A stretch of 64,000 nt of DNA from Phycisphaerae bacterium (GTDB lineage: Bacteria; Planctomycetota; Phycisphaerae; Sedimentisphaerales; Anaerobacaceae). Where the stretch lies: the NCBI GenBank assembly GCA_030608075.1, contig JAUWIU010000002.1, forward strand, positions 1 through 64,000, given 5' to 3'. The notes under the pieces are model-generated. The model saw nothing but the letters and a program-made list of their open reading frames with translations. It had not been told where the DNA came from and did not search any database. The position numbers were made by a program, and so were the translations under genes. Below are positions 1 to 64,000 of the stretch, piece by piece; position 1 is the first letter of the stretch, and each line of letters opens with the position of its first letter.

Positions 1-960
1 CCGGCGCTGCTGGACAAGCCTTCCGACAGCAGGGATATGCATATATTGATGCACCGGCGGGGGGCGAGCCTGAAACAAAATCCGCAGCGAGGGACGAAGG
101 CTGCCGAGAATATTCGGGGGGTTTCCGAAGAGACGACGACAGGGGTTCATCGGCTTTACCTGATGGCTGAAGCCGGGGAGCTTCCTTGGGCTGCGGTCAA
201 CGTAAACGACTCCGTGACAAAGTCCAAGTTCGATAATCTGTACGGCTGCCGGGAGTCTCTTGTAGATGGTATCAAGAGGGCGACGGACGTCATGATAGCG
301 GGAAAGGTGGCCGTAGTCTGCGGGTATGGTGACGTAGGAAAAGGCTGCGTGCAGTCGATGAGAGGATTAGGTGCCAGGGTTTTGATTACGGAGGTCGACC
401 CGATTTGTGCGATGCAGGCGGGCATGGAAGGGTATGAGGTAGTTACCATGGAAGATGCTGCGCCGATTGGTGAGATATTCATTACGGCAACGGGCTGCTG
501 TGACGTTATTCGCGGAGAACATATGGAGAAGATGAAAGATGAAGCGATTATCTGCAATATCGGTCACTTCGACAGTGAAGTGGATATGCGGTACCTTGAG
601 ACAACCGAGGGATGCAGGAAAGAGAATATAAAGCCGCAGGTGGACAAGTGGACGCTTCGGTCTGGCCGGTCGATTATCATGCTGGCCGAGGGCCGGCTGG
701 TCAACCTCGGCTGCGCGACGGGACATCCGAGCTTTGTGATGAGCAACAGTTTTACGAATCAATGTCTTGCACAGATAATGCTTGCGACGGAGGATTTGGA
801 GCCGGGGGTCTATACACTGCCGAAAAAACTGGATGAGGAGGTAGCGAGACTGCATATTCGTCATCTTGGAGTGAAGCTTACAAATCTGACGCAGAAGCAG
901 GCCGATTATCTGGGTATACCGGTCGACGGCCCATTCAAGCCGGAACACTACCGCTATTAG
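1..960 (+). CDS. ahcY: Adenosylhomocysteinase, C-terminal part (5' end outside the window)
   Basis: This enzyme hydrolyses S-adenosylhomocysteine to adenosine and homocysteine, clearing the product inhibitor of SAM-dependent methylation in the cytoplasm. The frame is open from base 1, so the start lies upstream. The visible part has the signature [14 protein letters not shown], the substrate/NAD region [20 protein letters not shown], the NAD-binding Rossmann loop GYGDVGKG (about nt 322-345) and the family-typical carboxy terminus ending in HYRY. About 319 codons are present of a usual 430-470. The first roughly 30 visible codons are less conserved than the rest. The assignment is firm because the signatures are family-specific. 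mtnA, another enzyme of methylthio/SAM metabolism, lies 16 kb away, too far to be co-transcribed. Confidence 0.97.
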
Positions 961-1103
961 CCTCTCGGCCAGACGCTTTGCCTGCGCTGCTGCGTTTTGC
1001 AGGGTTTTCCGTGATGAAGGGACGGCCCGAAGATAGACTGCAGCTGCCAATGTCTCTGATGTATTTCGTGCGCGACGTGGAGCGTGATGAGGCTAAAAGT
1101 TGG

Positions 1104-1433
1104 TCATATTTTTTCTTCGGTATGGCCTGCAGGGATTGTGCCTTTTTCGGTGGGCCGGCTGTCGTGTCCTGTCTGCCGGGGTAAAGGCAGCTTCGTCATG
1201 TTCCCGGCGACGTAGTTCAATAGAGGGCATTGGCAGAAATAGGCGTATCCGAAGGACAGCGCGAACTCACAGGTTTGAGCTTTTTCCTGCGGACACTCAA
1301 GAAATGGGCCGCAACGTTTGGTTTTTGAAAGGTTCTCAAAGCCGGTTTTGCGGCATTGAAAATCTTTGGGGCAGGTCATCTCCGACATGATTTTTTCTAT
1401 TTGCAGTTTATGTTTCTGTTCCATTGTGCACAT
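1104..1433 (-). CDS. Small cysteine-rich protein of unknown function
   Basis: The predicted product is about 109 residues, with eight cysteines at positions 2, 21, 27, 41, 47, 55, 67 and 69. They include the patterns CPKDFQC, CPQE and CQCPLL. The spacing resembles a family of short hypothetical proteins that I recall from other Gram-negative anaerobes, with a CPK(D/E)F(x)C start and a FGYxYFCxCP core; this is from memory and not checked. The clustered cysteines suggest metal or Fe-S binding, but no function is known. The start is uncertain: ATG at 1433, ATG at 1424 (better spacing behind a GAGG) or ATG at 1388 are all possible. The last 30 residues look unstructured. It stands alone, convergent with ahcY. 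Confidence 0.65.
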   Translation of the reverse strand: MCTMEQKHKLQIEKIMSEMTCPKDFQCRKTGFENLSKTKRCGPFLECPQEKAQTCEFALSFGYAYFCQCPLLNYVAGNMTKLPLPRQTGHDSRPTEKGTIPAGHTEEKI

Positions 1434-2153
1434 GCCTCATGTATCCAAAGACTCCCACAGTCACCTGGCTGTTTTTGCTTCTTTTTTTCTTTCCGTGCTG
1501 GGTACATCAAAAGCTGCAGACTCGGGAAGCAGAGTTTTTTTCATCAGCCAGTAGATAACTTTCAGTCATCTGTCAACATCTAATGATACATTAATAATTA
1601 GTATCTGTTGCGGAAAGCACAAACCGACAATGTCACCCCAGCGAAAGCAGGGGTCCAAGACGAAAAAACTGGATTCCCGCTACCCGCCTTCGCGGGCACA
1701 AGCTTCGCGGGAATGACAAAAAGCTGTTTCCGCAACACAAACTAATTATATATTATTGGAGCAATCGCGGCAAGATGCAATTGTGGAAACTACGTAATTT
1801 TGCGGGAATTTTTTGGTGGGCGGGCCCAATAAAGCCCGCAGGGGGGCAGTGGCTGGTTTTTCCAAGGCGGTTAATGAAACAGCAACGAGCAGGAAAGGCA
1901 TGCGCAGAGACCGGCGCGAATTTACAATGTTACGGATTTTTGCTGCCGGCGGTGAATAAAAGGCCCTATAAACCCCCGTTTGGGGAGGTTGAGTTGGCGG
2001 GTTTTGGCGTTTTGAGCTGTGCAAATTGCTGAGAGATTTAAATTTGTTGCAACGGCTTTTGAACTTTTATAAAATGCGGAGCCTCGAATGTAGGTGTCGT
2101 ATTGTGGTGAGATTGGGTGAGAATAGTCAGCAACATGAGGCAAGAAGGTGTTT
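1434..2153. other. Non-coding stretch before dnaB
   Basis: About 720 bases carry no convincing gene. The only structure I can support is the complete MITE-like element at 1598-1745. Short open frames here have no recognisable protein features. The dnaB promoter should lie in the last 100 bases, but I cannot assign it with confidence. Confidence 0.6.
1598..1745 (+). mobile_element. Complete MITE-like element, copy A
   Basis: A 148-bp non-coding unit. Its left end reads TTAGTATCTGTTGCGGAAA and its right end, reverse-complemented, reads TTAGTTTGTGTTGCGGAAA, giving terminal inverted repeats of about 19-22 bp with two mismatches. The interior holds the palindromic modules CCCC-AGCGAAAGC-AGGGG and CCCGC...GCGGG, and the phrase GAAAAAACTGGAT. 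Related copies lie at 24734-24830, 59093-59160 (left half) and 62052-62217 (full length, inverted). There is no transposase, so any movement would need an enzyme supplied elsewhere. Flanking AT-rich TA sequence is compatible with TA target choice, but no clean target duplication was identified. Confidence 0.75.
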
Positions 2154-3557
2154 ATGAGCAGTGAAGGCAAAGTCAGTGAGGCAAGAGCGGCAAGCGGCGG
2201 GTCGGCGGCGTTAGTTAGCCGGGGGATGCCGGAATCGCTGATGGCCGAGGCTGCGGTATTGGGCTCAATGATAATCGACCCGGAATGTATAGGTGAAGTC
2301 ATCGAGAAGGTGAGCAGCGAGGCGTTTTACCGGGTCGAGCACCAGATTATATTCGAGGCGCTGACAGGGCTTTACGAGAAGAACCGGGGTGGTGTTCTCG
2401 ACGCGGTGCTGCTGCGCGATGAGCTGGTAAAGCGAGGTCAACTGGAGCAGGCCGGTGGTGTGGAATATGTCGGAAAGATTATGGATTCTGTGCCTTCATC
2501 GGCAAACGTGCTGTACTACGCGGGGATTATTAAGGACAAGATGCTGCTGCGTGAGATTATTGCCGCTGCGAGCGATATTTTGGATGAGGCTTACAGCGAA
2601 GCTGGCGAGACGAGCGAGAAACTTGACGAAGCGGAGCGGAAGATTTTTGCGATTACGAACAAGAAGATAAGCGGTGCGCCGGTGGAGCTTAAGGATTTGG
2701 TAAGCGAGGCATACGAACTTATTGAGAAACGTGAGGGAAAACACGTTACGGGACTCGCGACCGGGTATTATGAACTTGATGACCTTACCTGCGGACTGCA
2801 AAACGGGGAGATGATTATTATAGCTGGTCGGCCAAGTATGGGCAAGACGAGCCTGGCATTGAATATCGCTGAGAATATCGGGGTGAATGAGAATAAGCCG
2901 GTGGCGATATTTTCATTAGAGATGGGAAGGCAGCAGCTGGCGGAGAGATTCCTGTGCAGCAACTCCCAAATTGACTCGCAACTGGTTAGGAAAGGGATGC
3001 TGAGTACCGAGAATTACGAGGAGCTCGTGAATGCGTGTGGGCGGCTGAGTGAGGCTCCGATTTATGTTGACGACACTGCTGGTTTGACGCCGTTGGAACT
3101 TCGGGGCAAGGCAAGGAGACTTAAGAAGCGGTACAATATAAAATGCGTAGTAGTGGATTACCTGCAGCTGATGAGCTTAGGCAGGGGCCGGATTGAGTCG
3201 CGACAGCAGGAGATTACGACGATTTCGAGATATATCAAGGCGCTGGCGCGAGAGCTGGATATCCCTGTTGTGGTTTTGAGTCAGTTGAATCGCGCCCCTG
3301 AAGGCCGGGAAGGCCATCGTCCGCGGATGAGCGATTTGCGTGAGAGCGGCAGCATCGAGCAGGATGCTGATGTAGTGATGCTGCTGCACCGGGAAGATTA
3401 TTACCATCACGAAGATGGCTATGAGGATACGAACACGGCGCAGGTGATAATAGCGAAGCAGCGGAACGGCCCGACCGGCAGCGTCGAGCTGATATTCCGA
3501 GAGCGGTTTACGCGGTTTGAAAATGCGGCTTCCGGTGTGGCGGAAGTGCCGATTTAG
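2154..3557 (+). CDS. dnaB: Replicative DNA helicase DnaB
   Basis: Hexameric 5'-3' helicase that unwinds DNA at the replication fork. The product is 467 residues from the ATG at 2154, the usual family length. An N-terminal DnaB domain (about residues 25-130, starting PESLMAEAAVLGSMI) is followed by the RecA-like domain with Walker A GRPSMGKTS at about 225-233 and Walker B-like VVVDYLQLM. No intein interrupts the P-loop, although inteins are frequent in this family. The in-frame GTG at 2148 is not preferred, because AGAAGG at 2143-2148 overlaps it and sits 5 bases before the ATG. bamA starts 14 bases after the stop, so the two are probably co-transcribed. Confidence 0.96.
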   Translation: MSSEGKVSEARAASGGSAALVSRGMPESLMAEAAVLGSMIIDPECIGEVIEKVSSEAFYRVEHQIIFEALTGLYEKNRGGVLDAVLLRDELVKRGQLEQAGGVEYVGKIMDSVPSSANVLYYAGIIKDKMLLREIIAAASDILDEAYSEAGETSEKLDEAERKIFAITNKKISGAPVELKDLVSEAYELIEKREGKHVTGLATGYYELDDLTCGLQNGEMIIIAGRPSMGKTSLALNIAENIGVNENKPVAIFSLEMGRQQLAERFLCSNSQIDSQLVRKGMLSTENYEELVNACGRLSEAPIYVDDTAGLTPLELRGKARRLKKRYNIKCVVVDYLQLMSLGRGRIESRQQEITTISRYIKALARELDIPVVVLSQLNRAPEGREGHRPRMSDLRESGSIEQDADVVMLLHREDYYHHEDGYEDTNTAQVIIAKQRNGPTGSVELIFRERFTRFENAASGVAEVPI

Positions 3558-3571
3558 TAGAGGTGGCGCGA

Positions 3572-5920
3572 ATGAAGTATGCCTGTTTTGTTGGTTTTAT
3601 ATTTATACTGGCGGTGTTTTTGAGTTTAGGCTCTGTGTTTGCCCAGTCGACGGTGACGGTTGAGCAGCCGCAAGAACTTGTCATAGGAAGCATTCGCGTG
3701 GCGGGTAACGTCAGTATAGCCGGCAACGAGGTGTTGTCGAGGGTCCGCAGCAGGGTGGGGCAGTTGTTCAACTCGGCCAGGGCTGATGAGGATACCAAAC
3801 GCATAGCCGAGCTGGCGGGGGTTGATTACAGTTATTACAACCGGGAGGTTGTGGACAACAAGATTCGACTGACGTTTGTTGTTGTGGAGAGAAGTATTGT
3901 CCGGTCGATTGTTTTTGTGGGCAACCGCAAGTACAAGGGCAAGAAGCTTCGGAAGAAACTGGAATCAAAGGTAGGCGAATACCTGTCGCCTGTGACGGCT
4001 GAGTCGGACAGGCAGGCTTTGATTGATTTTTATCACAAAAATGGTTTTGCCTTTGTCAAGGTTGGTTTTGACAGCGAGAAGCTGAAGGAAGGTCAACTGA
4101 AATATACGATTGACGAGGGGGGGAGGGCCAGAATCGATTCGATAAAGTTGAGCGGCAACAAGGCGCTTAAGACAGGTGCGCTGAAAAAAGTTGTTAAGAC
4201 AAAGAAGACGAAGTGGCTTGTTCTTCGGGCGTACTACCTTGAAGAACACATTGCCAAGGACGTGGACGGCCTGAAGGAGACTTATTACGAGAGGGGCTTT
4301 CTCAACGTGAAGGTGACACCGAAGGTGGAGTTCACGAGAGACAGAAGCAAAGTTCGCATTACGTTTGTGATAGAAGAAGGGGCGGCTTATACGGTTGGGA
4401 AAATTATTCTGAGCGGCAACAGGTACTTTGACACGAAGAAACTTCGGCTGGATTTGGAGCTGAAAGAAGGACAGCTTTATAACAAGCGAAAGGCCGACCG
4501 GGATGTTGAGCGGCTTGTTAAGATGTACCGGGAGAGTGGTTTTGTTGACGCTGAGGTTAAAGAGAATCGCGAGTTTGTAGGGGAGAGAGAAAATCTTGTC
4601 CGAGTTGAGTTTTCGATAACGGAAGGTGAGCGTTTTCGAATTGGTCAGGTCAATATCAGCGGTAACGAGTATACGCAGGACAGAGTTATCCGGCATGTAC
4701 TTGACGAGTACGACTTCAAGCCTGGCGAGTGGTACAATGCCGACATAGCGCGTGGAGACGGCAGCGGTGAGCTGGAAAAAAGAATCAGGCGTACGGTGGT
4801 AACGGAGTCGGCGAAGATTACGCCCAGCGGTGAGGCGGCTGGTAAGAGAGACGCCGACGTGAGCATCGTTGAGGGCAGAACAGGCATGGTGATGCTTGGT
4901 GCTGGGGTCGGCAGCGACAGTGGCGCATTTGGGCAGGTTATGTTTGAGCAGAAGAATTTCGACATTAAAAACAAGCCGAAGAGCTTCCGGGATTTTATAA
5001 CAGGGGAGGCGTTCAGGGGCGGGGGACAAACGCTGCGGATAGACCTTCGTCCCGGTGTGGAGGTCAGCGAGTATTCGATTAGTTTCACAGAGCCATATTT
5101 CAAGAACCGGCCGATATCGCTGAATCTGGTGGGTTTGAGCCGCGACTGGGAGCGGGAAAGCTACGACGAGAACAGACTGAGAGGATATATCGGTTTCGAG
5201 AAGCGATATAGAAACCGCTGGCGGCGGAGCGTTGGTTTTCGGGTGGAAAATGTTGATGTTGACAGCGTTGAGTCCGATGCGCCGGAGGAGATAAATTCGG
5301 TTAAGGGCAGTAACGCTCTTATGGGCGTCAGGCTCTGTGTGGCACGGGACATGACCGACGACGAATTTAATCCGACGAAGGGTCACGCTTTCAGGGCCAA
5401 TTATGAACAGGTTGGCGGCGATTATACATTCGGCGTATTGAGCGGGACTTACAGCCGATACAAGACTGTTTATGTGGACCTGGCGGACCGCAAGACCGTT
5501 CTGTCGACGAAGCTGCACGGGGCAACGATTTTTGGTGATGCGCCGCCTTTTGAGAAGTTTTATGCCGGTGGTGCTCGAAGCATCAGGGGCTTTGACTATC
5601 GCGGGGTGAGTACAAGAGGCCTGCAGAGGAACGTTGCGAATCCCAAGAAGAAGGACCCGGTAGGCAGTGACTGGATATTCCTGGCCAATGCGGAGATAAC
5701 GGTACCGCTGGTTGGTGAGAATCTTTCGGCGTTGTTTTTCGTTGACAGCGGGACTATCGATTCGGGCAACTACCGCGCGGCGGTTGGTACAGGTATTCAA
5801 ATAATGCTTCCTCAATGGTTTGGCCCGGTGCCGATGAGGTTTGAGATTGCTACGCCACTTCTAAAAGACGGCGAGGATGAGACTCGTGTTTTCAGTTTTT
5901 CTGTGGGCCGATTGTTCTAA
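3572..5920 (+). CDS. bamA: Outer membrane protein assembly factor BamA
   Basis: Central subunit of the machine that inserts beta-barrel proteins into the outer membrane. The product is about 782 residues. A signal peptide (hydrophobic run ending SVFAQS) is followed by repeated POTRA-type units (recurring I.I.GN and YYERGF-type patterns over about residues 35-430). A C-terminal 16-strand barrel follows, with the family motifs GGARSIRGFDYRG and an ending of alternating hydrophobic residues closing on F. ATG at 3572 is chosen over GTG at 3563 because GAGGTGG stands just ahead of it. It heads the bamA-ompH-lpxD-lpxC/fabZ-lpxA cluster, which broadly follows the order in proteobacteria. This supports a true lipopolysaccharide-bearing outer membrane. 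Confidence 0.95.
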   Translation: MKYACFVGFIFILAVFLSLGSVFAQSTVTVEQPQELVIGSIRVAGNVSIAGNEVLSRVRSRVGQLFNSARADEDTKRIAELAGVDYSYYNREVVDNKIRLTFVVVERSIVRSIVFVGNRKYKGKKLRKKLESKVGEYLSPVTAESDRQALIDFYHKNGFAFVKVGFDSEKLKEGQLKYTIDEGGRARIDSIKLSGNKALKTGALKKVVKTKKTKWLVLRAYYLEEHIAKDVDGLKETYYERGFLNVKVTPKVEFTRDRSKVRITFVIEEGAAYTVGKIILSGNRYFDTKKLRLDLELKEGQLYNKRKADRDVERLVKMYRESGFVDAEVKENREFVGERENLVRVEFSITEGERFRIGQVNISGNEYTQDRVIRHVLDEYDFKPGEWYNADIARGDGSGELEKRIRRTVVTESAKITPSGEAAGKRDADVSIVEGRTGMVMLGAGVGSDSGAFGQVMFEQKNFDIKNKPKSFRDFITGEAFRGGGQTLRIDLRPGVEVSEYSISFTEPYFKNRPISLNLVGLSRDWERESYDENRLRGYIGFEKRYRNRWRRSVGFRVENVDVDSVESDAPEEINSVKGSNALMGVRLCVARDMTDDEFNPTKGHAFRANYEQVGGDYTFGVLSGTYSRYKTVYVDLADRKTVLSTKLHGATIFGDAPPFEKFYAGGARSIRGFDYRGVSTRGLQRNVANPKKKDPVGSDWIFLANAEITVPLVGENLSALFFVDSGTIDSGNYRAAVGTGIQIMLPQWFGPVPMRFEIATPLLKDGEDETRVFSFSVGRLF

Positions 5921-5966
5921 GCTGAGTTATAACGGTTCGCGGACCCCTTTGGAGAAAGGATACTTT

Positions 5967-6884
5967 ATGAGCACGCAGAAATCGGTTTGGCTTTGTGCGT
6001 TGGCTGTGCTGCTGTCGATGCTTATCTTTCAAGGCTGCGAGAAGAGAGCGGCAGACAAACAAGCGGGAACCGAGCAGGTTAAAGCGCTTGCCGAGCAGGT
6101 TAAGAAGGTTGCCGAGCAGGTGAGGGAATTTCCGGAGCTAAGCAAGCGGCTTGCGGAACTGGATGAGAAACTTGCCGAACTGGATAATAAAGTTTCGGTT
6201 CAGGCGAAGCAATTGAGCCGGCAGGGGCAGACAGGCAGCAGGCTGGATAAAATGGAGGCGGAGGTTGAAACTCTCAAAAGCGGCGGCGTCAATTATGATA
6301 CATCTGCGATGCAGAAGACGATAGAAGAGCAGGTTAGGCTGAATGTGAGAAAGGCCGAGCCGGCGAGGCTTGGCGTTGTGAGTATTCAGCGGGCTTTTCT
6401 GGAGTGCAAGCGTAACGCCAAGTACATGGAGCGAGCCGAGGCGGAGCAGAGGAGCCTCGAAGCAGAGTTAAATAAGCTTCGTAAAGAAATCGAGGCTGCG
6501 GAGGCAGGCCTGAGGACGTTGAAAGCCGGCAGTCCGGACCGATTGAGCCAGGTGAAGGAACTGCTGGATAAGCGGGCTGAATATGAGACTCAACAAAAGT
6601 TTTTCAAGTTTCAGATAGAACTGAAGGACCAGCAGTGGAGTGAGCAGCTTTACAGGGACATTTTGCGACGGACCGGCGAAGTTGCGAAGGAAAAGGGTCT
6701 GGATTTAGTGCTTGAAATGAGTGAGCCGAGTTTTCCAGCCGGCAGTGCCGAAGAACTGAGGCTGACTATCAGGACTCACAAGTTACTTTACGGTGGTGTC
6801 TGTCAGGATATCACCGAGGAAGTTATGGCCCGGCTGGATGTGGAGGAGAAGGATAAAGAAAAGGGCGCTGGCGCGGCGCAGTAG
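5967..6884 (+). CDS. OmpH/Skp-like periplasmic chaperone, probably lipid-anchored
   Basis: The product is about 305 residues. It begins with a hydrophobic signal ending in FQGCEKR, which resembles a lipoprotein cleavage site, although the residue at -3 (F) is unusual. A low-complexity coiled coil with repeated AEQVK units follows. The C-terminal half begins [11 protein letters not shown] and matches the OmpH/Skp pattern: a short strand, two long charged helices, then a closing strand region. Skp holds unfolded outer-membrane proteins on their way to BamA, and the position directly after bamA fits that job. Skp itself is about 160 residues, so the N-terminal coiled-coil half is an extension. 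The start is set by AAAGGA six bases before the ATG. Confidence 0.8.
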
Positions 6885-6972
6885 AGACGCGCAGCCAGCG
6901 AGAATTTCAGGTCGGCTTTTGTTATCAGAGCTGTCGGGCAGGCAAAGTGCTCTTGGGAGATTTTCGTTTTTT

Positions 6973-8013
6973 ATGAAATTGACAGTGGCACAGTTGGCTG
7001 AAAAGATTGGCGCGGAGTTATCCGGTGGCCGCGACGTTGGTATCAGCGCGGTCGAGGCGGTTGATGCCGCGGGTGACAGTGATATTACGTTTGTTACGGA
7101 TGATAAGCACAGGGCGGCGCTTGAGAAGTCTGGTGCCGGGGCGGTGCTTGTTGCCAAGCGTATCGAAGGTTTGCGGATTCCTCAACTGGTTGTTGAGAAC
7201 GTTGACGCTGCCCTGATTGAGGTTTTGAGCATTTTTGCGCCGAGGCTGAAGGCGCCTGCGGTGGGGATTGCGCCATCAGCCACCGTCGGAAAGAATGTCA
7301 AGATTGCCGATGGGGTTTCTGTGGGACCCGGCGCAGTCATAGACGACGGAGCTAGAATTGGGGATTACACCGTTATAGGAAGTGGATGCAAAATCGGGCA
7401 CAATGTCAATATCGGAAAACACTGTCGAATCCACCACAATGTCGTTGTTTACCATAACTGCGACATCGGAAACAACGTCATTATTGCTGCTAACACCGTC
7501 ATTGGCTCTATGGGGTTCGGGTATGTTCTTATCGACGGATGGCATAAGCTGATTCCGCACAATGGCGGGGTCGTGATTGAGGACTTTGTCGAGATTGGGG
7601 CTAACTGCTGCGTCGACAGGGCAAAATTCGGGAATACGATAATCGGAGAGGGTACGAAGATTGATAATCTCGTGCAGATTGCTCATAATGTTGTAATCGG
7701 TAAGTGCTGCCTGATAGCGGGGCAGGTTGGGATTGCCGGCAGTTCCAAGTTAGGGGACGGTGTTGTTCTGGCCGGTCAGGTTGGTATTATGGATAATATA
7801 GAGATAGGCAGCGGTACGGTAGTGGGCGCGCAAGCGGGCGTTGTGCATAACGCAGGAAGCGGCCAGCAATTAGTCGGGTCTCCGGCGATTGATTCGAGAG
7901 AAAAGTTGAGGTTAATTGCTCTGCAACGGCGTTTGCCGAAGTTCGTGGAGCAGATAAAGCAGCTTACGGCGAGGGTAGATAAACTTGAAGCTGCAAAAGA
8001 CGATATCAAGTGA
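6973..8013 (+). CDS. lpxD: UDP-3-O-acylglucosamine N-acyltransferase LpxD
   Basis: Third step of lipid A synthesis: transfer of a second hydroxyacyl chain from ACP to the 2-amino group of UDP-3-O-acylglucosamine, in the cytoplasm. The product is about 346 residues, the normal length. The N-terminal uridine-binding domain starts [16 protein letters not shown]. From about residue 100, hexapeptide repeats ([IV]Gxxxx) form the left-handed beta-helix. GFGYV and the IAHNVVIG region carry the expected active-site histidine context. The ribosome site is weak (GGGAG about 14 bases upstream), but the N-terminal match makes this start the best. It overlaps the next gene by 29 bases, implying translational coupling. 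Confidence 0.93.
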
Positions 8014-9295
8014 ATGCATGGTATCCGGCAAAGGTTTGTTTGGAGGTCAGGAAGCGAAGGTTGTTTTTTGCCCTGGCCCTGTGGATTCGGGAGTAGTTTT
8101 CGTACGAACCGATGTACCCGAGCCGGTGCGGATTGATGCTGTTTCGAGCAATGTTGCCGAGCGGAGCCGGCGTACAACGATAAAGAAGGGTTCCGTAAGC
8201 ATAGAGACGGTCGAGCATTGCTTGGCGGTAATCAATGCGCTGGAGATTGACAATCTGGTTGTGGAGGTTTTTGGTCCTGAGATGCCGGCCCCTGACAGCA
8301 GCAGTGCCGAGTATTTCAAGGTTCTCAAACATACGGGGCTGGTTGAGCAGGATGGCCGGCGTAAAGAGTTTACTATTCACGAGCCGGTCAGTCTCAGCGC
8401 CGGTGATGCGTCGATATATGCTCTGCCCTATTCAGATGACGGCCTGAACGTTACCTATGATTTGGATTACGGCGGTCACACGGGTATCGGCCGACAGATT
8501 TTCAGTTGTCGTGTGACTGCCGAGAGTTTTGAGAAGAATCTGGCTTCTGCGCGGACTTTTGTGTTAGAAGCGGAGGCGAAACAATTTCAAGCTCGCGGTA
8601 TAGGGGCGCATCTTGGTCCGCGAGACATTCTGGTTATCAACTCTGACGGGCCAATTAAGAACAGCTATCGTTTTCCGAATGAGTGTGTCAGGCATAAGAT
8701 AGTTGATTTGCTTGGGGATTTGGCGCTTGTCGGGAGAGCCGTTAAAGGCAGGATTGTGGCGTACAAGAGCGGGCATTCGTTAAATCAGCAGCTTGTCAGG
8801 AAACTTTATGAGGCGGCCCAGCAGCAGGAGCGTATACAGAAGTCCGGCACCGATGCGCTTCTGGATATTCGGCAGATTACGAAGATTCTGCCGCACAGGT
8901 ATCCATTTTTGCTGGTTGACAAGGTAGTTGAAATTGAAGGTGACAGGCGGATAAAGGGCATAAAAAATGTAAGTTTCAATGAGCAGTTTTTCCAGGGTCA
9001 TTTTCCTGGTACGCCCATTATGCCGGGTGTTCTAATTGTGGAGGCGATGGCTCAGGTTTCGGGGTTATTGTTCGCTCAGACGCTGGAACATACCGGTAAA
9101 CTGGCGGTGCTTTTGAGTATGGATGGAGTGAAGCTTCGCAGGGCGGTTGTGCCCGGCGACCAGCTCGTTCTCATAGCCGAAGCGGTGAGGATGCGAAAAC
9201 GAACTGCGCAGTGTCGGTGTAAGGCGATGGTTGGCCGGCAGGTGGCCGCTGAGGCGCAAATCAAGTTTATGCTCGTTGACAATGAAAAGCTATAA
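7985..9295 (+). CDS. lpxC/fabZ: Bifunctional LpxC deacetylase / FabZ dehydratase fusion
   Basis: One 436-residue chain carries two enzymes. Residues 1 to about 280 are LpxC, the zinc deacetylase that commits to lipid A. The metal-site signatures are present: VEHC for the first histidine, and [11 protein letters not shown] plus KSGHS for the others. From about residue 290 it is FabZ, the 3-hydroxyacyl-ACP dehydratase, with HRYPFLLVD and [11 protein letters not shown] (catalytic His) followed by VEAMAQ (catalytic Glu). The fusion is known in Bacteroidetes and relatives. It couples use of hydroxyacyl-ACP by lipid A with its use in fatty acid synthesis. The start is TTG at 7985, because it gives the canonical LQKTI beginning and follows GAGG at 7971. 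An ATG at 8018 would truncate the domain. Confidence 0.94.
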
Positions 9296-9374
9296 AGGGC
9301 GGCAGAAAGACAAGGAACAGCTTTATAGAGACGTATCGAACTGAAATTTTGATGGAGGCGAGAAGCAAGGCGAA

Positions 9375-10181
9375 ATGATTCAGGTGCATCCCAGTGCGGT
9401 AGTTCACAAGGAGGCCCAACTGGCCGAAGGAGTGAGAATCGGTCCAAACTGCGTTATTGGAAGCGGTGTGCAAATTGGTGACGATACGGTGCTTGACGCT
9501 AACGTTGTAATCGGCAAGGACGTCGAGACTGGACGGAATAACCACTTTTTTGCCAATTGTGTGATTGGCGGCAGACCGCAAGTTGTGGCGCTGAGCGAGG
9601 ATAGCGAGGTCGGTGGGCTTATAATCGGCGATAATAATACCATTCGTGAGCAGGTAACAATCCATCCGAGTATATCGGTGGGCGGTTTTACGAAGATTGG
9701 CAGCGATAACCTAGTTATGGTTGGTGTCCACATCGGGCACGACTGCACAATTGCAGATAAGGTCGTGCTGAGTAACTATGTTCAGATAAGCGGGCACTGC
9801 AGGATTGAGACAGGTGTGTGGCTAAGCGGGGTGGTTCTGCTGCATCAGTTCGTAACGGTGGGTAAGTGGTGTTATGCGGCTGGGCTTGCCGGGATTAATC
9901 ATGACGTTCCGCCGTTTCTTATTGTGAGCGGTCATTATCCTCCGCGTGTTCGTGGAGTTAATGAACGAGGGATGGCTCGCGCCGGACTGAGCGAGCAGCA
10001 GCAGGAGCGAATATCGGAGGCATACAAGCGGCTTTACCGCCGTGGCGGAGCACTACTGGAAAATGCAAAGGCGCTTGCCGAGGAAGACGGTCTTGATGAA
10101 AACGTTCGGGCGATGGTTGACGTGATAATCAGAAGCAGCGAGCATCGGTTTGGTCGATACCTTGAGAATTTCAGAGAATAA
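9375..10181 (+). CDS. lpxA: UDP-N-acetylglucosamine acyltransferase LpxA
   Basis: First step of lipid A synthesis: transfer of a 3-hydroxyacyl chain from ACP to the 3-position of UDP-GlcNAc (or to a 3-amino group if the donor is UDP-GlcNAc3N). The product is 268 residues, the usual length. It starts IQVHPSAVV, followed by a left-handed beta-helix of hexapeptide repeats. The VGVHIGHDC region carries the conserved catalytic-histidine context, and a helical C-terminal domain has AYKRLYR. The gene follows lpxC/fabZ after an 80-base gap and precedes a GnnA-like dehydrogenase. No lpxB follows, unlike the proteobacterial order, so lipid A disaccharide synthase must be encoded outside the window. Confidence 0.93.
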   Translation: MIQVHPSAVVHKEAQLAEGVRIGPNCVIGSGVQIGDDTVLDANVVIGKDVETGRNNHFFANCVIGGRPQVVALSEDSEVGGLIIGDNNTIREQVTIHPSISVGGFTKIGSDNLVMVGVHIGHDCTIADKVVLSNYVQISGHCRIETGVWLSGVVLLHQFVTVGKWCYAAGLAGINHDVPPFLIVSGHYPPRVRGVNERGMARAGLSEQQQERISEAYKRLYRRGGALLENAKALAEEDGLDENVRAMVDVIIRSSEHRFGRYLENFRE

Positions 10182-10254
10182 GAAAAGGCACAAGCTCACA
10201 GAGGATGTAATAATCGGCTGAGACTTTGCTTTTGGATTTATTGAGAGGAATTTT

Positions 10255-11259
10255 ATGGATAGAATGCGGACGGCGGTTGTCGGGGTTGGCAAGATGGGAG
10301 CGGTGCACGCAAAGGTCTATTCGCAACTGCCGCAAAGCGATTTAGTTGCGGTGGTTGACGTTGACGCCGAGAAGTCCGAGAGAGTTGCCAGGAAATATAA
10401 GTGCTCGGCGTTTACGGATTGCAGGGACATCCTGGGCAAGGTCGACGCGGTGACGATAGCGACGCCGACAGTGAATCATCTGGAATCTGCGGAATTGTTT
10501 ATCAGCAATGAAATTCCGGTGATGATAGAAAAGCCACTGGCGGTGGACGTTAAAGAAAGCAGAGAGATTGTGGAGCTTGCCAGGAAGTATGATACGGTTG
10601 TAGCGGTGGGGCATTCCGAGCGGTGTAATCCGGTTGTGCAGGCGGTGAAGAGACTGGATATCGAGCCGAAGTTTATTCAGGCCAATCGCATCAGTCCGTA
10701 CCCGTTTCGCTCGACCGATATTGGGGTGGTGCTTGATGTGATGATTCACGATATAGATATTGTGCTGTCTTTGGCGGCAAGCAAGGTTACCAAGGTGGAT
10801 GCGGTTGGGGTTAGCGTGATTGATGAGAAAGAAGATATATGCAACGCACGGATATTTTTTGAGAACGGGTGCATTGCGAATATCACCGCCTCGAGACTGG
10901 CGCTAAAAACCGAAAGGAAGGTGCGCCTTTTCAGTCGACAGGCGTATTTGAGCGTGGATTATCTGAAGAAGAAGGGGACGATTATCAAGGCCGAGGCAAA
11001 TAGTAACGTTGTCGAGAAGATTAGAGAACTGAAGAAGGAGGGCAAGTTTGGCCTTTTGAAAGTAAACTGGCCGGATTTACTGCACATCGAGGAGCTTGAA
11101 ATAGATGATAAGGAGCCGTTGCGTCTTGAGCAGGAGGCGTTTCTGCAGGCGATTTCGGACAGGACATTCAAGCCGGAGGTAAGCGCCGAGGAAGGCCTGG
11201 CGGCGATGGAGTGTGCAGAATTGATTTTAGAATCGGTCAAGCAACATTCCTGGGATTAA
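10255..11259 (+). CDS. Gfo/Idh/MocA-family oxidoreductase, possible UDP-GlcNAc 3-dehydrogenase (GnnA-like)
   Basis: The product is 334 residues. It has an N-terminal NAD-binding Rossmann fold starting TAVVGVGKMGAVHAK, the family lysine in EKPLA (about residues 90-94) and the second active-site segment DVMIHDIDI. The fold assignment is safe. The substrate is inferred only from context: it directly follows lpxA. In Acidithiobacillus and Leptospira, the related enzyme GnnA oxidises UDP-GlcNAc at C3, so that GnnB can aminate it for lipid A with four amide-linked chains. No GnnB aminotransferase lies next to it, which weakens the case. Alternatives are other sugar-nucleotide dehydrogenases. GAGGAA upstream supports the ATG at 10255. 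Confidence 0.8.
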   Translation: MDRMRTAVVGVGKMGAVHAKVYSQLPQSDLVAVVDVDAEKSERVARKYKCSAFTDCRDILGKVDAVTIATPTVNHLESAELFISNEIPVMIEKPLAVDVKESREIVELARKYDTVVAVGHSERCNPVVQAVKRLDIEPKFIQANRISPYPFRSTDIGVVLDVMIHDIDIVLSLAASKVTKVDAVGVSVIDEKEDICNARIFFENGCIANITASRLALKTERKVRLFSRQAYLSVDYLKKKGTIIKAEANSNVVEKIRELKKEGKFGLLKVNWPDLLHIEELEIDDKEPLRLEQEAFLQAISDRTFKPEVSAEEGLAAMECAELILESVKQHSWD

Positions 11260-11302
11260 GTCGTTTTTGTGGCTGGCGGCTGCCGGAATCAGGCTGCGGT
11301 GG

Positions 11303-12163
11303 CTAAACGTTCAGTTTCAGTTTGCTGACCAGTTGGTGGGCAAGGCGGGTTGGTTCGGGCAGACGATACTTGGTTGTGCAGGCGAGGGTCATTTTAACGG
11401 CGTCTTTTAGTCGGCACCTGTTACCAACGGAAACGAAGACGGGCTTGACATTTGTGCGTGTTCTGACGACGGCGCCGATAGTTTCGTATTTCGTATCTCG
11501 TATTTCGTATTTCGTATGGAGGTCGGGCTTTTTGGTATCTTTCAACAGGGTATATGCACCTTTTTGCAGAGGCGGGTCTTTGAAGGTTCCGGTGAGTCTG
11601 CTTTTTGCGCAGCCTATGGTTGGTTTGTCGAAGAACAGGCCGAGATGGGCGGCCAGGCCGAGGCGGCGGGGATGCGCGATGCCCTGGCCGTCAATAATGA
11701 ACAGGTCAGGCTCGTTTTTAAGCCTTTCGACGGCGGCGATGCAGACGGGCGCCTCGCGGAAAGAAAGCAGGCCGGGTATGTAAGGGATGGTTACTTTGCG
11801 GACCGCGCTTTTTGTTTCGATGAGTTCAAAGTGGATTCCTGCTTTCGCAGGAATGACAGAGGAAGCAGGAATGACAGAGGGAGCCGGAATGACAGAGGGA
11901 GCCGGAGTAACAGAAAAACTTGGAGTGGCGGAGGAAGCAGCAGTGGCGGAGGAAGCAGCAGTGGCGGGTGCGTCCAGAATTTTCAGAACGATAGCGCAGG
12001 CGATGATGTTTTGGCTGTCTTTGGTGAAGGCGCAGTCGAGGCCGGCGATGAGTTTCGGCGGCTTTTTCAGGGGGGTAAATCGGACACGGCAGGCGAGGTG
12101 TTTTTGCAGGTCGACTGCCTGTGCGTAAGACAGATTCCACTTGTGTAACTTTTTTACTCGCAT
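11303..12163 (-). CDS. nfi: Endonuclease V with two repeat-derived insertions
   Basis: Endonuclease V nicks DNA (or RNA) one base 3' of deoxyinosine to start repair of deaminated adenine. The product is 286 residues against a usual 220-230. All core motifs are visible: AGLDCAF (first catalytic Asp), YIPGLLSFREAP (Glu), IDGQGIAHPRR (Asp), PTIGCAKSRL and the terminal YRLPEPTR. The extra length comes from two insertions: residues about 63-112, which translate an 18-bp tandem repeat ending in a palindromic repeat (read as VIPAKAGIH), and residues about 215-228, from a TTTCGTA-type repeat (KYEIRDTKYE). Both fall between conserved motifs, probably in surface loops, and both keep the frame. Whether the enzyme remains active is not known. 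Confidence 0.9.
   Translation of the reverse strand: MRVKKLHKWNLSYAQAVDLQKHLACRVRFTPLKKPPKLIAGLDCAFTKDSQNIIACAIVLKILDAPATAASSATAASSATPSFSVTPAPSVIPAPSVIPASSVIPAKAGIHFELIETKSAVRKVTIPYIPGLLSFREAPVCIAAVERLKNEPDLFIIDGQGIAHPRRLGLAAHLGLFFDKPTIGCAKSRLTGTFKDPPLQKGAYTLLKDTKKPDLHTKYEIRDTKYETIGAVVRTRTNVKPVFVSVGNRCRLKDAVKMTLACTTKYRLPEPTRLAHQLVSKLKLNV
11481..11519 (+). repeat. TTTCGTA-type short tandem repeat inside nfi
   Basis: The stretch repeats the heptamer-like unit TTTCGTA with one TCTCGTA variant, about five times. It translates on the minus strand as KYEIRDTKYE. It sits between the PTIGCAKSRL and KPVFVSVGN motifs of endonuclease V, where the E. coli enzyme has a variable loop, and it does not shift the frame. 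Confidence 0.75.
11831..11976 (+). repeat. Palindromic repeat plus 18-bp tandem repeat inside nfi
   Basis: A palindrome (GATTCCTGCTTTCGCAGGAA, 11834-11853) runs directly into an 18-bp tandem array starting at 11851. The units begin GAATGACAGAGGAAGCAG and drift to CAGTGGCGGAGGAAGCAG over about six to seven copies. An 18-bp period is a multiple of three, so copy-number change would add or remove six residues without breaking nfi. The unit itself is the right arm of the genome-wide 'GCGGGAATGACA' repeat followed by a short spacer, which suggests the array grew from one inserted repeat. Confidence 0.85.
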
Positions 12164-12168
12164 GATAA

Positions 12169-13506
12169 TTACAAGGGTAATTTGGCCAGTTTTTCTTCGA
12201 GGTCATTGGCAGGCGTAAAATACCAAGTTCTTCCACTTTTATTGCTTGTTAAAAGGCCACGGTTTTCCAAATCAAGCAAATCCAGTCGGCCCGTCTGATA
12301 AACGACGTTGTGGCTTATTTGATGCGATTTGATTGTGTACCTATGGTGGGGATGGCGCAGGGCGTGACTAATCAGGTCTCGCTGACGATGATTGAGTGCG
12401 GCGACACCACGCAGTTGACTTTCAATTGCCTGCAATCTCTTGGTTTTGCGTTTGATGTAACGATGCAGTTCTTTGATTGCCCGCTCTATTACTTCGAGGT
12501 GGTAGAGAACAAAGTATGTCAGGTCGTTATCGTCAGTTTCTGTATAAAGGAAAGCGCGGCCATATTTAGCCGGGTGACTATGAATAATCTGGGAAATAGA
12601 CACAAACTCAAATAGCCAGAAACCATTACGAAGCATCGACCAGTAAAATAACGCTCTGGCCGTTCTGCCGTTGCCATCAACAAAAGGGTGGTCGTAAGCA
12701 AGCCAGAAATGCAGAATTATGGAGCGGATTACCGGATGGATAAAATAATCAGGGCTGGCGCCATTGGCAAAGTCACACATGGCAGCCATTCTTTTTTCGA
12801 GTTGGTCTGCCGGCGGCGGTTCATGGAAAAGTTCATTGTACATATCCGCAACGACTATGCGTTCATCGGTTCTGCGGAATCGTCCAGCCGCTGTTGAGTC
12901 GTCTAAGGGCTTTTCCGTGATAAACCGGTGAATCTCAGACACCAATTCTTTAGAGAGAGATTTGTCCTTCATCTTACCGATGCTCTGCATAGTCTTGAAA
13001 TTGTTAAGAATCATTTGTTCGCTGCGGTCTTGTGGTGGACGGCCCGTTCGAATCATCTCTTTGGCAATTTTTCGTGTTGTTACTGCTCCCTCGAGTTGAC
13101 TGGAAGTTATCGCTTCCTGAATTAGTGACCGGATGTAGTACTGGTCTCTTGTGTCCGGATTTGCAATTTGGTCCGGCATAGCTATTGACCCACCGGCTCC
13201 TTGGTCAATTTTATGCAGCATTTCGGGGATGGGGTCCACAACGAGATGTCTGAATGGCTCCGCCTTCTTGTCACGCAGAGTGATTGGCTTGAAGAGATTG
13301 CGACGTTGAATTTTCAGTGCAAACCACCACTGTTCATGGGAGAATCCTTCAGGAGGTGGGCAATGGCGAAGTTTATCCCAATGGAGGTATTTTCCTTTGG
13401 CTGCAGGGGCGGAGGCCATTTGGAAGATTTTCCCCAGACGCTCGGCGTTCTTGGCGAAGCGTGCGAAAATTGTGTTGAAATCAGGAGGCGTTTTTGGTAT
13501 TCTCAT
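12169..13506 (-). CDS. Fic-domain protein with N-terminal inhibitory motif
   Basis: Fic enzymes attach AMP (or another nucleotide part) to hydroxyl groups of target proteins. The product is 445 residues. The catalytic motif HPFVDGNGR is at about 273-281, complete with the base histidine. An SSQLEG sequence at 135-140 fits the [S/T]xxxEG inhibitory helix placed N-terminal to the Fic core (class II), implying an auto-inhibited enzyme. The last 70 residues, beginning about YTIKSHQIS, look like a winged-helix DNA-binding domain, common in stand-alone Fic proteins. It sits 5 bases from nfi on the same strand. The AT-rich region upstream carries four TTAGTAT heptamers that could be its own operator. 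Targets are unknown. Confidence 0.9.
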   Translation of the reverse strand: MRIPKTPPDFNTIFARFAKNAERLGKIFQMASAPAAKGKYLHWDKLRHCPPPEGFSHEQWWFALKIQRRNLFKPITLRDKKAEPFRHLVVDPIPEMLHKIDQGAGGSIAMPDQIANPDTRDQYYIRSLIQEAITSSQLEGAVTTRKIAKEMIRTGRPPQDRSEQMILNNFKTMQSIGKMKDKSLSKELVSEIHRFITEKPLDDSTAAGRFRRTDERIVVADMYNELFHEPPPADQLEKRMAAMCDFANGASPDYFIHPVIRSIILHFWLAYDHPFVDGNGRTARALFYWSMLRNGFWLFEFVSISQIIHSHPAKYGRAFLYTETDDNDLTYFVLYHLEVIERAIKELHRYIKRKTKRLQAIESQLRGVAALNHRQRDLISHALRHPHHRYTIKSHQISHNVVYQTGRLDLLDLENRGLLTSNKSGRTWYFTPANDLEEKLAKLPL

Positions 13507-13541
13507 TGCCCTATCACCTTTGGCAAAAGGAACTTAAGCTT

Positions 13542-13628
13542 ATACTAATTATATACTGATTTGTTAAGATTTAGTATATACGGCACCAGCCGGTTTCCGT
13601 CAAATACTAAATTTAAATTTTTTAGTAT
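13542..13628. promoter_or_regulatory. Heptamer array upstream of fic (possible operator)
   Basis: Within an AT-rich island between the divergent fic and uvrA genes, the heptamer TTAGTAT occurs four times in alternating orientation: ATACTAA at 13542-13548, TTAGTAT at 13571-13577, ATACTAA at 13604-13610 and TTAGTAT at 13622-13628. Alternating inverted heptamers next to a gene for a protein with a winged-helix tail suggest an autoregulatory site. The rest of the roughly 340-base gap holds no gene. The same heptamer begins the MITE-like elements, so a decayed element is an alternative explanation. Confidence 0.35.
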
Positions 13629-13851
13629 CAAATTAGTAAAAGGCCTATGAGCGAAACCCTACGATAATGCCGCTTTTTTGCACTGGGGCCTCCTGATTCC
13701 TGGACAATTTTTGACGTCTTATTACTCGGTTTTGTGGCATTTTAGCTTATAAAGCATTTTGTGTTTTGTGCGACTTTGGTACAATCAAAAGTTTGGGTTA
13801 ATGCGGATTTTTTCGCTGAGGGATAACCGAGCGTGGGAGCATAAGATTGAT

Positions 13852-16749
13852 ATGGCCAGAGGAGTGGAAAAAGTGATAAGGATAACGGGGGCGGCTGAGC
13901 ATAATCTGAAGAATATCAGCCTGAGTATTCCTCGTGACAAGCTGGTTGTGATTACGGGCATAAGCGGGTCGGGCAAAAGCTCGCTGGCATTCGATACGGT
14001 TTATGCCGAGGGCAGAAGGAAATATGTGGAGTCTCTGAGCTCGTACGCGCGGCAGTTTCTGGAGCAGATGCAGAAGCCGGCAGTTGCCGAGATTACGGGT
14101 CTGCCGCCCACCATTGCAATTGAGCAGCGAAGTGCAGGCGGTAATCCGCGTTCGACGGTGGCGACGACTACCGAGATATACGATTATTTCAGGCTGCTGT
14201 TTGCGCGTGTGGGCCAGCCGCACTGCTGGGTGTGCGGCAGAGAAATAAGCAGCCAGCACGCATCGCAGATAGTAGAGTCGATTATCACTCATCCGGAGGG
14301 CACAAGAGTTCAGATTTGTGCGCCGCTTGTTCGGGGTAAGAAAGGTGAACACAGGGATATATTTGCAACGATACAACGAGAAGGCTTTGTTCGGGTTCGT
14401 GTCGATGGTGACATTTACGATTTGAAGAACGTTCCGGTTTTGAACAAGAACAAAAAGCACAATATCGCGGCGGTTGTCGACAGGCTGATTATCAAGGACT
14501 CGGTGCGGATTCGGTTGGCTGACTCGGTGGAAACGGCGCTGAAACTGGCCGACGGCGTGCTGTTGGTGCTGGTGCAAAAGGCGGGGTCGGATAATAAAAG
14601 CAGCGGTGACGGCAAGTGGAAGGAAGTTATTTACAGCGAGAAGTTTGCCTGTCCAAGACATCCAAAGGCGTCTCTGGAGGAGCTGTCGCCGAGGCTTTTC
14701 AGCTTCAACAGTCCTTATGGAGCGTGCCGGAGCTGTGACGGCTTAGGGACGATTCTTGAATTTGACCTGGACCTGATTGTGCCTGACAAGAGTGTGTCGT
14801 TAGAAAACGGCGCTATCGATGCCTGGCGTAAAGGCGGCAAGCGGATGAATATTTTCTATAACCGGCTTGTAAAGAGATTCTGCAGGAACACAGGGGTCAG
14901 TAAATCGGTGCCGTTTGAGCGGATACCGGCGGAGATACGTGGGATTTTGATGTACGGGACGACGCCGGCCGACAGGCTCATATACGGGATATCTTTTGAA
15001 GGTGTTATTCCGAATCTTTCGCGTCGGTGGAAGAGCACGACCAGCGAATACGTCAAGGCAAGGCTTCACAGTTATCTTTCGGAGCAGGCCTGTCGGAGCT
15101 GCGGAGGCGCTCGGCTTCGGCCGGAAGCGGTGGCGGTTACGGTAGGGGACAAAAATATACATGAGTTAACTTCCCTGAGTATTGAGAATGCCCAGGGATT
15201 TTTCAAAAAACTGAAACTCGACAAAGAGAGGGCACAGATTGGCTCTGTGATAATAAAGGAAATAAAGTCGCGGCTGAAATTTATGGTTGATGTCGGGCTT
15301 GGGTACCTGACGCTTGACCGCAGGAGCAGCACGCTGTCGGCCGGTGAGGCCCAGCGGATTCGTCTTGCCACGCAGGTCGGCAGCGGGCTGGTGGGCGTGT
15401 GTTATGTTCTGGACGAGCCTACGATAGGTCTGCACAAACGCGACAACGACAGATTGCTGGGTATTCTGCAGCGGTTGAGCCGGCTGGGCAATACGGTAAT
15501 AGTCGTCGAGCACGATGAGGATATCATAAGAAGCGCCGACCACATAATCGACATTGGTCCCGCGGCAGGCGCCCAGGGCGGGGAGGTTGTTGTTGAGGGC
15601 AGTTGCGAGGAAGTGATGCGGTGCAGCAAGTCGCTGACGGGTGAGTACCTAAGCGGCAGGAAGAAAATAGCGATGCCGGTTCGCAGGCGGAAATACAGCC
15701 TGAGAAAATGTATTGAGGTCAAGGCGGCGGCGGAGAACAATCTTAAGAGTATCGATGTGAAGTTTCCGCTTGGCGTGTTTATCTGCGTGACGGGCGTTTC
15801 CGGGTCGGGCAAGAGCACGCTGGTTGACCAGATATTGCTAAGAGCGCTTAGGCGCCGTCTTTACGGCTCTCGTGAAAAGCCGGGTAAGCATAAGAACATC
15901 CTCGGGGTCTCGCAGATTGACAAGGTCATCGAGATAGACCAGTCGCCGATTGGAAAGACGCCGCGGAGCAACCCTGCGACGTATACCGGCGTATTCGATG
16001 AGATTAGAAAACTGTTTTCGATGACGCGCGAGGCGAAGATTCGCGGCTATAAGCCGGGCCGATTCAGCTTCAACGTCAAGGGCGGTCGGTGCGAAGCGTG
16101 CAGGGGACAGGGGACGAAAAAAATCGAGATGCACTTTTTGCCTGATGTCTACGTTACGTGCCAGAGCTGCAAGGGCAAAAGGTACAACCCTGAGACGCTG
16201 CAGATTACATACAAAGGGAAAAACATTGCAGATGTGCTGGATATGCGAATTGAGGAGGCGCTCGGTTTTTTTGCGAATTTTCGGACGATTATGCGTTTTC
16301 TTCGGACGCTGAGTGACGTTGGGCTCGGGTATATGACTCTCGGGCAGCCTTCGACGACACTTTCGGGAGGCGAGGCACAGCGTGTGAAACTTGCGTCTGA
16401 GCTGGGCAAGGCCGCTACCGGTCATACGATGTATCTTCTTGATGAGCCGACGACGGGGCTGCACTTTGCGGATATTCAAAACCTTTTGAATGTCCTTCAG
16501 AGGTTGTGTGATATGGGCAACACCGTTGTGGTAATCGAGCACAATCTTGATGTCGTTAAGATGGCGGATTACATTATAGACCTCGGCCCGCAGGGCGGCG
16601 ACGCAGGCGGTAAGGTGGTCGTTGCGGGCGAGCCGGAAGAAATCATAAAAAATAGAAGAAGCTATACGGCAAAATATCTGAAATCGAAACTGCAGAGCGA
16701 CCAGAAGCCGAAAACCGTGAAACGGCGGCGAAAAGCTGCAACGCGGTGA
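13852..16749 (+). CDS. uvrA: Excinuclease ABC subunit A
   Basis: DNA damage recognition ATPase of nucleotide excision repair, working with UvrB and UvrC. The product is about 966 residues from ATG 13852. It has two ABC ATPase halves, with Walker A GISGSGKSS near the start and GVSGSGKST near residue 640, and signatures LSAGEAQRI and LSGGEAQRV. Zinc modules are visible as CRSCDG, CRSCGG, CEACRGQG and CQSCKG. The first zinc module begins CPRH rather than the usual CPxC, so a histidine may replace one ligand. An in-frame ATG at 13801 would add 17 residues. The later start matches the typical family beginning (IRITGAAEHNLKN). Genes on either side are unrelated. Confidence 0.95.
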   Translation: MARGVEKVIRITGAAEHNLKNISLSIPRDKLVVITGISGSGKSSLAFDTVYAEGRRKYVESLSSYARQFLEQMQKPAVAEITGLPPTIAIEQRSAGGNPRSTVATTTEIYDYFRLLFARVGQPHCWVCGREISSQHASQIVESIITHPEGTRVQICAPLVRGKKGEHRDIFATIQREGFVRVRVDGDIYDLKNVPVLNKNKKHNIAAVVDRLIIKDSVRIRLADSVETALKLADGVLLVLVQKAGSDNKSSGDGKWKEVIYSEKFACPRHPKASLEELSPRLFSFNSPYGACRSCDGLGTILEFDLDLIVPDKSVSLENGAIDAWRKGGKRMNIFYNRLVKRFCRNTGVSKSVPFERIPAEIRGILMYGTTPADRLIYGISFEGVIPNLSRRWKSTTSEYVKARLHSYLSEQACRSCGGARLRPEAVAVTVGDKNIHELTSLSIENAQGFFKKLKLDKERAQIGSVIIKEIKSRLKFMVDVGLGYLTLDRRSSTLSAGEAQRIRLATQVGSGLVGVCYVLDEPTIGLHKRDNDRLLGILQRLSRLGNTVIVVEHDEDIIRSADHIIDIGPAAGAQGGEVVVEGSCEEVMRCSKSLTGEYLSGRKKIAMPVRRRKYSLRKCIEVKAAAENNLKSIDVKFPLGVFICVTGVSGSGKSTLVDQILLRALRRRLYGSREKPGKHKNILGVSQIDKVIEIDQSPIGKTPRSNPATYTGVFDEIRKLFSMTREAKIRGYKPGRFSFNVKGGRCEACRGQGTKKIEMHFLPDVYVTCQSCKGKRYNPETLQITYKGKNIADVLDMRIEEALGFFANFRTIMRFLRTLSDVGLGYMTLGQPSTTLSGGEAQRVKLASELGKAATGHTMYLLDEPTTGLHFADIQNLLNVLQRLCDMGNTVVVIEHNLDVVKMADYIIDLGPQGGDAGGKVVVAGEPEEIIKNRRSYTAKYLKSKLQSDQKPKTVKRRRKAATR

Positions 16750-16799
16750 CTGTGGTTTTTGGCTCTTGATTGGCGGCTTGTGATAATTTTGGAGCTTTT

Positions 16800-17861
16800 A
16801 TGGTTGTTCGGGCACTTAGGTGGGTCGGTGCCGTTGACGGCTTTCTGGAGCTTATAGACCAGAGGCGGCTTCCGGGTGCGCTTGTAAAGCTCAGGTGCAC
16901 GGAGATTGAGCAGGTTTATGAAGCGATAAAGACCCTGGCGGTGAGAGGTGCTCCGGCTATCGGGGTGGCGGCGGGGTACGGGGTTGTTCTGGGTATGCAA
17001 AGCTGCGCTGATGATAAGAATTCGGGGCAGGGCTTAGCGTGCCTGGCAAAATCGTGTGATTACCTGGCGTCGGCGCGTCCGACGGCGGTGAATCTGTTCT
17101 GGGCGCTGGAGAGGGTAAGGAAAAAGGGTGACGAGTTTGTGGCGGGCCGAACGGGCGCGGACGTGCGGTCGCTTCGAGAAGCTATCCTGGCTGAAGCAAA
17201 CGCTATCTGCCGGGAGGATATCGATATGTGCAGGCGGATTGGCGAGAACGGCGAAAGGTTCATAAAAGACGGTAGCGGCATTTTGACGCACTGCAATGCA
17301 GGGGCGCTGGCGACGGCGGGCCAGGGGACGGCTTTGTCGGTACTGTTCGAGGCTCAAAAAAGGGGCAGGAAGTTTAAGGTCTATGCTGACGAGACGCGGC
17401 CTTTATTGCAGGGCGCGCGGCTGACGGCGTGGGAACTCCAGCAGGCGGGAATTGACGTTACCGTGATTTGCGACAATATGGCAGGATGGCTGATGAAGCA
17501 GGGGCGCATCAGCGCGGTGATAACCGGGGCGGACCGGATTGCGGCCAACGGTGACACTGCAAACAAGGTCGGCACTTACAGCCTGAGTATTTTAGCCAGA
17601 GAACACGATATACCTTTTTACGTTGCTGCGCCGTCAAGCACGTTCGATTTGGGCATACAGGGCGGGGCTGAAATAGTGATTGAGGAAAGGCCGGCAGATG
17701 AGGTGAGGTCTTTCGGGGAAAGCAAGGTCGCTCCTGACGGGGTCGGTGTTTACAATCCGGCTTTTGACGTTACGGAAGCTGGGGATATTGCGGCTATTAT
17801 TACTGACAGGGGCGTGATAGAAAAGCCCGACACGGCAAAAATCGCCGAGCATTTGAGATAA
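16800..17861 (+). CDS. mtnA: S-methyl-5-thioribose-1-phosphate isomerase
   Basis: Methionine salvage enzyme that converts 5-methylthioribose-1-phosphate into 5-methylthioribulose-1-phosphate. The product is 353 residues, normal for the family. Motifs are RGAPAIG (about residue 50), HCNAGALATAGQGT with the catalytic cysteine, DETRPLLQGARLTAWEL, and GADRIAANGDTANKVGTY with the catalytic aspartate. The protein is related to eIF2B subunits, but this motif set marks the isomerase. GGAG is only five bases ahead of the ATG. No other salvage gene is adjacent. It follows uvrA by 50 bases on the same strand. Confidence 0.94.
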   Translation: MVVRALRWVGAVDGFLELIDQRRLPGALVKLRCTEIEQVYEAIKTLAVRGAPAIGVAAGYGVVLGMQSCADDKNSGQGLACLAKSCDYLASARPTAVNLFWALERVRKKGDEFVAGRTGADVRSLREAILAEANAICREDIDMCRRIGENGERFIKDGSGILTHCNAGALATAGQGTALSVLFEAQKRGRKFKVYADETRPLLQGARLTAWELQQAGIDVTVICDNMAGWLMKQGRISAVITGADRIAANGDTANKVGTYSLSILAREHDIPFYVAAPSSTFDLGIQGGAEIVIEERPADEVRSFGESKVAPDGVGVYNPAFDVTEAGDIAAIITDRGVIEKPDTAKIAEHLR

Positions 17862-17989
17862 TCAGTTTTTTGCAAAATCGGAAAGACCGGGTAATTTGTG
17901 TAACAGATTTTGCTGCCTGACGTCTTAAAAAGCAGAAGGAGCATCCGGAGCGGCGGGATATGCGCTGGGTTTTCTTGAAAGGGGCGAAA

Positions 17990-19030
17990 ATGAGAGAGAG
18001 AGCAAATGTTAAGCTACTGCTATCGATGGTAGTGATTTTGGCAGGGGCAGCGGGTACAACTACGGGGCAGATGGTCTTCCGGGATGATTTTTCGGGCGAT
18101 GGTGCAAAGACTCGTTTTGTGATGGAGGCGGAGAACTATTCGCGGCGCAGCTCTGGTGCCGGCGCAGATTGGCTGGAAGTTGACGGCAGCACAAACAGGT
18201 TCATCGAGGGGCCGAATGTTGGGCAAACGGCACCAACCGCTGAAAGCGGTGCCAGGGGCAATTACCTCGAGACCGTAGGTAAACAGATTGGTAATGTCGC
18301 ACCGGTTGATAAGTCTTACAACGGGCCGTTTGTTGACTACAAGGTATTGGTCGAGACACCGGGTAAATACCGGCTTTATGTAAGATGGACCGCTCGCGAC
18401 ATATACAGCGACTCATTGTACGCGTTTATTCTGAAGCCGAACGGGACGCTGCTGACCGGTGCGGGGCCGAATTACTTTATGTACCATCAGTGTCGGCCAA
18501 AGTGGATATGGGACAACAGGGGGGTTAAGAACACGACCCGTTGCGGCTTCGCCGGCTTTCCTGACTGTGCGGTCTGGAGGATTTCTCAGCCGGGCTGCTA
18601 CACGGTACGTATTGCTCTGCGTGAGAAGGGGATGGCTTTAGATGCGCTGGTGCTGCAAACTGCGAATCTGGAGGCACCGAGCGGCTCAGGGGCGATTGAG
18701 TCACTCCGCCTGCCGGAGACAACAAAGCTGGGTTCTCGTGCGGTAATCACGGTTAATAATATCAGAGGCGCGATAGCGGAAAAAGTGAAGCTGCTCGAAG
18801 AAATTGACGCTGGTCTTGAGAGAGACTGGCGGGCGTACGAGGGTCTGGAGATAATGTCGGACAGCGGGGAATACGCGGGTTTGAGCTACAGCGGGCTTAC
18901 GACAGCGAGGCGGGAGATATTTTCTGCGATGGAGCATCAGAAGCGGGCGAGGGCGGCATTAGAGAAAAGCGTTGCAAATCTGAAAGATGCGCTGCGGCAG
19001 TTAGGCTTCAAACTGGCGCCGGGCAAGTAG
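17990..19030 (+). CDS. Secreted protein with carbohydrate-binding-like domain, unknown function
   Basis: The product is 346 residues from ATG 17990, which follows an AAAGGGGCG ribosome site. It opens with a signal peptide (LLLSMVVILAGAAGTTTGQ). The middle (about residues 40-220) has features seen in CBM6/CBM35-type and similar jelly-roll lectin domains: MEAENYS at the start, a GKYRLYVRW strand, and a closing ALDALVLQ strand. The last 110 residues are a charged helical region that may form a coiled coil. I do not recognise a named family. A sugar-binding role outside the cytoplasm is inferred, and fits the polysaccharide-related proteins elsewhere in the window. Confidence 0.75.
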   Translation: MRERANVKLLLSMVVILAGAAGTTTGQMVFRDDFSGDGAKTRFVMEAENYSRRSSGAGADWLEVDGSTNRFIEGPNVGQTAPTAESGARGNYLETVGKQIGNVAPVDKSYNGPFVDYKVLVETPGKYRLYVRWTARDIYSDSLYAFILKPNGTLLTGAGPNYFMYHQCRPKWIWDNRGVKNTTRCGFAGFPDCAVWRISQPGCYTVRIALREKGMALDALVLQTANLEAPSGSGAIESLRLPETTKLGSRAVITVNNIRGAIAEKVKLLEEIDAGLERDWRAYEGLEIMSDSGEYAGLSYSGLTTARREIFSAMEHQKRARAALEKSVANLKDALRQLGFKLAPGK

Positions 19031-19077
19031 AGGGGCAGGTTATCGGTAACGGTGCGGCCGGCGTGTAGGAGGCGCGA

Positions 19078-19347
19078 TTAGCTGACTGCCACAACTTCCT
19101 TGACTTCAGGCACTTTTTCTTTGAGGAGGCGTTCGACACCCAGTTTGAGTGTTATCTGAGCGCTGGGGCAGCCGCTACAGGCACCCTGCAGGCGGACTCT
19201 GACGGTATTGTCCGGGTCGACGGCGACGAGTTCGATGTTGCCGCCGTGGCTTTGCAGATTAGGACGAATGACATCGATTACAGCCCTGACCTTTTCTTCG
19301 AGGGTCTGCTCGGTATTCGTATCGCTACAGCCGCACTCTTCACACAT
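19078..19347 (-). CDS. NifU-like C-terminal domain protein (Fe-S cluster scaffold/carrier)
   Basis: The product is 89 residues. The core EEKVRAVIDVIRPNLQSHGG and the motif ACSGCPSA, with its CxxC that holds a bridging iron-sulfur cluster, identify the NifU C-terminal (Nfu) fold. An extra CEECGC near the N-terminus adds three cysteines that may bind another metal. Nfu-type proteins carry Fe-S clusters to client enzymes. Possible clients encoded in this window include the fumarase alpha subunit, but no operon links them. The start is well set: AGGAGA seven bases upstream of the ATG. It is convergent with the upstream secreted protein gene. Confidence 0.92.
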   Translation of the reverse strand: MCEECGCSDTNTEQTLEEKVRAVIDVIRPNLQSHGGNIELVAVDPDNTVRVRLQGACSGCPSAQITLKLGVERLLKEKVPEVKEVVAVS

Positions 19348-19435
19348 AAAGAATCTCCTGAAGAATTTATTCTCGGCACATCATTATATCGGGAATTTGG
19401 TTTTAGTCCAGATATTTTTGTTTGCCGTAGTGGTA

Positions 19436-19482
19436 GATTCCCGCTTTCGCGGGAATGACAGAGGTTGCGGGAATGACAGGAG
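19436..19482 (+). repeat. Palindromic 'GATTCCCGCTTTCGCGGGAATGACA' type repeat
   Basis: One palindrome (arms ATTCCCGC and GCGGGAAT) is followed by a partial second arm, TTGCGGGAATGACAGG. It belongs to the same repeat class as the cores of the MITE-like elements, but without their terminal inverted repeats. The rest of 19348-19650 holds nothing I can assign. Confidence 0.75.
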
Positions 19483-19650
19483 GAGGTTACGAGGCATATC
19501 AGGTAGTTGGCTGGCGGTGGCCAGTAATTTTTTGGGAGTATGCGGCTTATTTGGAGCGTTGCGGTGCTTTCAGAGGCAGCGAGGGCGGTAAGACGAGAAG
19601 GGGACGGCGAGAAAATTGCTGTTGGAATCCGTTAAAATAGTCGAAAATAA

Positions 19651-19680
19651 TTGACGGACAGCCTTGCTTGTCCGTATAAT
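19651..19680 (+). promoter_or_regulatory. Sigma-70-type promoter of the ilv operon with palindrome in the spacer
   Basis: TTGACG (19651-19656) and TATAAT (19675-19680) are separated by 18 bases, a strong match to a housekeeping promoter. The spacer is occupied by an inverted repeat, ACGGACA (19654-19660) and TGTCCGT (19669-19675), separated by 8 bases. This is the geometry of a repressor or MerR-type operator. The leader to ilvB is about 195 bases and contains a GGTCG-GGG-CGACC hairpin. I found no convincing leader peptide or attenuator. Confidence 0.7.
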
Positions 19681-19883
19681 AGTTATGTATTTGTATGAAA
19701 ACATATAAATACAGGCCTGAGACACAGATTTGGCTGTGGTTTCGGGATTATGGCCGGGTCGTGGACCTTCGGCCGTTCGGTTGTCTTTCTGCGTAAAGGC
19801 GGTTGGCCGGTCGGGGCGACCCAGCGAAGCTGTAATTAACCGGAATAACAATATTTAAGTTTATCAGGAAAAAGGGCAAAAAG

Positions 19884-21614
19884 ATGAAACCCAGGTCTAC
19901 GTTACCGGCGGGTTCAGCCGGCAAATCTTCTATTAAAACAGGTGCTGAAATAATCGTCGAAACACTCATAGAACAGGGTGTTGATACGATGTTTGGGTAT
20001 CCGGGTGGTGTGGTGCTGCCGTTGTTCGACAAGCTTTACGATGCGCCGATTAATTTTATCATTCCGCGTCACGAACAAGGGGGCTGCCATATGGCGGATG
20101 CGTACTCACGCGCAAGCGGTAAAGTTGGGGTCGTTGTTACGACCAGCGGCCCTGGTGCGTGCAATCTGACCACCGGGCTTGCCACGGCGTCTATGGATTC
20201 GGTAGCGCTGGTGGCGCTTACGGGGCAAGTGCGTACGGAGCTTATCGGCAATGACGCCTTTCAGGAGGCAGACACTACGGGTATTACCCGTCCGGTTACG
20301 AAGTATAACTGCATTGTCAAGGACGTGAAAGACCTTGCGCGTACGATTCGGGAGGCGTTTCATATTGCCTCGACGGCCCGGCCCGGCCCGGTGCTGATTG
20401 ACATACCGGTTGACGTTTCAGTGACAAGGTGTGCCAGTGACGGGACAGAGAAGATGGAGCTTCCAGGCTATAAGGTTCGCACAAAAGGCAACTCGAGGCA
20501 GATATCGATGGCGGCCAAAGCGATAAACCAGTCACAAAGGCCGGTGCTGTACGTTGGCGGCGGGGTTATCAGTGCAAACGCCAGCGAACAGATGCGGTCT
20601 CTGGCAGAGAAAGCGCATTTGCCGGTGACAACTACGCTTTTGGGCTTAGGCAGTTACGACCAGAACAGGGCGGAATCACTTGATATGTTGGGGATGCACG
20701 GCTCGGCTTACGCCAATTACGCGGTCCAGGAATGCGATTTGCTGATAGCGGTTGGCGCCCGGTTCGACGACAGGATTACCGGTCCGGTGAAGAGCTTTGC
20801 TCCGCACGCCAAGGTAATCCACATTGATATAGACCCGGCGAGCATATCGAAAAATGTTCGGGTGGATATTCCGGTGGTTGGTGATGCAAAAATAATTCTT
20901 GAGGCCCTGACGAAGGAAGTGGAATTTCGTGAGCGAAAGGAGTGGTTTGCCAGGATAGCGCAGTGGAAGGAGAAGTTCCCATTTCGCTACGACAGAAACT
21001 CGTCGGCAATTAAGCCTCAGTACGTTATCGAGGAGCTCTGCGGTCAGACCAAAGGCGAGGCGATAATTACTACGGGTGTCGGTCAAAATCAGATGTGGGC
21101 GGCCCAGTTTTACCGGTTCAGCAGGCCAAGGCAGCTTATAAGCTCCGGCGGGCTGGGGACAATGGGTTTTGGCCTGCCGGCGGCAATAGGCGCGCAGGTA
21201 GCCAGGCCGGATGCCACCGTGGTTGATATCGACGGCGACCACAGTTTCAATATGACGATGACCGAGCTGTCGACAGCAGTTCAATACGAGCTGCCGATAA
21301 AGGTCTGCATCCTGAACAACGGGTATATGGGTATGGTTCGGCAGTGGCAGGAGCTTTTCTATAACAAGCGTTATTCCAAGAGCTACGTGTCGAATCCGGA
21401 ATACGCGGCAGTAGCCGAGGCGCTTGGTGCTGTGGGGATAACGGTTGACAAAAAGGCAGATGTGCCGAAGGCAATCAAGCAGATGCTGGCTGAGAAAAGA
21501 CCTTGTGTTGTCGATTTCAAGGTTGAGCGTGAAGAGAACGTCTGGCCTATGGTCCCTGCCGGCAAGAGTATAAACGAGATGGACGGGCTCGATATATTGG
21601 AGAGTATAGCGTAA
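19884..21614 (+). CDS. ilvB: Acetolactate synthase, large (catalytic) subunit
   Basis: Thiamine-diphosphate enzyme that joins two pyruvates (or pyruvate and 2-oxobutyrate), the first common step to valine, leucine and isoleucine. The product is 576 residues, the standard length. The catalytic glutamate lies in RHEQGG, the flavin-region motif is RFDDRITG, and the ThDP/magnesium motif starts at DGDHSF and ends near LNNGYMGMVRQWQ. The last motif is typical of the anabolic rather than the catabolic enzyme. It heads the ilvB-ilvN-ilvC run. The N-terminal 18 residues before TGAEII look like a variable extension. Confidence 0.96.
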   Translation: MKPRSTLPAGSAGKSSIKTGAEIIVETLIEQGVDTMFGYPGGVVLPLFDKLYDAPINFIIPRHEQGGCHMADAYSRASGKVGVVVTTSGPGACNLTTGLATASMDSVALVALTGQVRTELIGNDAFQEADTTGITRPVTKYNCIVKDVKDLARTIREAFHIASTARPGPVLIDIPVDVSVTRCASDGTEKMELPGYKVRTKGNSRQISMAAKAINQSQRPVLYVGGGVISANASEQMRSLAEKAHLPVTTTLLGLGSYDQNRAESLDMLGMHGSAYANYAVQECDLLIAVGARFDDRITGPVKSFAPHAKVIHIDIDPASISKNVRVDIPVVGDAKIILEALTKEVEFRERKEWFARIAQWKEKFPFRYDRNSSAIKPQYVIEELCGQTKGEAIITTGVGQNQMWAAQFYRFSRPRQLISSGGLGTMGFGLPAAIGAQVARPDATVVDIDGDHSFNMTMTELSTAVQYELPIKVCILNNGYMGMVRQWQELFYNKRYSKSYVSNPEYAAVAEALGAVGITVDKKADVPKAIKQMLAEKRPCVVDFKVEREENVWPMVPAGKSINEMDGLDILESIA

Positions 21615-21671
21615 AAATGGCGTGCTGTTAAACCGTTTACGAAATGCGCTGTCAGAAAGCGAGATGCGAAA

Positions 21672-22160
21672 ATGAAGCATATAATAAGTGCGCTTGTTGA
21701 GAACAAGCCGGGGGTGCTGGCTCACGTTGCCGGTATGTTTGCGGCTCGGGCGTTTAACATAGATTCTCTCGTGGTTGGCCGAACGGAGGAGCCGGACTTA
21801 AGCCGGATGACGATAGTTGTTATCGGCGATGACAGGGTAGTGGAGCAGGTTCGCAAACAACTTGCCAAAATAGTTCCTGTTGTTAAGGTTCAGGATTTTG
21901 TCGGTCAGCCTGTGGTGGCTCGTGATTTGATGCTGATAGCGATTTCTGCGCCGGCGGCCAAGAGGCCTGAAGTGCTGTCGTTAATAGAGATGTTCAAGGG
22001 GAAAGTTGTGGATATCGGGCAGAAGTTTGTGATGGCGGAAATCAGCGGGCCGGAAGCCAAAATTGAGGCCTTTATCAACGTTTGCAGGCCTTACGGCATC
22101 AAGAGCGTTGCCAGGACAGGGACGATAGCAATGCCGCGACAGCCAAAAACGGAGGTGTGA
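21672..22160 (+). CDS. ilvN: Acetolactate synthase, small regulatory subunit
   Basis: The product is 162 residues. An N-terminal ACT domain starts MKHIISALVENKPGVLAHVAGMF, and the small-subunit C-terminal domain follows. This subunit raises the activity of IlvB and gives feedback inhibition by valine. The signature NIDSLVVGRTE is typical of the family. It begins 57 bases after the ilvB stop, in the same orientation, and ilvC follows after 133 bases, so the three are read together. Nothing unusual was seen. Confidence 0.95.
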   Translation: MKHIISALVENKPGVLAHVAGMFAARAFNIDSLVVGRTEEPDLSRMTIVVIGDDRVVEQVRKQLAKIVPVVKVQDFVGQPVVARDLMLIAISAPAAKRPEVLSLIEMFKGKVVDIGQKFVMAEISGPEAKIEAFINVCRPYGIKSVARTGTIAMPRQPKTEV

Positions 22161-22293
22161 GAATACATTTCGAAGGAGATTATGAGACCAGGAGGTCTGT
22201 AAATTCCTTGCCTGGTGGGGATGTTTTAATATAATGCAGAGGCATATTTGGCCGATGAAATAACTATTGGAGCCTTAGAAAGGAGTTGTAATC

Positions 22294-23298
22294 ATGGCGG
22301 CGAAGATTTATTACGGGCAGGATGCTCGGCTGGATGCGTTAAGAGATAAGAAGGTAGCTGTTATCGGATATGGCAGCCAGGGTCATGCACACAGTCTGAA
22401 TCTGCGTGACAGCGGTATAACCGTGGCGGTGGCGGAGCTGGAGGGGACAGACAACTTCAAGCTTGCGCAGGAGCACGGTTTTTCTCCGGGTGATATAAAG
22501 ACCGCGTGCGCCGGTGCTGCGTTAATTATTGTGACTGTGCCGGACGAGCTTCAGGCCAAGGTTTATTCCGAGCAGATTAGGCCGAACCTTGCTGCGGGCC
22601 AGACGCTCGGTTTCTGTCACGGTTTTAATATTCATTTTAAGTACATTGTTGCGCCCAAAGACGTTAACGTTGTGATGATTGCCCCTAAAGGGCCCGGCCA
22701 TTTAGTTCGCAGTGAGTTCGAGAAGGGCGGTGGTGTGGCGTGTCTTGTGGCGGTACAGCAGGATGCGACAGGAGATGCCAAGCAGATTGCACTTGCCTGG
22801 GCCAATGGGATGGGCGGCGCCAGAGCAGGGATTATTGAGACAACATTTAAGGAGGAGACCGAAACTGATTTGTTCGGTGAGCAGTGCGTTCTGTGCGGCG
22901 GTCTTACATCATTGATTAAGGCGGGCTTTGAAACGCTGGTCGAGGCGGGCTATCAGCCGGAGATAGCTTACTTCGAGTGCATGCATGAGGTGAAGCTGAT
23001 TGTGGACCTTATGTATCAGGGAGGACTCAGCTATATGAGATACAGTATATCAAACACTGCCGAGTACGGCGACCTGACGCGTGGGCCGAGAATTATTACC
23101 GAGCAGACGCGGGCGGAGATGAAGAAGATACTGTCGGAGATTACATCGGGAGCGTTTGCAAAGGAATGGGTAGCGGAATATGCCGGTGGTGCAAAAAAGT
23201 TCAAAGAGCTGTACGACAAAGATTATAATTGCCAGGTGGAGCAGGTCGGCAAAAAGCTGCGGAAGATGATGAAGTGGATAGACTCGAAAGAAATATGA
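22294..23298 (+). CDS. ilvC: Ketol-acid reductoisomerase, class I, with acidic cofactor loop
   Basis: It converts acetolactate to dihydroxyvalerate by isomerisation and reduction. The product is 334 residues, the short class I form. The Rossmann motif is [17 protein letters not shown], magnesium ligands lie in the ETDLFGEQ region, and the C-terminal knot domain is complete. The loop after the second strand, which decides NADPH versus NADH, reads [14 protein letters not shown] enzymes usually carry an Arg/Ser-rich sequence here of the form GLRxGSxS. The Ser positions are replaced by Thr and Asn, with an Asp between them and a Glu at the strand end. This suggests NADH use, an inference only. 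A GAAAGGAG-type ribosome site precedes the ATG. Confidence 0.96.
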
Positions 23299-23356
23299 AA
23301 GTGTCGAGGTTGGCTGTGAGCGGAAAGAAACAGTAAAGAAAAAAAGGAGAAGTGCT

Positions 23357-24277
23357 ATGAGAGCGGCAAAATTGTTGGCTTTGGTTTTTTATTGCGGTTT
23401 GTGCGGCTGCGCAGTGAGTTTGTGCGGGTGCATTCCGGTTGATATCGGAGAGTTTCTTACGCCGGGGGGCAAGCCGAGCGATAAGAAGATAGTCAGTAAC
23501 TACGAGCAGACGGAGTTGAAGGTAAGCAAGGCTGCTGATGTGCTGACCCAGGTTCACATGCCGGAGTATGAGCTTCTCAGCAAGAGCAAGAGCGTTATCG
23601 CTTGTCAGGGTAAAAAGAGGAGGAAGTGGGAGGTTTGGTTCAACGCGGTAGCATTTGATGAGAATGAGCTGACGGCCAATCGGAAGTACCTGTTTATAGT
23701 TAATGAGAGGCCCAAGAAACTTTTCACTGAGCCGTGGGAGGGTGTCAGGTTTGACTGCGAGACGGTTCTGGAAGGTGACGTGCTTGATGAACCTTATGCA
23801 AATGAAAATGCGAGGCGAGTGGCGATACTTAAGCGGGTTCTGGAGGACTTCCGCAAGGATATGGATGAGGTCGGCTCAGATAATAAGAAGCTGAAGATTT
23901 GCAGGATGATGGTGAATCAGGCGCTGGAGACGGTTTTGCTGAAGCTGGACTCTTCGCCTGCGTTAGCTTCCAAGTTGAGCGAACCGGAGGGTGTTTCCTT
24001 CAGCCACACTAATCTTGACAGGGGCAGGATTCAAATGACCCGTGTGGACGATGTCGTCAAGATAAAGATGAGGTTAGGCTCGTTCACGAAGAAGTTTATC
24101 GGCGAGCGAAAGTATAAGTGCTCAGAGTGCGGATACATTTACGACCCTGTTGCGGGTGACCCGGAGCATGGCGTCAAGCCCGGCACGAGCTTTAAGGACC
24201 TGCCGGATTACTGGGTTTGTCCCGGCTGCGGCGCCGGCAAGAGCGAGAAGACGTGGGTCAAGTGCGGTCGTAAGTGA
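23357..24277 (+). CDS. Lipoprotein with C-terminal rubredoxin domain
   Basis: The product is 306 residues. The N-terminus has a hydrophobic run with two possible lipobox cysteines (LCGC at 15-18 and 22-25), so export and lipid anchoring are likely. Residues about 45-245 are a domain I do not recognise, rich in charged residues. The last 54 residues are a complete rubredoxin: [12 protein letters not shown], then [10 protein letters not shown], with both CxxC iron ligands and the conserved aromatic residues. Rubredoxins are normally soluble cytoplasmic electron carriers, so an exported one is unusual. The gene follows ilvC by 58 bases, but a functional link is not evident. AAGGAG sets the start. 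Confidence 0.88.
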
Positions 24278-24300
24278 GAAGGCATACAGGAATAAAGAAA

Positions 24301-24704
24301 GAGTGGGTCTGTAAGCCGAGTTCTGTTTCCCGCCAGGTTTGGCGGGCGGCGGTCATTTAACTTGACCAACTGTTGCCAGTTGGCTCTCCCCCACACATCA
24401 AGCTCACTATCAGCCTGACGGATGAGGAAAGCAACCTACCCGCTGCTGATACCCGGGCCGAGTGAGCAGCTGCTTGGTCTTGCAGGCGGTGGGGTTTGCC
24501 GTGCCAGGGCCGTCACCGACCCTGCGGTGCGCTCTTACCGCACCATTTCACCATTGCCTGAGTCCTGATGGTCAGGACCATCGGCTGTGTATTTTCTGTG
24601 GCACTTTCCCGCGGGTCGCCCCGGGTGGCCGTTAGCCACCACCGTGCCCTTTCCTGCTCGGACTTTCCTCCGGCCTGCTTGGCCGGCGACCGCCCGACCC
24701 ACTC
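24301..24704 (-). ncRNA. rnpB: RNase P RNA, bacterial type A
   Basis: Catalytic RNA of ribonuclease P, which trims the 5' leader from tRNA precursors. Read on the minus strand it starts near 24704 with GAGTGGGTCGGGCGG and soon has GAGGAAAGTCCG, the conserved P4/J region. Further on are AGGGTGAAA-like and GCGGTAAGAGCGCACC blocks, and it ends with ACAGAACTCGGCTTACAGAC before the closing strand. The 5' and 3' ends are complementary (GAGTGGGTC with GACCCACTC), defining a length of about 404 nt. No protein is needed to explain the open frames crossing it. A MITE-like element begins 29 bases upstream of its 5' end. Confidence 0.96.
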
Positions 24705-24733
24705 TTTTCGATTTATCAATTTTTGCTCTACAT

Positions 24734-24830
24734 TTAGTATCTGTTGCGGAGACCAAAAACCGACAATGTCACCCCTGCGCAAGCAGGTGCGGGAATGACA
24801 AAATGCCGTTTTTACAATAGCAAGTAACTA
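24734..24830 (+). mobile_element. MITE-like element, copy B (internally shortened)
   Basis: The left end TTAGTATCTGTTGCGGA matches copy A at 1598. It is followed by ACCGACAATGTCACCCC and one GCGGGAATGACAAAATG module. The right end (CCGTTTTTACAATAGC...TAACTA) is a decayed version of the right terminal repeat. The central GAAAAAACTGGAT module is missing. The element lies between the 5' end of rnpB and the 3' end of nadB. Confidence 0.65.
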
Positions 24831-24868
24831 CACACTATTATAGCAGAAGTTCACCCATTTCGCACTTC

Positions 24869-26476
24869 TCAGCGCATAATTTCGATATGTTTTTTGAAGT
24901 TTTTGTCGTCTGTGCCGGGGAAATCGCTTCTGAAGTGTACGCCACGACTTTCCTTTCTTTTTTGGGCGGCCTCGGCCATTAGCAGGCACACGGTGAGCAT
25001 ATTCTGGCATTCCCAGCCGGCAGGCGAAGCGAAGATTTTATCCATGACGTACCGCTGCCAGAACCTGATAATTTCCTGAGCTTCGTCGAGCGGCTGCTCT
25101 CTTCTGGTGATGCCGACATTTCGCCACATAAGCGCTCGAAGCGAGTTGGTGACGTCGGCGGCATCGAGGCGGGTGCGGCCGGAATGTGGGATTTGATATT
25201 TTATGACGGGGTGCCTGATATGCGAGGTGCGCGTTCTTATTTGCTTTGAAGCAAACCGGCCCGCTGTTCTTCCGAAAACCAGCCCCTCGAGCAGGGAATT
25301 GCTTCCGAGGCGGTTTGCGCCGTGCAGGCCTGTCGAGGCGACCTCTCCGCAGGCGTAAAGATTTTCAATGTTTGTTCGGGCGTCATTGTCGGTTTTCAAC
25401 CCGCCAATCATATAGTGTGCGCTGGGTCGCACAGGGATTAAGTCTCGGCTGATGTCTATGTCGAAACTCGTGCACAGCTCGCTGATAAGCGGGAATCTTC
25501 TGGCGAAATGGTCTTTGTCGAAATGTCGAAGGTCAAGGTAGACATGGGTTGATTTGGTTTTGAGCATCTGGGAAAGAATTGCGCGGCTTACGATGTCGCG
25601 TGGTGCCAGCTCAGCGGCCTGGTGATAATCTTTCATAAAACGCCGGCCCTTACTGTCGACGAGCAAGGCCCCTTCTCCGCGGATTGTCTCAGTTATCAAC
25701 GCGCGTGAGGCACCTGCGACGTACAGAGTTGTCGGATGGAACTGTATGAATTCCATGTCCCGCAATACCACACCGGCACGATAGGCCATAGCGATGCCGT
25801 CTGCGGTTGCGACTTCGGGGTTGGTTGTTTCACGGTAGAGTCTCCCTGTTCCTCCGGTTGCGAGGATTGTGTTCGCGGCCCAGATTATTTGTGGAGCCCG
25901 TCCATCGTGGCCGATTATACCGACGCATTCGTTGCGGTCGTTGGTGAGCAGGTCTATTACGTAGAAGTTTTCCACTATTTTTATATTTTGTATCTGCCTG
26001 ACGGTTTTTATCAGCGCCTCGGCGACAATGCGGCCTGTTTCGTCACCGTGAGCGTGAGCAACGCGGGAGTGTGTGTGGCCGGCCTCAAGCGTAGTTGTGA
26101 TGCGGCCGTCAACCATATCGAACTCAGTCCCCCAGTCGAGGAGCTGGTCGATAAGTTCGGGTCCCTGCCGAACCACCAGCTCGACTACTGTTTCGTCATT
26201 CAGACCACAGCCGGTCTTGAGGGTGTCGGCTATGTGCATCTCAAACGAGTCCGTCTTGTCAAGGACTGAAGCGATTCCACCCTGGGCGAGCCAGGTATTG
26301 CTGTCCTGGAGCGAGCGTTTACAGATGACGATGACATTTCGGGTTTTGGCCGCTTCAATAGCAGCGCGAAGACCCGCGACGCCCGCGCCGATGACGAGAC
26401 AATCGGTAGAAAGCTGCTGTGTTGAGATAGAGTCGACATTTACCAGATAACGTCTGAATTCCAACTGTTCAGCCAT
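24869..26476 (-). CDS. nadB: L-aspartate oxidase
   Basis: Flavoenzyme that oxidises aspartate to iminoaspartate, the first step of de novo NAD synthesis. The product is 535 residues. The FAD-binding start is CLVIGAGVAGLRAAIEA, with WLAQGGIA and HTHSRVAHAHGDETG in the middle. The segment around RPSAHYMIGG and GLHGANRLGSNSLLEG is typical of this enzyme and its fumarate reductase relatives. The sequence around the capping domain favours NadB over succinate dehydrogenase flavoprotein. AGGAAA precedes the ATG. Neither nadA nor nadC is adjacent, so the pathway is dispersed. bioD and bioA lie upstream on the same strand, 157 bases away. Confidence 0.95.
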   Translation of the reverse strand: MAEQLEFRRYLVNVDSISTQQLSTDCLVIGAGVAGLRAAIEAAKTRNVIVICKRSLQDSNTWLAQGGIASVLDKTDSFEMHIADTLKTGCGLNDETVVELVVRQGPELIDQLLDWGTEFDMVDGRITTTLEAGHTHSRVAHAHGDETGRIVAEALIKTVRQIQNIKIVENFYVIDLLTNDRNECVGIIGHDGRAPQIIWAANTILATGGTGRLYRETTNPEVATADGIAMAYRAGVVLRDMEFIQFHPTTLYVAGASRALITETIRGEGALLVDSKGRRFMKDYHQAAELAPRDIVSRAILSQMLKTKSTHVYLDLRHFDKDHFARRFPLISELCTSFDIDISRDLIPVRPSAHYMIGGLKTDNDARTNIENLYACGEVASTGLHGANRLGSNSLLEGLVFGRTAGRFASKQIRTRTSHIRHPVIKYQIPHSGRTRLDAADVTNSLRALMWRNVGITRREQPLDEAQEIIRFWQRYVMDKIFASPAGWECQNMLTVCLLMAEAAQKRKESRGVHFRSDFPGTDDKNFKKHIEIMR

Positions 26477-26632
26477 AATTTTTCCTGCCTTTTTTTTCGG
26501 CTGCTGTGATTCGTATTCCCATCAGGATGCTGACTTTCCGGCTGCCGTACATATGATAGTGGAAAATGAGGTTTTTGAGAAGCTGAAATTTCCTGGTGAG
26601 CGGCGGTGTCATACGGGCGGGCGGCATCGTAC

Positions 26633-28722
<2,090 letters not shown>

Positions 28723-28884
28723 AAAGGTCGATAGTATAGCGCTTTTGTGAAGTGAGTCAATCTTTGAGCGAGGCGTTGGTCAAAGCACTTCTTGTCGGGA
28801 GAGAAAAAAGGCGATAGATTGCAGGGGGGCGGTGAAACTTTTGTTTTATTGATGTTTGAAAAACTAAAGAAATAACTGAAACTC

Positions 28885-29007
28885 TGTCACCCCCGCGGAA
28901 GCGGGGGTCTATAATGCCTTAGAAACGGCTGGATTCCCGCTTTCGCGGGGACAAGTTTACACCTGCGAAAGCAGGTGCGGGAATGACAAAGAGAAGCGGG
29001 AATGACA
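28885..29007. repeat. Cluster of three palindromic repeats between bioA and pcm
   Basis: Three modules follow one another: CCCCCGCGGAAGCGGGGGTC, then GATTCCCGCTTTCGCGGGG, then CACCTGCGAAAGCAGGTG with GCGGGAATGACA. They are the same class as in the MITE-like elements, including the CTGGATTCCCGC junction, but no terminal inverted repeats are seen. The rest of the roughly 400-base gap (28723-29129) carries the divergent starts of bioA and pcm and nothing else I can assign. Confidence 0.75.
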
Positions 29008-29129
29008 TCTTCTGGTTATTATGTCGTAGTGTTTCATCAGATATTCAAAGTTCAATAGAAAGCAGGCTTCAAAAACGCGGCAAAAATTGGTTTGCAAAAC
29101 AACCGTTCAGAAGCGATTATTATTGAGTT

Positions 29130-29792
29130 ATGTACAGGCAGGAGAAGGAAGACAGATTTGGCAAGGCCCGGGAGCGGATGGTCAGTTTTGACCTGAGGGG
29201 GCGAGGTATTACCGACGCGGGGGTAGTGCAGGCAATGAGCGAGGTTCGGCGGGAAGAATTTGTTCCGAATGAGTATCGCTCGCAAGCCTACGCCGATGGG
29301 CCGCTGCCTATCGGGGCCGGGCAGACCATTTCTCAGCCGTATATCGTTGGGCTGATGACGCAGGAACTGAAGGTCAATCGCGATTGTGAGGTTCTGGAGA
29401 TTGGCACGGGCTGCGGGTATCAGACAGCAGTCCTGAGCCTGCTGGCAAAGAAGGTGTACACAATAGAGAGACTGGCCCAGTTATCGGAGTCGGCACAGGC
29501 AGTTTTGGGCAGATTAGGCTTTGAGAATGTAGAGTTTTTTATTGGTGACGGCAGTTGCGGCTGGCCGACGCAGAAGCTTTTTGACCGGATTATGGTAACC
29601 GCGGCGGTGCCGAGAATACCGGAGCCGCTAATAGGCCAGCTTGTTGAGGGGGGTCTGCTGGTCGCGCCTGTTGGCGGCTCGGGCGTACAGGAGCTTGTGC
29701 TTTGTGAAAAAATAGCGGGCAAAATCGCTGAAAGAGGATTCTGCGACGTTCGATTTGTCAAGCTGGTAGGGGAGCATGGGTTTCAGGAATAG
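29130..29792 (+). CDS. pcm: Protein-L-isoaspartate O-methyltransferase
   Basis: It methylates isoaspartyl residues in aged proteins, beginning their repair, with SAM as donor. The product is 220 residues, the usual size. Motifs are VRREEFVP, the family signature YADGPLPIGAGQTISQPYIV, and the SAM-binding motif VLEIGTGCGYQTAVL at about residues 87-101. A conserved RIMVTAAVPRIPE follows. It is a cytoplasmic enzyme. Downstream are a small membrane protein gene and recG in the same direction, within 23 bases and by overlap, so these are probably one transcript. Confidence 0.95.
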   Translation: MYRQEKEDRFGKARERMVSFDLRGRGITDAGVVQAMSEVRREEFVPNEYRSQAYADGPLPIGAGQTISQPYIVGLMTQELKVNRDCEVLEIGTGCGYQTAVLSLLAKKVYTIERLAQLSESAQAVLGRLGFENVEFFIGDGSCGWPTQKLFDRIMVTAAVPRIPEPLIGQLVEGGLLVAPVGGSGVQELVLCEKIAGKIAERGFCDVRFVKLVGEHGFQE

Positions 29793-29814
29793 AAAAAAAT
29801 AGCGCATAGGAGAG

Positions 29815-30069
29815 TTGAAACCCCACCGTAAATTGCTGGGGCAAATATTTGTTGACACGGAGCGGTTAGTTGTGGCTTGGAAAAGTGAATATGACCCTGT
29901 CTGGTTGATTCTTGCTCTTTTATTCCCCGCTATCATAGCAGTTTTTTCAGGAATTATAATCGGCATTTCGCTGAGTTGGTTAGCGATTTTTGCGTTCGTT
30001 TTGCTTGTTTGTGCGGTTTTGGTTTTTATATGGCGACGCAAAAAGGCTAAAGGTAAGAAAGAGCCATGA
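29815..30069 (+). CDS. Small two-span membrane protein, unknown function
   Basis: The product is about 84 residues. Two closely spaced hydrophobic segments (about 28-50 and 53-72) are followed by a basic tail, RRKKAKGKK, so it should be an inner-membrane hairpin. The start is uncertain. TTG at 29815 follows AGGAGA very closely, and no ATG is available in frame before the first membrane segment. Its stop overlaps the recG start codon as ATGA (30066-30069), the strongest sign that it is translated. No family recognised. Confidence 0.55.
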   Translation: MKPHRKLLGQIFVDTERLVVAWKSEYDPVWLILALLFPAIIAVFSGIIIGISLSWLAIFAFVLLVCAVLVFIWRRKKAKGKKEP

Positions 30070-32162
30070 CAACGGATAGAGAAAAATTTGGTAACAAGTT
30101 CAGTCTTTCGATGCCGGTGCGGTACTTGAAGGGCGTTGGGCCGGCGAGGGCGAAGGTCTTTGCGCAACTGGGGGTCGAGACGGTTGGCGACCTGTTAGAG
30201 TATTTTCCGCGTGACTGGGTGTTTGTGCCGGCTGCGGTGAAGATAAATCAGATGCGGCCTGAGAAAAATGTCACCATTGTCGGGCTGGTTGAGTCGACGG
30301 ACTACCGGAGCAATCGAAGGCCGGTGATATTCGAGGTGATGGTGGCCGATGATACGGGGGTGTGCAGGATTGTGTGGTTTCACGGGGGGTATCTTCGTGA
30401 CCAGCTAAAACCCGGGCAGGTGATAATGGCTTCGGGAAAGGCCTCGCTATACAAACATCATCTGCAATTGACCAACCCGAGATTTATGGTCGTCGACGAG
30501 GAAAGCTGCAATCCGGAAGAGTATTTTGGCGGCGGGGTGTACCCGGCCTGTGCGAAATTAGGCAGCAGGCAGATTAAGCGAATAATCAGGCCGGTGCTGG
30601 ATAATTTGGGTGAGCTTGTCAGCGAATTTTATGACGAAAGTTTTCTTAACAAGGCAGGTCTTATCAGGAGGAAAGATGCGTTCGGCTGGATACATCTGCC
30701 GCCCGACGAGGAGGGCTTAAGCAAGGCCAAACGGCGGCTGAAGTATGATGAGCTGTTTTTGATGCAGTTGGGCCTGGCGCTTAGGCGGTACAGAGTGAAA
30801 CATGACTCAAAAGCGGTTCACATCGGCTGCAGCGATAAAATCGACAGCCGAATCAGAAGGAGATTTCCGTTTTTGCTGACGGAAGACCAGAACAAGGTAA
30901 TCGCTGAAATTGTCGCCGATATGGGCAGGGCTGAGCCGATGAATCGGCTGCTGCAGGGTGACGTCGGTTCGGGCAAGACGGTTGTGGCGCTTTATGCGGC
31001 CTTATTGGCGGTCGCCAAGAAGAGGCAGGTTGCGATTATGGCGCCGACTGAGATTTTAGCGAGCCAGCATTTTATAAGTATCGAAAGATACCTGAAGAAC
31101 AGCCAGGTGAAAAGAGTTCTGCTGACCGGCGGGCTGACGGGCAGGAAACGAAAGGAGCTTATGGGCCAAATAAAGGCCGGCGAGTTCGATATAGTTGTGG
31201 GGACGGTGGCGCTATTGCAGGCAGATGTGGAGTTTGCCAGGCTGGGGCTGGTGATAATCGATGAGCAGCACAAGTTCGGCGTTGAACAGCGGGCTGAATT
31301 GCGAAAGCAGACTACGCCGCACTACCTTGTGATGACGGCGACGCCTATTCCGAGGACGTTGGCGATGACGGCATTCGGGGATTTGGATGTTTCCGTGATA
31401 AAGCATTCGCCGCCCGGCCGGGGCGCCGTCATTACGCGCTGGGTCGGCCCTCACAATCGACAGAAGGCATACGAGTTTATCCGCCAGCGCCTGAAGGCAA
31501 AGAAACAGGCGTATTTCGTGTATCCGCGGATTACAAACACCGATGATAGCGGTAACGTCAAGGCAGCGGCGGACGAAGAAAAAAGGCTCGGCGAAAGGGT
31601 TTTTCCGGAATTTCGTGTTGAGCTTCTGCATGGTCAGATGCCGTCGGCAAAAAAGCAGGGGATTATGGCGGAATTTCGCAGAGGCAGGATTGACGCGCTG
31701 GTTTCGACCGTGGTGGTAGAGGTCGGGCTGGACGTGCCGAACGCAACGATAATGGTTATAGAGGGGGCGGACAGATTCGGACTGGCACAGTTGCATCAAC
31801 TGCGAGGACGCATCGGAAGAGGAGAGGCCAGGTCGTATTGTTTACTGTTTGCGGATACCGAAAGCGAGACGGCAAAGAGCAGGCTCGAAATAATGACCAG
31901 GAGCAACGACGGTTTTGAGATTTCGGAGTATGACCTGCGTCTTCGCGGGCCGGGCGAATTGTTCAGCACGCGTCAGCACGGCCTGCCGGATTTGAAAATT
32001 GCCAATATTGTCGATGATTACGAGCTTTTGGTTATGGCGAGAAAAAATGCGTTTGAATTGGTCAGGCAGGACCCGATGCTGACGAAGCCCGAACACAAGA
32101 ACATTCGCGAGGCGCTGCTTGCAAAGTTCGGCGATTCGCTCGGCCTGGCGGACGTGGCCTGA
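30066..32162 (+). CDS. recG: ATP-dependent DNA helicase RecG
   Basis: It remodels stalled replication forks and Holliday junctions. The product is 698 residues. The N-terminal wedge domain has YLKGVGPARAKVFAQLG and the DLLEYFPRDW motif. The helicase domain has Walker A GDVGSGKTVVA (about residue 300), the DEQHKFGV box, and TATPIPRTLAMTAFGDLDVSVI. Motif VI reads HQLRGRIGRG. All are standard for RecG. It overlaps the preceding small gene by four bases. Nothing unusual in length or motifs. Confidence 0.96.
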   Translation: MTTDREKFGNKFSLSMPVRYLKGVGPARAKVFAQLGVETVGDLLEYFPRDWVFVPAAVKINQMRPEKNVTIVGLVESTDYRSNRRPVIFEVMVADDTGVCRIVWFHGGYLRDQLKPGQVIMASGKASLYKHHLQLTNPRFMVVDEESCNPEEYFGGGVYPACAKLGSRQIKRIIRPVLDNLGELVSEFYDESFLNKAGLIRRKDAFGWIHLPPDEEGLSKAKRRLKYDELFLMQLGLALRRYRVKHDSKAVHIGCSDKIDSRIRRRFPFLLTEDQNKVIAEIVADMGRAEPMNRLLQGDVGSGKTVVALYAALLAVAKKRQVAIMAPTEILASQHFISIERYLKNSQVKRVLLTGGLTGRKRKELMGQIKAGEFDIVVGTVALLQADVEFARLGLVIIDEQHKFGVEQRAELRKQTTPHYLVMTATPIPRTLAMTAFGDLDVSVIKHSPPGRGAVITRWVGPHNRQKAYEFIRQRLKAKKQAYFVYPRITNTDDSGNVKAAADEEKRLGERVFPEFRVELLHGQMPSAKKQGIMAEFRRGRIDALVSTVVVEVGLDVPNATIMVIEGADRFGLAQLHQLRGRIGRGEARSYCLLFADTESETAKSRLEIMTRSNDGFEISEYDLRLRGPGELFSTRQHGLPDLKIANIVDDYELLVMARKNAFELVRQDPMLTKPEHKNIREALLAKFGDSLGLADVA

Positions 32163-32303
32163 GAACGGCATTCGGAAGATAGCATATATGGCGGGCAGCA
32201 ATAATTTAAGCGCAGAACTGCGGTTACACTAAAGTCTGTAAATTTGCTGGAACTTCATCGGGAAAAAGTGTAAAACGCAGCAGGTGAATGACGACAACAA
32301 ATT

Positions 32304-34088
32304 ATGCAGATAAGTTATAAGAACAAGCGGCTGGAGAGGGTCTTAATCGGCGTGAGCGTCCTGGCGGCGGCGGTGGTGGCCGGCACTTTTGTTATGCTGT
32401 TTGGGTTCGATGAGCCGTTGGTGCCGGCGCCGATTTTATACGTGGTTCAGGCTGTGCTGCTTTTTGCTTTTATCGCCGAGAAAATAATCCGCTCGCTCAA
32501 CACGCTGTCGATAAAAGAGTACCTGCGGGGGTTCTGGTTTGAGATTCCGCTTCTGGCTGCACTTGGCGTGGCTGTCTTCGGAGCGGGCCGATGGTTTGCC
32601 ACAAGCGAGCCGGCGAGGATTCGGCACGCTGCGGTCGGAGTCTATTTGGTGCTTCAGGTAGTAACGAAGGTTTGCAGGACTGTGGTAAACCTGGTGGCCT
32701 CGGGCAGAAGTCCAACCAGGGCGCTTATTGGAAGTTTTCTGGTATTGATAATCAGCGGTGCCGGTCTGCTGATGCTGCCGAGGTCGGCGGCACGCGAAAA
32801 TATCGCTCTTGTGGACGCTTTGTTTACGGCCACCAGTGCCACCTGCGTTACCGGGCTTATCGTGAAGGATACCGGTGCGGATTTCAGTTTGATGGGGCAG
32901 GTGATTATTCTTTCCCTGATTCAGCTCGGCGGGCTGGGGATAGTTGTGTTCGGTGCGGTTTTTGCCCTGCTTCTGGGCCAGGCGCTTAGTCTGCGTGAAT
33001 CGGTTGCGATGCAGGATTTGCTGAGTGCGCGTACGCTCGGCCGAATAGGTAATATGATAGCTTTCATCTTTGTGGGGACATTATTGTTCGAGGCCCTGGG
33101 GGCGGTGAGTTTGTTCGGGATGTGGGATGATGCTGCGAGCTGGCAAGGCGACATGCGCCGGCAGTGGTTTTACAGCGTTTTTCATTCAATCAGCGCTTTT
33201 TGCAACGCAGGCTTCAGCCTGTTCAGCAGCAGCTTCGCAGGCTACAAGAAAAGCTGGGGGGTGTATGGGGTGGTCTGTCCGCTGATAATCTTAGGCGGAC
33301 TTGGTTTTGGCGTTCTTTACGATTTGTTCTATACGGCGACTGGCAGGGTCAGGCGATTTTTCAAAGTTCGGCTCAATAAAGAGGTGCGGCTGACGACGGA
33401 AGCACCAAAGCGACTACGGCTGCAGACGAAGATAGTTCTGAGCACAAGCGCCATCCTGATAGTCCTGGGTATGGTAGGGATTCTGCTTTTTGAACGGTTT
33501 GCAAGTCCTGATAGTTCCGCGGAGAAAGTGGGCGTTTTAGGGGCGCTGTTTCAATCGATTACTGCCAGAACGGCTGGGTTTAATACGCTGAGCGTCAAGG
33601 CTTTGTCGGCGTCGAGCAGGTTTGTTTTGATTTTGCTGATGTTTGTCGGCGGTTCACCAGGCTCGACGGCGGGCGGAATCAAGACGGTAACATTAGCTGT
33701 AGTGATAATGAGCGCCGTTGCTGCCCTTAGGAAACGAGAAGAGGTGGAGATGTTTAAGCGTTCGGTCCGCATAGTGGTTGTGGGCAGGGCGATTACGGTG
33801 ACGCTGCTTTTTGTTGCGGTCTTGTTTACTGCGACGCTGGCCCTTAGTATTACCGAAAATTCCAACGGCTTTACGATGTCGGACATTATGTTCGAGACGG
33901 GCTCGGCGCTGGGCACGGTGGGCCTGACGACCGGCATAACCGGCTCTTTGACAGCGGCGGGTAAAGTGATTATTATAGCGGTGATGCTTATCGGCAGATT
34001 AGGGCCGCTGACGCTCTTGGCGGCGCTGACGTTCAACTTGAAACCCGTTAAATTCAACTATCCGGACGAGGCCGTAATCGTCGGATAA
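32304..34088 (+). CDS. ktrB: Potassium uptake channel subunit (TrkH/KtrB family)
   Basis: Inner-membrane channel for potassium (or sodium-coupled potassium) uptake. The product is 594 residues with many membrane segments. The four selectivity-filter repeats are visible: SATCVTGL, SAFCNAGF, TARTAGFNT and SALGTVGLTTG, each with the conserved glycine. GGSPGSTAGGIKT follows the third filter. The N-terminal 140 residues form about four extra membrane segments before the core. The following gene encodes the RCK-domain gating subunit, so the two make one transporter. Assignment between TrkH and KtrB rests on the small single-RCK partner, which favours Ktr. Confidence 0.93.
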   Translation: MQISYKNKRLERVLIGVSVLAAAVVAGTFVMLFGFDEPLVPAPILYVVQAVLLFAFIAEKIIRSLNTLSIKEYLRGFWFEIPLLAALGVAVFGAGRWFATSEPARIRHAAVGVYLVLQVVTKVCRTVVNLVASGRSPTRALIGSFLVLIISGAGLLMLPRSAARENIALVDALFTATSATCVTGLIVKDTGADFSLMGQVIILSLIQLGGLGIVVFGAVFALLLGQALSLRESVAMQDLLSARTLGRIGNMIAFIFVGTLLFEALGAVSLFGMWDDAASWQGDMRRQWFYSVFHSISAFCNAGFSLFSSSFAGYKKSWGVYGVVCPLIILGGLGFGVLYDLFYTATGRVRRFFKVRLNKEVRLTTEAPKRLRLQTKIVLSTSAILIVLGMVGILLFERFASPDSSAEKVGVLGALFQSITARTAGFNTLSVKALSASSRFVLILLMFVGGSPGSTAGGIKTVTLAVVIMSAVAALRKREEVEMFKRSVRIVVVGRAITVTLLFVAVLFTATLALSITENSNGFTMSDIMFETGSALGTVGLTTGITGSLTAAGKVIIIAVMLIGRLGPLTLLAALTFNLKPVKFNYPDEAVIVG

Positions 34089-34146
34089 ATAGCAGCGTGC
34101 AGTAATACCGGATGGCCGATACGCCGAACGGCAGATTGGAGCTGAT

Positions 34147-34836
34147 ATGATAAAGCGATTTGCGGTAATAGGGCTGGGAAGGTTCGGTAAGAAATTAGCT
34201 ATCGCACTGGCGATGAGCGGAGCGGAGGTTATCGCCATTGATAAAGAAAGAGCGGTGATAGACGATATTCGCGACCAGGTCAGCCACGTGGTTCGGCTGG
34301 ACAGCACGGACGAAGAGGCATTGAAGGCTCAGGGCGTGGACAAGGTGGGCGTGGCCATTGTCGGGATAGGGCAGAAGGGCAAGGGTTTTGAGTCGGCGAT
34401 ACTGACTGTGGTGAATCTTCGGCAGATGGGGGTCAAGCAGATATACGCCAGGGCGGAGAATCTTATTGCCGGCGAGGTTTTTTCCAAGGTAGGGGCGACG
34501 GAGGTTATCTATCCGGAGATTGAGTCGGCTCAACGCTGGGCGTATAAGCTTATCGCACCGCAGATAGGCGAGAAGATAGATTTTGCGCCGGGTTACAGTC
34601 TGGCTCGGGTAAAGTCGCCGGCCAGTTTCGACGGGAAGACAGTTATGGATTTGCAGCTTCGACAGAAATACAGCGTGAACCTTGTGGCAATCAAGCGGGG
34701 CGAACACAGCAAAGCAAAGAAACAAGACAAGGGCGAGATTATCAATGTCCCTATGCCGAACACGATTATTTATCAGGATGATATTCTGATGGTGGCCGGC
34801 TCGGACGCCGACCTGGCAAAGCTGCCGCAAGAGTGA
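34147..34836 (+). CDS. ktrA: Potassium channel gating subunit (RCK/TrkA-N), KtrA-like
   Basis: Cytoplasmic ring-forming subunit that opens the KtrB channel in response to nucleotides. The product is 229 residues. An N-terminal Rossmann RCK domain has FAVIGLGRFGKKLA at the start and DKERAVIDDI, the acidic end of the second strand. A TrkA-C domain ends with GSDADLAKLPQE. The single RCK plus single TrkA-C layout is that of KtrA rather than the duplicated TrkA. It starts 58 bases after ktrB. Confidence 0.94.
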   Translation: MIKRFAVIGLGRFGKKLAIALAMSGAEVIAIDKERAVIDDIRDQVSHVVRLDSTDEEALKAQGVDKVGVAIVGIGQKGKGFESAILTVVNLRQMGVKQIYARAENLIAGEVFSKVGATEVIYPEIESAQRWAYKLIAPQIGEKIDFAPGYSLARVKSPASFDGKTVMDLQLRQKYSVNLVAIKRGEHSKAKKQDKGEIINVPMPNTIIYQDDILMVAGSDADLAKLPQE

Positions 34837-34872
34837 CCAATGACGCCGCAGTGAAATTGCTGAGTAAGAAAA

Positions 34873-35232
34873 ATGAGAGAATTGACTGAAGAGTTACTCG
34901 ACCAAATCAAGGCACGTATCGTTAAGGCCATTGAGCCTGATATGATTTATCTTTTCGGTTCTTATGCTATGGGCCAGGCCGATGAGGACAGCGACCTCGA
35001 CCTGCTTGTGGTCGTTGCTGATACTGAAGAATCACCCCGTGAAATCGCACTGCGAGGCAGAGCCGGTCTTCGAGGTCTAATGTTCCCGGTTGACATCATA
35101 GTCTGCACTCAATCTGAGCTGACGAAATGGGCTGATGTAAAGTGCACGCTGATTTATACCGTAACTCGCAAAGGAAGGCTGATATATGAGTCCCAAGATG
35201 GAACTGGTAAGAGAATGGCTCACGCTGGCTGA
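34873..35232 (+). CDS. MNT-type minimal nucleotidyltransferase
   Basis: The product is 119 residues with the nucleotidyltransferase signature LFGSYAMGQADEDSDLDLLVV, whose two aspartates bind catalytic metals; a third candidate aspartate lies in VDIIV. Such proteins pair with HEPN-domain partners, and some MntA enzymes AMPylate and neutralise a HEPN toxin. Here the HEPN gene overlaps this one by 47 bases, in the next frame. The C-terminal 15 residues (about ESQDGTGKRMAHAG) are encoded in the overlap and look unconserved. It lies 36 bases after ktrA, in the same direction. Confidence 0.9.
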   Translation: MRELTEELLDQIKARIVKAIEPDMIYLFGSYAMGQADEDSDLDLLVVVADTEESPREIALRGRAGLRGLMFPVDIIVCTQSELTKWADVKCTLIYTVTRKGRLIYESQDGTGKRMAHAG

Positions 35233-35599
35233 CGACGATTTGCGACTGGCCGAGCTTGCTATGAAAGACTCCGAACCCGTTTGCTGGGGAGCGGCATTTC
35301 ATTGCCAGCAGGCAGCGGAGAAATCGCTCAAGGCATTTCTGGCTTACCACGAATTTCATGTTGAAAAAACCCACGATATCGAGTTTCTTCTTGGGCTTTG
35401 CAGGGAAATCCTGCCGGAAATCGAACGGTTCATTGAAAAGGGCAGCGTGTTAACAGGCTATGCCGTGGATTCTCGCTATCCTGTACCTCGTGTTGAGGTT
35501 ACAGAGCAGCAGTCCAAAGAGGCAATCCAAGCAGCCCGTAGCATCTATGAATTCATATTAAAATCATTGCCGGACTTGACAAAACCTCCGCAGGAGTAA
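35186..35599 (+). CDS. HEPN-domain protein, partner of the MNT gene
   Basis: The product is 137 residues, nearly all helical. The pattern REWLTLADDDLRLAELAM near the start, CQQAAEKSLKAFLAYH in the middle and DSRYPVPR near the end matches the HEPN family found beside MNT nucleotidyltransferases. The RX4-6H motif of ribonuclease HEPN toxins is not visible, so it may not be an active RNase, or may act through other residues. It has its own ribosome site, AAGGAAGG, inside the MNT gene. Possible roles are toxin-antitoxin or nucleotide binding. Confidence 0.88.
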   Translation: MSPKMELVREWLTLADDDLRLAELAMKDSEPVCWGAAFHCQQAAEKSLKAFLAYHEFHVEKTHDIEFLLGLCREILPEIERFIEKGSVLTGYAVDSRYPVPRVEVTEQQSKEAIQAARSIYEFILKSLPDLTKPPQE

Positions 35600-35765
35600 A
35601 TAGCGTATAGCAGGTAGTAAATCAACTGCAGGAATGAAGCAAAAGCATAAGATGAAAATTGAAGATATATTCACCAATTTACCTCAATTAGCATGACGGC
35701 AAACCTTTGGATATGAAGATGCATTCTATCATAAGGGAAGATTGGTCTATTAGCTAAGAGACTGT

Positions 35766-36776
35766 TTATTCTTTTCGGTATTTTCGCAGGATATCGAGCA
35801 GGTTCTGCATATCTTCGGGGATGGGGGCCTCGAATGTTACCATTTTGCCGGTGGTCGGGTGTTTGAACCCGAGCGTTGAGGCGTGCAGGGCGGAGCGGTT
35901 TATGACCGGCTCCTGGACGGCCGGCTCGGAATCGGCCAATTGCCAGGGATAGATAAATTTACCGCCGTACATATCATCCGCAACGACCGGGTGCTTAATG
36001 TAGGAAAGATGCACTCGTATTTGGTGTGTTCGGCCGGTTTTTGGTGTCAGCCGCAGCAGGGAGAAGCCGCGAAAACTCTCAAGCACCTCGTAGAAAGTGA
36101 CGGCCTCTTTGCCGATATCGGGGCGGATGGCATATTTTTCTCTTCTTCTCGGATGGATTCCAAGGGGTGCGTTTATTCGGTCGGCTGTCAGTTCCGGCGT
36201 GCCGTGCACAACGGCGAGGTAAGTTTTTTTCGTCTGGCGTGTCTCAAACTGTTTGGCGATTTTCCACTGTGCGGTGTCGTTTTTGGCTGCGACCATAACG
36301 CCGGTAGTGTTCTTGTCGAGCCGATGTACGATGCCGGGCCGAAATTCACCCAGGCCGCTCGACAGCTTGTCCGAGTAAAAGGCAAGGGCATTTACGAGAG
36401 TTCCGTTTATGTTGCCGCGAGCAGGGTGGACAATCATATTAGCCTGTTTGTTGAGCACGATTATGTCATCGTCCTCGAAGATGATATCGAGCGGGATGTC
36501 TTCGGGCTTAATATCTTTGCCTGGAATCTCGGGCAGGGTCAACTCGATTTTATCGCCGGGTTTTAGGTTGAAGCTGGGCTTGACGATTTTGCCGTTGACC
36601 TTAACGGCTCCGGCCTTGATTATATTCTGGAGCATTACGCGGCTGTGGTTACTGAACCGGCTGTGGAGGTATTTGTCGATTCGGCGCTGTTTAATTGAGC
36701 TTCCCACGTGAAGGGTAATCGGCTGGTCGGTTTGCTCGTCAACAGGCAGTCGGTTTTGGTTTCTGTTCTGCTCCAT
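35766..36776 (-). CDS. rluD: RluA-family 23S rRNA pseudouridine synthase (RluD-like)
   Basis: It turns uridines of large-subunit rRNA into pseudouridine. The product is 336 residues. An S4 RNA-binding domain (about residues 33-75, with KAGAVKVNGKIVKPSFNL) precedes the catalytic domain. The key motif HRLDKNTTG (about residue 148) contains the catalytic aspartate, and KTGRTHQIRVHL is the second family block. The S4 domain plus RluA core is the RluD arrangement; RluC is an alternative. It is 13 bases downstream of the next gene's stop on the same strand, so the two are probably co-transcribed. Confidence 0.92.
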   Translation of the reverse strand: MEQNRNQNRLPVDEQTDQPITLHVGSSIKQRRIDKYLHSRFSNHSRVMLQNIIKAGAVKVNGKIVKPSFNLKPGDKIELTLPEIPGKDIKPEDIPLDIIFEDDDIIVLNKQANMIVHPARGNINGTLVNALAFYSDKLSSGLGEFRPGIVHRLDKNTTGVMVAAKNDTAQWKIAKQFETRQTKKTYLAVVHGTPELTADRINAPLGIHPRRREKYAIRPDIGKEAVTFYEVLESFRGFSLLRLTPKTGRTHQIRVHLSYIKHPVVADDMYGGKFIYPWQLADSEPAVQEPVINRSALHASTLGFKHPTTGKMVTFEAPIPEDMQNLLDILRKYRKE

Positions 36777-36789
36777 AGGAAGCCGGAGA

Positions 36790-37698
36790 TTACCGGTCCG
36801 GCAGCGAATTCGGATGGGCGGCTACGTTACTCGGCGTGGTGGATGGTGTATTGCTGTCAAGAGGAGTTAGCCGGGCCTGCGGTTTTGCTAATTCCACAAG
36901 GGCTGTGTTGGCCTCGGGCGGTTTTAGGCGAACCTGCGGCTGGGTCGCTGCCGGCGCCGGCGCGTTGGTGTCGGCCGGCTTAACCAGGGGCTGTGTTGCT
37001 TTGGGGGCCGGTGGTTTCGGCGGAGGGGTAAAGAAAACCACCTCTTGTTTGTAGTCGGCCATTGTTTCGAGGCGTCGCTTTGCCTGGACTGCGGCTGTGG
37101 TGCCGTCAAGTGAGGAATCTTCAGTGATTTGGCGGTATATTTTTTCGGCCTGGTCAAAATTTCTGAGTTCTTCTTCGCACAGTCCGAGGCCGAACTTCGC
37201 AACGGCCTTTAGAGACGGGCCTATCCCGGCTTTTTGCAGCGCCTCGGTGTAACTTTCTTTGGCTTTTTGTATCTGGGTGGCCGTCTCCTGCGGGGAAACG
37301 ACCTCCGGGCGGTAGTGCAGCTCCATCCGTATTGCCTGGGCGCTTTTAATCAGTGCCAGCGCGGCCACTTGGTCATTTTTTGCGTTGCCGGCGGCAAGCT
37401 GGAGATTTTGGGAAAGCGGCAGCAGATTAAACGAGGTATCAAAGCCCTGGGCCTGGCTCTGGATGATTTGGCTCGGGCTCTGTGCCATCTCAGAGATAAG
37501 ATTTGTAAGCTCGACTTGTTTGCGTGTGGCCTCGGCATCCCTGACACGCCAGTAATACAGAGCCACTGCCACAACCAGCACAGCAATTATAGAGACATAG
37601 ACAATCGTTCTGGCATTTTCCCTGACCCATTCGGGCAGGTTTGCGAGCCACTCGGCCAATTCGTTGGTTTTTAATTCGTGGCGATGTTGAGATTTCAT
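36790..37698 (-). CDS. Membrane-anchored TPR-like protein with proline-rich tail
   Basis: The product is 302 residues. A cytoplasmic start of about 30 residues is followed by one membrane span (IVYVSIIAVLVVAVALYYW, about 32-50). A helical region of about 140 residues follows, where GPSLKAVAKFGLGLCEEELRN looks like tetratricopeptide helices. The last 80 residues are a Pro/Thr/Ala-rich disordered tail with PPPKPPAPKATQ. The layout resembles YfgM-type ancillary proteins of the Sec translocon, but similarity is structural only. It is read together with rluD and diverges from the S55 peptidase gene. Confidence 0.75.
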   Translation of the reverse strand: MKSQHRHELKTNELAEWLANLPEWVRENARTIVYVSIIAVLVVAVALYYWRVRDAEATRKQVELTNLISEMAQSPSQIIQSQAQGFDTSFNLLPLSQNLQLAAGNAKNDQVAALALIKSAQAIRMELHYRPEVVSPQETATQIQKAKESYTEALQKAGIGPSLKAVAKFGLGLCEEELRNFDQAEKIYRQITEDSSLDGTTAAVQAKRRLETMADYKQEVVFFTPPPKPPAPKATQPLVKPADTNAPAPAATQPQVRLKPPEANTALVELAKPQARLTPLDSNTPSTTPSNVAAHPNSLPDR

Positions 37699-37839
37699 TT
37701 ATTATCTCCGTTCGCATCGTATTGCATATATCAAACAGCAACTCAGATTAGGATTGTAACAAAAACCGTTTTAGCTTGCAATGGTGTTTTGATATGGCTA
37801 AAATTCCGGAAACTATCAGTTTGTTTGATGAGGTTATAG

Positions 37840-39672
37840 ATGTCCGGATTTTTTTCAAAATCGAAGATGCGTTCCCTGCTGCTCTGTCATTTAGCTGTGG
37901 GTGCGTGGTTTTGTCGGGCCGAGCCGCTTGATACGAGCAAATACATCGGTATCGATGAGATTCAGCGTGGGATGAAAGGCTACTGCCTGACGGCGTATTC
38001 CGGTACGAAAATCGAGAAGTTTTCGCTTGATGTGTTGGATGTGGTTCGTAACGTCCGGCCGGGCAGGGACGCGATTCTGGTTCAGGGCACGGACGAGCGT
38101 TTTATTCACACCGGCCCGGTAGCCGGATGCAGCGGGTCTCCGGTTTATATCGACGACCGGCTGGCCGGCGCCTTGGCTTTCGCCTGGATGTTCAGCAAAG
38201 ACCCGATTTACGGGGTAACGCCGATTGCCGAGATGCTCAGGACAGGGCAGGCAGGCGGTTGCGACAAAGGTTCGGAAGCGGTTGGGTTTGTGTTTGATTT
38301 TTCGCGGCCGATTGACTTTGCCGAGGTCGACAGGCAGATTCGGCAAGTGCATCTCGTAAAGGGCCAGGCAGGATACGTATCCGGAGGCAGCAGATTTGCT
38401 CCTTTGCTTTGTCCGCTGACGACCTCGTCCCTGCCGGCAGAGGTTTGTGAGCAGTTGAATCGGTCGGTCGGGCCTTTAGGCTTTCTGGCGGTTTCAGGTG
38501 TTGGGGGCAGTTCCGGCGCCGGTCCGCAAAGCCGCAGCGACGAAGCCAGGTTGGAACCCGGGGCCTGTCTTGCAGTTCCGTTAGTAACCGGCGATATAAA
38601 ACTGGAAGCAATCGGCACAGTAACGGAGGTCATCGATGACAGGGTGTACGGCTTCGGGCACAGCTTCCTCGGTTATGGGTCGATAGATTTTCCGATGGCC
38701 ACAGGGACAGTACATACGGTGGTCTCAAGTATGTTTCGTTCGTTTAAGTTTGCCACTTCGATTGACATAGTCGGTGCGTTGAGGACTGACGAGTCGGCGG
38801 CGGTGGTTGGGCGAATCGGGGCAAAGGCCCGAATGATACCTCTGAGGATAAAGGTCGACCGCTACAATGACCAGCCGCGGGTCTATAACTGCCGGCTTGC
38901 CGTTAATCGGCTGTTTACGCCGCTGATGCTTCGCGTGAGCGTGGCCGGGGCGGCCCTTATGTTAGGAAGTTTGCCGCCGGACCACATGATTGAATATAAA
39001 GTGAGTATCGATACCAAACAGGGTGAATCAATCAGGTTTGAAAACGTTTCGACCGGCAGCGGTCTTACGGAGGTGGCGACGGAAAGCGCCGTGCCGGTCG
39101 CGCTTCTTATGAATAATCCGTACAAGAAGGTTGATATAAAATCGCTGGATTTTGATATTCGCATAGCACATAAAAACATTGCCGGGCAGATATGGTCGGT
39201 CGATTTGTCGGATACGAAAGTCAAAGCCGGTCAGACAATAGCCGCTTCGATAGTTACCGAATCGGTCAGGGCGGGCAAGAAAAGGTACCAGTACAGCCTG
39301 AAGATACCTGAGGACCTGTCGCCGGGGAAATATAGATTTATTGCTTCCGGCAGGAGCGGGTATACGGACTTTCTGATGAAAAGTGCTGCGTATAAGTTTG
39401 TTCCACGGAATATCGACAGCATTTTTGAAGTTATGAACTATGTTTTGAATATCGACAAGGATAGATTGTATTGTCTTCTGGTCTTGCCGCCGGCTGGTGT
39501 TGCTGTTGAGCGGGCCGAGCTTCCAGACCTGCCCGGCACGAAGGCTCTGGTTCTGGGCGATTCAAAAAGGACGCTTAGAATTCAGCCGTACCCGCACTGG
39601 CTTGAGAAGAGTTTTAATACCGGCACAGTCATCGGCAATACCAAGACTATAGTAATAACCGTCGAAGAGTAG
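37840..39672 (+). CDS. Secreted S55 (SpoIVB-type) peptidase domain protein
   Basis: The product is 610 residues. A short signal region is followed by an S55 domain: RGMKGYCLTAYSGTKIEKF, GRDAILVQG, the serine motif VAGCSGSPVY (about residue 98) and, later, VYGFGHSFLGYGSIDFPM, which matches the second conserved block. SpoIVB cleaves a signalling protein during sporulation, but this organism shows no sign of sporulation, so the target here is unknown. The C-terminal 250 residues look like beta-sandwich modules. The next gene, a beta-propeller protein, starts 51 bases later and is probably co-expressed. GAGG supports the ATG at 37840. Confidence 0.85.
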   Translation: MSGFFSKSKMRSLLLCHLAVGAWFCRAEPLDTSKYIGIDEIQRGMKGYCLTAYSGTKIEKFSLDVLDVVRNVRPGRDAILVQGTDERFIHTGPVAGCSGSPVYIDDRLAGALAFAWMFSKDPIYGVTPIAEMLRTGQAGGCDKGSEAVGFVFDFSRPIDFAEVDRQIRQVHLVKGQAGYVSGGSRFAPLLCPLTTSSLPAEVCEQLNRSVGPLGFLAVSGVGGSSGAGPQSRSDEARLEPGACLAVPLVTGDIKLEAIGTVTEVIDDRVYGFGHSFLGYGSIDFPMATGTVHTVVSSMFRSFKFATSIDIVGALRTDESAAVVGRIGAKARMIPLRIKVDRYNDQPRVYNCRLAVNRLFTPLMLRVSVAGAALMLGSLPPDHMIEYKVSIDTKQGESIRFENVSTGSGLTEVATESAVPVALLMNNPYKKVDIKSLDFDIRIAHKNIAGQIWSVDLSDTKVKAGQTIAASIVTESVRAGKKRYQYSLKIPEDLSPGKYRFIASGRSGYTDFLMKSAAYKFVPRNIDSIFEVMNYVLNIDKDRLYCLLVLPPAGVAVERAELPDLPGTKALVLGDSKRTLRIQPYPHWLEKSFNTGTVIGNTKTIVITVEE

Positions 39673-39723
39673 TGTTCGGCGTATCCGCTGACAAATGTGT
39701 ATGACTTTTATCGGGGAATTGTT

Positions 39724-42072
39724 ATGAGAGATAAGATTCGGTTCAATCGGCGCTGGGGGGTTTTGAGGTTTTTATGCCTGGTTTTGGCCGGGGCCGGTCT
39801 TTGGGGCGGCGTAACCTGCTGGGCCGTCACCAGTAAGATTACACGCCACAGCAGCAGTGCGGATTTGCTTAAAGGCAAGACCGAAGATGTTGTTATAAAC
39901 TCACAAGGGGCCATTATGCTTGGCGCAGAGGCCTCGGTGCTTGTTGAGAAGTTTGAAGACGACCCAAACACGCCATCGTGCTGGTCGATAAACAGCATTG
40001 TTGTCAGCGGCGCGACGGTTTACATAGGGACAAGCCCGAACGGCGGCATTTACGAGTACAGCCTCGGGAAATTGACGAAGCTTTATCCGTCTGATGCAAA
40101 TAAGCCCAATGACGCGGGGGGCGGTGAGGTGCCGGTTGAAGCCAGCGAACCCAGCGAACCCAATGAACCGAACGAACCCAATGAACCGAACGAACCCAAT
40201 GAGCCTAACGACCCCAACGCGGTTGCAGCCGAGCAGTACCTGTCCAATGAGCATATTTTTGCGATGAGCACCGACGTGGCCGGGCGACTTTTGGCCGGCG
40301 TAAGCGGAGAAAACTGCAAGCTGCTGCGCCTCAAAGACGACCAAATCGAAACAATCTTCGAGCCGAACGATGCTAAGTATATATTCGCGGTAGCCATTGA
40401 TGCCGGCGGCAGTATTTATTTAGGGACAGGGCCGGAAGGGAAAATCTATCAGCTTGACCCGTTCGGCAAACAGCCGCAGCTTGTTTATGACAGCCCTGAT
40501 AAGAACATACTTTCGTTAGCGGTGGGGCAAGACGGGTTTATCTACGCCGGCAGTGACAGTCGAGGCCTTGTCTACAAGATAAACCCACGGACGAAGGCGG
40601 GGACGGTTCTTTATGACAGCGACCAGGCTGAGATTACGGCGCTGCTGTTCGGCACCGAGGGCGCCCTTTACGCGGCGGCGACGTCGGCCAAGATAGTCGA
40701 AGCGCAAAGCAGATTCGCTTCACAGCCGGCATTGCCGGGTCGGCCTGAGGCAAAATTGCCAGGCGGAGGACCAATGAGCCAGGGCGGCCTGAAACTGAAA
40801 ATTCCAAATGCAAAGCCCGACAGTGGTAATAAAAAACCCTCTGCAAAACCGCCGTTGTTGAAAGGTACCAAGCCGGGTGAAGCCAGTCACATATACAAGA
40901 TAAGCACAGAAGGTTTCATAACGGATATATTCAGCGAAGCCGCGGTTTTTTTTACGCTGGCGGCACAAAAAGAGAAGCTGCTTTTAGGTACGGGCAACGA
41001 TGCTCGGCTTTTTACGATTGACCCGGCCCTGGAGGAGCAGGCGATTATCTACGAGGACGAAAAGGCCTCGCAGATAACCGCTGTGGCCGTTTCGGGCCAG
41101 GACGTTTATCTTGGGACTGCCAATCCTGCAAAACTGATAAAGTTAGGCAGGACTTTTGCTCCGGAGGGCAGTTACACTTCTGACCTTATTGATGCCGGCC
41201 AGCCGGCCAAATGGGGCAAGCTTCAAATCGAAGCGGACATTCCGGAGGGCGCATCGGTCTCGGCAGCTTCCCGCAGCGGCAACGTCAAAGACGTCAACGA
41301 CCCTACTTTTTCGCCCTGGCCTGAGCCTGTCGAGATAACGGGGCCGATTCAACTGCGGTGCCCGGCAGGCAGATTCTGTCAGTACAAACTTGTGCTGAAA
41401 AGCTCCGAGGGAGAAAAAAGCCCGCTTATAAGAGAAATTGCCGTTGCCCATACTATTCCGAATCTGGCGCCGAAAGTTGAATCCGTCAGCGTTGACCGAG
41501 TCGATGGTAAGGGCAAAATGGGCGTATTCAAAATTGCCTACAAGGCCACCGATGGAAACGCTGATAAGCTGATTTACAAGATAGATTTCAGAAAGGTCGG
41601 CAGGACCAACTGGATTGAGATTAAAGACGAAGTCGAAAAGGACAGTTTCGAGTGGGACGGCAAGACGGTAGAAGATGGGCGATACGAAGTAAGAGTAACC
41701 ACGAGCGACGAAAGAAGCAATACTACTATGACCAAGTTGACGGGCAGCAGAATAAGCGAGCCGCTCGTTGTTGATAACACCGCTGCGTTTATTAAAAAGT
41801 ACACCATCGAAAAAGACGGGAAAAAAGTTGCTCTGAAGGTTCAAGTGTCTGATGAACTGAGCGCCATCGGCAAGGTGCACTATACGGTGGACAGCAACGA
41901 TGAGTGGATAGGGGCGATTCCGGATGACTCGGTTTTCGATACCAGGCAGGAGGACTTTACTATTGTGGTCGAAGATTTGGAGGCCGGCGAGCACATAATC
42001 TCGCTCAGGGTCAGCGACGATGTCGGCAATACGGCATATAAGAGCTTCGAGGTTAGTGTGACGGGCAGCTAA
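39724..42072 (+). CDS. Secreted beta-propeller protein with Asn-Glu-Pro linker
   Basis: The product is 782 residues from ATG 39724. After a signal peptide (LCLVLAGAGLWGGVTCWA) come repeated blade-like units of the type IYLGTGPEGKIYQLDP and IYAGSDSRGLVYKINP, typical of propellers. A low-complexity linker rich in NEP triplets interrupts the first blades at about residues 140-165. The C-terminal 250 residues contain Ig-like or fibronectin-like strands (AYKATDGNADKLIYKIDFR, DDVGNTAYKSFEVSV). No enzyme motif was seen. It is probably periplasmic or cell-surface, and adjacent to the S55 peptidase. I do not recognise a named family. Confidence 0.8.
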   Translation: MRDKIRFNRRWGVLRFLCLVLAGAGLWGGVTCWAVTSKITRHSSSADLLKGKTEDVVINSQGAIMLGAEASVLVEKFEDDPNTPSCWSINSIVVSGATVYIGTSPNGGIYEYSLGKLTKLYPSDANKPNDAGGGEVPVEASEPSEPNEPNEPNEPNEPNEPNDPNAVAAEQYLSNEHIFAMSTDVAGRLLAGVSGENCKLLRLKDDQIETIFEPNDAKYIFAVAIDAGGSIYLGTGPEGKIYQLDPFGKQPQLVYDSPDKNILSLAVGQDGFIYAGSDSRGLVYKINPRTKAGTVLYDSDQAEITALLFGTEGALYAAATSAKIVEAQSRFASQPALPGRPEAKLPGGGPMSQGGLKLKIPNAKPDSGNKKPSAKPPLLKGTKPGEASHIYKISTEGFITDIFSEAAVFFTLAAQKEKLLLGTGNDARLFTIDPALEEQAIIYEDEKASQITAVAVSGQDVYLGTANPAKLIKLGRTFAPEGSYTSDLIDAGQPAKWGKLQIEADIPEGASVSAASRSGNVKDVNDPTFSPWPEPVEITGPIQLRCPAGRFCQYKLVLKSSEGEKSPLIREIAVAHTIPNLAPKVESVSVDRVDGKGKMGVFKIAYKATDGNADKLIYKIDFRKVGRTNWIEIKDEVEKDSFEWDGKTVEDGRYEVRVTTSDERSNTTMTKLTGSRISEPLVVDNTAAFIKKYTIEKDGKKVALKVQVSDELSAIGKVHYTVDSNDEWIGAIPDDSVFDTRQEDFTIVVEDLEAGEHIISLRVSDDVGNTAYKSFEVSVTGS
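40144..40215 (+). repeat. Nine-base coding repeat (NEP linker)
   Basis: A short array of AACGAACCC/AATGAACCG-type 9-mers encodes successive Asn-Glu-Pro (first units Ser-Glu-Pro, last one Asn-Asp-Pro). The period keeps the frame of the propeller gene, so length can vary between strains without loss of the protein. Such Asn/Pro-rich linkers usually separate folded domains in exported proteins. Confidence 0.8.
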
Positions 42073-42103
42073 GGGTTTTTTTGTTTTCGAGATTTTGACT
42101 GTC

Positions 42104-42967
42104 ATGCGATATATTGAGTTTGAAAAGGTCGCCGAGACGGTTGAGTCACTTTGCATAGCGGCCTGTTACGAGCTGCCGGGCGATGTATTAGCCGCGCTGG
42201 AGGAAGCGGCCAGGCAGGAGACACGGGCATCGGCGGTAAAGATAATAAACCAGCTTATCGAAAACGCCCGCATAGCAAAGGAGGAAAAGATACCATTGTG
42301 TCAGGATACCGGCCTTGCGGTGGTTTTTGTAGAGCAGGGAGTGCAGGTAGCGGTCAAGCCCCCCGCCGATGATAGCGATGCGACGCTGGCCGCTGCGGTC
42401 AACGCGGGTGTCAAAGCAGGTTACGAAAAAGGATACCTGCGGAAAAGTGTCGTTGCTGAGCCTCTGCATAAACGCCGAAACACGCGCACCAACACGCCCG
42501 CAATAATTCATCATTCGATAGTGCCGGGGGACAAACTGAAGATAACCGTTATGACCAAGGGCGGAGGCTGCGAAAATAAAAGTCAGTTCAAAATGTTCAG
42601 ACCCACTGCAGGACGAGACGAAATAATTGACTGGGTTGTGAATGTTGTCAACTCGGCCGGTGCCGATGCCTGTCCGCCGTTTGTTGTTGGACTCGGTATT
42701 GGCGGTGATTTTGAGCTTAGCTGTCTGCTCAGTAAAAAGGCACTTCTGCGCAGGCTCGGCACGAGAAACGCCGATGAGTTTTATGCTCAGCTTGAGAAGG
42801 ATTTGCTCAGCCGGGTTAACGCGCTCGGCCTGGGGCCGCTGGGTTTTGGCGGCGATACTACCGCCCTGGATTGCCTGGTCGAGACCGCCCCCTGCCACAT
42901 CGCGTCACTACCCGCAGCGGTCAATATCGAGTGCCACAGCCACCGTCACAAGTCGGCCGTTCTTTAG
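42104..42967 (+). CDS. Class I fumarate hydratase, alpha (N-terminal) subunit
   Basis: It converts fumarate to malate with a [4Fe-4S] cluster. The product is 287 residues from ATG 42104 (TTG at 42095 is also in frame). Cluster-region motifs are visible: PLCQDTG, TKGGGCENKS and NSAGADACPPFVVGLGIGG; also RNTRTNTPA and GFGGDTTALD. The protein ends where the beta domain would begin in fused enzymes. No beta-subunit gene follows; the next gene is rsmA on the other strand. A partner elsewhere in the genome is required. The related L(+)-tartrate dehydratase alpha subunit is an alternative. Confidence 0.88.
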   Translation: MRYIEFEKVAETVESLCIAACYELPGDVLAALEEAARQETRASAVKIINQLIENARIAKEEKIPLCQDTGLAVVFVEQGVQVAVKPPADDSDATLAAAVNAGVKAGYEKGYLRKSVVAEPLHKRRNTRTNTPAIIHHSIVPGDKLKITVMTKGGGCENKSQFKMFRPTAGRDEIIDWVVNVVNSAGADACPPFVVGLGIGGDFELSCLLSKKALLRRLGTRNADEFYAQLEKDLLSRVNALGLGPLGFGGDTTALDCLVETAPCHIASLPAAVNIECHSHRHKSAVL

Positions 42968-43043
42968 CATCTCGGGACGACACAGCCCGAAAGCTCTTTC
43001 TCGCTTAATCTCAAACAGCGAAGCGGGCCTATTCTACGTTCGA

Positions 43044-43919
43044 CTATTTGGCGCACAGGTTTGCGATGGCGATGTAATCATCCGGGCTGATTTGTTCCGG
43101 GCGGTTTGTCGGGTCGATGCCGCACTTTTGGAAGATTCCGGGCCAGTTGTCAATTTGCGTCAGTTCGCCCGCGGCAAATTTTGTGCAGGCCTTTAACATC
43201 TTGCGGCGGTGCTGCATAAAGAGGCTTACGAGCCGGCTGAAAAGCTCCATATCTCTTATTCGACTGACTTTCTCGGGGCTGCGGACAAAGGCAACCATTG
43301 CCGAATCAACCCGCGGCTGGGGCCAAAATACCGAGGGCTTCAGAACCCTTATGATTTTGACGCTGCCGGTTGCTGCCAGCAGGATACTCAGCGTGCCGTA
43401 GTGCCTTGTGTTAGATGGCGCGGCCATTCTTTCGGCCACCTCCTTCTGGATGGTGACATAAACGCCGTCTACGATTCGGGCGCCCGCAATCAGATTCAGG
43501 ACGACCGGAGAGGCTGTATTGTAAGGCAGGTTTGCAACCAACAGGAGCCGGCCCTGATATTTTTTGCGGAACGATTGTAACCTGTCGAGAACGGCGGGGT
43601 CGATTGTGTTTTTATTTTTGAGGATGTCGGCATTGATAATCTCGACGTTTTGTCTGTCTGCGAGTTGTTTTTGAGCGATTTCGGCGATTCGGTTGTCCAC
43701 TTCGACGGCCAGTACGCAGCCTGCACGCTCGGCTAAGCCCTGGGTTAACGAGCCGGTGCCGCAGCCGACTTCGAGCACGATATCGCCATTGGTGATATCG
43801 GCCGAAGCTATGAGCAGTTGCATCAGGTTCAGGTCGATAAGAAAGTTCTGGCCGAGACGCTTGTTGGGCCTGATGCCCGCTGACGCAAGCAACTGCTCTA
43901 TCTGCCGCTTTGTCTGCAT
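43044..43919 (-). CDS. rsmA: 16S rRNA dimethyladenosine methyltransferase
   Basis: It dimethylates two adjacent adenosines near the 3' end of 16S rRNA, a late step in small-subunit assembly. The product is 291 residues. Motifs are RLGQNFLID, the SAM loop VLEVGCGTGSLTQGLA and the catalytic block VANLPYNTASPVV. The C-terminal domain has FWPQPRVDSAMV, typical of KsgA. It is separated from pdxA by five bases, an arrangement also found in enterobacteria. The start ATG is at 43919. Confidence 0.96.
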   Translation of the reverse strand: MQTKRQIEQLLASAGIRPNKRLGQNFLIDLNLMQLLIASADITNGDIVLEVGCGTGSLTQGLAERAGCVLAVEVDNRIAEIAQKQLADRQNVEIINADILKNKNTIDPAVLDRLQSFRKKYQGRLLLVANLPYNTASPVVLNLIAGARIVDGVYVTIQKEVAERMAAPSNTRHYGTLSILLAATGSVKIIRVLKPSVFWPQPRVDSAMVAFVRSPEKVSRIRDMELFSRLVSLFMQHRRKMLKACTKFAAGELTQIDNWPGIFQKCGIDPTNRPEQISPDDYIAIANLCAK

Positions 43920-43924
43920 TGATT

Positions 43925-44980
43925 TCAGGTTTTCGCCGCGCCGGCCAGTTCGGCAGCTTTCTTAATTCTTGCCATTTGTATTGCTGTGGGGACGGCCGCT
44001 TTCATGCCTGCGGGGTTTGCGAGGTTTCGCCCGGTGATGTCGAATGCCGTGCCGTGCGCCGGTGAGGTTCTGATTATGGGTATACCGATAGTGACATTAA
44101 CGGCGGTGTCGAAGGCGAGCAGCTTTATTGGAATCATGGCCTGGTCGTGATACATCGCGACGACAGCGTCAAACTCGCCCTGGGTAGCCCGCAAAAAGAG
44201 CGTGTCGGCGCTGAATGGGCCGGCGCAGTTTATTCCAACTTCCCGTGCAAGTGAAATGGCGGGCGATATTATCCGCTCTTCTTCATCGCCGAACTGGCCG
44301 TTTTCGCCTGCGTGTGGGTTCAATGCCGCCACGCCGATTCTCGGATTAGCCAGGCCGAAATACTCCTTCAGAGCGTCGTTCAGCAGGTCTATCGGCTCAA
44401 AGACGCAGCCGATTGTAAACTTGTGGCGAACTTCAAACAGCGGTTCGTGAATCGTCGCCAGCGCAACTTTCAGCCGGTCGGCAACGAACATCATTACCTT
44501 GCGCTTTGATTTACAGCGGTCGGCCAACATCTCGGTATGGCCCGGCCAGCGGGCGCCGGCCAGCTTCCAACTTGTCTTGTTAATAGGAGCCGTTACTACC
44601 GCATCAATAATGCCGGCTTTGGCGGCGTCAATCGCATCGAGGCAGAACCTCATCGACGCTTCGCCGGCCGCTTTGCTTGGGCATTTAATCCAGACCGGAA
44701 CCGAATAGTCATCGTAGTCGGCAACGACAACCTTGTAAGGGTAGTCCCTGCTGATTTTTTCGTGCTGATGGCGTCCCCAGAATGGCTCAATCTCGGCGCG
44801 GTCGGCGGCGTAACAGAGCTGCTCGTTCATACCAAAGACTACGAATTTCGCAGCCCGGCGGATGTCGGCTTCGGCCAGGGCCTTTATTATGACCTCCGGA
44901 CCGATACCAGCCGGGTCGCCCATCGTTATACCGATGACCGGCTGTTTCGTAATCGAATTGTTCCCGTTGGTTTTGCTCAT
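43925..44980 (-). CDS. pdxA: 4-hydroxythreonine-4-phosphate dehydrogenase
   Basis: NAD-dependent enzyme of the DXP-dependent pyridoxal phosphate route. The product is 351 residues. It starts IGITMGDPAGIGPEVI, then has VTAPINKTSW, WPGHTEMLA and GCVFEPIDLLNDALK. The metal-site region PHAGENGQFGDEE and the AMYHDQAMIPIK motif with its histidine are complete. HGTAFDI closes the family pattern. It is co-oriented with rsmA (5-base gap) and follows ribE on the same strand by about 80 bases the other way. The presence of PdxA implies de novo vitamin B6 synthesis. Confidence 0.96.
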   Translation of the reverse strand: MSKTNGNNSITKQPVIGITMGDPAGIGPEVIIKALAEADIRRAAKFVVFGMNEQLCYAADRAEIEPFWGRHQHEKISRDYPYKVVVADYDDYSVPVWIKCPSKAAGEASMRFCLDAIDAAKAGIIDAVVTAPINKTSWKLAGARWPGHTEMLADRCKSKRKVMMFVADRLKVALATIHEPLFEVRHKFTIGCVFEPIDLLNDALKEYFGLANPRIGVAALNPHAGENGQFGDEEERIISPAISLAREVGINCAGPFSADTLFLRATQGEFDAVVAMYHDQAMIPIKLLAFDTAVNVTIGIPIIRTSPAHGTAFDITGRNLANPAGMKAAVPTAIQMARIKKAAELAGAAKT

Positions 44981-45062
44981 CGCCTGCGACTTAGGTTATG
45001 GCATTTAGCGTACGGCTTGAACGGCTTTTACACAAACGCTTTCTGCAATCTCCTGTTCGCTG

Positions 45063-45704
45063 TCAAAAGCCCATCTCTTTTAGTTTTTCGGCACTTAGGC
45101 TGCGGGGCTGTGGCAAAATCTTCTCAAGCTGGGCTTTTACCGCTTTTACAATTATATCAGTTTCTATATTGACGCGCCGCCCGATTTTTGCGGTGCCTAA
45201 CGTAGTTTTTTTGAGCGTCTCAGGAATTATGGCGGCGCTGAAGGCTTTTTCGTCCATATCCGCTATCGTCAGAGAGATTCCGTCAACGGCGACCGAGCCT
45301 TTGGGTACCATCTGCTCGAGCAGTTCGGGCTCGGCTGAAAATCGGATATTGGCAAACTGCCCATTTTTCTCGATTCTGCTAATTGTCGCGACGCCGTCGA
45401 CATGGCCCTGTACGAAGTGGCCGCCAAAACGGTCAGCGGCCTTGAGCGCCCTTTCGGTATTGACCGCCGATGAAGGTTTCAGCTCGGCCAGCGTTGATTT
45501 TGCCAGCGTTTCGCTGCTGATGTCGAAGGTTGCGGTGCTGCCGGCCAGGGCCGTAATGGTCAGGCAAACGCCGTTTACTGCGATACTGTCGCCGATTTTG
45601 GCCTTTTCGGCCAGGCCGCCGAGGTCTATATCGAACTGCATCGCGCCTGCAGCTCGGCGAACCGACTTTACCGTGCAAACCGCCTCAATAAGGCCAGTGA
45701 ACAT
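45063..45704 (-). CDS. ribE: Riboflavin synthase alpha chain
   Basis: It dismutates two lumazine molecules into riboflavin. The product is 213 residues, with the internal duplication of the family. The N-terminus is MFTGLIEAVC, the lumazine-binding block is IGDSIAVNGVCLTI, and the second half repeats it as KGSVAVDGISLTI. GHFVQGHVDGVA is also typical. Start is at 45704, because AGAGGG lies six bases upstream; an upstream in-frame ATG at 45725 lacks this support and breaks the conserved beginning. No FMN riboswitch was seen in the short upstream gap. Confidence 0.95.
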   Translation of the reverse strand: MFTGLIEAVCTVKSVRRAAGAMQFDIDLGGLAEKAKIGDSIAVNGVCLTITALAGSTATFDISSETLAKSTLAELKPSSAVNTERALKAADRFGGHFVQGHVDGVATISRIEKNGQFANIRFSAEPELLEQMVPKGSVAVDGISLTIADMDEKAFSAAIIPETLKKTTLGTAKIGRRVNIETDIIVKAVKAQLEKILPQPRSLSAEKLKEMGF

Positions 45705-45824
45705 AGATAACCCTCTAAAAATCATTGATAGTCGCGTAACAAAAGTTTATAATCATTTTAGCATTTATGCTTTGCTTTATCAATAGTTAATAACAGGCAA
45801 TCGGTTTTCTGTCTGGAAAGGCTG

Positions 45825-46367
45825 GTGATAATTATGAACGTGTTCTGGCGCAAAATTGTCGGGCTTGTGATTGTAGTCGTAGCGGTGATTTTTCTTGTAA
45901 ATGCTTTTCGGAACTGGCGGAACAGGCCCAGGCCTGAGGCGAAGACTCTTTACGATGTAACACGGAATGACGACACGCGGCTGCGTGCGGCGCCACAGCC
46001 GCGTGAGCAGCCCATAGAGCAACAGGCACCGGCCAGGCAGCAGGCGCCTCGGACGCAAGAGCCGCCAGTGCCGTCGACAGCAGTTGAGACTGTTGAGCAG
46101 CCGAAGCCGCATTTTAGGGAACTTTCGGAGATAGAAAGAATAGATGCCGAGCGGCTTTTTGAGGTTGCAATACAGCACCGCAAGATGGGCAGGCTGCGGG
46201 GCATAGGGCTTAAGACGATGGTGGATTGCTGCCGGCAGATAATCCGAAAGTATCCCGACAGCATCTACGCTTTCAGGGCCAAGCGAATGCTGGCCGACAT
46301 CCCGGAGCGATTCCGCAGTCGGTACCACATTACCGATGAAGAAATCAACCTCGGCAACTGGAAATAG
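45825..46367 (+). CDS. Single-span membrane protein with proline/glutamine linker, unknown function
   Basis: The product is about 180 residues. One membrane span (IVGLVIVVVAVIFLVNAF, about 10-27) is followed by a basic stretch and a disordered Pro/Gln/Ala-rich linker to about residue 95. A conserved-looking helical end follows, with IERIDAERLFEVAIQHRKMGRL and YPDSIYAFRAKRMLADIP, which resembles a single TPR-like motif. The start is GTG 45825 (five bases after GAAAGG) or ATG 45834. It leads a rightward run with the thymidylate synthase-like gene 36 bases later. I do not recognise the family. Confidence 0.7.
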   Translation: MIIMNVFWRKIVGLVIVVVAVIFLVNAFRNWRNRPRPEAKTLYDVTRNDDTRLRAAPQPREQPIEQQAPARQQAPRTQEPPVPSTAVETVEQPKPHFRELSEIERIDAERLFEVAIQHRKMGRLRGIGLKTMVDCCRQIIRKYPDSIYAFRAKRMLADIPERFRSRYHITDEEINLGNWK

Positions 46368-46403
46368 AACTCCTGCAAAACGCATTTACGGAGCAGAAGA
46401 TAG

Positions 46404-47291
46404 ATGAGCGGCATCTCGGCGTCTGACATACCTATGATTGCAATAACCGCAGATTGTCTGCCGGAGGCCTGGGAAAAGGCCGTGCTGGCGGTGTGGGACA
46501 ACGGCCTTGAAATCAAGACCCAATACGACAAAGCGGACAGTCCACCAAGCAAAGATGCAACGGTTGTGGTTACCATTACCAATCCGTTAGCGGAACCGAG
46601 GATTCACAAGAATTTTCCGGGCGGCCCGGCCGAATTAGAGGCGTATCGTCAGGAAGTAATAAACGGTATCCACGACCACTGGATAAACCCTGCGGCGGGC
46701 AAGTGGACGTATACCTATCACCAGCGCCTGTTTGCGTATTGTCCGGTGCAGGATATACGCAGCGGCGCCAGTGCCGGGGGCTTCAGGAAAGTCGACCAGA
46801 TACAATACATTGTCGATACGCTCGCACAGGCCGGCCACAGCCGACGGGCACAGGCGATAACGTGGATGCCGACGGCAGACCCGGGCACGGACGACCCGCC
46901 CTGCCTCCAAAGAATATGGTGCCGGCTGGTAAGCGGCAAGGCAGGTGAGCTGTCACTGAATATGAACACACACTGGCGAAGCAGAGACCTGTACAAGGCG
47001 TGGTTTATGAATGTCTATGCGCTCGGCGACCTGCAGAGGATAATCGCCGAGCGGATTTCGCAAAGAATAGAAAAGCCGGTAACGGTTGGAAGATATGTCG
47101 ATATAAGCGATTCACTGCACATATACGGGCGCTACTTTGACGAGGTTGCCGGGGAGGTCGAGAAGATGCGGCGAAGCCCGTTCACAGAACGGGCGTGGGA
47201 GAGTACCCAACCGGCTTTTGAAATGATGACAGTCGAGGCCCAGGAGAACCTGGGCAAAGACCCTGACTGGTACGCAAAGGCAAAGGATTAA
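46404..47291 (+). CDS. Thymidylate synthase-like protein (archaeal-type)
   Basis: The product is 295 residues. The central block PPCLQRIWCRL carries the cysteine that attacks C6 of the pyrimidine ring. It is followed by NMNTHWRSRDLYKAWFMNVYAL, the nucleotide-binding segment, and VGRYVDISDSLHIYG near the end. This is the ThyA fold in the version common in archaea and scattered bacteria, which differs from E. coli ThyA. The reaction is probably methylation or hydroxymethylation of dUMP or dCMP, but the cofactor is not established. It sits 1.5 kb upstream of nrdR, so a role in deoxynucleotide supply fits the context. GGAG precedes the ATG. Confidence 0.82.
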   Translation: MSGISASDIPMIAITADCLPEAWEKAVLAVWDNGLEIKTQYDKADSPPSKDATVVVTITNPLAEPRIHKNFPGGPAELEAYRQEVINGIHDHWINPAAGKWTYTYHQRLFAYCPVQDIRSGASAGGFRKVDQIQYIVDTLAQAGHSRRAQAITWMPTADPGTDDPPCLQRIWCRLVSGKAGELSLNMNTHWRSRDLYKAWFMNVYALGDLQRIIAERISQRIEKPVTVGRYVDISDSLHIYGRYFDEVAGEVEKMRRSPFTERAWESTQPAFEMMTVEAQENLGKDPDWYAKAKD

Positions 47292-48152
47292 ATGATGGCT
47301 TTAATTGTTAACGGCGAAAAAATTACAGACTCAGCTATACAGCAGGAAGCTAAGCGCATGCGGCCTCGCCACGAAGGGGTTTTCAGCGATATGGATGGAA
47401 AAGAGCGAGAGGCTCAACTGCTTGACTGGTCAAAGGAGAATGTAATTGAGTCGGTTCTGCTTAGCCAGCACGCAAAGGAGTGCGGTCACCAAATACCGAA
47501 AGCTGAAGTTGAAGCGGCATTTGCAGAGGCAAAAAAGCGACACCGCCAACAGATGGGACAGCGTGAAGAACTTACCGCTGACCAGGAGGACAAAATAAAA
47601 CAGGCTATCGAGCTTGAGATGAAAGTTGAGCGGCTGTTGCGGGATGTGTGCAAGGATGTCCCCGTGCCTTCGGAGCAGGCCATATCACAGTTCTACGAGC
47701 AGAATAAAGAGCAGTTTACGGTTCCCGAACGAGTCAGAGCAGCTCATATCCTGGAACGTATCGACGGTTCGACTGACGAAGCTGAGGCACTGAACACGAT
47801 AAGAAAAGCGCAGGATGAATTGAAGGCCGGCGCGATTTTCGAAACGCTAATCACAAAGTATTCCGACTGCCTCGACAATGATGGTGACCTGGGTTATTTC
47901 GCGAGAGGCGAGATGGTTGAAGAATTTGAAGACGTGGTGTTTAATCTGGGCGTCGGAGAAGTTAGTGACATCTTGCGGACGCGGTTTGGTTTTCACATAG
48001 CCAAGGTATATGACAGAAAGCCGGCAGCACTGCGCAGCCTTGAGGAAGTACGGGGTGACATTGTCAGTCAGCTTGAAGAAGAACTGCGAGGCGAAGTCAT
48101 CGAGGGATTTGTGGACGGGTTAAAAGAAAAGGCGAAAATCGAGGAGATATGA
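47292..48152 (+). CDS. Parvulin-type peptidyl-prolyl isomerase without signal peptide
   Basis: The product is 286 residues. The N-terminal helical part resembles the SurA/PrsA chaperone domain. Residues about 145-240 form a parvulin rotamase domain: RAAHIL at its start, FETLITKYSDC, GDLGYFARGEMVEEFED, then LRTRFGFHIAKV. No signal peptide is visible, so unlike SurA or PrsA it appears cytoplasmic, unless the start is wrong. The ATG follows directly on the stop of the thymidylate synthase-like gene, so the two are translated together. The substrate is unknown. Confidence 0.85.
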   Translation: MMALIVNGEKITDSAIQQEAKRMRPRHEGVFSDMDGKEREAQLLDWSKENVIESVLLSQHAKECGHQIPKAEVEAAFAEAKKRHRQQMGQREELTADQEDKIKQAIELEMKVERLLRDVCKDVPVPSEQAISQFYEQNKEQFTVPERVRAAHILERIDGSTDEAEALNTIRKAQDELKAGAIFETLITKYSDCLDNDGDLGYFARGEMVEEFEDVVFNLGVGEVSDILRTRFGFHIAKVYDRKPAALRSLEEVRGDIVSQLEEELRGEVIEGFVDGLKEKAKIEEI

Positions 48153-48224
48153 GGCGGGCGCTTTTGATTTTATCGGGCAGTGACAAGAGCAGTAACAAAA
48201 AACGAGAAAAAGGGTCATCGCAAT

Positions 48225-48253
48225 TTGGCCTGTTGATATTTTTGTAGTATACT
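48225..48253 (+). promoter_or_regulatory. Promoter of the 48.3-kb ncRNA
   Basis: TTGGCC (48225-48230) and TATACT (48248-48253) with a 17-base spacer, giving an expected start near 48260. It is the only good promoter between the parvulin stop and the terminator at 48464, and no protein-coding frame lies between. Confidence 0.5.
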
Positions 48254-48259
48254 TTATTT

Positions 48260-48496
48260 GGTTGGGCAAACAAAGAAGGCTAAGCCAGCTTAACTTTAAT
48301 TTGTTATAGCGGGGCTGCCTAACGACAAAGGTCGCTGGCCCAACACAAGGAGTCCTGCCTTGGGGGGAAAAGATGTCACCAGGGCAGGAGAAAAACCTTC
48401 CTTGCATTGTGTGAGGGTTTTTAACATAGCTGTAGTGGGCCATATAAGTTTCTTTCCGAGTGGGGTCTCTGCGTCCAATACGCAGAGGCCTTTTTT
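48260..48496 (+). ncRNA. Structured non-coding RNA of unknown family
   Basis: A stretch of about 237 bases has its own promoter and a strong terminator but no credible open frame. Folding by eye: a small hairpin CGAC-AAAG-GTCG (48323-48334); an outer stem TGGCCCA (48336-48342) with TGGGCCA (48436-48442); a middle stem ACACAA (48343-48348) with TTGTGT (48407-48412); and an inner stem TCCTGCC (48353-48359) with GGCAGGA (48383-48389). All are perfect, nested, and leave a 23-base bulge on the 3' side. The long bulged rod recalls 6S RNA, but the bubble is on one strand only, so I do not assign it. It could also be a leader read through into nrdR. Confidence 0.6.
48464..48496 (+). terminator. Rho-independent terminator of the ncRNA
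   Basis: Arms GGTCTCTGCGT (48464-48474) and ACGCAGAGGCC (48480-48490) pair over 11 positions with one wobble, around a 5-base loop, followed at once by TTTTTT. It closes the transcript that begins near 48260 and separates it from the nrdR promoter. Confidence 0.9.
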
Positions 48497-48638
48497 AACG
48501 GGAAAATCGCGACAACAGGATTTGTGAATTTTTTTAAGGTTTTTCCGTTAGTGCATATCAAGCCGTGAATTACGAGCTTTGGTAAAAACATTTAACAAGC
48601 TGTCATCATGCCCACCGCAAAATTTTATAAAATTTTTG

Positions 48639-48690
48639 TTGACACACTACATATTGCGCTTATAATTTTCAGGCAGTCGAGATATGGTGT
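48639..48690 (+). promoter_or_regulatory. nrdR promoter overlapped by a pair of NrdR-box-like sites
   Basis: TTGACA (48639-48644) and TATAAT (48661-48666) are 16 bases apart, a near-perfect promoter. The spacer holds ACACTACATATTGCGC (48644-48659), matching 13 of 16 positions of the NrdR box ACACWATATATWGTGT. A second, weaker site, AGTCGAGATATGGTGT (48675-48690), matches about 11 of 16 and begins exactly 31 bases after the first, the three-turn spacing known for NrdR box pairs. Autoregulation of nrdR and the ATP-cone gene by NrdR is inferred. Confidence 0.6.
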
Positions 48691-48754
48691 AGTTTGGTTG
48701 GTGGCGGCGCCCCGTTCGGATGGGACGAGCGGCTGTTGAGGTGGGTAAAGGCTC

Positions 48755-49246
48755 GTGAGATGTCCCTTTTGCAAGGAAGACCGTGATAAGGTTATTGATT
48801 CGCGCTCAAGCGATGCGGGAAGAATAATCAGGCGTCGGCGTCAATGTCTGGCTTGCAAGAGGCGCTTTACCACGTATGAAAAAATAGGCGAAAGCTTTAA
48901 GCTGTCCGTGGTAAAGAAGGATAACTCTCGTGTCCCCTACGACAGGGACAAGATAACTGCTGGCTTACAAAAGGCTTGTTACAAGAGGCCGGTCTCGACC
49001 GAGCAGATTCAGCAGACTGCCGACAGGATTGAGGAAGACATATTCAGAAATTTTGACAAGGAAGTTTCATCGACGTTCATAGGTGAAAGCGCGATGAGGT
49101 ACCTGCGGGTGGTTGACAAGGTTGCGTATATTCGGTTTGCAAGTGTTTACCGTGACTTCGAGGACGCCGGTGAATTGATTGAAGAGGTCAGCCAGGCTAT
49201 TGAGTCGACCGAGCCGGCTGGCCAGTCGAAGCTTTTTGACCAGTGA
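48755..49246 (+). CDS. nrdR: Transcriptional repressor NrdR
   Basis: It represses ribonucleotide reductase genes, sensing dATP/ATP. The product is 163 residues. The zinc ribbon has MRCPFC at the start and QCLACKRRFTTYE. An ATP-cone domain follows (VVKKDNSRVPYDRDKI to VAYIRFASVYRDF). The start is GTG at 48755, giving the canonical MRCPFC; GAGGTGGGTAAAGG lies just upstream. A tail of about 20 residues (SIESTEPAGQSKLF-like) is variable. No reductase gene is in the window, but a second ATP-cone protein follows 83 bases later. Confidence 0.95.
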   Translation: MRCPFCKEDRDKVIDSRSSDAGRIIRRRRQCLACKRRFTTYEKIGESFKLSVVKKDNSRVPYDRDKITAGLQKACYKRPVSTEQIQQTADRIEEDIFRNFDKEVSSTFIGESAMRYLRVVDKVAYIRFASVYRDFEDAGELIEEVSQAIESTEPAGQSKLFDQ

Positions 49247-49329
49247 CAGATAAAATGTATTTGTAAGTTACCGAAGCACAAATCAGGCAGTTGATAACTT
49301 TGCCTTGAGATGAGAGGGGAGTTGAAAGG

Positions 49330-49905
49330 ATGCAACTGAAAGTCGTTAAGGCGGACGGAAGTGAGGAAGAATACCTGCACACGAAAGTTGTAGGCACTGT
49401 CAGCAATGCTCTTGGTGGGATTGGGGCGTCAGATATAACCACTGCCGAGCATCTCACGGAAGTAGTAACTTACTTTCTCTATCACGAGAGGACTGCGGGT
49501 CTGGTCACCAGCGGCGAGATATTTTCGATAGTTCAAGCGGTTTTGACGGCTGCCGGCTATGAAGAAGCCGCATCGGTGCTGAGCGACTATCATTACCGGC
49601 GTAAGCTCAAGCGTTGTCGGACAGAGGTTATTTCGGTTGATGTTCAGGAGCTCGCGGACGCTGAGATGCTGTGCAAAGATGCCGAATCGCCCGGCAGGAC
49701 GCGCTGGGACAAGTCCAGAATAGTAAAAGACCTTGTGAGCAAATATGATGTCGGCCATCAGACGGCGCGGGCGATAGCGTCAATGGTCGAGGAGAAGATA
49801 TTCGACATAGGGCTCAGGCAGGTGCCGGCCAGTTTGGTAAAGCAATTGGTTCTTGGCGATGCCGCCGCGGTACTGCGCGCCGAACGACAATTGCAGACCG
49901 TCTGA
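49330..49905 (+). CDS. Stand-alone ATP-cone domain protein
   Basis: The product is 191 residues. The first about 90 residues form an ATP-cone: QLKVVKADGSEEEYLHTKV at the start and a closing helix with AASVLSDYHYRRKLKR. ATP-cones are the allosteric ATP/dATP sites of ribonucleotide reductases and of NrdR. The second half (about 110-190) has two helices around DKSRIVKDLVSKYDVGHQTARAIASMVEEKI, a second ATP-cone-like pattern that is decayed or shortened. No catalytic reductase residues follow. Immediately downstream of nrdR, it may act as an allosteric co-factor of the repressor; this is inference. Confidence 0.85.
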   Translation: MQLKVVKADGSEEEYLHTKVVGTVSNALGGIGASDITTAEHLTEVVTYFLYHERTAGLVTSGEIFSIVQAVLTAAGYEEAASVLSDYHYRRKLKRCRTEVISVDVQELADAEMLCKDAESPGRTRWDKSRIVKDLVSKYDVGHQTARAIASMVEEKIFDIGLRQVPASLVKQLVLGDAAAVLRAERQLQTV

Positions 49906-50008
49906 CCCAAAGAAACAATATCGTCGCCGATTGAGCGGCGGCGGCTCCGTATTTTGTTGTAACCGTTCATGGTGACATGTTATTTAATTAAACTTGAAAG
50001 GATAAGAA

Positions 50009-51645
50009 ATGAGTTGTCGCAGGTTTGTGAAATGCCGGGCCGGAGTCAAAGACGTCAAAAAAGCAACTGCCTCTTCAATAGCTGTGATGCTGCTAAGTGG
50101 GGTGGTGCTCTGTTATGGCAGCATTGCCGAAGCTGAGACCGGTGGGGTCAACAGACTAATCGTTTACGCCGACCAGGGCACCGAAACCATCAACAGGAAC
50201 ATTTACGGCCACTTTTCCGAGCACCTGGGCCACTGCATATACGGCGGATTCTGGGTCGGCGAGGACAGCCCCATCCCGAACACTCGCGGCATTCGCAATG
50301 ATGTCGTCGAGGCGCTGAGACGAATCAAGATACCCGTGCTTCGCTGGCCCGGCGGCTGCTTCGCGGACGAGTACCACTGGAAAGACGGAATAGGCCCTCG
50401 CGACCGGCGCCCCACGATGGTCAACACACACTGGGGCCAGGTTACCGAAAACAATCACTTCGGCACGCACGAGTTCTTTGACCTGTGTGAGCAGCTTGGC
50501 TGTGAGCCGTACATTGCGGGCAACCTCGGCAGCGGAACCGTCCAGGAAATGCAGCAGTGGATTGAGTATATCACCTTCGCCGGCAAAAGCCCTATGGCCG
50601 ACTTTCGCCGAAAAAATGGACGAGAAAAACCCTGGCCGCTCAAATACTTCGGCGTCGGCAACGAAAACTGGGGCTGCGGCGGGCGGATGAGCCCGCAGTA
50701 TTATGCCGACCTTTTCCGCAGGTACAGAACCTACATTCGCAACTTCGGCGACAACCGGATTACGTTATCGCCTGCGGAGCCAACAGCAGGAACTATCATT
50801 GGACAGAGGTTTTGATGCGCGAGTCAAAGGAACCGGTCGAGGGCGGCAGAAGCCTCAGTACCAACGGCCTGAGCCTGCATTACTACTGCGGCTCGGGCGC
50901 CAAAAGCCGTTCCGCCACGCAGTTTGGCGAAGAGGACTGGTTCCACCAGCTCAAAAAGGGCCTGTTTATGGATGAGCTTATTACTAAACACGAAGCCATA
51001 ATGGACAAGTACGACCCTGGAAACGGTATCGGCCTGATGGTGGACGAATGGGGCACGTGGCACGCGGTTGAGCCGGGGACAAACCGCAGATTCCTCTACC
51101 AGCAGAACTCGCTGCGGGATGGCCTTGTGGCGGCGGTCACGCTCAATACCTTCAACCACCCCTGCCGGCGCGTGAAGATGGCTAATATCGCCCAGACGAT
51201 TAACGTGCTGCAGGCGATGCTCCTCACCAGCGGCGAAAAGATGGTCCTGACGCCGAGCTATCACGTTTTCGAGATGTACAAGGTTCATCATGACGCCACG
51301 CTGCTGCCGACCAGACTGCTGTGCAATGATTATCGCTTCGGCGACGCGAAGATTCCGGCACTGAACGTGTCGGCTTCATTAGATAAGGCCGGCAGGATTC
51401 ACATTTCCATTTGCAATCTTGACCCGAGCAATTCCGCCCGTCTCGTCTGCGAGGTTCTCGGCGCCGGGGTAAAGAAAGTTACCGGCCGGGTACTGACCGC
51501 CGACGCTATAAACGCCCACAATACGTTCGACAATCCAGAGACGGTCAAGCCTGCAAAGTTTAATGCGGTTACGGCCGATGGTAATACCTTAACAGCCACA
51601 CTGCCGCCAAAATCCGTAGTGGTCCTGGAAATTCAGCAGCGTTAA
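50009..51645 (+). pseudogene. Secreted GH51 alpha-L-arabinofuranosidase, interrupted by a one-base frameshift
   Basis: The enzyme removes arabinose side chains from plant polysaccharides. A signal peptide ([17 protein letters not shown]) leads the first frame, which has [22 protein letters not shown] and the acid/base motif [11 protein letters not shown], and runs to 50815. The second frame, from 50767, reads [20 protein letters not shown] and continues with GLSLHYYC and the nucleophile motif LMVDEWGTWH to 51645. Together they give about 545 residues of full-length enzyme with both catalytic glutamates, so one base is missing near 50765-50766. Either this is a real frameshift mutation or a sequence error. 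No slippery heptamer is visible. AAAGGATAAGAA precedes the ATG. Confidence 0.88.
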
Positions 51646-51654
51646 TTCCATACG

Positions 51655-51690
51655 GAAAAAAGGGCGCCTCCACGCGGGGAGGTGCCCTCA
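51655..51690 (-). terminator. Terminator of the PEP-CTERM gene (convergent with GH51)
   Basis: On the minus strand, arms AGGGCACCTCC and GGAGGCGCCCT (one mismatch) enclose a six-base loop and are followed by TTTTTT (51660-51655). The plus-strand side has only a weak U-run after the hairpin, so it works best for the minus-strand PEP-CTERM gene, perhaps in both directions. Confidence 0.8.
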
Positions 51691-51752
51691 TGTTTTATCA
51701 ACTTCCAAATCGCAGCATTTAACTATTCGAGCGTTTTGGAAACGTTCGACAA

Positions 51753-52412
51753 TTATCTGCGGCGCCTGCGCATCAGAACGAGGCTGCCCATACCGAGCAG
51801 AGCGATTGTCGCCGGCTCAGGCGTTAAAACGAAGCCGTTCAACATTGTCTTATATTCGCCGGTGCTGCCTATTGTTGACCCTGCGATGACGTCGAAGTAC
51901 CCGGTCCCGCCGGAAATGGTAAAGTCGAACTCCTTCGATGCGGCCGTACCGAGAGCTTTGTTATAGCTGGTCGGGAATTCGTCAGCCACCTGTGTAGTGT
52001 TGCTAAAGATGTCGACATACTGCTGGTTGTTTAAGATCCAATTGTGGTAGGTCTTCATCGTGTACGTGCCGTCATTAAGCCCGGTTACGGTTACTCGGAG
52101 CTTGTTGCCGGCCCCGTTGGTATCCGAGAACGCGGCCTCATAGGTCACGTTGTCGCCGCTTCCGGTACGGACGCAAAGCACGTCCCCGCTCATAGCGAAC
52201 GTGATACCGGAGACAATCAGAGCGGTAGCGCTTCCGCCATCGTCTGTGGGCAGACCCGTGTTCCACTTTTCCCAAGCAGGCAGACTCGGTTGGCCGGAGG
52301 TTGCCTGGACGTCGATTTTCAGTCCTCCAACCGGCAGCGATACGGCACTAGCGCTGCTTGCCAGACCTACTGCAATAATACAAATCGCAGCTAAAAATTT
52401 TCTAAACTGCAT
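51753..52412 (-). CDS. PEP-CTERM sorted extracellular protein
   Basis: The product is 219 residues. A signal peptide (FLAAICIIAVGLASSASA) is followed by a beta-rich domain of about 165 residues (GGLKIDVQATSG, VTVTGLNDGTYTMKTYHNW, TISGGTGYFDVIAGS) that resembles galactose-binding or malectin-like folds. The tail PEPATIALLGMGSLVLMRRRRR is a textbook PEP-CTERM anchor, cut and handled by an exosortase encoded elsewhere. AAGGAGGG six bases upstream sets ATG 52412. It is preceded by a roughly 400-base structured leader and followed by its own terminator. Confidence 0.93.
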   Translation of the reverse strand: MQFRKFLAAICIIAVGLASSASAVSLPVGGLKIDVQATSGQPSLPAWEKWNTGLPTDDGGSATALIVSGITFAMSGDVLCVRTGSGDNVTYEAAFSDTNGAGNKLRVTVTGLNDGTYTMKTYHNWILNNQQYVDIFSNTTQVADEFPTSYNKALGTAASKEFDFTISGGTGYFDVIAGSTIGSTGEYKTMLNGFVLTPEPATIALLGMGSLVLMRRRRR

Positions 52413-52814
52413 TTTGCCCTCCTTTTCATTAACCGAACTTAACAAAATTTACTTTCTACATAACATAAACAACCGTTTTCCGCTTCCAGCCTACGAGCTG
52501 AAAGCGCCGTAACCACTTCATCGCTTTCAGTACGCCTTACTCGCGGGCCGCCCTTTTTCACACCTCCTTTCCGGGCTTTGCAAGAAGGCCTGTTCTTTCT
52601 TATTTACACACGGTAAAGCCCGCCTGGGTTTAACATTCGGCCTTCAAATTCACCACACGCTCAGGCTGCTTTTAAGGTTTTCAATACAAAGAGGAAACTA
52701 TCGAAATGGCCTCACCAAAAACAAAGAGCCACCGCTATCCTCTCAACTTCTTCAGGCTCTTTCCTTTAGGCTCGGCAAGAAATGCTAATTACCCATTGCC
52801 GAACTACATCTTAC
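52413..52814 (-). promoter_or_regulatory. Long structured 5' leader of the PEP-CTERM gene
   Basis: Between the promoter at 52821-52849 and the start codon lie about 400 bases with no gene. Two clear stem-loops occur: CTGAAAGCG (52498-52506) with CGCTTTCAG (52522-52530), a 9-bp stem with a 15-base loop, and CGGGCTTT (52572-52579) with AAAGCCCG (52615-52622), enclosing a smaller AAGAA/TTCTT hairpin. A GGAAAGGAGG sequence follows the second stem on the minus strand, but no start codon is positioned to use it. A short frame, MLNPGGLYRV, overlaps the second stem. The leader may be a riboswitch or an sRNA target. Confidence 0.5.
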
Positions 52815-52820
52815 TATCTT

Positions 52821-52849
52821 ATTGTGATAGCCCTTCTGCGTTTTGTCAA
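52821..52849 (-). promoter_or_regulatory. Promoter of the PEP-CTERM gene
   Basis: On the minus strand TTGACA (52849-52844) and CACAAT (52826-52821) are separated by 17 bases, predicting a start near 52814. The -35 box is perfect and the -10 box matches four of six. A palindrome TGGACA-TTT-TGTCCA lies further upstream at 53006-53020, just past the sensor-kinase stop. The remaining bases to 53066 show nothing else. Confidence 0.55.
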
Positions 52850-53066
52850 CAAAAAACTCGCAGGAAAAACGCATAATCGTCGACTTTTCACACCTGTCAA
52901 CCATAACTGCTTTATTATCAGCATGTTGCGTTCGAGTCCACCCGGCGAAAAAAATCGCGTTTTTTTGAAAAATTCGTAACCGTTCACGGGTTAATATGCT
53001 GAATTTGGACATTTTGTCCACCATAGGCGGATTGCGAGCGAGGTGCCGGCAATCTCTAAAGCCGGG

Positions 53067-54692
53067 TTAATTCGTGCTGTTGTGTTGGCCGTTTTTTGTG
53101 AGCGTGACGGGTATATCCAGCCAGAAGGTTGAGCCTTTTCCGGGCTCGCTTTCCATTCCGATAGAGCCTGCGAGCATAGCGGCCAGCTCTCGGCTGATTG
53201 TCAGGCCGAGTCCGCTGCCGGTTGATTGACGCGTTATGGAGCCGTCGACCTGTCGGAATTTCTCGAATATCTTTTCTTTGTCGGCCTGCCCGATGCCGCA
53301 GCCGGTGTCGGAAACCGCGATGCGAACGTGCCTGTCGTCGGTCATAGTCGCTCGAATCTCAATCCTGCCGCGCTTGGGCGTAAACTTCACCGCGTTACTG
53401 AGAAAGTTGTAGAGTATCTGCTGAACCTTGCCGGCGTCGGTCATAAGCTGCGGTATATCTTCATCGGCCGCCAGTCTGACTTTGATTTTCTTGTTTTTTG
53501 TCAACTCCGAGAAGTGCCCCACCAGGGTTTTGCAAAGCTCCGGCACTGAGGTCTTTTCGATGTGCAGCTCCATCTTGCCGGCCTCGGTCTTCGCCAGGTC
53601 GAGCAGGTCGTTTATCATATTCAAGAGTCTTTTTCCGCTGGTGATAATGTTCTCAGCGTATCTCTGTCCCTTTTCCTTTTTGATGTCGGGCTTTTCCCGC
53701 AGGACCTCGGCAAAGCCGAGAATGGCGTTGAGCGGCGTTCTGAACTCGTGCGAGATATTGGCTAAGAATTCACCCTTGATTTTGTTGGCTTTGAACAGTT
53801 CGATATTTCGTTCGGAAAGCTCTGCGATTTTGTTGTCGAGCTGGATATTTGCCTGCCGCAGTTTTTCCTGAGCCGCCTGCAGGGCATCGAGCATATGATT
53901 AAAGGCCTTTGCGAGCTTTTCGTACTCGTCACGTGTCCTTATTGAGCTTCTGATATCGAGATTGCCCTCGGCGACGTTGTTTGCAAGTGCCCTTAGCTGC
54001 CGGATAGGCCGAAGGATTACACGCTGCGTTATCATATAGAATGCAACGATTGCGCCGGCGCCGGCGATTAGACCGGCAACGATTATCCAGACCAGATTCA
54101 TAAAGAGGGTTCTGCTTATCTCCGCTGCCGGCCGGTAAATAACCGCCGCCCCTACCGACTCGTTGGGCGTGAACGCCTGCGCCGAACCCGCCGGATTATG
54201 GCAGTTTATACAACTTTCAGCGGCCCTGAAGATTCGCACGTAATTGCTGTGCAGGACGCCGTCTTCCTTCGTCCAGAAGATGTCATCGTTCCTGCCGGTC
54301 TCGGCTTTGAGCGATTCGACCATCTCTCTCTGCTCGGCTGACAACTGCTGCAGTTGTTTTTGGTTTTCGTCTGTGAAGCGAATCCAGCGTATCTGCAGGT
54401 CGTTTGCGTCCATCACCAGGCCGGTATTTCCCAGCATCGCCAGTGTCGATTCGCCCGGTCGTTTTAGCTGGAAGTGCTGAGCGAGCAGCGTCTCGGATTC
54501 TGTCCGCCCGATATCGAGTGAGTTCTTTTCCGTAAGCCGGTGCATCCAGATATAGGGCAGAAGAAGCGCAAGGGCAAGTACGAGCAGTACCGCCGCCCCG
54601 AACGCGATTCTGCACTTTTCCGCCAATGAAAGAGGTGACAGATGGAGAAACACCAAAAGCCTGTGATAAATTTGATGTATCTGTCTTCGCAT
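53067..54692 (-). CDS. Membrane sensor histidine kinase with c-type heme-binding sensor domain
   Basis: The product is 541 residues. A first membrane span (about 28-50) is followed by a periplasmic Tll0287-like sensor domain that contains ESCINCHNPAG, a CxxCH motif for covalent heme (about residue 160). A second span (about 197-220) leads to a HAMP linker and a short coiled coil. The kinase core has the phosphorylated histidine in ISHEFRTPLNAILGF, with N, G1 and G2 boxes: NFLSNAVKFT, DTGCGIG, STGSGLGL. It should report redox state or gas binding outside the cell to a response regulator, but none is adjacent. It follows mscS by 14 bases, so they are probably co-transcribed. Confidence 0.9.
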   Translation of the reverse strand: MRRQIHQIYHRLLVFLHLSPLSLAEKCRIAFGAAVLLVLALALLLPYIWMHRLTEKNSLDIGRTESETLLAQHFQLKRPGESTLAMLGNTGLVMDANDLQIRWIRFTDENQKQLQQLSAEQREMVESLKAETGRNDDIFWTKEDGVLHSNYVRIFRAAESCINCHNPAGSAQAFTPNESVGAAVIYRPAAEISRTLFMNLVWIIVAGLIAGAGAIVAFYMITQRVILRPIRQLRALANNVAEGNLDIRSSIRTRDEYEKLAKAFNHMLDALQAAQEKLRQANIQLDNKIAELSERNIELFKANKIKGEFLANISHEFRTPLNAILGFAEVLREKPDIKKEKGQRYAENIITSGKRLLNMINDLLDLAKTEAGKMELHIEKTSVPELCKTLVGHFSELTKNKKIKVRLAADEDIPQLMTDAGKVQQILYNFLSNAVKFTPKRGRIEIRATMTDDRHVRIAVSDTGCGIGQADKEKIFEKFRQVDGSITRQSTGSGLGLTISRELAAMLAGSIGMESEPGKGSTFWLDIPVTLTKNGQHNSTN

Positions 54693-54706
54693 AAAATCAG
54701 CTTCAG

Positions 54707-55768
54707 TTATTGTTCTTTTAGCCGGTCGGACTGAACCCTCAGCTTCGGCAGGGATTGTGGATAATTTTCACCGATGAAATCGACCAGCCTTTCTCTGACT
54801 TCGCAGCGCAGGCTCCAGGCCTTTGAAGCATCAGCGGCGCTGACAAGAGCACGCAGCTTAATTCCGCGCTCGGAGGTATTGGTAACCTGAAGCACGCAAA
54901 CCTTCCTGTCCCAAAGGTCGGATTCGTTGAGGATTTTCTGAAGCTGCTCTCTGACCGCATCAATCGGCACAGTATAATCGACGTAAATATATACCGTTCC
55001 AAGTATGTCGGCTGTGGTGCGGGTCCAGTTCTGGAAAGGCTTTTCGATAAAGTAAGTGATTGGTATAATCAGACGCCTTAAATCCCATATCTTTACCACT
55101 ACGTAAGTTAATGTTATTTCCTCTACCCGCCCCCATTCGTTTTCCACGATGACCACATCATCCAGACGAATCGGCTGGGTAAAGGCAATCTGCAGGCCGG
55201 CTATAAAAGTGCCGATGGTTTTTTGTGCAGCCATACCGACGACTATTCCGATGATTCCGGCCGATGCCAGAATGGTTGTGCCCAACTGTCGTATCCTGGG
55301 AAAAGTCATCAGAATTGTTGCCAGTGCTATGATAGCTACTATTACGATTATGATTCGCTTGACGACTCTTAGCTGGGTATAAATCTTTCGTGCCCTGAGG
55401 TTGTCTTCGTCCTCAATGTTGAGACGGCCGACGACATAATCATCCAGTACAAAAGTTGACTTGACAAGCAGCCACGAGACAAACCCTATCAAAAGTACGC
55501 TGAAAGCGTGCTCTGCAACTGTTGCAAGTTCCTCAGGCAGAGCTAATAGCGGCAGGGCGAATCGAACGGCAGCAATAATTATTAACCACAGCAGCGGTTT
55601 ACTGCAGTGTTTGCGTACAGAGCCTTTCGGCAGGATGACAGCGACCTTGGTCACCCGCCGGAAAACTCTAAGGACCAGACGGTGAATTATCAAAGCCGCA
55701 ACTATCACGCCAACCAAAACTGCCAAAGAAAAGATGTGTCGCTGCCACATTTCCAAACTCGCCAACAT
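54707..55768 (-). CDS. Small-conductance mechanosensitive channel (MscS family)
   Basis: The product is 353 residues. Several membrane segments cover the first 165 residues. The pore helix and the start of the beta domain follow, with ILASAGIIGIVVGMAAQKTIG and FIAGLQIAFTQPIRLDDVV. This is typical of MscS proteins, which open on membrane stretch to release solutes during osmotic downshock. The C-terminal region (about 265-350) has YVDYTVPIDAVREQLQ. Together with the ktrAB potassium system elsewhere in the window, it points to osmotic control. It lies 68 bases after aspS and ahead of the heme sensor kinase. Confidence 0.93.
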   Translation of the reverse strand: MLASLEMWQRHIFSLAVLVGVIVAALIIHRLVLRVFRRVTKVAVILPKGSVRKHCSKPLLWLIIIAAVRFALPLLALPEELATVAEHAFSVLLIGFVSWLLVKSTFVLDDYVVGRLNIEDEDNLRARKIYTQLRVVKRIIIVIVAIIALATILMTFPRIRQLGTTILASAGIIGIVVGMAAQKTIGTFIAGLQIAFTQPIRLDDVVIVENEWGRVEEITLTYVVVKIWDLRRLIIPITYFIEKPFQNWTRTTADILGTVYIYVDYTVPIDAVREQLQKILNESDLWDRKVCVLQVTNTSERGIKLRALVSAADASKAWSLRCEVRERLVDFIGENYPQSLPKLRVQSDRLKEQ

Positions 55769-55836
55769 AGAGTAACCTCGGACAAAGATAATCAGTTATC
55801 GCTTAGTCTCTCTTTGTAACCACCCTTCATCATTCA

Positions 55837-57663
55837 TCACTGCGTTTGCTGCTCCGGCGCGTGTGAGTGTTTTTGCGTCCGCAGGTTCAGCTCGTCGAGC
55901 TGCTTGGGGTCGACTTCGCTGGGCGCATCGGTCAAAAGGCACTGGCCACGCAGCGTCTTCGGAAAAGCGATGACGTCTCTGATATTGTCGGTGTCTACCA
56001 GCAGCATAATCAATCTGTCGAGGCCGAACGCTATTCCGCCGTGCGGCGGCGCGCCGTATTCGAGTGCCCTTAGAAAGAAGCCGAACCTGGCCTGTGCCTG
56101 CTCGGGCGAAATCTTGAGCAGGTCAAAGACCTTGCGCTGCAACTCGGGCTTGTGTATACGAATACTGCCGCCGCCGATTTCCGAGCCGTTGACGACAATA
56201 TCGTAGGCCTGTGAGCAAATGTTCGCCGGGTCGCTGTCCAGCTTGTCGATGTCTTCCTCGACCGGTGCGGTGAAAGGGTGGTGCAGCGAGTCGAAGCGGC
56301 TCTCCGCCTCGTTCCATTCCAGCAGCGGAAAGTCCACCACCCAGACAAACTCAAAACTGTTGGGCTCGTACAGCTTCAGCCGCCGGCCAATTCTGCACCG
56401 CAATGGCGCCAGGGCCTTGTTGGCGTTTTTCTCGGTGTCGGCTACGAACAAAAGCACGTCATTTTCTTTTGCATCGAAGATGTTGATTATCCTGCCGATT
56501 TGTTCGGGCGCAAAATGCTTTGCGATACCGCTTTTGCAGGCCAGTTTGCCGTTGTCGCCTGCGACCTTCATCCAGACCAGGCCTTTCGCGCCGTATTCGC
56601 CGACAAGCTCGGTAAGGTCTTTTTCGATGTAGTTTCTGGTCAGCACGTCCGGACGACCATCGGCGTCGACTGTCGGTGCGCACAGACCTCTGACGACTCC
56701 GCCCTTTTCAATAGTCGAGGTAAATACCCTGAACCCGCAGTTTTTGGCGATGCCGGATATGTCCTTCAGCTTCATACCGAATCGCAGGTCCGGCCGGTCG
56801 GTGCCGTAGTCGGTCACTGCCTGTTTGTAGCTCATTCTCGCCATCGGCGTCACCACCTCCACGCCAAGAATCTCGCTCCAGACCTTCGCAACCAAGTTTT
56901 CATTGACGCCGATAACGTCGTCAACATCGACAAAGCTCATTTCGACGTCGATTTGCGTGAACTCGACCTGGCGGTCGGCACGAGGGTCCTCGTCACGGCA
57001 GCAACGCACTATCTGGAAGTATTTGTCCACCCCGCTTACCATCAGAATCTGCTTGAACAATTGGGGCGACTGCGGCAGGGCATAAAAACAGTTCTCGTGC
57101 AGCCGGCTTGGAACCAGGTAATCCCTTGCGCCTTCTGGGGTGCTCTTGGCCAGCATCGGCGTCTCAATCTCCCAGAAGCCCAACGAGTCGAAGTAGTCGC
57201 GCACAACCTTTGTCACCCGATGGCGCGTCTGGAGTATGTGCTGCATCCGGGGCCGACGCAAATCGAGATACCTGTGCCTCAGCCGATGCTCCTCCAATAT
57301 CTTGTCGCCATCTTCGATTTCAAACGGCGGCGTCCTCGAAGGATTGAGAATCTCCAACTGCTCAACGGCCACTTCGATTTGCCCGGTCGGCAGCTTCGGA
57401 TTTGCCATGCCCTCACTTCTCGGCTGAACCCTGCCAACAGCAGCTATTACCCATTCGCACCGCAGAGTCCCGGCGACCTTGTGCGCCTGCGGCTGTGTCT
57501 CGTAATTGAACACCAACTGCGTCAGCCCCTTTCTGTCACGCACGTCGATGAATATCAGATTGCCGTGGTTGCGGTACCAATAGACCCAGCCCGCGAGGGT
57601 TACCTTTTTGCCGACATCTTCGAGCCGAAGGCTCCCGCAGGTATGTGTTCTTTTCAGCATCAT
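55837..57663 (-). CDS. aspS: Aspartyl-tRNA synthetase, bacterial type
   Basis: It charges tRNA-Asp (and perhaps tRNA-Asn if non-discriminating). The product is 608 residues. The OB-fold anticodon domain starts HTCGSLRLEDVGKKVTLAGWVYW. The class II core has YLDLRRPRMQ, motif 2 RCCRDEDPRADRQVEFTQIDVEMSF, and motif 3 GIAFGLDRLIML. A GAD insertion domain lies between about residues 290 and 410, as in bacterial enzymes. ATG 57663 and 57660 are both possible. It is first in a minus-strand run with mscS and the sensor kinase. Confidence 0.96.
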   Translation of the reverse strand: MMLKRTHTCGSLRLEDVGKKVTLAGWVYWYRNHGNLIFIDVRDRKGLTQLVFNYETQPQAHKVAGTLRCEWVIAAVGRVQPRSEGMANPKLPTGQIEVAVEQLEILNPSRTPPFEIEDGDKILEEHRLRHRYLDLRRPRMQHILQTRHRVTKVVRDYFDSLGFWEIETPMLAKSTPEGARDYLVPSRLHENCFYALPQSPQLFKQILMVSGVDKYFQIVRCCRDEDPRADRQVEFTQIDVEMSFVDVDDVIGVNENLVAKVWSEILGVEVVTPMARMSYKQAVTDYGTDRPDLRFGMKLKDISGIAKNCGFRVFTSTIEKGGVVRGLCAPTVDADGRPDVLTRNYIEKDLTELVGEYGAKGLVWMKVAGDNGKLACKSGIAKHFAPEQIGRIINIFDAKENDVLLFVADTEKNANKALAPLRCRIGRRLKLYEPNSFEFVWVVDFPLLEWNEAESRFDSLHHPFTAPVEEDIDKLDSDPANICSQAYDIVVNGSEIGGGSIRIHKPELQRKVFDLLKISPEQAQARFGFFLRALEYGAPPHGGIAFGLDRLIMLLVDTDNIRDVIAFPKTLRGQCLLTDAPSEVDPKQLDELNLRTQKHSHAPEQQTQ

Positions 57664-58028
57664 AAAATCTCTCTAAAGAAACGTATCTCGTCTCTCGTGA
57701 AGCGCATCTCGCGCCGCCATTCACTTCTGCTGCATTGGTACGTCCAAATGCCGTAATTTTCCTCGTTAGCATAGTCAACATAAGCCGTTCAGTCAATAAC
57801 GGTCTGTATTATTTAAATCCACAATTGCCGGGCTGAGACGATTAAGCACTGCGGGGCTTTGGCAAGACACCTGCACGTGTACCGGCCACTTTCCGGGACT
57901 GCACATTAACTGATTGTTGCAGAAAACAGGCGGTTTTCAAAATCAGTTGCATTTGGCCGGGATATTTGGTATTGATTGAGACCAAAGCGTATGAAGTAAT
58001 ATGATTAAACAGATGAAAGGGCAGAATC
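57664..58028. other. Divergent intergenic region aspS / DUF1080 gene, nothing assigned
   Basis: About 365 bases contain the two divergent starts. I see no convincing promoter pair, RNA gene or repeat of the families found elsewhere in the window. Confidence 0.5.
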
Positions 58029-58712
58029 TTGAAGATTATGAAAAAAACGCTCATCGTGCTATTGCCGGCGGCACTTTTATCATTAGCCGTGTCATGTTCG
58101 GATGACACTAACAGCGACGCCGGCGTGGCTGATTTCGGAAAGGTCAAGCCTGTCCGCCTCTTCGACGGCAAGACCTTTGCCGGCTGGGAGGGGAACCTCG
58201 ATATCTTCAGAATCGAAGAAGGCGCTATCGTCGGCGGAACGCTCCATAACGAAACGCCTCACAACGATTTTCTGTGCACAACCAAAGAGTACGGAGATTT
58301 CGAGCTGAGATTGAAAGTTAAGCTGTTAGGCCCTGCCAAACGAGCCAACGCCGGCATCCAGTTCCGCAGCCGTCGGGTCCCCAACCACCACGAGGTAAGC
58401 GGATACCAGGCCGATATGGGATATAATTACTGGGGCTGCTTATACGATGAGTCGCGGCGAAACAAAATCCTTGCCAAGGCGAACCAGGAACAATTAGCTA
58501 AGGTGTTCAGGCCGGGTGACTGGAACGAATATGTCATTCGTTGTGTCGGCAGGCGGATTCAGCTTTGGCTGAACGACTATCAAACGGTCGATTATACGGA
58601 AACCGACAACAACATCGAGCGAACAGGCATTATTGGTCTGCAAATTCACGCCGGCCCGCCAAGCGAAGCCTGGTACAAGGATATCGAGATAAAGCAAGTT
58701 CCGCAGAAGTAG
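58029..58712 (+). CDS. Exported DUF1080 (3-keto-disaccharide hydrolase) family protein
   Basis: The product is 227 residues. A signal region ends in LAVSCSDD, a likely lipobox, so it is probably a lipoprotein. The DUF1080 domain begins PVRLFDGKTFAGWEG, contains GDFELRLKVKLL and GIQFRSRRV with YQADMGYNYWG, and ends GLQIHAGPPSEAWYKDIEIK. These are all standard family strings of the laminin-G-like fold. Members are very abundant in Planctomycetota and act on 3-keto-sugars or bind glycans. The start is either TTG at 58029 (seven bases after AAAGGG) or ATG 58038. Confidence 0.92.
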   Translation: MKIMKKTLIVLLPAALLSLAVSCSDDTNSDAGVADFGKVKPVRLFDGKTFAGWEGNLDIFRIEEGAIVGGTLHNETPHNDFLCTTKEYGDFELRLKVKLLGPAKRANAGIQFRSRRVPNHHEVSGYQADMGYNYWGCLYDESRRNKILAKANQEQLAKVFRPGDWNEYVIRCVGRRIQLWLNDYQTVDYTETDNNIERTGIIGLQIHAGPPSEAWYKDIEIKQVPQK

Positions 58713-58943
58713 ACGCAATAGAGCCAGGGGGAAATTCTACGGGCGGTCGCAGTTGTATTACTTTTCTCTGTCGGCGTCTTTTAGAATCTCGTCGATGCGG
58801 GCCTTGCAGTTCTCGGCGCTGCGCCTGGCCAATTTCTATCCGTTGATGAACTGCGGTGTAGAAAAAGCTGCTTTTGATTACGATTGTGGCTGGTCTTCTG
58901 TTAAATTAACCTCCTTCGGCGGGACTTCCTTAAAGCAACCGCT

Positions 58944-59096
58944 CACCGTCACCCCGAGCGCAGCCGAGGGGTCTATTTGAACAGATTTCTCGACTTCGCT
59001 TCACCGTCACCCCGAGCGCAGCCGAGGGGTCTATTTGAACAGATTTCTCGACTTTGCTTCACCGTCACCCCGAGCGCAGCCGAGGGGTCTATTTAG
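58944..59096. repeat. 58-bp tandem repeat, about 2.6 copies
   Basis: Three units start at 58944, 59002 and 59060, each exactly 58 bases apart. They share a palindromic core (CACCCCGAGCGCAGCCGAGG) and the tail GTCTATTTGAACAGATTTCT. The third unit stops after GTCTATT, where a MITE-like left end begins. The core is the well-known 'CACCCCGAGCG...GAGGGGT' intergenic repeat of many bacterial genomes. The rest of 58713-59283 shows nothing else I can name. Confidence 0.9.
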
Positions 59097-59160
59097 TATC
59101 TGTTGTGGAAACGAGGTTTTGTCATTCCTGCGAAAGCAGGTGCAGGAATGACAGGTTACA
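59093..59160 (+). mobile_element. MITE-like element, copy C (left part only)
   Basis: TTAGTATCTGTTGTGGAAA matches the left terminal repeat of copy A at 18 of 19 bases. It is followed directly by one TCATTCCTGCGAAAGCAGG palindrome and GGAATGACA. No right terminal repeat is found. It abuts the third 58-bp tandem unit and cuts it short. Confidence 0.65.
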
Positions 59161-59283
59161 AAACCAATCTTTGAGGCCACCGCCAAAAGTCCAAACTTCG
59201 ACTTTTTAGCCTTGTTTTTTGGGCAATAACAATGATTTGTTTGTACTGTTTCGACTTTTGACGCAGGCATCAATCTTGACAAA

Positions 59284-59550
59284 CTACTGGTCTTTTTTGG
59301 TGAAGCCGCCGACAAGGCAGTTATAGAGCCAGGCGAAGATTGCTCCGCCGATGCCGCCGTCGGCAAGGCCCCAGATAAGCCCGATGATGCTGCCCAAAGG
59401 GCTTATGTTGTAGCCGCGATAGATGGAGCCGAGGAAAGTACGCTCTGCGGTGGCGCCATCAAAGGCGATTATCCACCAGGTGCCAGCTAAGATTGCAAGC
59501 CCCCAGATAAGGCCACAGCTCAGTGCAAAAGCCTTTACATTCAGCTTCAT
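59284..59550 (-). CDS. Small membrane protein of the 'bacteriophage holin'-named family
   Basis: The product is 88 residues with two or three hydrophobic segments: LSCGLIWGLAILAGTWWIIAF near the start and SIIGLIWGLADGGIGGAIFAWLY near the end. The middle has FLGSIYRGYNISPLG. I recall similar short proteins in databases carrying the name 'bacteriophage holin', though they often sit in chromosomes with no phage around. A real holin role is therefore uncertain. Its position 1 kb from a terminase gene makes a phage origin possible. Confidence 0.75.
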   Translation of the reverse strand: MKLNVKAFALSCGLIWGLAILAGTWWIIAFDGATAERTFLGSIYRGYNISPLGSIIGLIWGLADGGIGGAIFAWLYNCLVGGFTKKDQ

Positions 59551-60013
59551 TTTCCGTCTCCTTGTTCAAAATTGTTTTGCCATTCTGATAATATCGTAAT
59601 GAAGCGTATAAAAACATTAAATTTTGCGCCGCTGTGGCTGCGTGCAGGGGCTGGCAGCTGCCCTCAGCCAGCTTGTGATTAGGCTTGTGAAAGGAGTGAA
59701 GTTTCGATATCGCCGGCGTGAGAAAACAGGTAAGCTACAACCGCAACGCCCTTGGATGCGCCAAAAAATGCTGTTGGTTACGTCGGCCTGTTTGGATTAT
59801 TCTGCTTCCGCCGCATTCAGTGGTACCGGAGTCCTTCAAGCCAGAAAAAATTTACCAGGCTTGGTGTTTTTTTGTTGCAAATTCTGCTTTACTGTGTTAG
59901 ACTATTTTTGGTGGAAGGCGGGTGGGTTAGCTTTGGTTCTTTGAAAGAAGTGCAGCAGATAATTATCTTGTTATTTGAGCTTTTTGACATGTGAGGTTTT
60001 GAGAAAGACTTTG

Positions 60014-60055
60014 GGCTGAGGTTTAATTTCCTATACCCTCCTCCTGACCTCAGCC
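60014..60055 (+). ncRNA. Pyrimidine-loop hairpin, unit 1
   Basis: Arms GGCTGAGGT (60014-60022) and ACCTCAGCC (60047-60055) pair perfectly over 9 bp. The 24-base loop is mostly C and T and contains CCCTCCTCCT, which could pair with Shine-Dalgarno GGAGG. No U-run follows. Confidence 0.4.
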
Positions 60056-60182
60056 TAATGTTACTTCGGTCAGAAATACGCCTGACTTTAAGATAAGAAT
60101 GAGGACTGGGGTTGTGTCCGCGGCTCGCATCATGGCGGCCTTGTTATGAAATTTAAGAGCTTCGAGCTTTTATGGTTATCAT

Positions 60183-60234
60183 GGGCTGGGGTTAAATTCC
60201 TCTTCCTCCCTCCTCCTCGCCTCAGCCCATTTTT
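60183..60234 (+). ncRNA. Pyrimidine-loop hairpin, unit 2
   Basis: Arms GGGCTGGGG (60183-60191) and CCTCAGCCC (60220-60228) pair with one wobble. The 28-base loop starts TTAAATTCCTC and is full of CCTCC motifs. ATTTTTG follows, a short terminator-like U-run. Confidence 0.45.
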
Positions 60235-60442
60235 GATTATCGAAACCTGCTGGCTCGCCGGCGATGATACGGGCAAAATCGCCCTGCTTACAGGCAGGCG
60301 CAGTATGGTTAGGCCATCTTGTGGGGCAGGCTGCTCAAGAAAATATGTGATACGGGCAGATGCGAACATTTTTTAGCAGAAAAAGTATAGTATAGTGAAG
60401 CTGTTTGTGATATATATTAAATAGAAGGTGGAGCATCTTTAC

Positions 60443-60500
60443 AGGGCTGGGATTATCTCACTTTTCCTTCTCCCTCCGCATCTCGGCCCTGTCTTTTTTT
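60443..60500 (+). ncRNA. Pyrimidine-loop hairpin, unit 3, with terminator
   Basis: Arms AGGGCTGGGAT (60443-60453) and ATCTCGGCCCT (60480-60490) pair over 11 positions with two wobbles. The 26-base loop ends CTTCTCCCTCCGC. A run of GTCTTTTTTT follows immediately, so the hairpin is a good intrinsic terminator on the plus strand. Confidence 0.5.
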
Positions 60501-60593
60501 ATGCGCAAAAACATTGGCCCACCCAACACCCCGGCTACTCAGCTTCCAGTTGTGATTCACCAATATCCTCGTCCTGCAACAAGGATTCTGTCC

Positions 60594-62249
60594 TTAATAT
60601 CGCCGGGTGGTGGTTTTTCGGGCGTGTTTGTAGTTGATGAAAAAGTAGCGAAGAGCGTCAATCGGATGGTCGTACAGGCCGTCCTTTAGCGGCAGCTCGC
60701 TCGCCCCGGCCGAGCGGTCGGGATAATGGTAGCACCGCATCGCCTCAATCAGCCGTTGACAGCTCGGCGAAATCACCAGGCTGCTCATCCCGTCGCCGGA
60801 GCGAATTGCCCTTCGAATCAGCTCAACACCCTCTAAGATTCCACTCCGGCGATATCGCGTAACTACGCCGAGGCTGCGCAGCTCGCGGATGATACTTGTG
60901 CCGGTGATGTCGCTTGTCCCGGCGCCGGCGGGGTCGCAAAACGTCGCAGCCACTCGGCTTTCACCGCCCGGCGTTCGGCTCTTCATTTCCTCGGCGTGCA
61001 CGTCAATCGTCGCCCTGCTTCGGACATACTCATCAATCACCCGCACAACCCCGGCATCGTCGACCTGAATCCACAGACACACAAACGGATTGACGAACCC
61101 GAAGTCCAGCGCTCGGTAAAGCGGCAGATTGGGGTCGTAGTCGATTTGCCTGACGTGGATGTCCGGGTCGAACTGGTCGAAGACGGCATTTTCGAGGCTG
61201 GGCCTTTTGCAGAGCATTTCGGCTTCCCAGCCGGCCCGGCTTGCCCTGCGCATCTGGGTCTCGCAATCATCGATTTTCAAATAGCCGACCGCCTGCCTGG
61301 CTTTGCCATGACAGTCGCTCCACAAGCGGCACTGCGAGCAGCTTCTGTCGACACATTTCTCGATTGTCTCCCAGATGCACCACTTGAAAATCGGCGTCCC
61401 CAGCCGCGGCGCCTGCGAAATTATCTGGTGCATCAGGCCGTAGGGCCTGTGCATCGTACTGATTAGCTCCATCGCCGCGACCAGCCCTGCCGTGCTGTGC
61501 GTGGTGAACTTGGCCGCCGCAAAGACGTCATCGTCGAAAAGCTCGACCTCATCGCAGCGAAGCTTATGGATATGCTGGCCTCGGACGCTTGTCGCCGATT
61601 GGGTCAGCACCTCGACAGCCGAATTGTTGACGAAGCGGCACTTTGCCTTGCGTGCCGGCCCGGCGGTAAACCTATCAAAGCCGGTGTTCAAAAAGCCGGT
61701 CAGATAGTCATACATCCTGGCGGCCTGCTCGCCCGAGCCGCCTAAGATTCGCACCTGGCAGTTAGGCTTAAAGATGCAGTCTAACAGCGTCGCGATAGCA
61801 GCCAATTCGGTCTTTCCCCCGCTGCGATTGGCCCAGACGACCGCGTCGGCATTGGCACCTTTTTTCTCGCTGAAGTCAGCCGAGAAACTGTGCCACAGAT
61901 AATCCAGCGGACTATTGTGCTCGGGACAGACCTGTCTATCCGGAATATCAAGGCCCAGAAAGACCTTGACATAGTTCTTAAGGTCGTCTCTTGTCCTCGG
62001 CCGGCTGCGCCGAAGAGCCGAATAAACCTGACCAGCCTTTGCAATGTGATGTAGTTCCAGTTGCGGAAACAGCATTTTGTCATTCCCGCCAAACTTGTCA
62101 TTCCCGCCAAACTTGTCATTCCCGCGAAAGCGGGGATCCAGTTTTTTCGCCCCAGACCCCTGCTTTCGCAGGGGTGACATTGTCGGCTTGTCCTTTCCGG
62201 AACAGATACTACCTAAGGATTGCGTTTGCGTTGAGATTGATTTTGTCAT
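60594..62249 (-). CDS. Phage terminase large subunit, N-terminus altered by an inserted repeat element
   Basis: The DNA-packaging motor of tailed phages. The product is about 551 residues from ATG 62249 (GGGGGTG upstream; ATG 62264 is also possible). The ATPase domain has a P-loop-like ANRSGGKTELAAI and the acidic Walker B-type LRCDEVELFDDD. The nuclease domain keeps three acidic sites: ALDFGF, FCDPAGAG and DHPIDALRYF. Residues about 11-66 translate a MITE-like element (62052-62217), read as RKQGSGAKKLDPRFRGNDK and two repeats of FGGNDK. No small terminase, portal or capsid gene is in the window, so this is a prophage remnant or a domesticated gene. Confidence 0.85.
   Translation of the reverse strand: MTKSISTQTQSLGSICSGKDKPTMSPLRKQGSGAKKLDPRFRGNDKFGGNDKFGGNDKMLFPQLELHHIAKAGQVYSALRRSRPRTRDDLKNYVKVFLGLDIPDRQVCPEHNSPLDYLWHSFSADFSEKKGANADAVVWANRSGGKTELAAIATLLDCIFKPNCQVRILGGSGEQAARMYDYLTGFLNTGFDRFTAGPARKAKCRFVNNSAVEVLTQSATSVRGQHIHKLRCDEVELFDDDVFAAAKFTTHSTAGLVAAMELISTMHRPYGLMHQIISQAPRLGTPIFKWCIWETIEKCVDRSCSQCRLWSDCHGKARQAVGYLKIDDCETQMRRASRAGWEAEMLCKRPSLENAVFDQFDPDIHVRQIDYDPNLPLYRALDFGFVNPFVCLWIQVDDAGVVRVIDEYVRSRATIDVHAEEMKSRTPGGESRVAATFCDPAGAGTSDITGTSIIRELRSLGVVTRYRRSGILEGVELIRRAIRSGDGMSSLVISPSCQRLIEAMRCYHYPDRSAGASELPLKDGLYDHPIDALRYFFINYKHARKTTTRRY
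62052..62217 (-). mobile_element. MITE-like element, copy D, full length and in frame inside the terminase gene
   Basis: On the minus strand it begins TTAGGTAGTATCTGTTCCGG and ends TGCTGTTTCCGCAAC...AACTA, so both terminal repeats of copy A are recognisable. The internal order is the same: CCGACAATGTCACCCC, a palindrome, GAAAAAACTGGAT, then GCGGGAATGACA modules, here with two extra GAATGACAAGTTTGGCG units. All of it is translated without a stop. Confidence 0.8.
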
Positions 62250-62474
62250 AATCAGCACCCCCATTATTTGAGTTTGACATGTCTGACTAACTGTGATTGA
62301 TTCGTTGGTATGCCTTCACTTCCCTCCGAAAAAGCTGAATTTAACCTGCCGGCATTATACCATCTTTGCCCCCAAATTCAAGGAAAAAACGGCCTAAAAA
62401 TCTCCCTGGCATTCGCCGGCTTTTCGTCGGCGCTCTTGGCCGCAGCTTTAATTTGTCAGCGGCTTTGCCCGCTC

Positions 62475-64000
62475 TTATTTTGTTGAACCAGCCCCCTTTG
62501 GTGTTGCCGTTTCGGCTTTCGGTTGTATGGTATTGCTCAGTTTTTTGTCCGTCTTCTTGGGGAGAGTCTTTCGAGGCCTGCGCACAGGCAGCTCGATTCC
62601 GCCGTGTTTTCGGAGCAGCTCGGCGACCTCCGGGTGTTTGGCGCCGACTGCGACTCTCAGAGGAGTCTGGTTGTATGCGTTCATGGCGTTGACGTCGGCC
62701 CCGTTTTCTATCAGAAGCTCGACTATCTCCTTGTGTCCCCTGAGTACCGCCCAGTGCAGCGGCGTTCTGCCGCCCCTCAAAGGCGACGTCTTTACGTGGA
62801 CATCGGCCCCTTTTGCGAGCAAAAGTCTCACCAGCTCCGTATGGCCGTTGTAGGCCGCCCGGTGCAGGGGAATTTCGCCCGATAAATCTATTGCGTTGAC
62901 ATCTGCCCCTTTGTCAATAAGAAACTCCACGACCTTTTTGTATCCCTTATTGGTGGCCCAGTGCAGCGGTGTTCTGTCGTGCTCGTCTTTGGCCATGACG
63001 TCGAGTCCCTTGGAAACCACGTATTTGACCAGGTCGAGATTGCCGGAAAGCGCCGCTGAGTGCAGCAAAGTCGAGTTGCGATTGCCCTTGATATGGATAT
63101 CCATCCCCTTGGCAACGAGAAACTTGACCACATCTTTGTGCCCGCCGAACGCCGCAACGTGCAGCGCGTTGGTGCCGCCGCTCGGTTCCAACTTTGCGCC
63201 CTTGGCAATCAGAAGCGCAACGACTGCCTTGTGCCCGTGCTCGGCCGCCACCTGCACAATATCCTCGTCCTTGTTAGTCTTGGCGTTGACGTCTGCACCC
63301 TTGGCAATCAAAATCTTGGCTGCCTTTTTGCGACCTTTGCTGGCGGCAAAATTCAGCGGCGTCTGGACGGTACTGCTGGTGGCGTTCACGTCGGCGCCGG
63401 CGGCAATCAGTTGCTCGGTGAGTCTCTTGTATCCCAGCCCGGCCGACCAATGCAGGTACGTCCACTCCAATGAGTCTGTCTTTTTTGGCAGGCTCGGGTC
63501 CTTTGCCAGTACCGCCTTGATTTTCTTGACGTTGCCCTTCAACCCTGCATCGAGGATTTCCGTACCCATTTTCCCGCCGTGCTTACGGAGCAGTTTCGTC
63601 ACCTTGGTGTAGCCATGCCAGGCCGCCCCGCGCATAGCCGTGCCATCGTCAATATCAAGCGCGTTAATCTCGGCGCCTTTGGCAATGAAAAGCTTGGTTA
63701 TATCGAGATGTCCACTATTGGCCGCCCAGTACAGAGGCGCCTCGCCCCGCTTGTTTTTCGCAGTAACTTTTGCGCCCCTGGCAAGCAGAAGCTCAACTAT
63801 TTCTCTATTTCCCTTCGCGGCGGCATAGTGCAGTGGCGTCCGGCCCCACGAGTCCTCGGCGAAAACCTGCTCTGGCTTTTCCGCAAGGATGCTCTGTACC
63901 TTCGCAAGGTCTTGTTTATTCACCGCCTGGTGAATCGGAGCAGATGATACCAGCACAACCTGCGCAAAGAAGATAACCGCCGCGATAATCAATATCTTTT
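62475..64000 (-). CDS. Exported ankyrin-repeat protein (start probably beyond the window)
   Basis: At least 505 residues. The frame remains open to the window edge (K-I-L-I-I-A-A-V-I-F-F), so the true start, perhaps MKKILII, is just outside. TTG at 63992 is the last in-window start. A signal peptide ends near VSSAP. About twelve ankyrin repeats follow, with the pattern GxTPLHxAAxxGHxxxVxLLLxxGADVNA. The C-terminus is a basic, proline- and threonine-rich tail. Ankyrin stacks bind proteins, but the partner is unknown. It lies 211 bases upstream of the terminase gene on the same strand. Confidence 0.9.
   Translation of the reverse strand, partial: KILIIAAVIFFAQVVLVSSAPIHQAVNKQDLAKVQSILAEKPEQVFAEDSWGRTPLHYAAAKGNREIVELLLARGAKVTAKNKRGEAPLYWAANSGHLDITKLFIAKGAEINALDIDDGTAMRGAAWHGYTKVTKLLRKHGGKMGTEILDAGLKGNVKKIKAVLAKDPSLPKKTDSLEWTYLHWSAGLGYKRLTEQLIAAGADVNATSSTVQTPLNFAASKGRKKAAKILIAKGADVNAKTNKDEDIVQVAAEHGHKAVVALLIAKGAKLEPSGGTNALHVAAFGGHKDVVKFLVAKGMDIHIKGNRNSTLLHSAALSGNLDLVKYVVSKGLDVMAKDEHDRTPLHWATNKGYKKVVEFLIDKGADVNAIDLSGEIPLHRAAYNGHTELVRLLLAKGADVHVKTSPLRGGRTPLHWAVLRGHKEIVELLIENGADVNAMNAYNQTPLRVAVGAKHPEVAELLRKHGGIELPVRRPRKTLPKKTDKKLSNTIQPKAETATPKGAGSTK

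Follow-up and report, generated by a model that had tools for sequence, protein, structure and literature searches.

Three Phycisphaerae hairpins belong to a multicopy family of candidate anti-Shine-Dalgarno small RNAs

The closest described counterparts of the hairpins reported here come from Alphaproteobacteria and from Listeria. Among the cuckoo RNAs, alpha-r14 (NfeR1) of the Rhizobiales silences mRNAs through its loop (PMC3927594, PMC10746234), and CcsR1-4/CIN1 of Rhodobacter are driven by RpoHI/RpoHII (PMC10253847). LhrC1-5 of Listeria are multicopy siblings with CU-rich loops, one of which lies in the terminator loop, and direct UCCC seeds against Shine-Dalgarno regions; Hfq is unnecessary for their stability or target binding (PMC4132741). 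The RsaE-type C-rich sRNAs of Firmicutes have a UCCC seed that blocks ribosome binding (cited in PMC4132741).

In architecture, and not by homology, the three hairpins studied here (h1, h2, and h3) resemble the cuckoo RNAs, with which they share hairpin arrays in which the anti-Shine-Dalgarno loop is conserved and the stems vary. They differ from these in the loop motif, which is CUCUCCCUCCGC here, with CCUCCUCCC in 0 of 91 copies; in having loops of about 25 nt and separate short units, some with their own promoter; and in belonging to the Planctomycetota, with promoters that by motif are of the ECF or sigma-70 type. CIN1/CcsR are associated with a DUF1127 gene; here no DUF1127 match was found among the array neighbors in the window neighborhood. 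LhrC RNAs carry three CU-rich sites each and are controlled by the LisRK two-component system in an unrelated phylum, whereas each unit here has one CU-rich loop and putative ECF or sigma-70 promoters. The present family also differs from RsaE in having no Rfam match, and the RsaE-type sRNAs are not known to form comparable arrays. Because membership in the known families fails on motif, neighbors, or number of sites, we place the hairpins in a family of their own, new within an already known type of regulator and probably convergent with the anti-Shine-Dalgarno loops of Alphaproteobacteria and Listeria. In their proposed role they would resemble MicA and RybB, the RpoE-dependent RNAs that carry out the repression in an ECF sigma stress response by which HtrA-type proteases are driven as well; both of these RNAs are Hfq-dependent, have another structure, and lack a CCUCC loop. 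Our literature search for papers on small RNAs of the order Sedimentisphaerales found none, and for the PVC group a recent survey counted only 8 annotated sRNAs (PMC9029176).

The hairpins and their family

The window is the whole 64,000-nt stretch of DNA analyzed here. A sequence-only reading had placed three similar hairpins in it, beside a terminase and a holin-like gene. The hairpins are present, all with CCUCC in the loop, as are both neighbors (terminase and holin_4). The locus is laid out below; subtypes (A, B, and C) were recognized by eye and assigned from the opening bases of each stem.

55837..57663, - strand: aspS, a conserved neighbor on the other side of the array
59941..59969, + strand: weak sigma-70-like promoter 5' of h1, TTGAAA-17-TATCTT, a consensus match only
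60011..60064, + strand: hairpin h1, subtype B; stem TTGGGCTGAGGT / ACCTCAGCCTAA, loop including CCCTCCTCC, without a U-tract
60181..60236, + strand: hairpin h2, subtype B; stem ATGGGCTGGGGT / GCCTCAGCCCAT, 26-nt loop including CCTCTTCCTCCCTCCTCC, short U-tract
60364..60390, + strand: putative ECF-type promoter of h3; GAAC at 60364-60367, 17 nt, GTATAG, with GTA at 60385
60442..60498 (hairpin to 60497), + strand: hairpin h3, subtype A; stem CAGGGCTGGGAT / ATCTCGGCCCTG, loop TATCTCACTTTTCCTTCTCCCTCCGC, U-tract TCTTTTTTT
60499..60508, + strand: TATGCGC motif directly 3' of the h3 U-tract
60594..62264, - strand: terminase-like gene, a conserved neighbor that converges on the array and lies outside the RNA

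The stem of each hairpin comprises 12 pairs and follows the pattern GGGCUGRGR/YCUCRGCCY; it encloses a long, CU-rich loop. Loop lengths in the predicted fold are 22, 26, and 26 nt for h1, h2, and h3. Folding z-scores are -3.5, -3.0, and -3.6 in the same order. The earlier description of h3 as a clear terminator and h2 as a weak one agrees with the strong U-tract of h3 and the weaker TTTTTG of h2. In the alignment of h1-h3, 3 of the 12 pairs are changed on both sides and 4 on one side, with 36/36 cells paired; the remark that C-G to T-G changes in the arms preserve pairing was thus correct and too modest. A whole-region DNA search found no second array in the window's own genome. The genes flanking the array, from a scan of the window neighborhood, comprise the terminase, holin_4, aspS, a 3-keto-disaccharide hydrolase, and ankyrin proteins. 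Separately, positions 58940-59100 hold a tandem repeat of three near-identical copies of CACCGTCACCCCGAGCGCAGCCGAGGGGTCTATTT.

A covariance model built from the three window copies (R1) hit 23 of the 25 genomes searched in the window's GTDB family, the window's own counted, usually with 1 to 10 copies per genome and with E-values down to 1e-12 in relatives. A refined model (R2), built from 61 matches, extended this to 78/89 genomes and 41/45 genera of the family; the genomes are MAGs, many of them incomplete, and copy counts overstate the number of independent observations, as copies in relatives are not independent. The organism titles of the related contigs read Planctomycetota, Phycisphaerae, and Sedimentisphaerales. 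The covariance search and the hunt for matching hairpins in related genomes, both proposed earlier from the sequence, therefore succeeded in nearly every relative, and the lack of conservation that would have spoken against the idea did not materialize. Beyond the family, the order-level search gave only weak matches, in family f7; the class-level search (347 genomes) gave 30 same-family genomes plus 2 weak ones, and the phylum-level search (392 genomes) added only 4 weak genomes to the window's own. The matches in f7 and elsewhere, mostly 29-49 nt long or isolated and scoring at most 33 bits, were treated as chance; one in f7 was matched on both strands, the pattern of an inverted repeat. Because R2 covers 78/89 genomes and matches elsewhere are weak and scattered, the predicted RNA family is nearly universal in one bacterial family and essentially absent outside it. 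Rfam contains no match at the gathering score or at E-values up to 5, bar a chance mir-335 match (E 4.9). On the strength of these searches, h1-h3 are members of a previously uncatalogued multicopy family of predicted small RNA genes of planctomycetes. Elsewhere in the window, a bacterial class A RNase P RNA lies at 24296-24705 (-).

Across 44 distinct sequences of the family, 94.6% of the stem cells are paired and 9 of the 12 pairs show compensatory changes. None of 500 shuffles was as good, and sliding the partner strand gave at most 52% paired, indicating that the hairpin pairing is far beyond chance. Stem pairs include 39 G-U and 9 A-C; this strong excess of G-U identifies the + strand as that of the RNA.

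The loop is mostly 22-30 nt long, unpaired, and pyrimidine, with the conserved core CUCUCCCUCC. CCUCC lies inside the predicted loop in 83/91 copies, and a U-rich tract follows the hairpin in 87/91. Subtype A has the stem CAGGGCUGAG/CUCAGCCCUG and the loop AUCUCGCUUUUUCCUCUCCCUCCGC. Subtype C has the same loop on the stem AGCCCCUGCG/CGCAGGGGCU, so that six stem pairs are swapped on both sides between the two. Subtype B has the stem ACGGGCUGAGGU and loops like CUCCUCUUCCUCCCUCC, which differ at the edges and keep CCUCC. In one relative, G017, the order of copies is B, B, A, as in the window. TGCGC or TGTGC follows the U-tract in 27 of 43 subtype A copies (e.g. L014, L016, and L028).

Promoters and a candidate sigma factor

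The motif GAAC-N17-GTA occurs 26 times within the 160 nt upstream of the copies, and the N18 form 13 times, against about 0.7 per spacing expected from simple base shuffles. The motif lies mostly 37-49 nt (mostly subtype B) or 65-79 nt (subtype A) from the stem. A GAAC or CAAC form stands at these distances in 37/91 copies (22/36 of subtype B and 15/43 of subtype A), and the ECF motif is absent, even in relaxed form, from 54/91. Subtype C has TTGAC-type sigma-70 promoters in 6/12 copies versus 0.14 expected. Within the window, h3 has the ECF motif and its predicted RNA would run from about 60396 to 60498, about 100 nt, from a putative start. The motif is absent upstream of h1 and h2, which could form a single transcript from the weak sigma-70-like promoter.

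A motif matrix run on 2.0 Mb of sequence from a relative, G011, gave 11 matches, some of them upstream of the RNA itself, ClpC (identified by eye), HtrA, a lipoprotein with a glycine zipper, and an ECF sigma gene; a ClpC/HtrA/sigma-factor regulon is a post hoc reading of these 11 matches. The ECF sigma gene lies beside HtrA in some genomes, among them G011, where the two are divergent. Its counterpart in genome G000 is located as follows.

G000, contig C34, 20379-20906: ECF sigma gene (L244), with orthologues L237-L260

Of the 24 genomes that carry this sigma gene (the window's own included), 23 show GAAC-N17-GTA 59-79 nt before its start, an almost constant distance, compared with 3.8% of G011 open reading frames; in three genomes a divergent motif stands on the HtrA side. 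These data fit autoregulation of the sigma factor. From the shared motif we infer that this sigma factor would also drive the RNAs; an orthologue at a good score was found in only about 25/89 genomes.

Loop pairing and a proposed mechanism

Genome G011 uses Shine-Dalgarno sites (AGGAG 158 times versus 31 in shuffled sequence). Complements of the loop core are about 2- to 9-fold enriched before starts, with counts upstream of starts versus mid-gene of 78/14 for GGAGG, 45/7 for GGGAG, 19/3 for AGGGAG, and 22/4 for GGAGAG; this enrichment indicates only that the loop core is Shine-Dalgarno-like. As expected of an anti-Shine-Dalgarno RNA, the loop is unpaired and complementary to sites that the host uses, and the earlier proposal of such pairing has gained good support from this match to Shine-Dalgarno sequences in actual use. 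For the loop edges (AUCUCGCU and CGC), complements showed no enrichment upstream of starts. Because the edges are conserved, this suggests that something beyond Shine-Dalgarno pairing is conserved. In G011, duplex energy did not separate start regions from mid-gene regions, and no long perfect target site at start regions stood out; since the energies do not single out start regions, we name no specific target. Hfq-dependent sRNAs require Hfq in the genome, and no PF17209 match was found in 7 genomes, in which the controls were detected.

We consider it fairly probable that the three hairpins are genes, or gene modules, of a multicopy family of trans-acting anti-Shine-Dalgarno sRNAs, many of them ECF-driven and linked to stress. 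The earlier idea of a small-RNA array is likewise well supported by conservation, covariation, promoters, and U-tracts. Each unit would consist of a leader, the 12-pair stem, the long pyrimidine loop, and the U-rich tract, and thus be little beyond its own intrinsic terminator. The loop would act as the seed, pairing with purine-rich Shine-Dalgarno sequences such as GGAGG, GGGAG, and GGAGAG, and this pairing would block translation start. Many copies would be switched on by the ECF-type sigma factor and others would use sigma-70 promoters. Because the sigma factor appears to control itself, and HtrA too in some genomes, the RNAs would probably provide the repression within a response to envelope or heat stress. 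By analogy with cuckoo/alpha-r14 and LhrC, their likeliest role is to cover Shine-Dalgarno sites, as sRNAs induced by stress and independent of Hfq. A multicopy RNA that spans almost the whole bacterial family, has no Rfam match, and comes with a plausible sigma factor, in genomes in which Hfq was not found, would make a stress-sRNA network in planctomycetes testable.

Other readings and the place of the array

The loop is conserved past CCUCC, which would allow for a protein or the ribosome as a partner, and we regard it as possible, if rather unlikely, that the family binds a protein (as a sponge) or the ribosome instead of mRNA. The whole conserved 25-nt loop would then be a recognition device beyond Shine-Dalgarno pairing, carried on interchangeable stems, deployed by the ECF factor, and free of Hfq. 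The loop AUCUCGCUUUUUCCUCUCCCUCCGC does stay unchanged when the stem is replaced, its edges are not complementary to start regions, and Hfq was not found; however, the conserved core is exactly Shine-Dalgarno-like, subtype B loops vary at the edges yet keep CCUCC, and there is no candidate protein. If true, whole-loop recognition would amount to global translation control without Hfq in planctomycetes.

The reading as anti-Shine-Dalgarno sRNAs also has to be weighed against three simpler origins. The hairpins could be ordinary intrinsic terminators or attenuators that share sequence by chance, and the GC-rich stem, the nearly constant U-tract, and the terminator-like h3 and h2 agree with this. 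We find it improbable, as no plausible protein-coding gene ends on the + strand in the 1.2 kb before h1, promoters stand 37-80 nt ahead of copies, the G011 copies are intergenic, and the loop sequence is kept despite stem exchange; the 22-30 nt loops are atypical for terminators, and for that reason the standard terminator scan does not cover these hairpins. A dispersed DNA element (MITE, REP, or integron-like hairpin) would explain the several dispersed copies per genome and the TATGCGC after many subtype A copies. Copies within a genome mostly differ, however, and have no common borders, the orthologous position is kept across genera, and the compensatory changes, G-U bias, U-tract, and promoters fit an RNA, which leaves this account very improbable. 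Slighter still is the chance that the sRNAs are phage-encoded or phage-directed, an origin considered earlier because the terminase and the holin_4 protein adjoin the array: phage records gave no match, none of the relatives' loci examined contained the holin gene, many copies lie elsewhere in the genomes, and the terminase is a chromosomal gene found order-wide, mostly as one full-length copy per genome. In G011 the RNA persists beside a terminase reduced to a 30-residue remnant.

In 15/15 genera with both within 6 kb on one contig, the array is found on the strand opposite to the terminase and beyond its 3' end, at distances of 46 nt to 4.6 kb; in several genera aspS flanks the array on its other side. 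Judged by this conserved gene order, aspS, sRNA array, terminase is the ancestral arrangement; the site is chromosomal and not of phage origin. The terminase large subunit-like gene has about 50-80% identity across the order, and no other phage structural genes were recognized beside it in the window; it resembles a core gene of the domesticated or gene-transfer-agent-like sort. Finally, a dispersed repeat, TCATTCCCGCGAAAGCGGGGATCC, with many copies in the genomes G000, G007, and G009, lies at window positions 62080-62165 and is read into the called N terminus of the terminase open reading frame.
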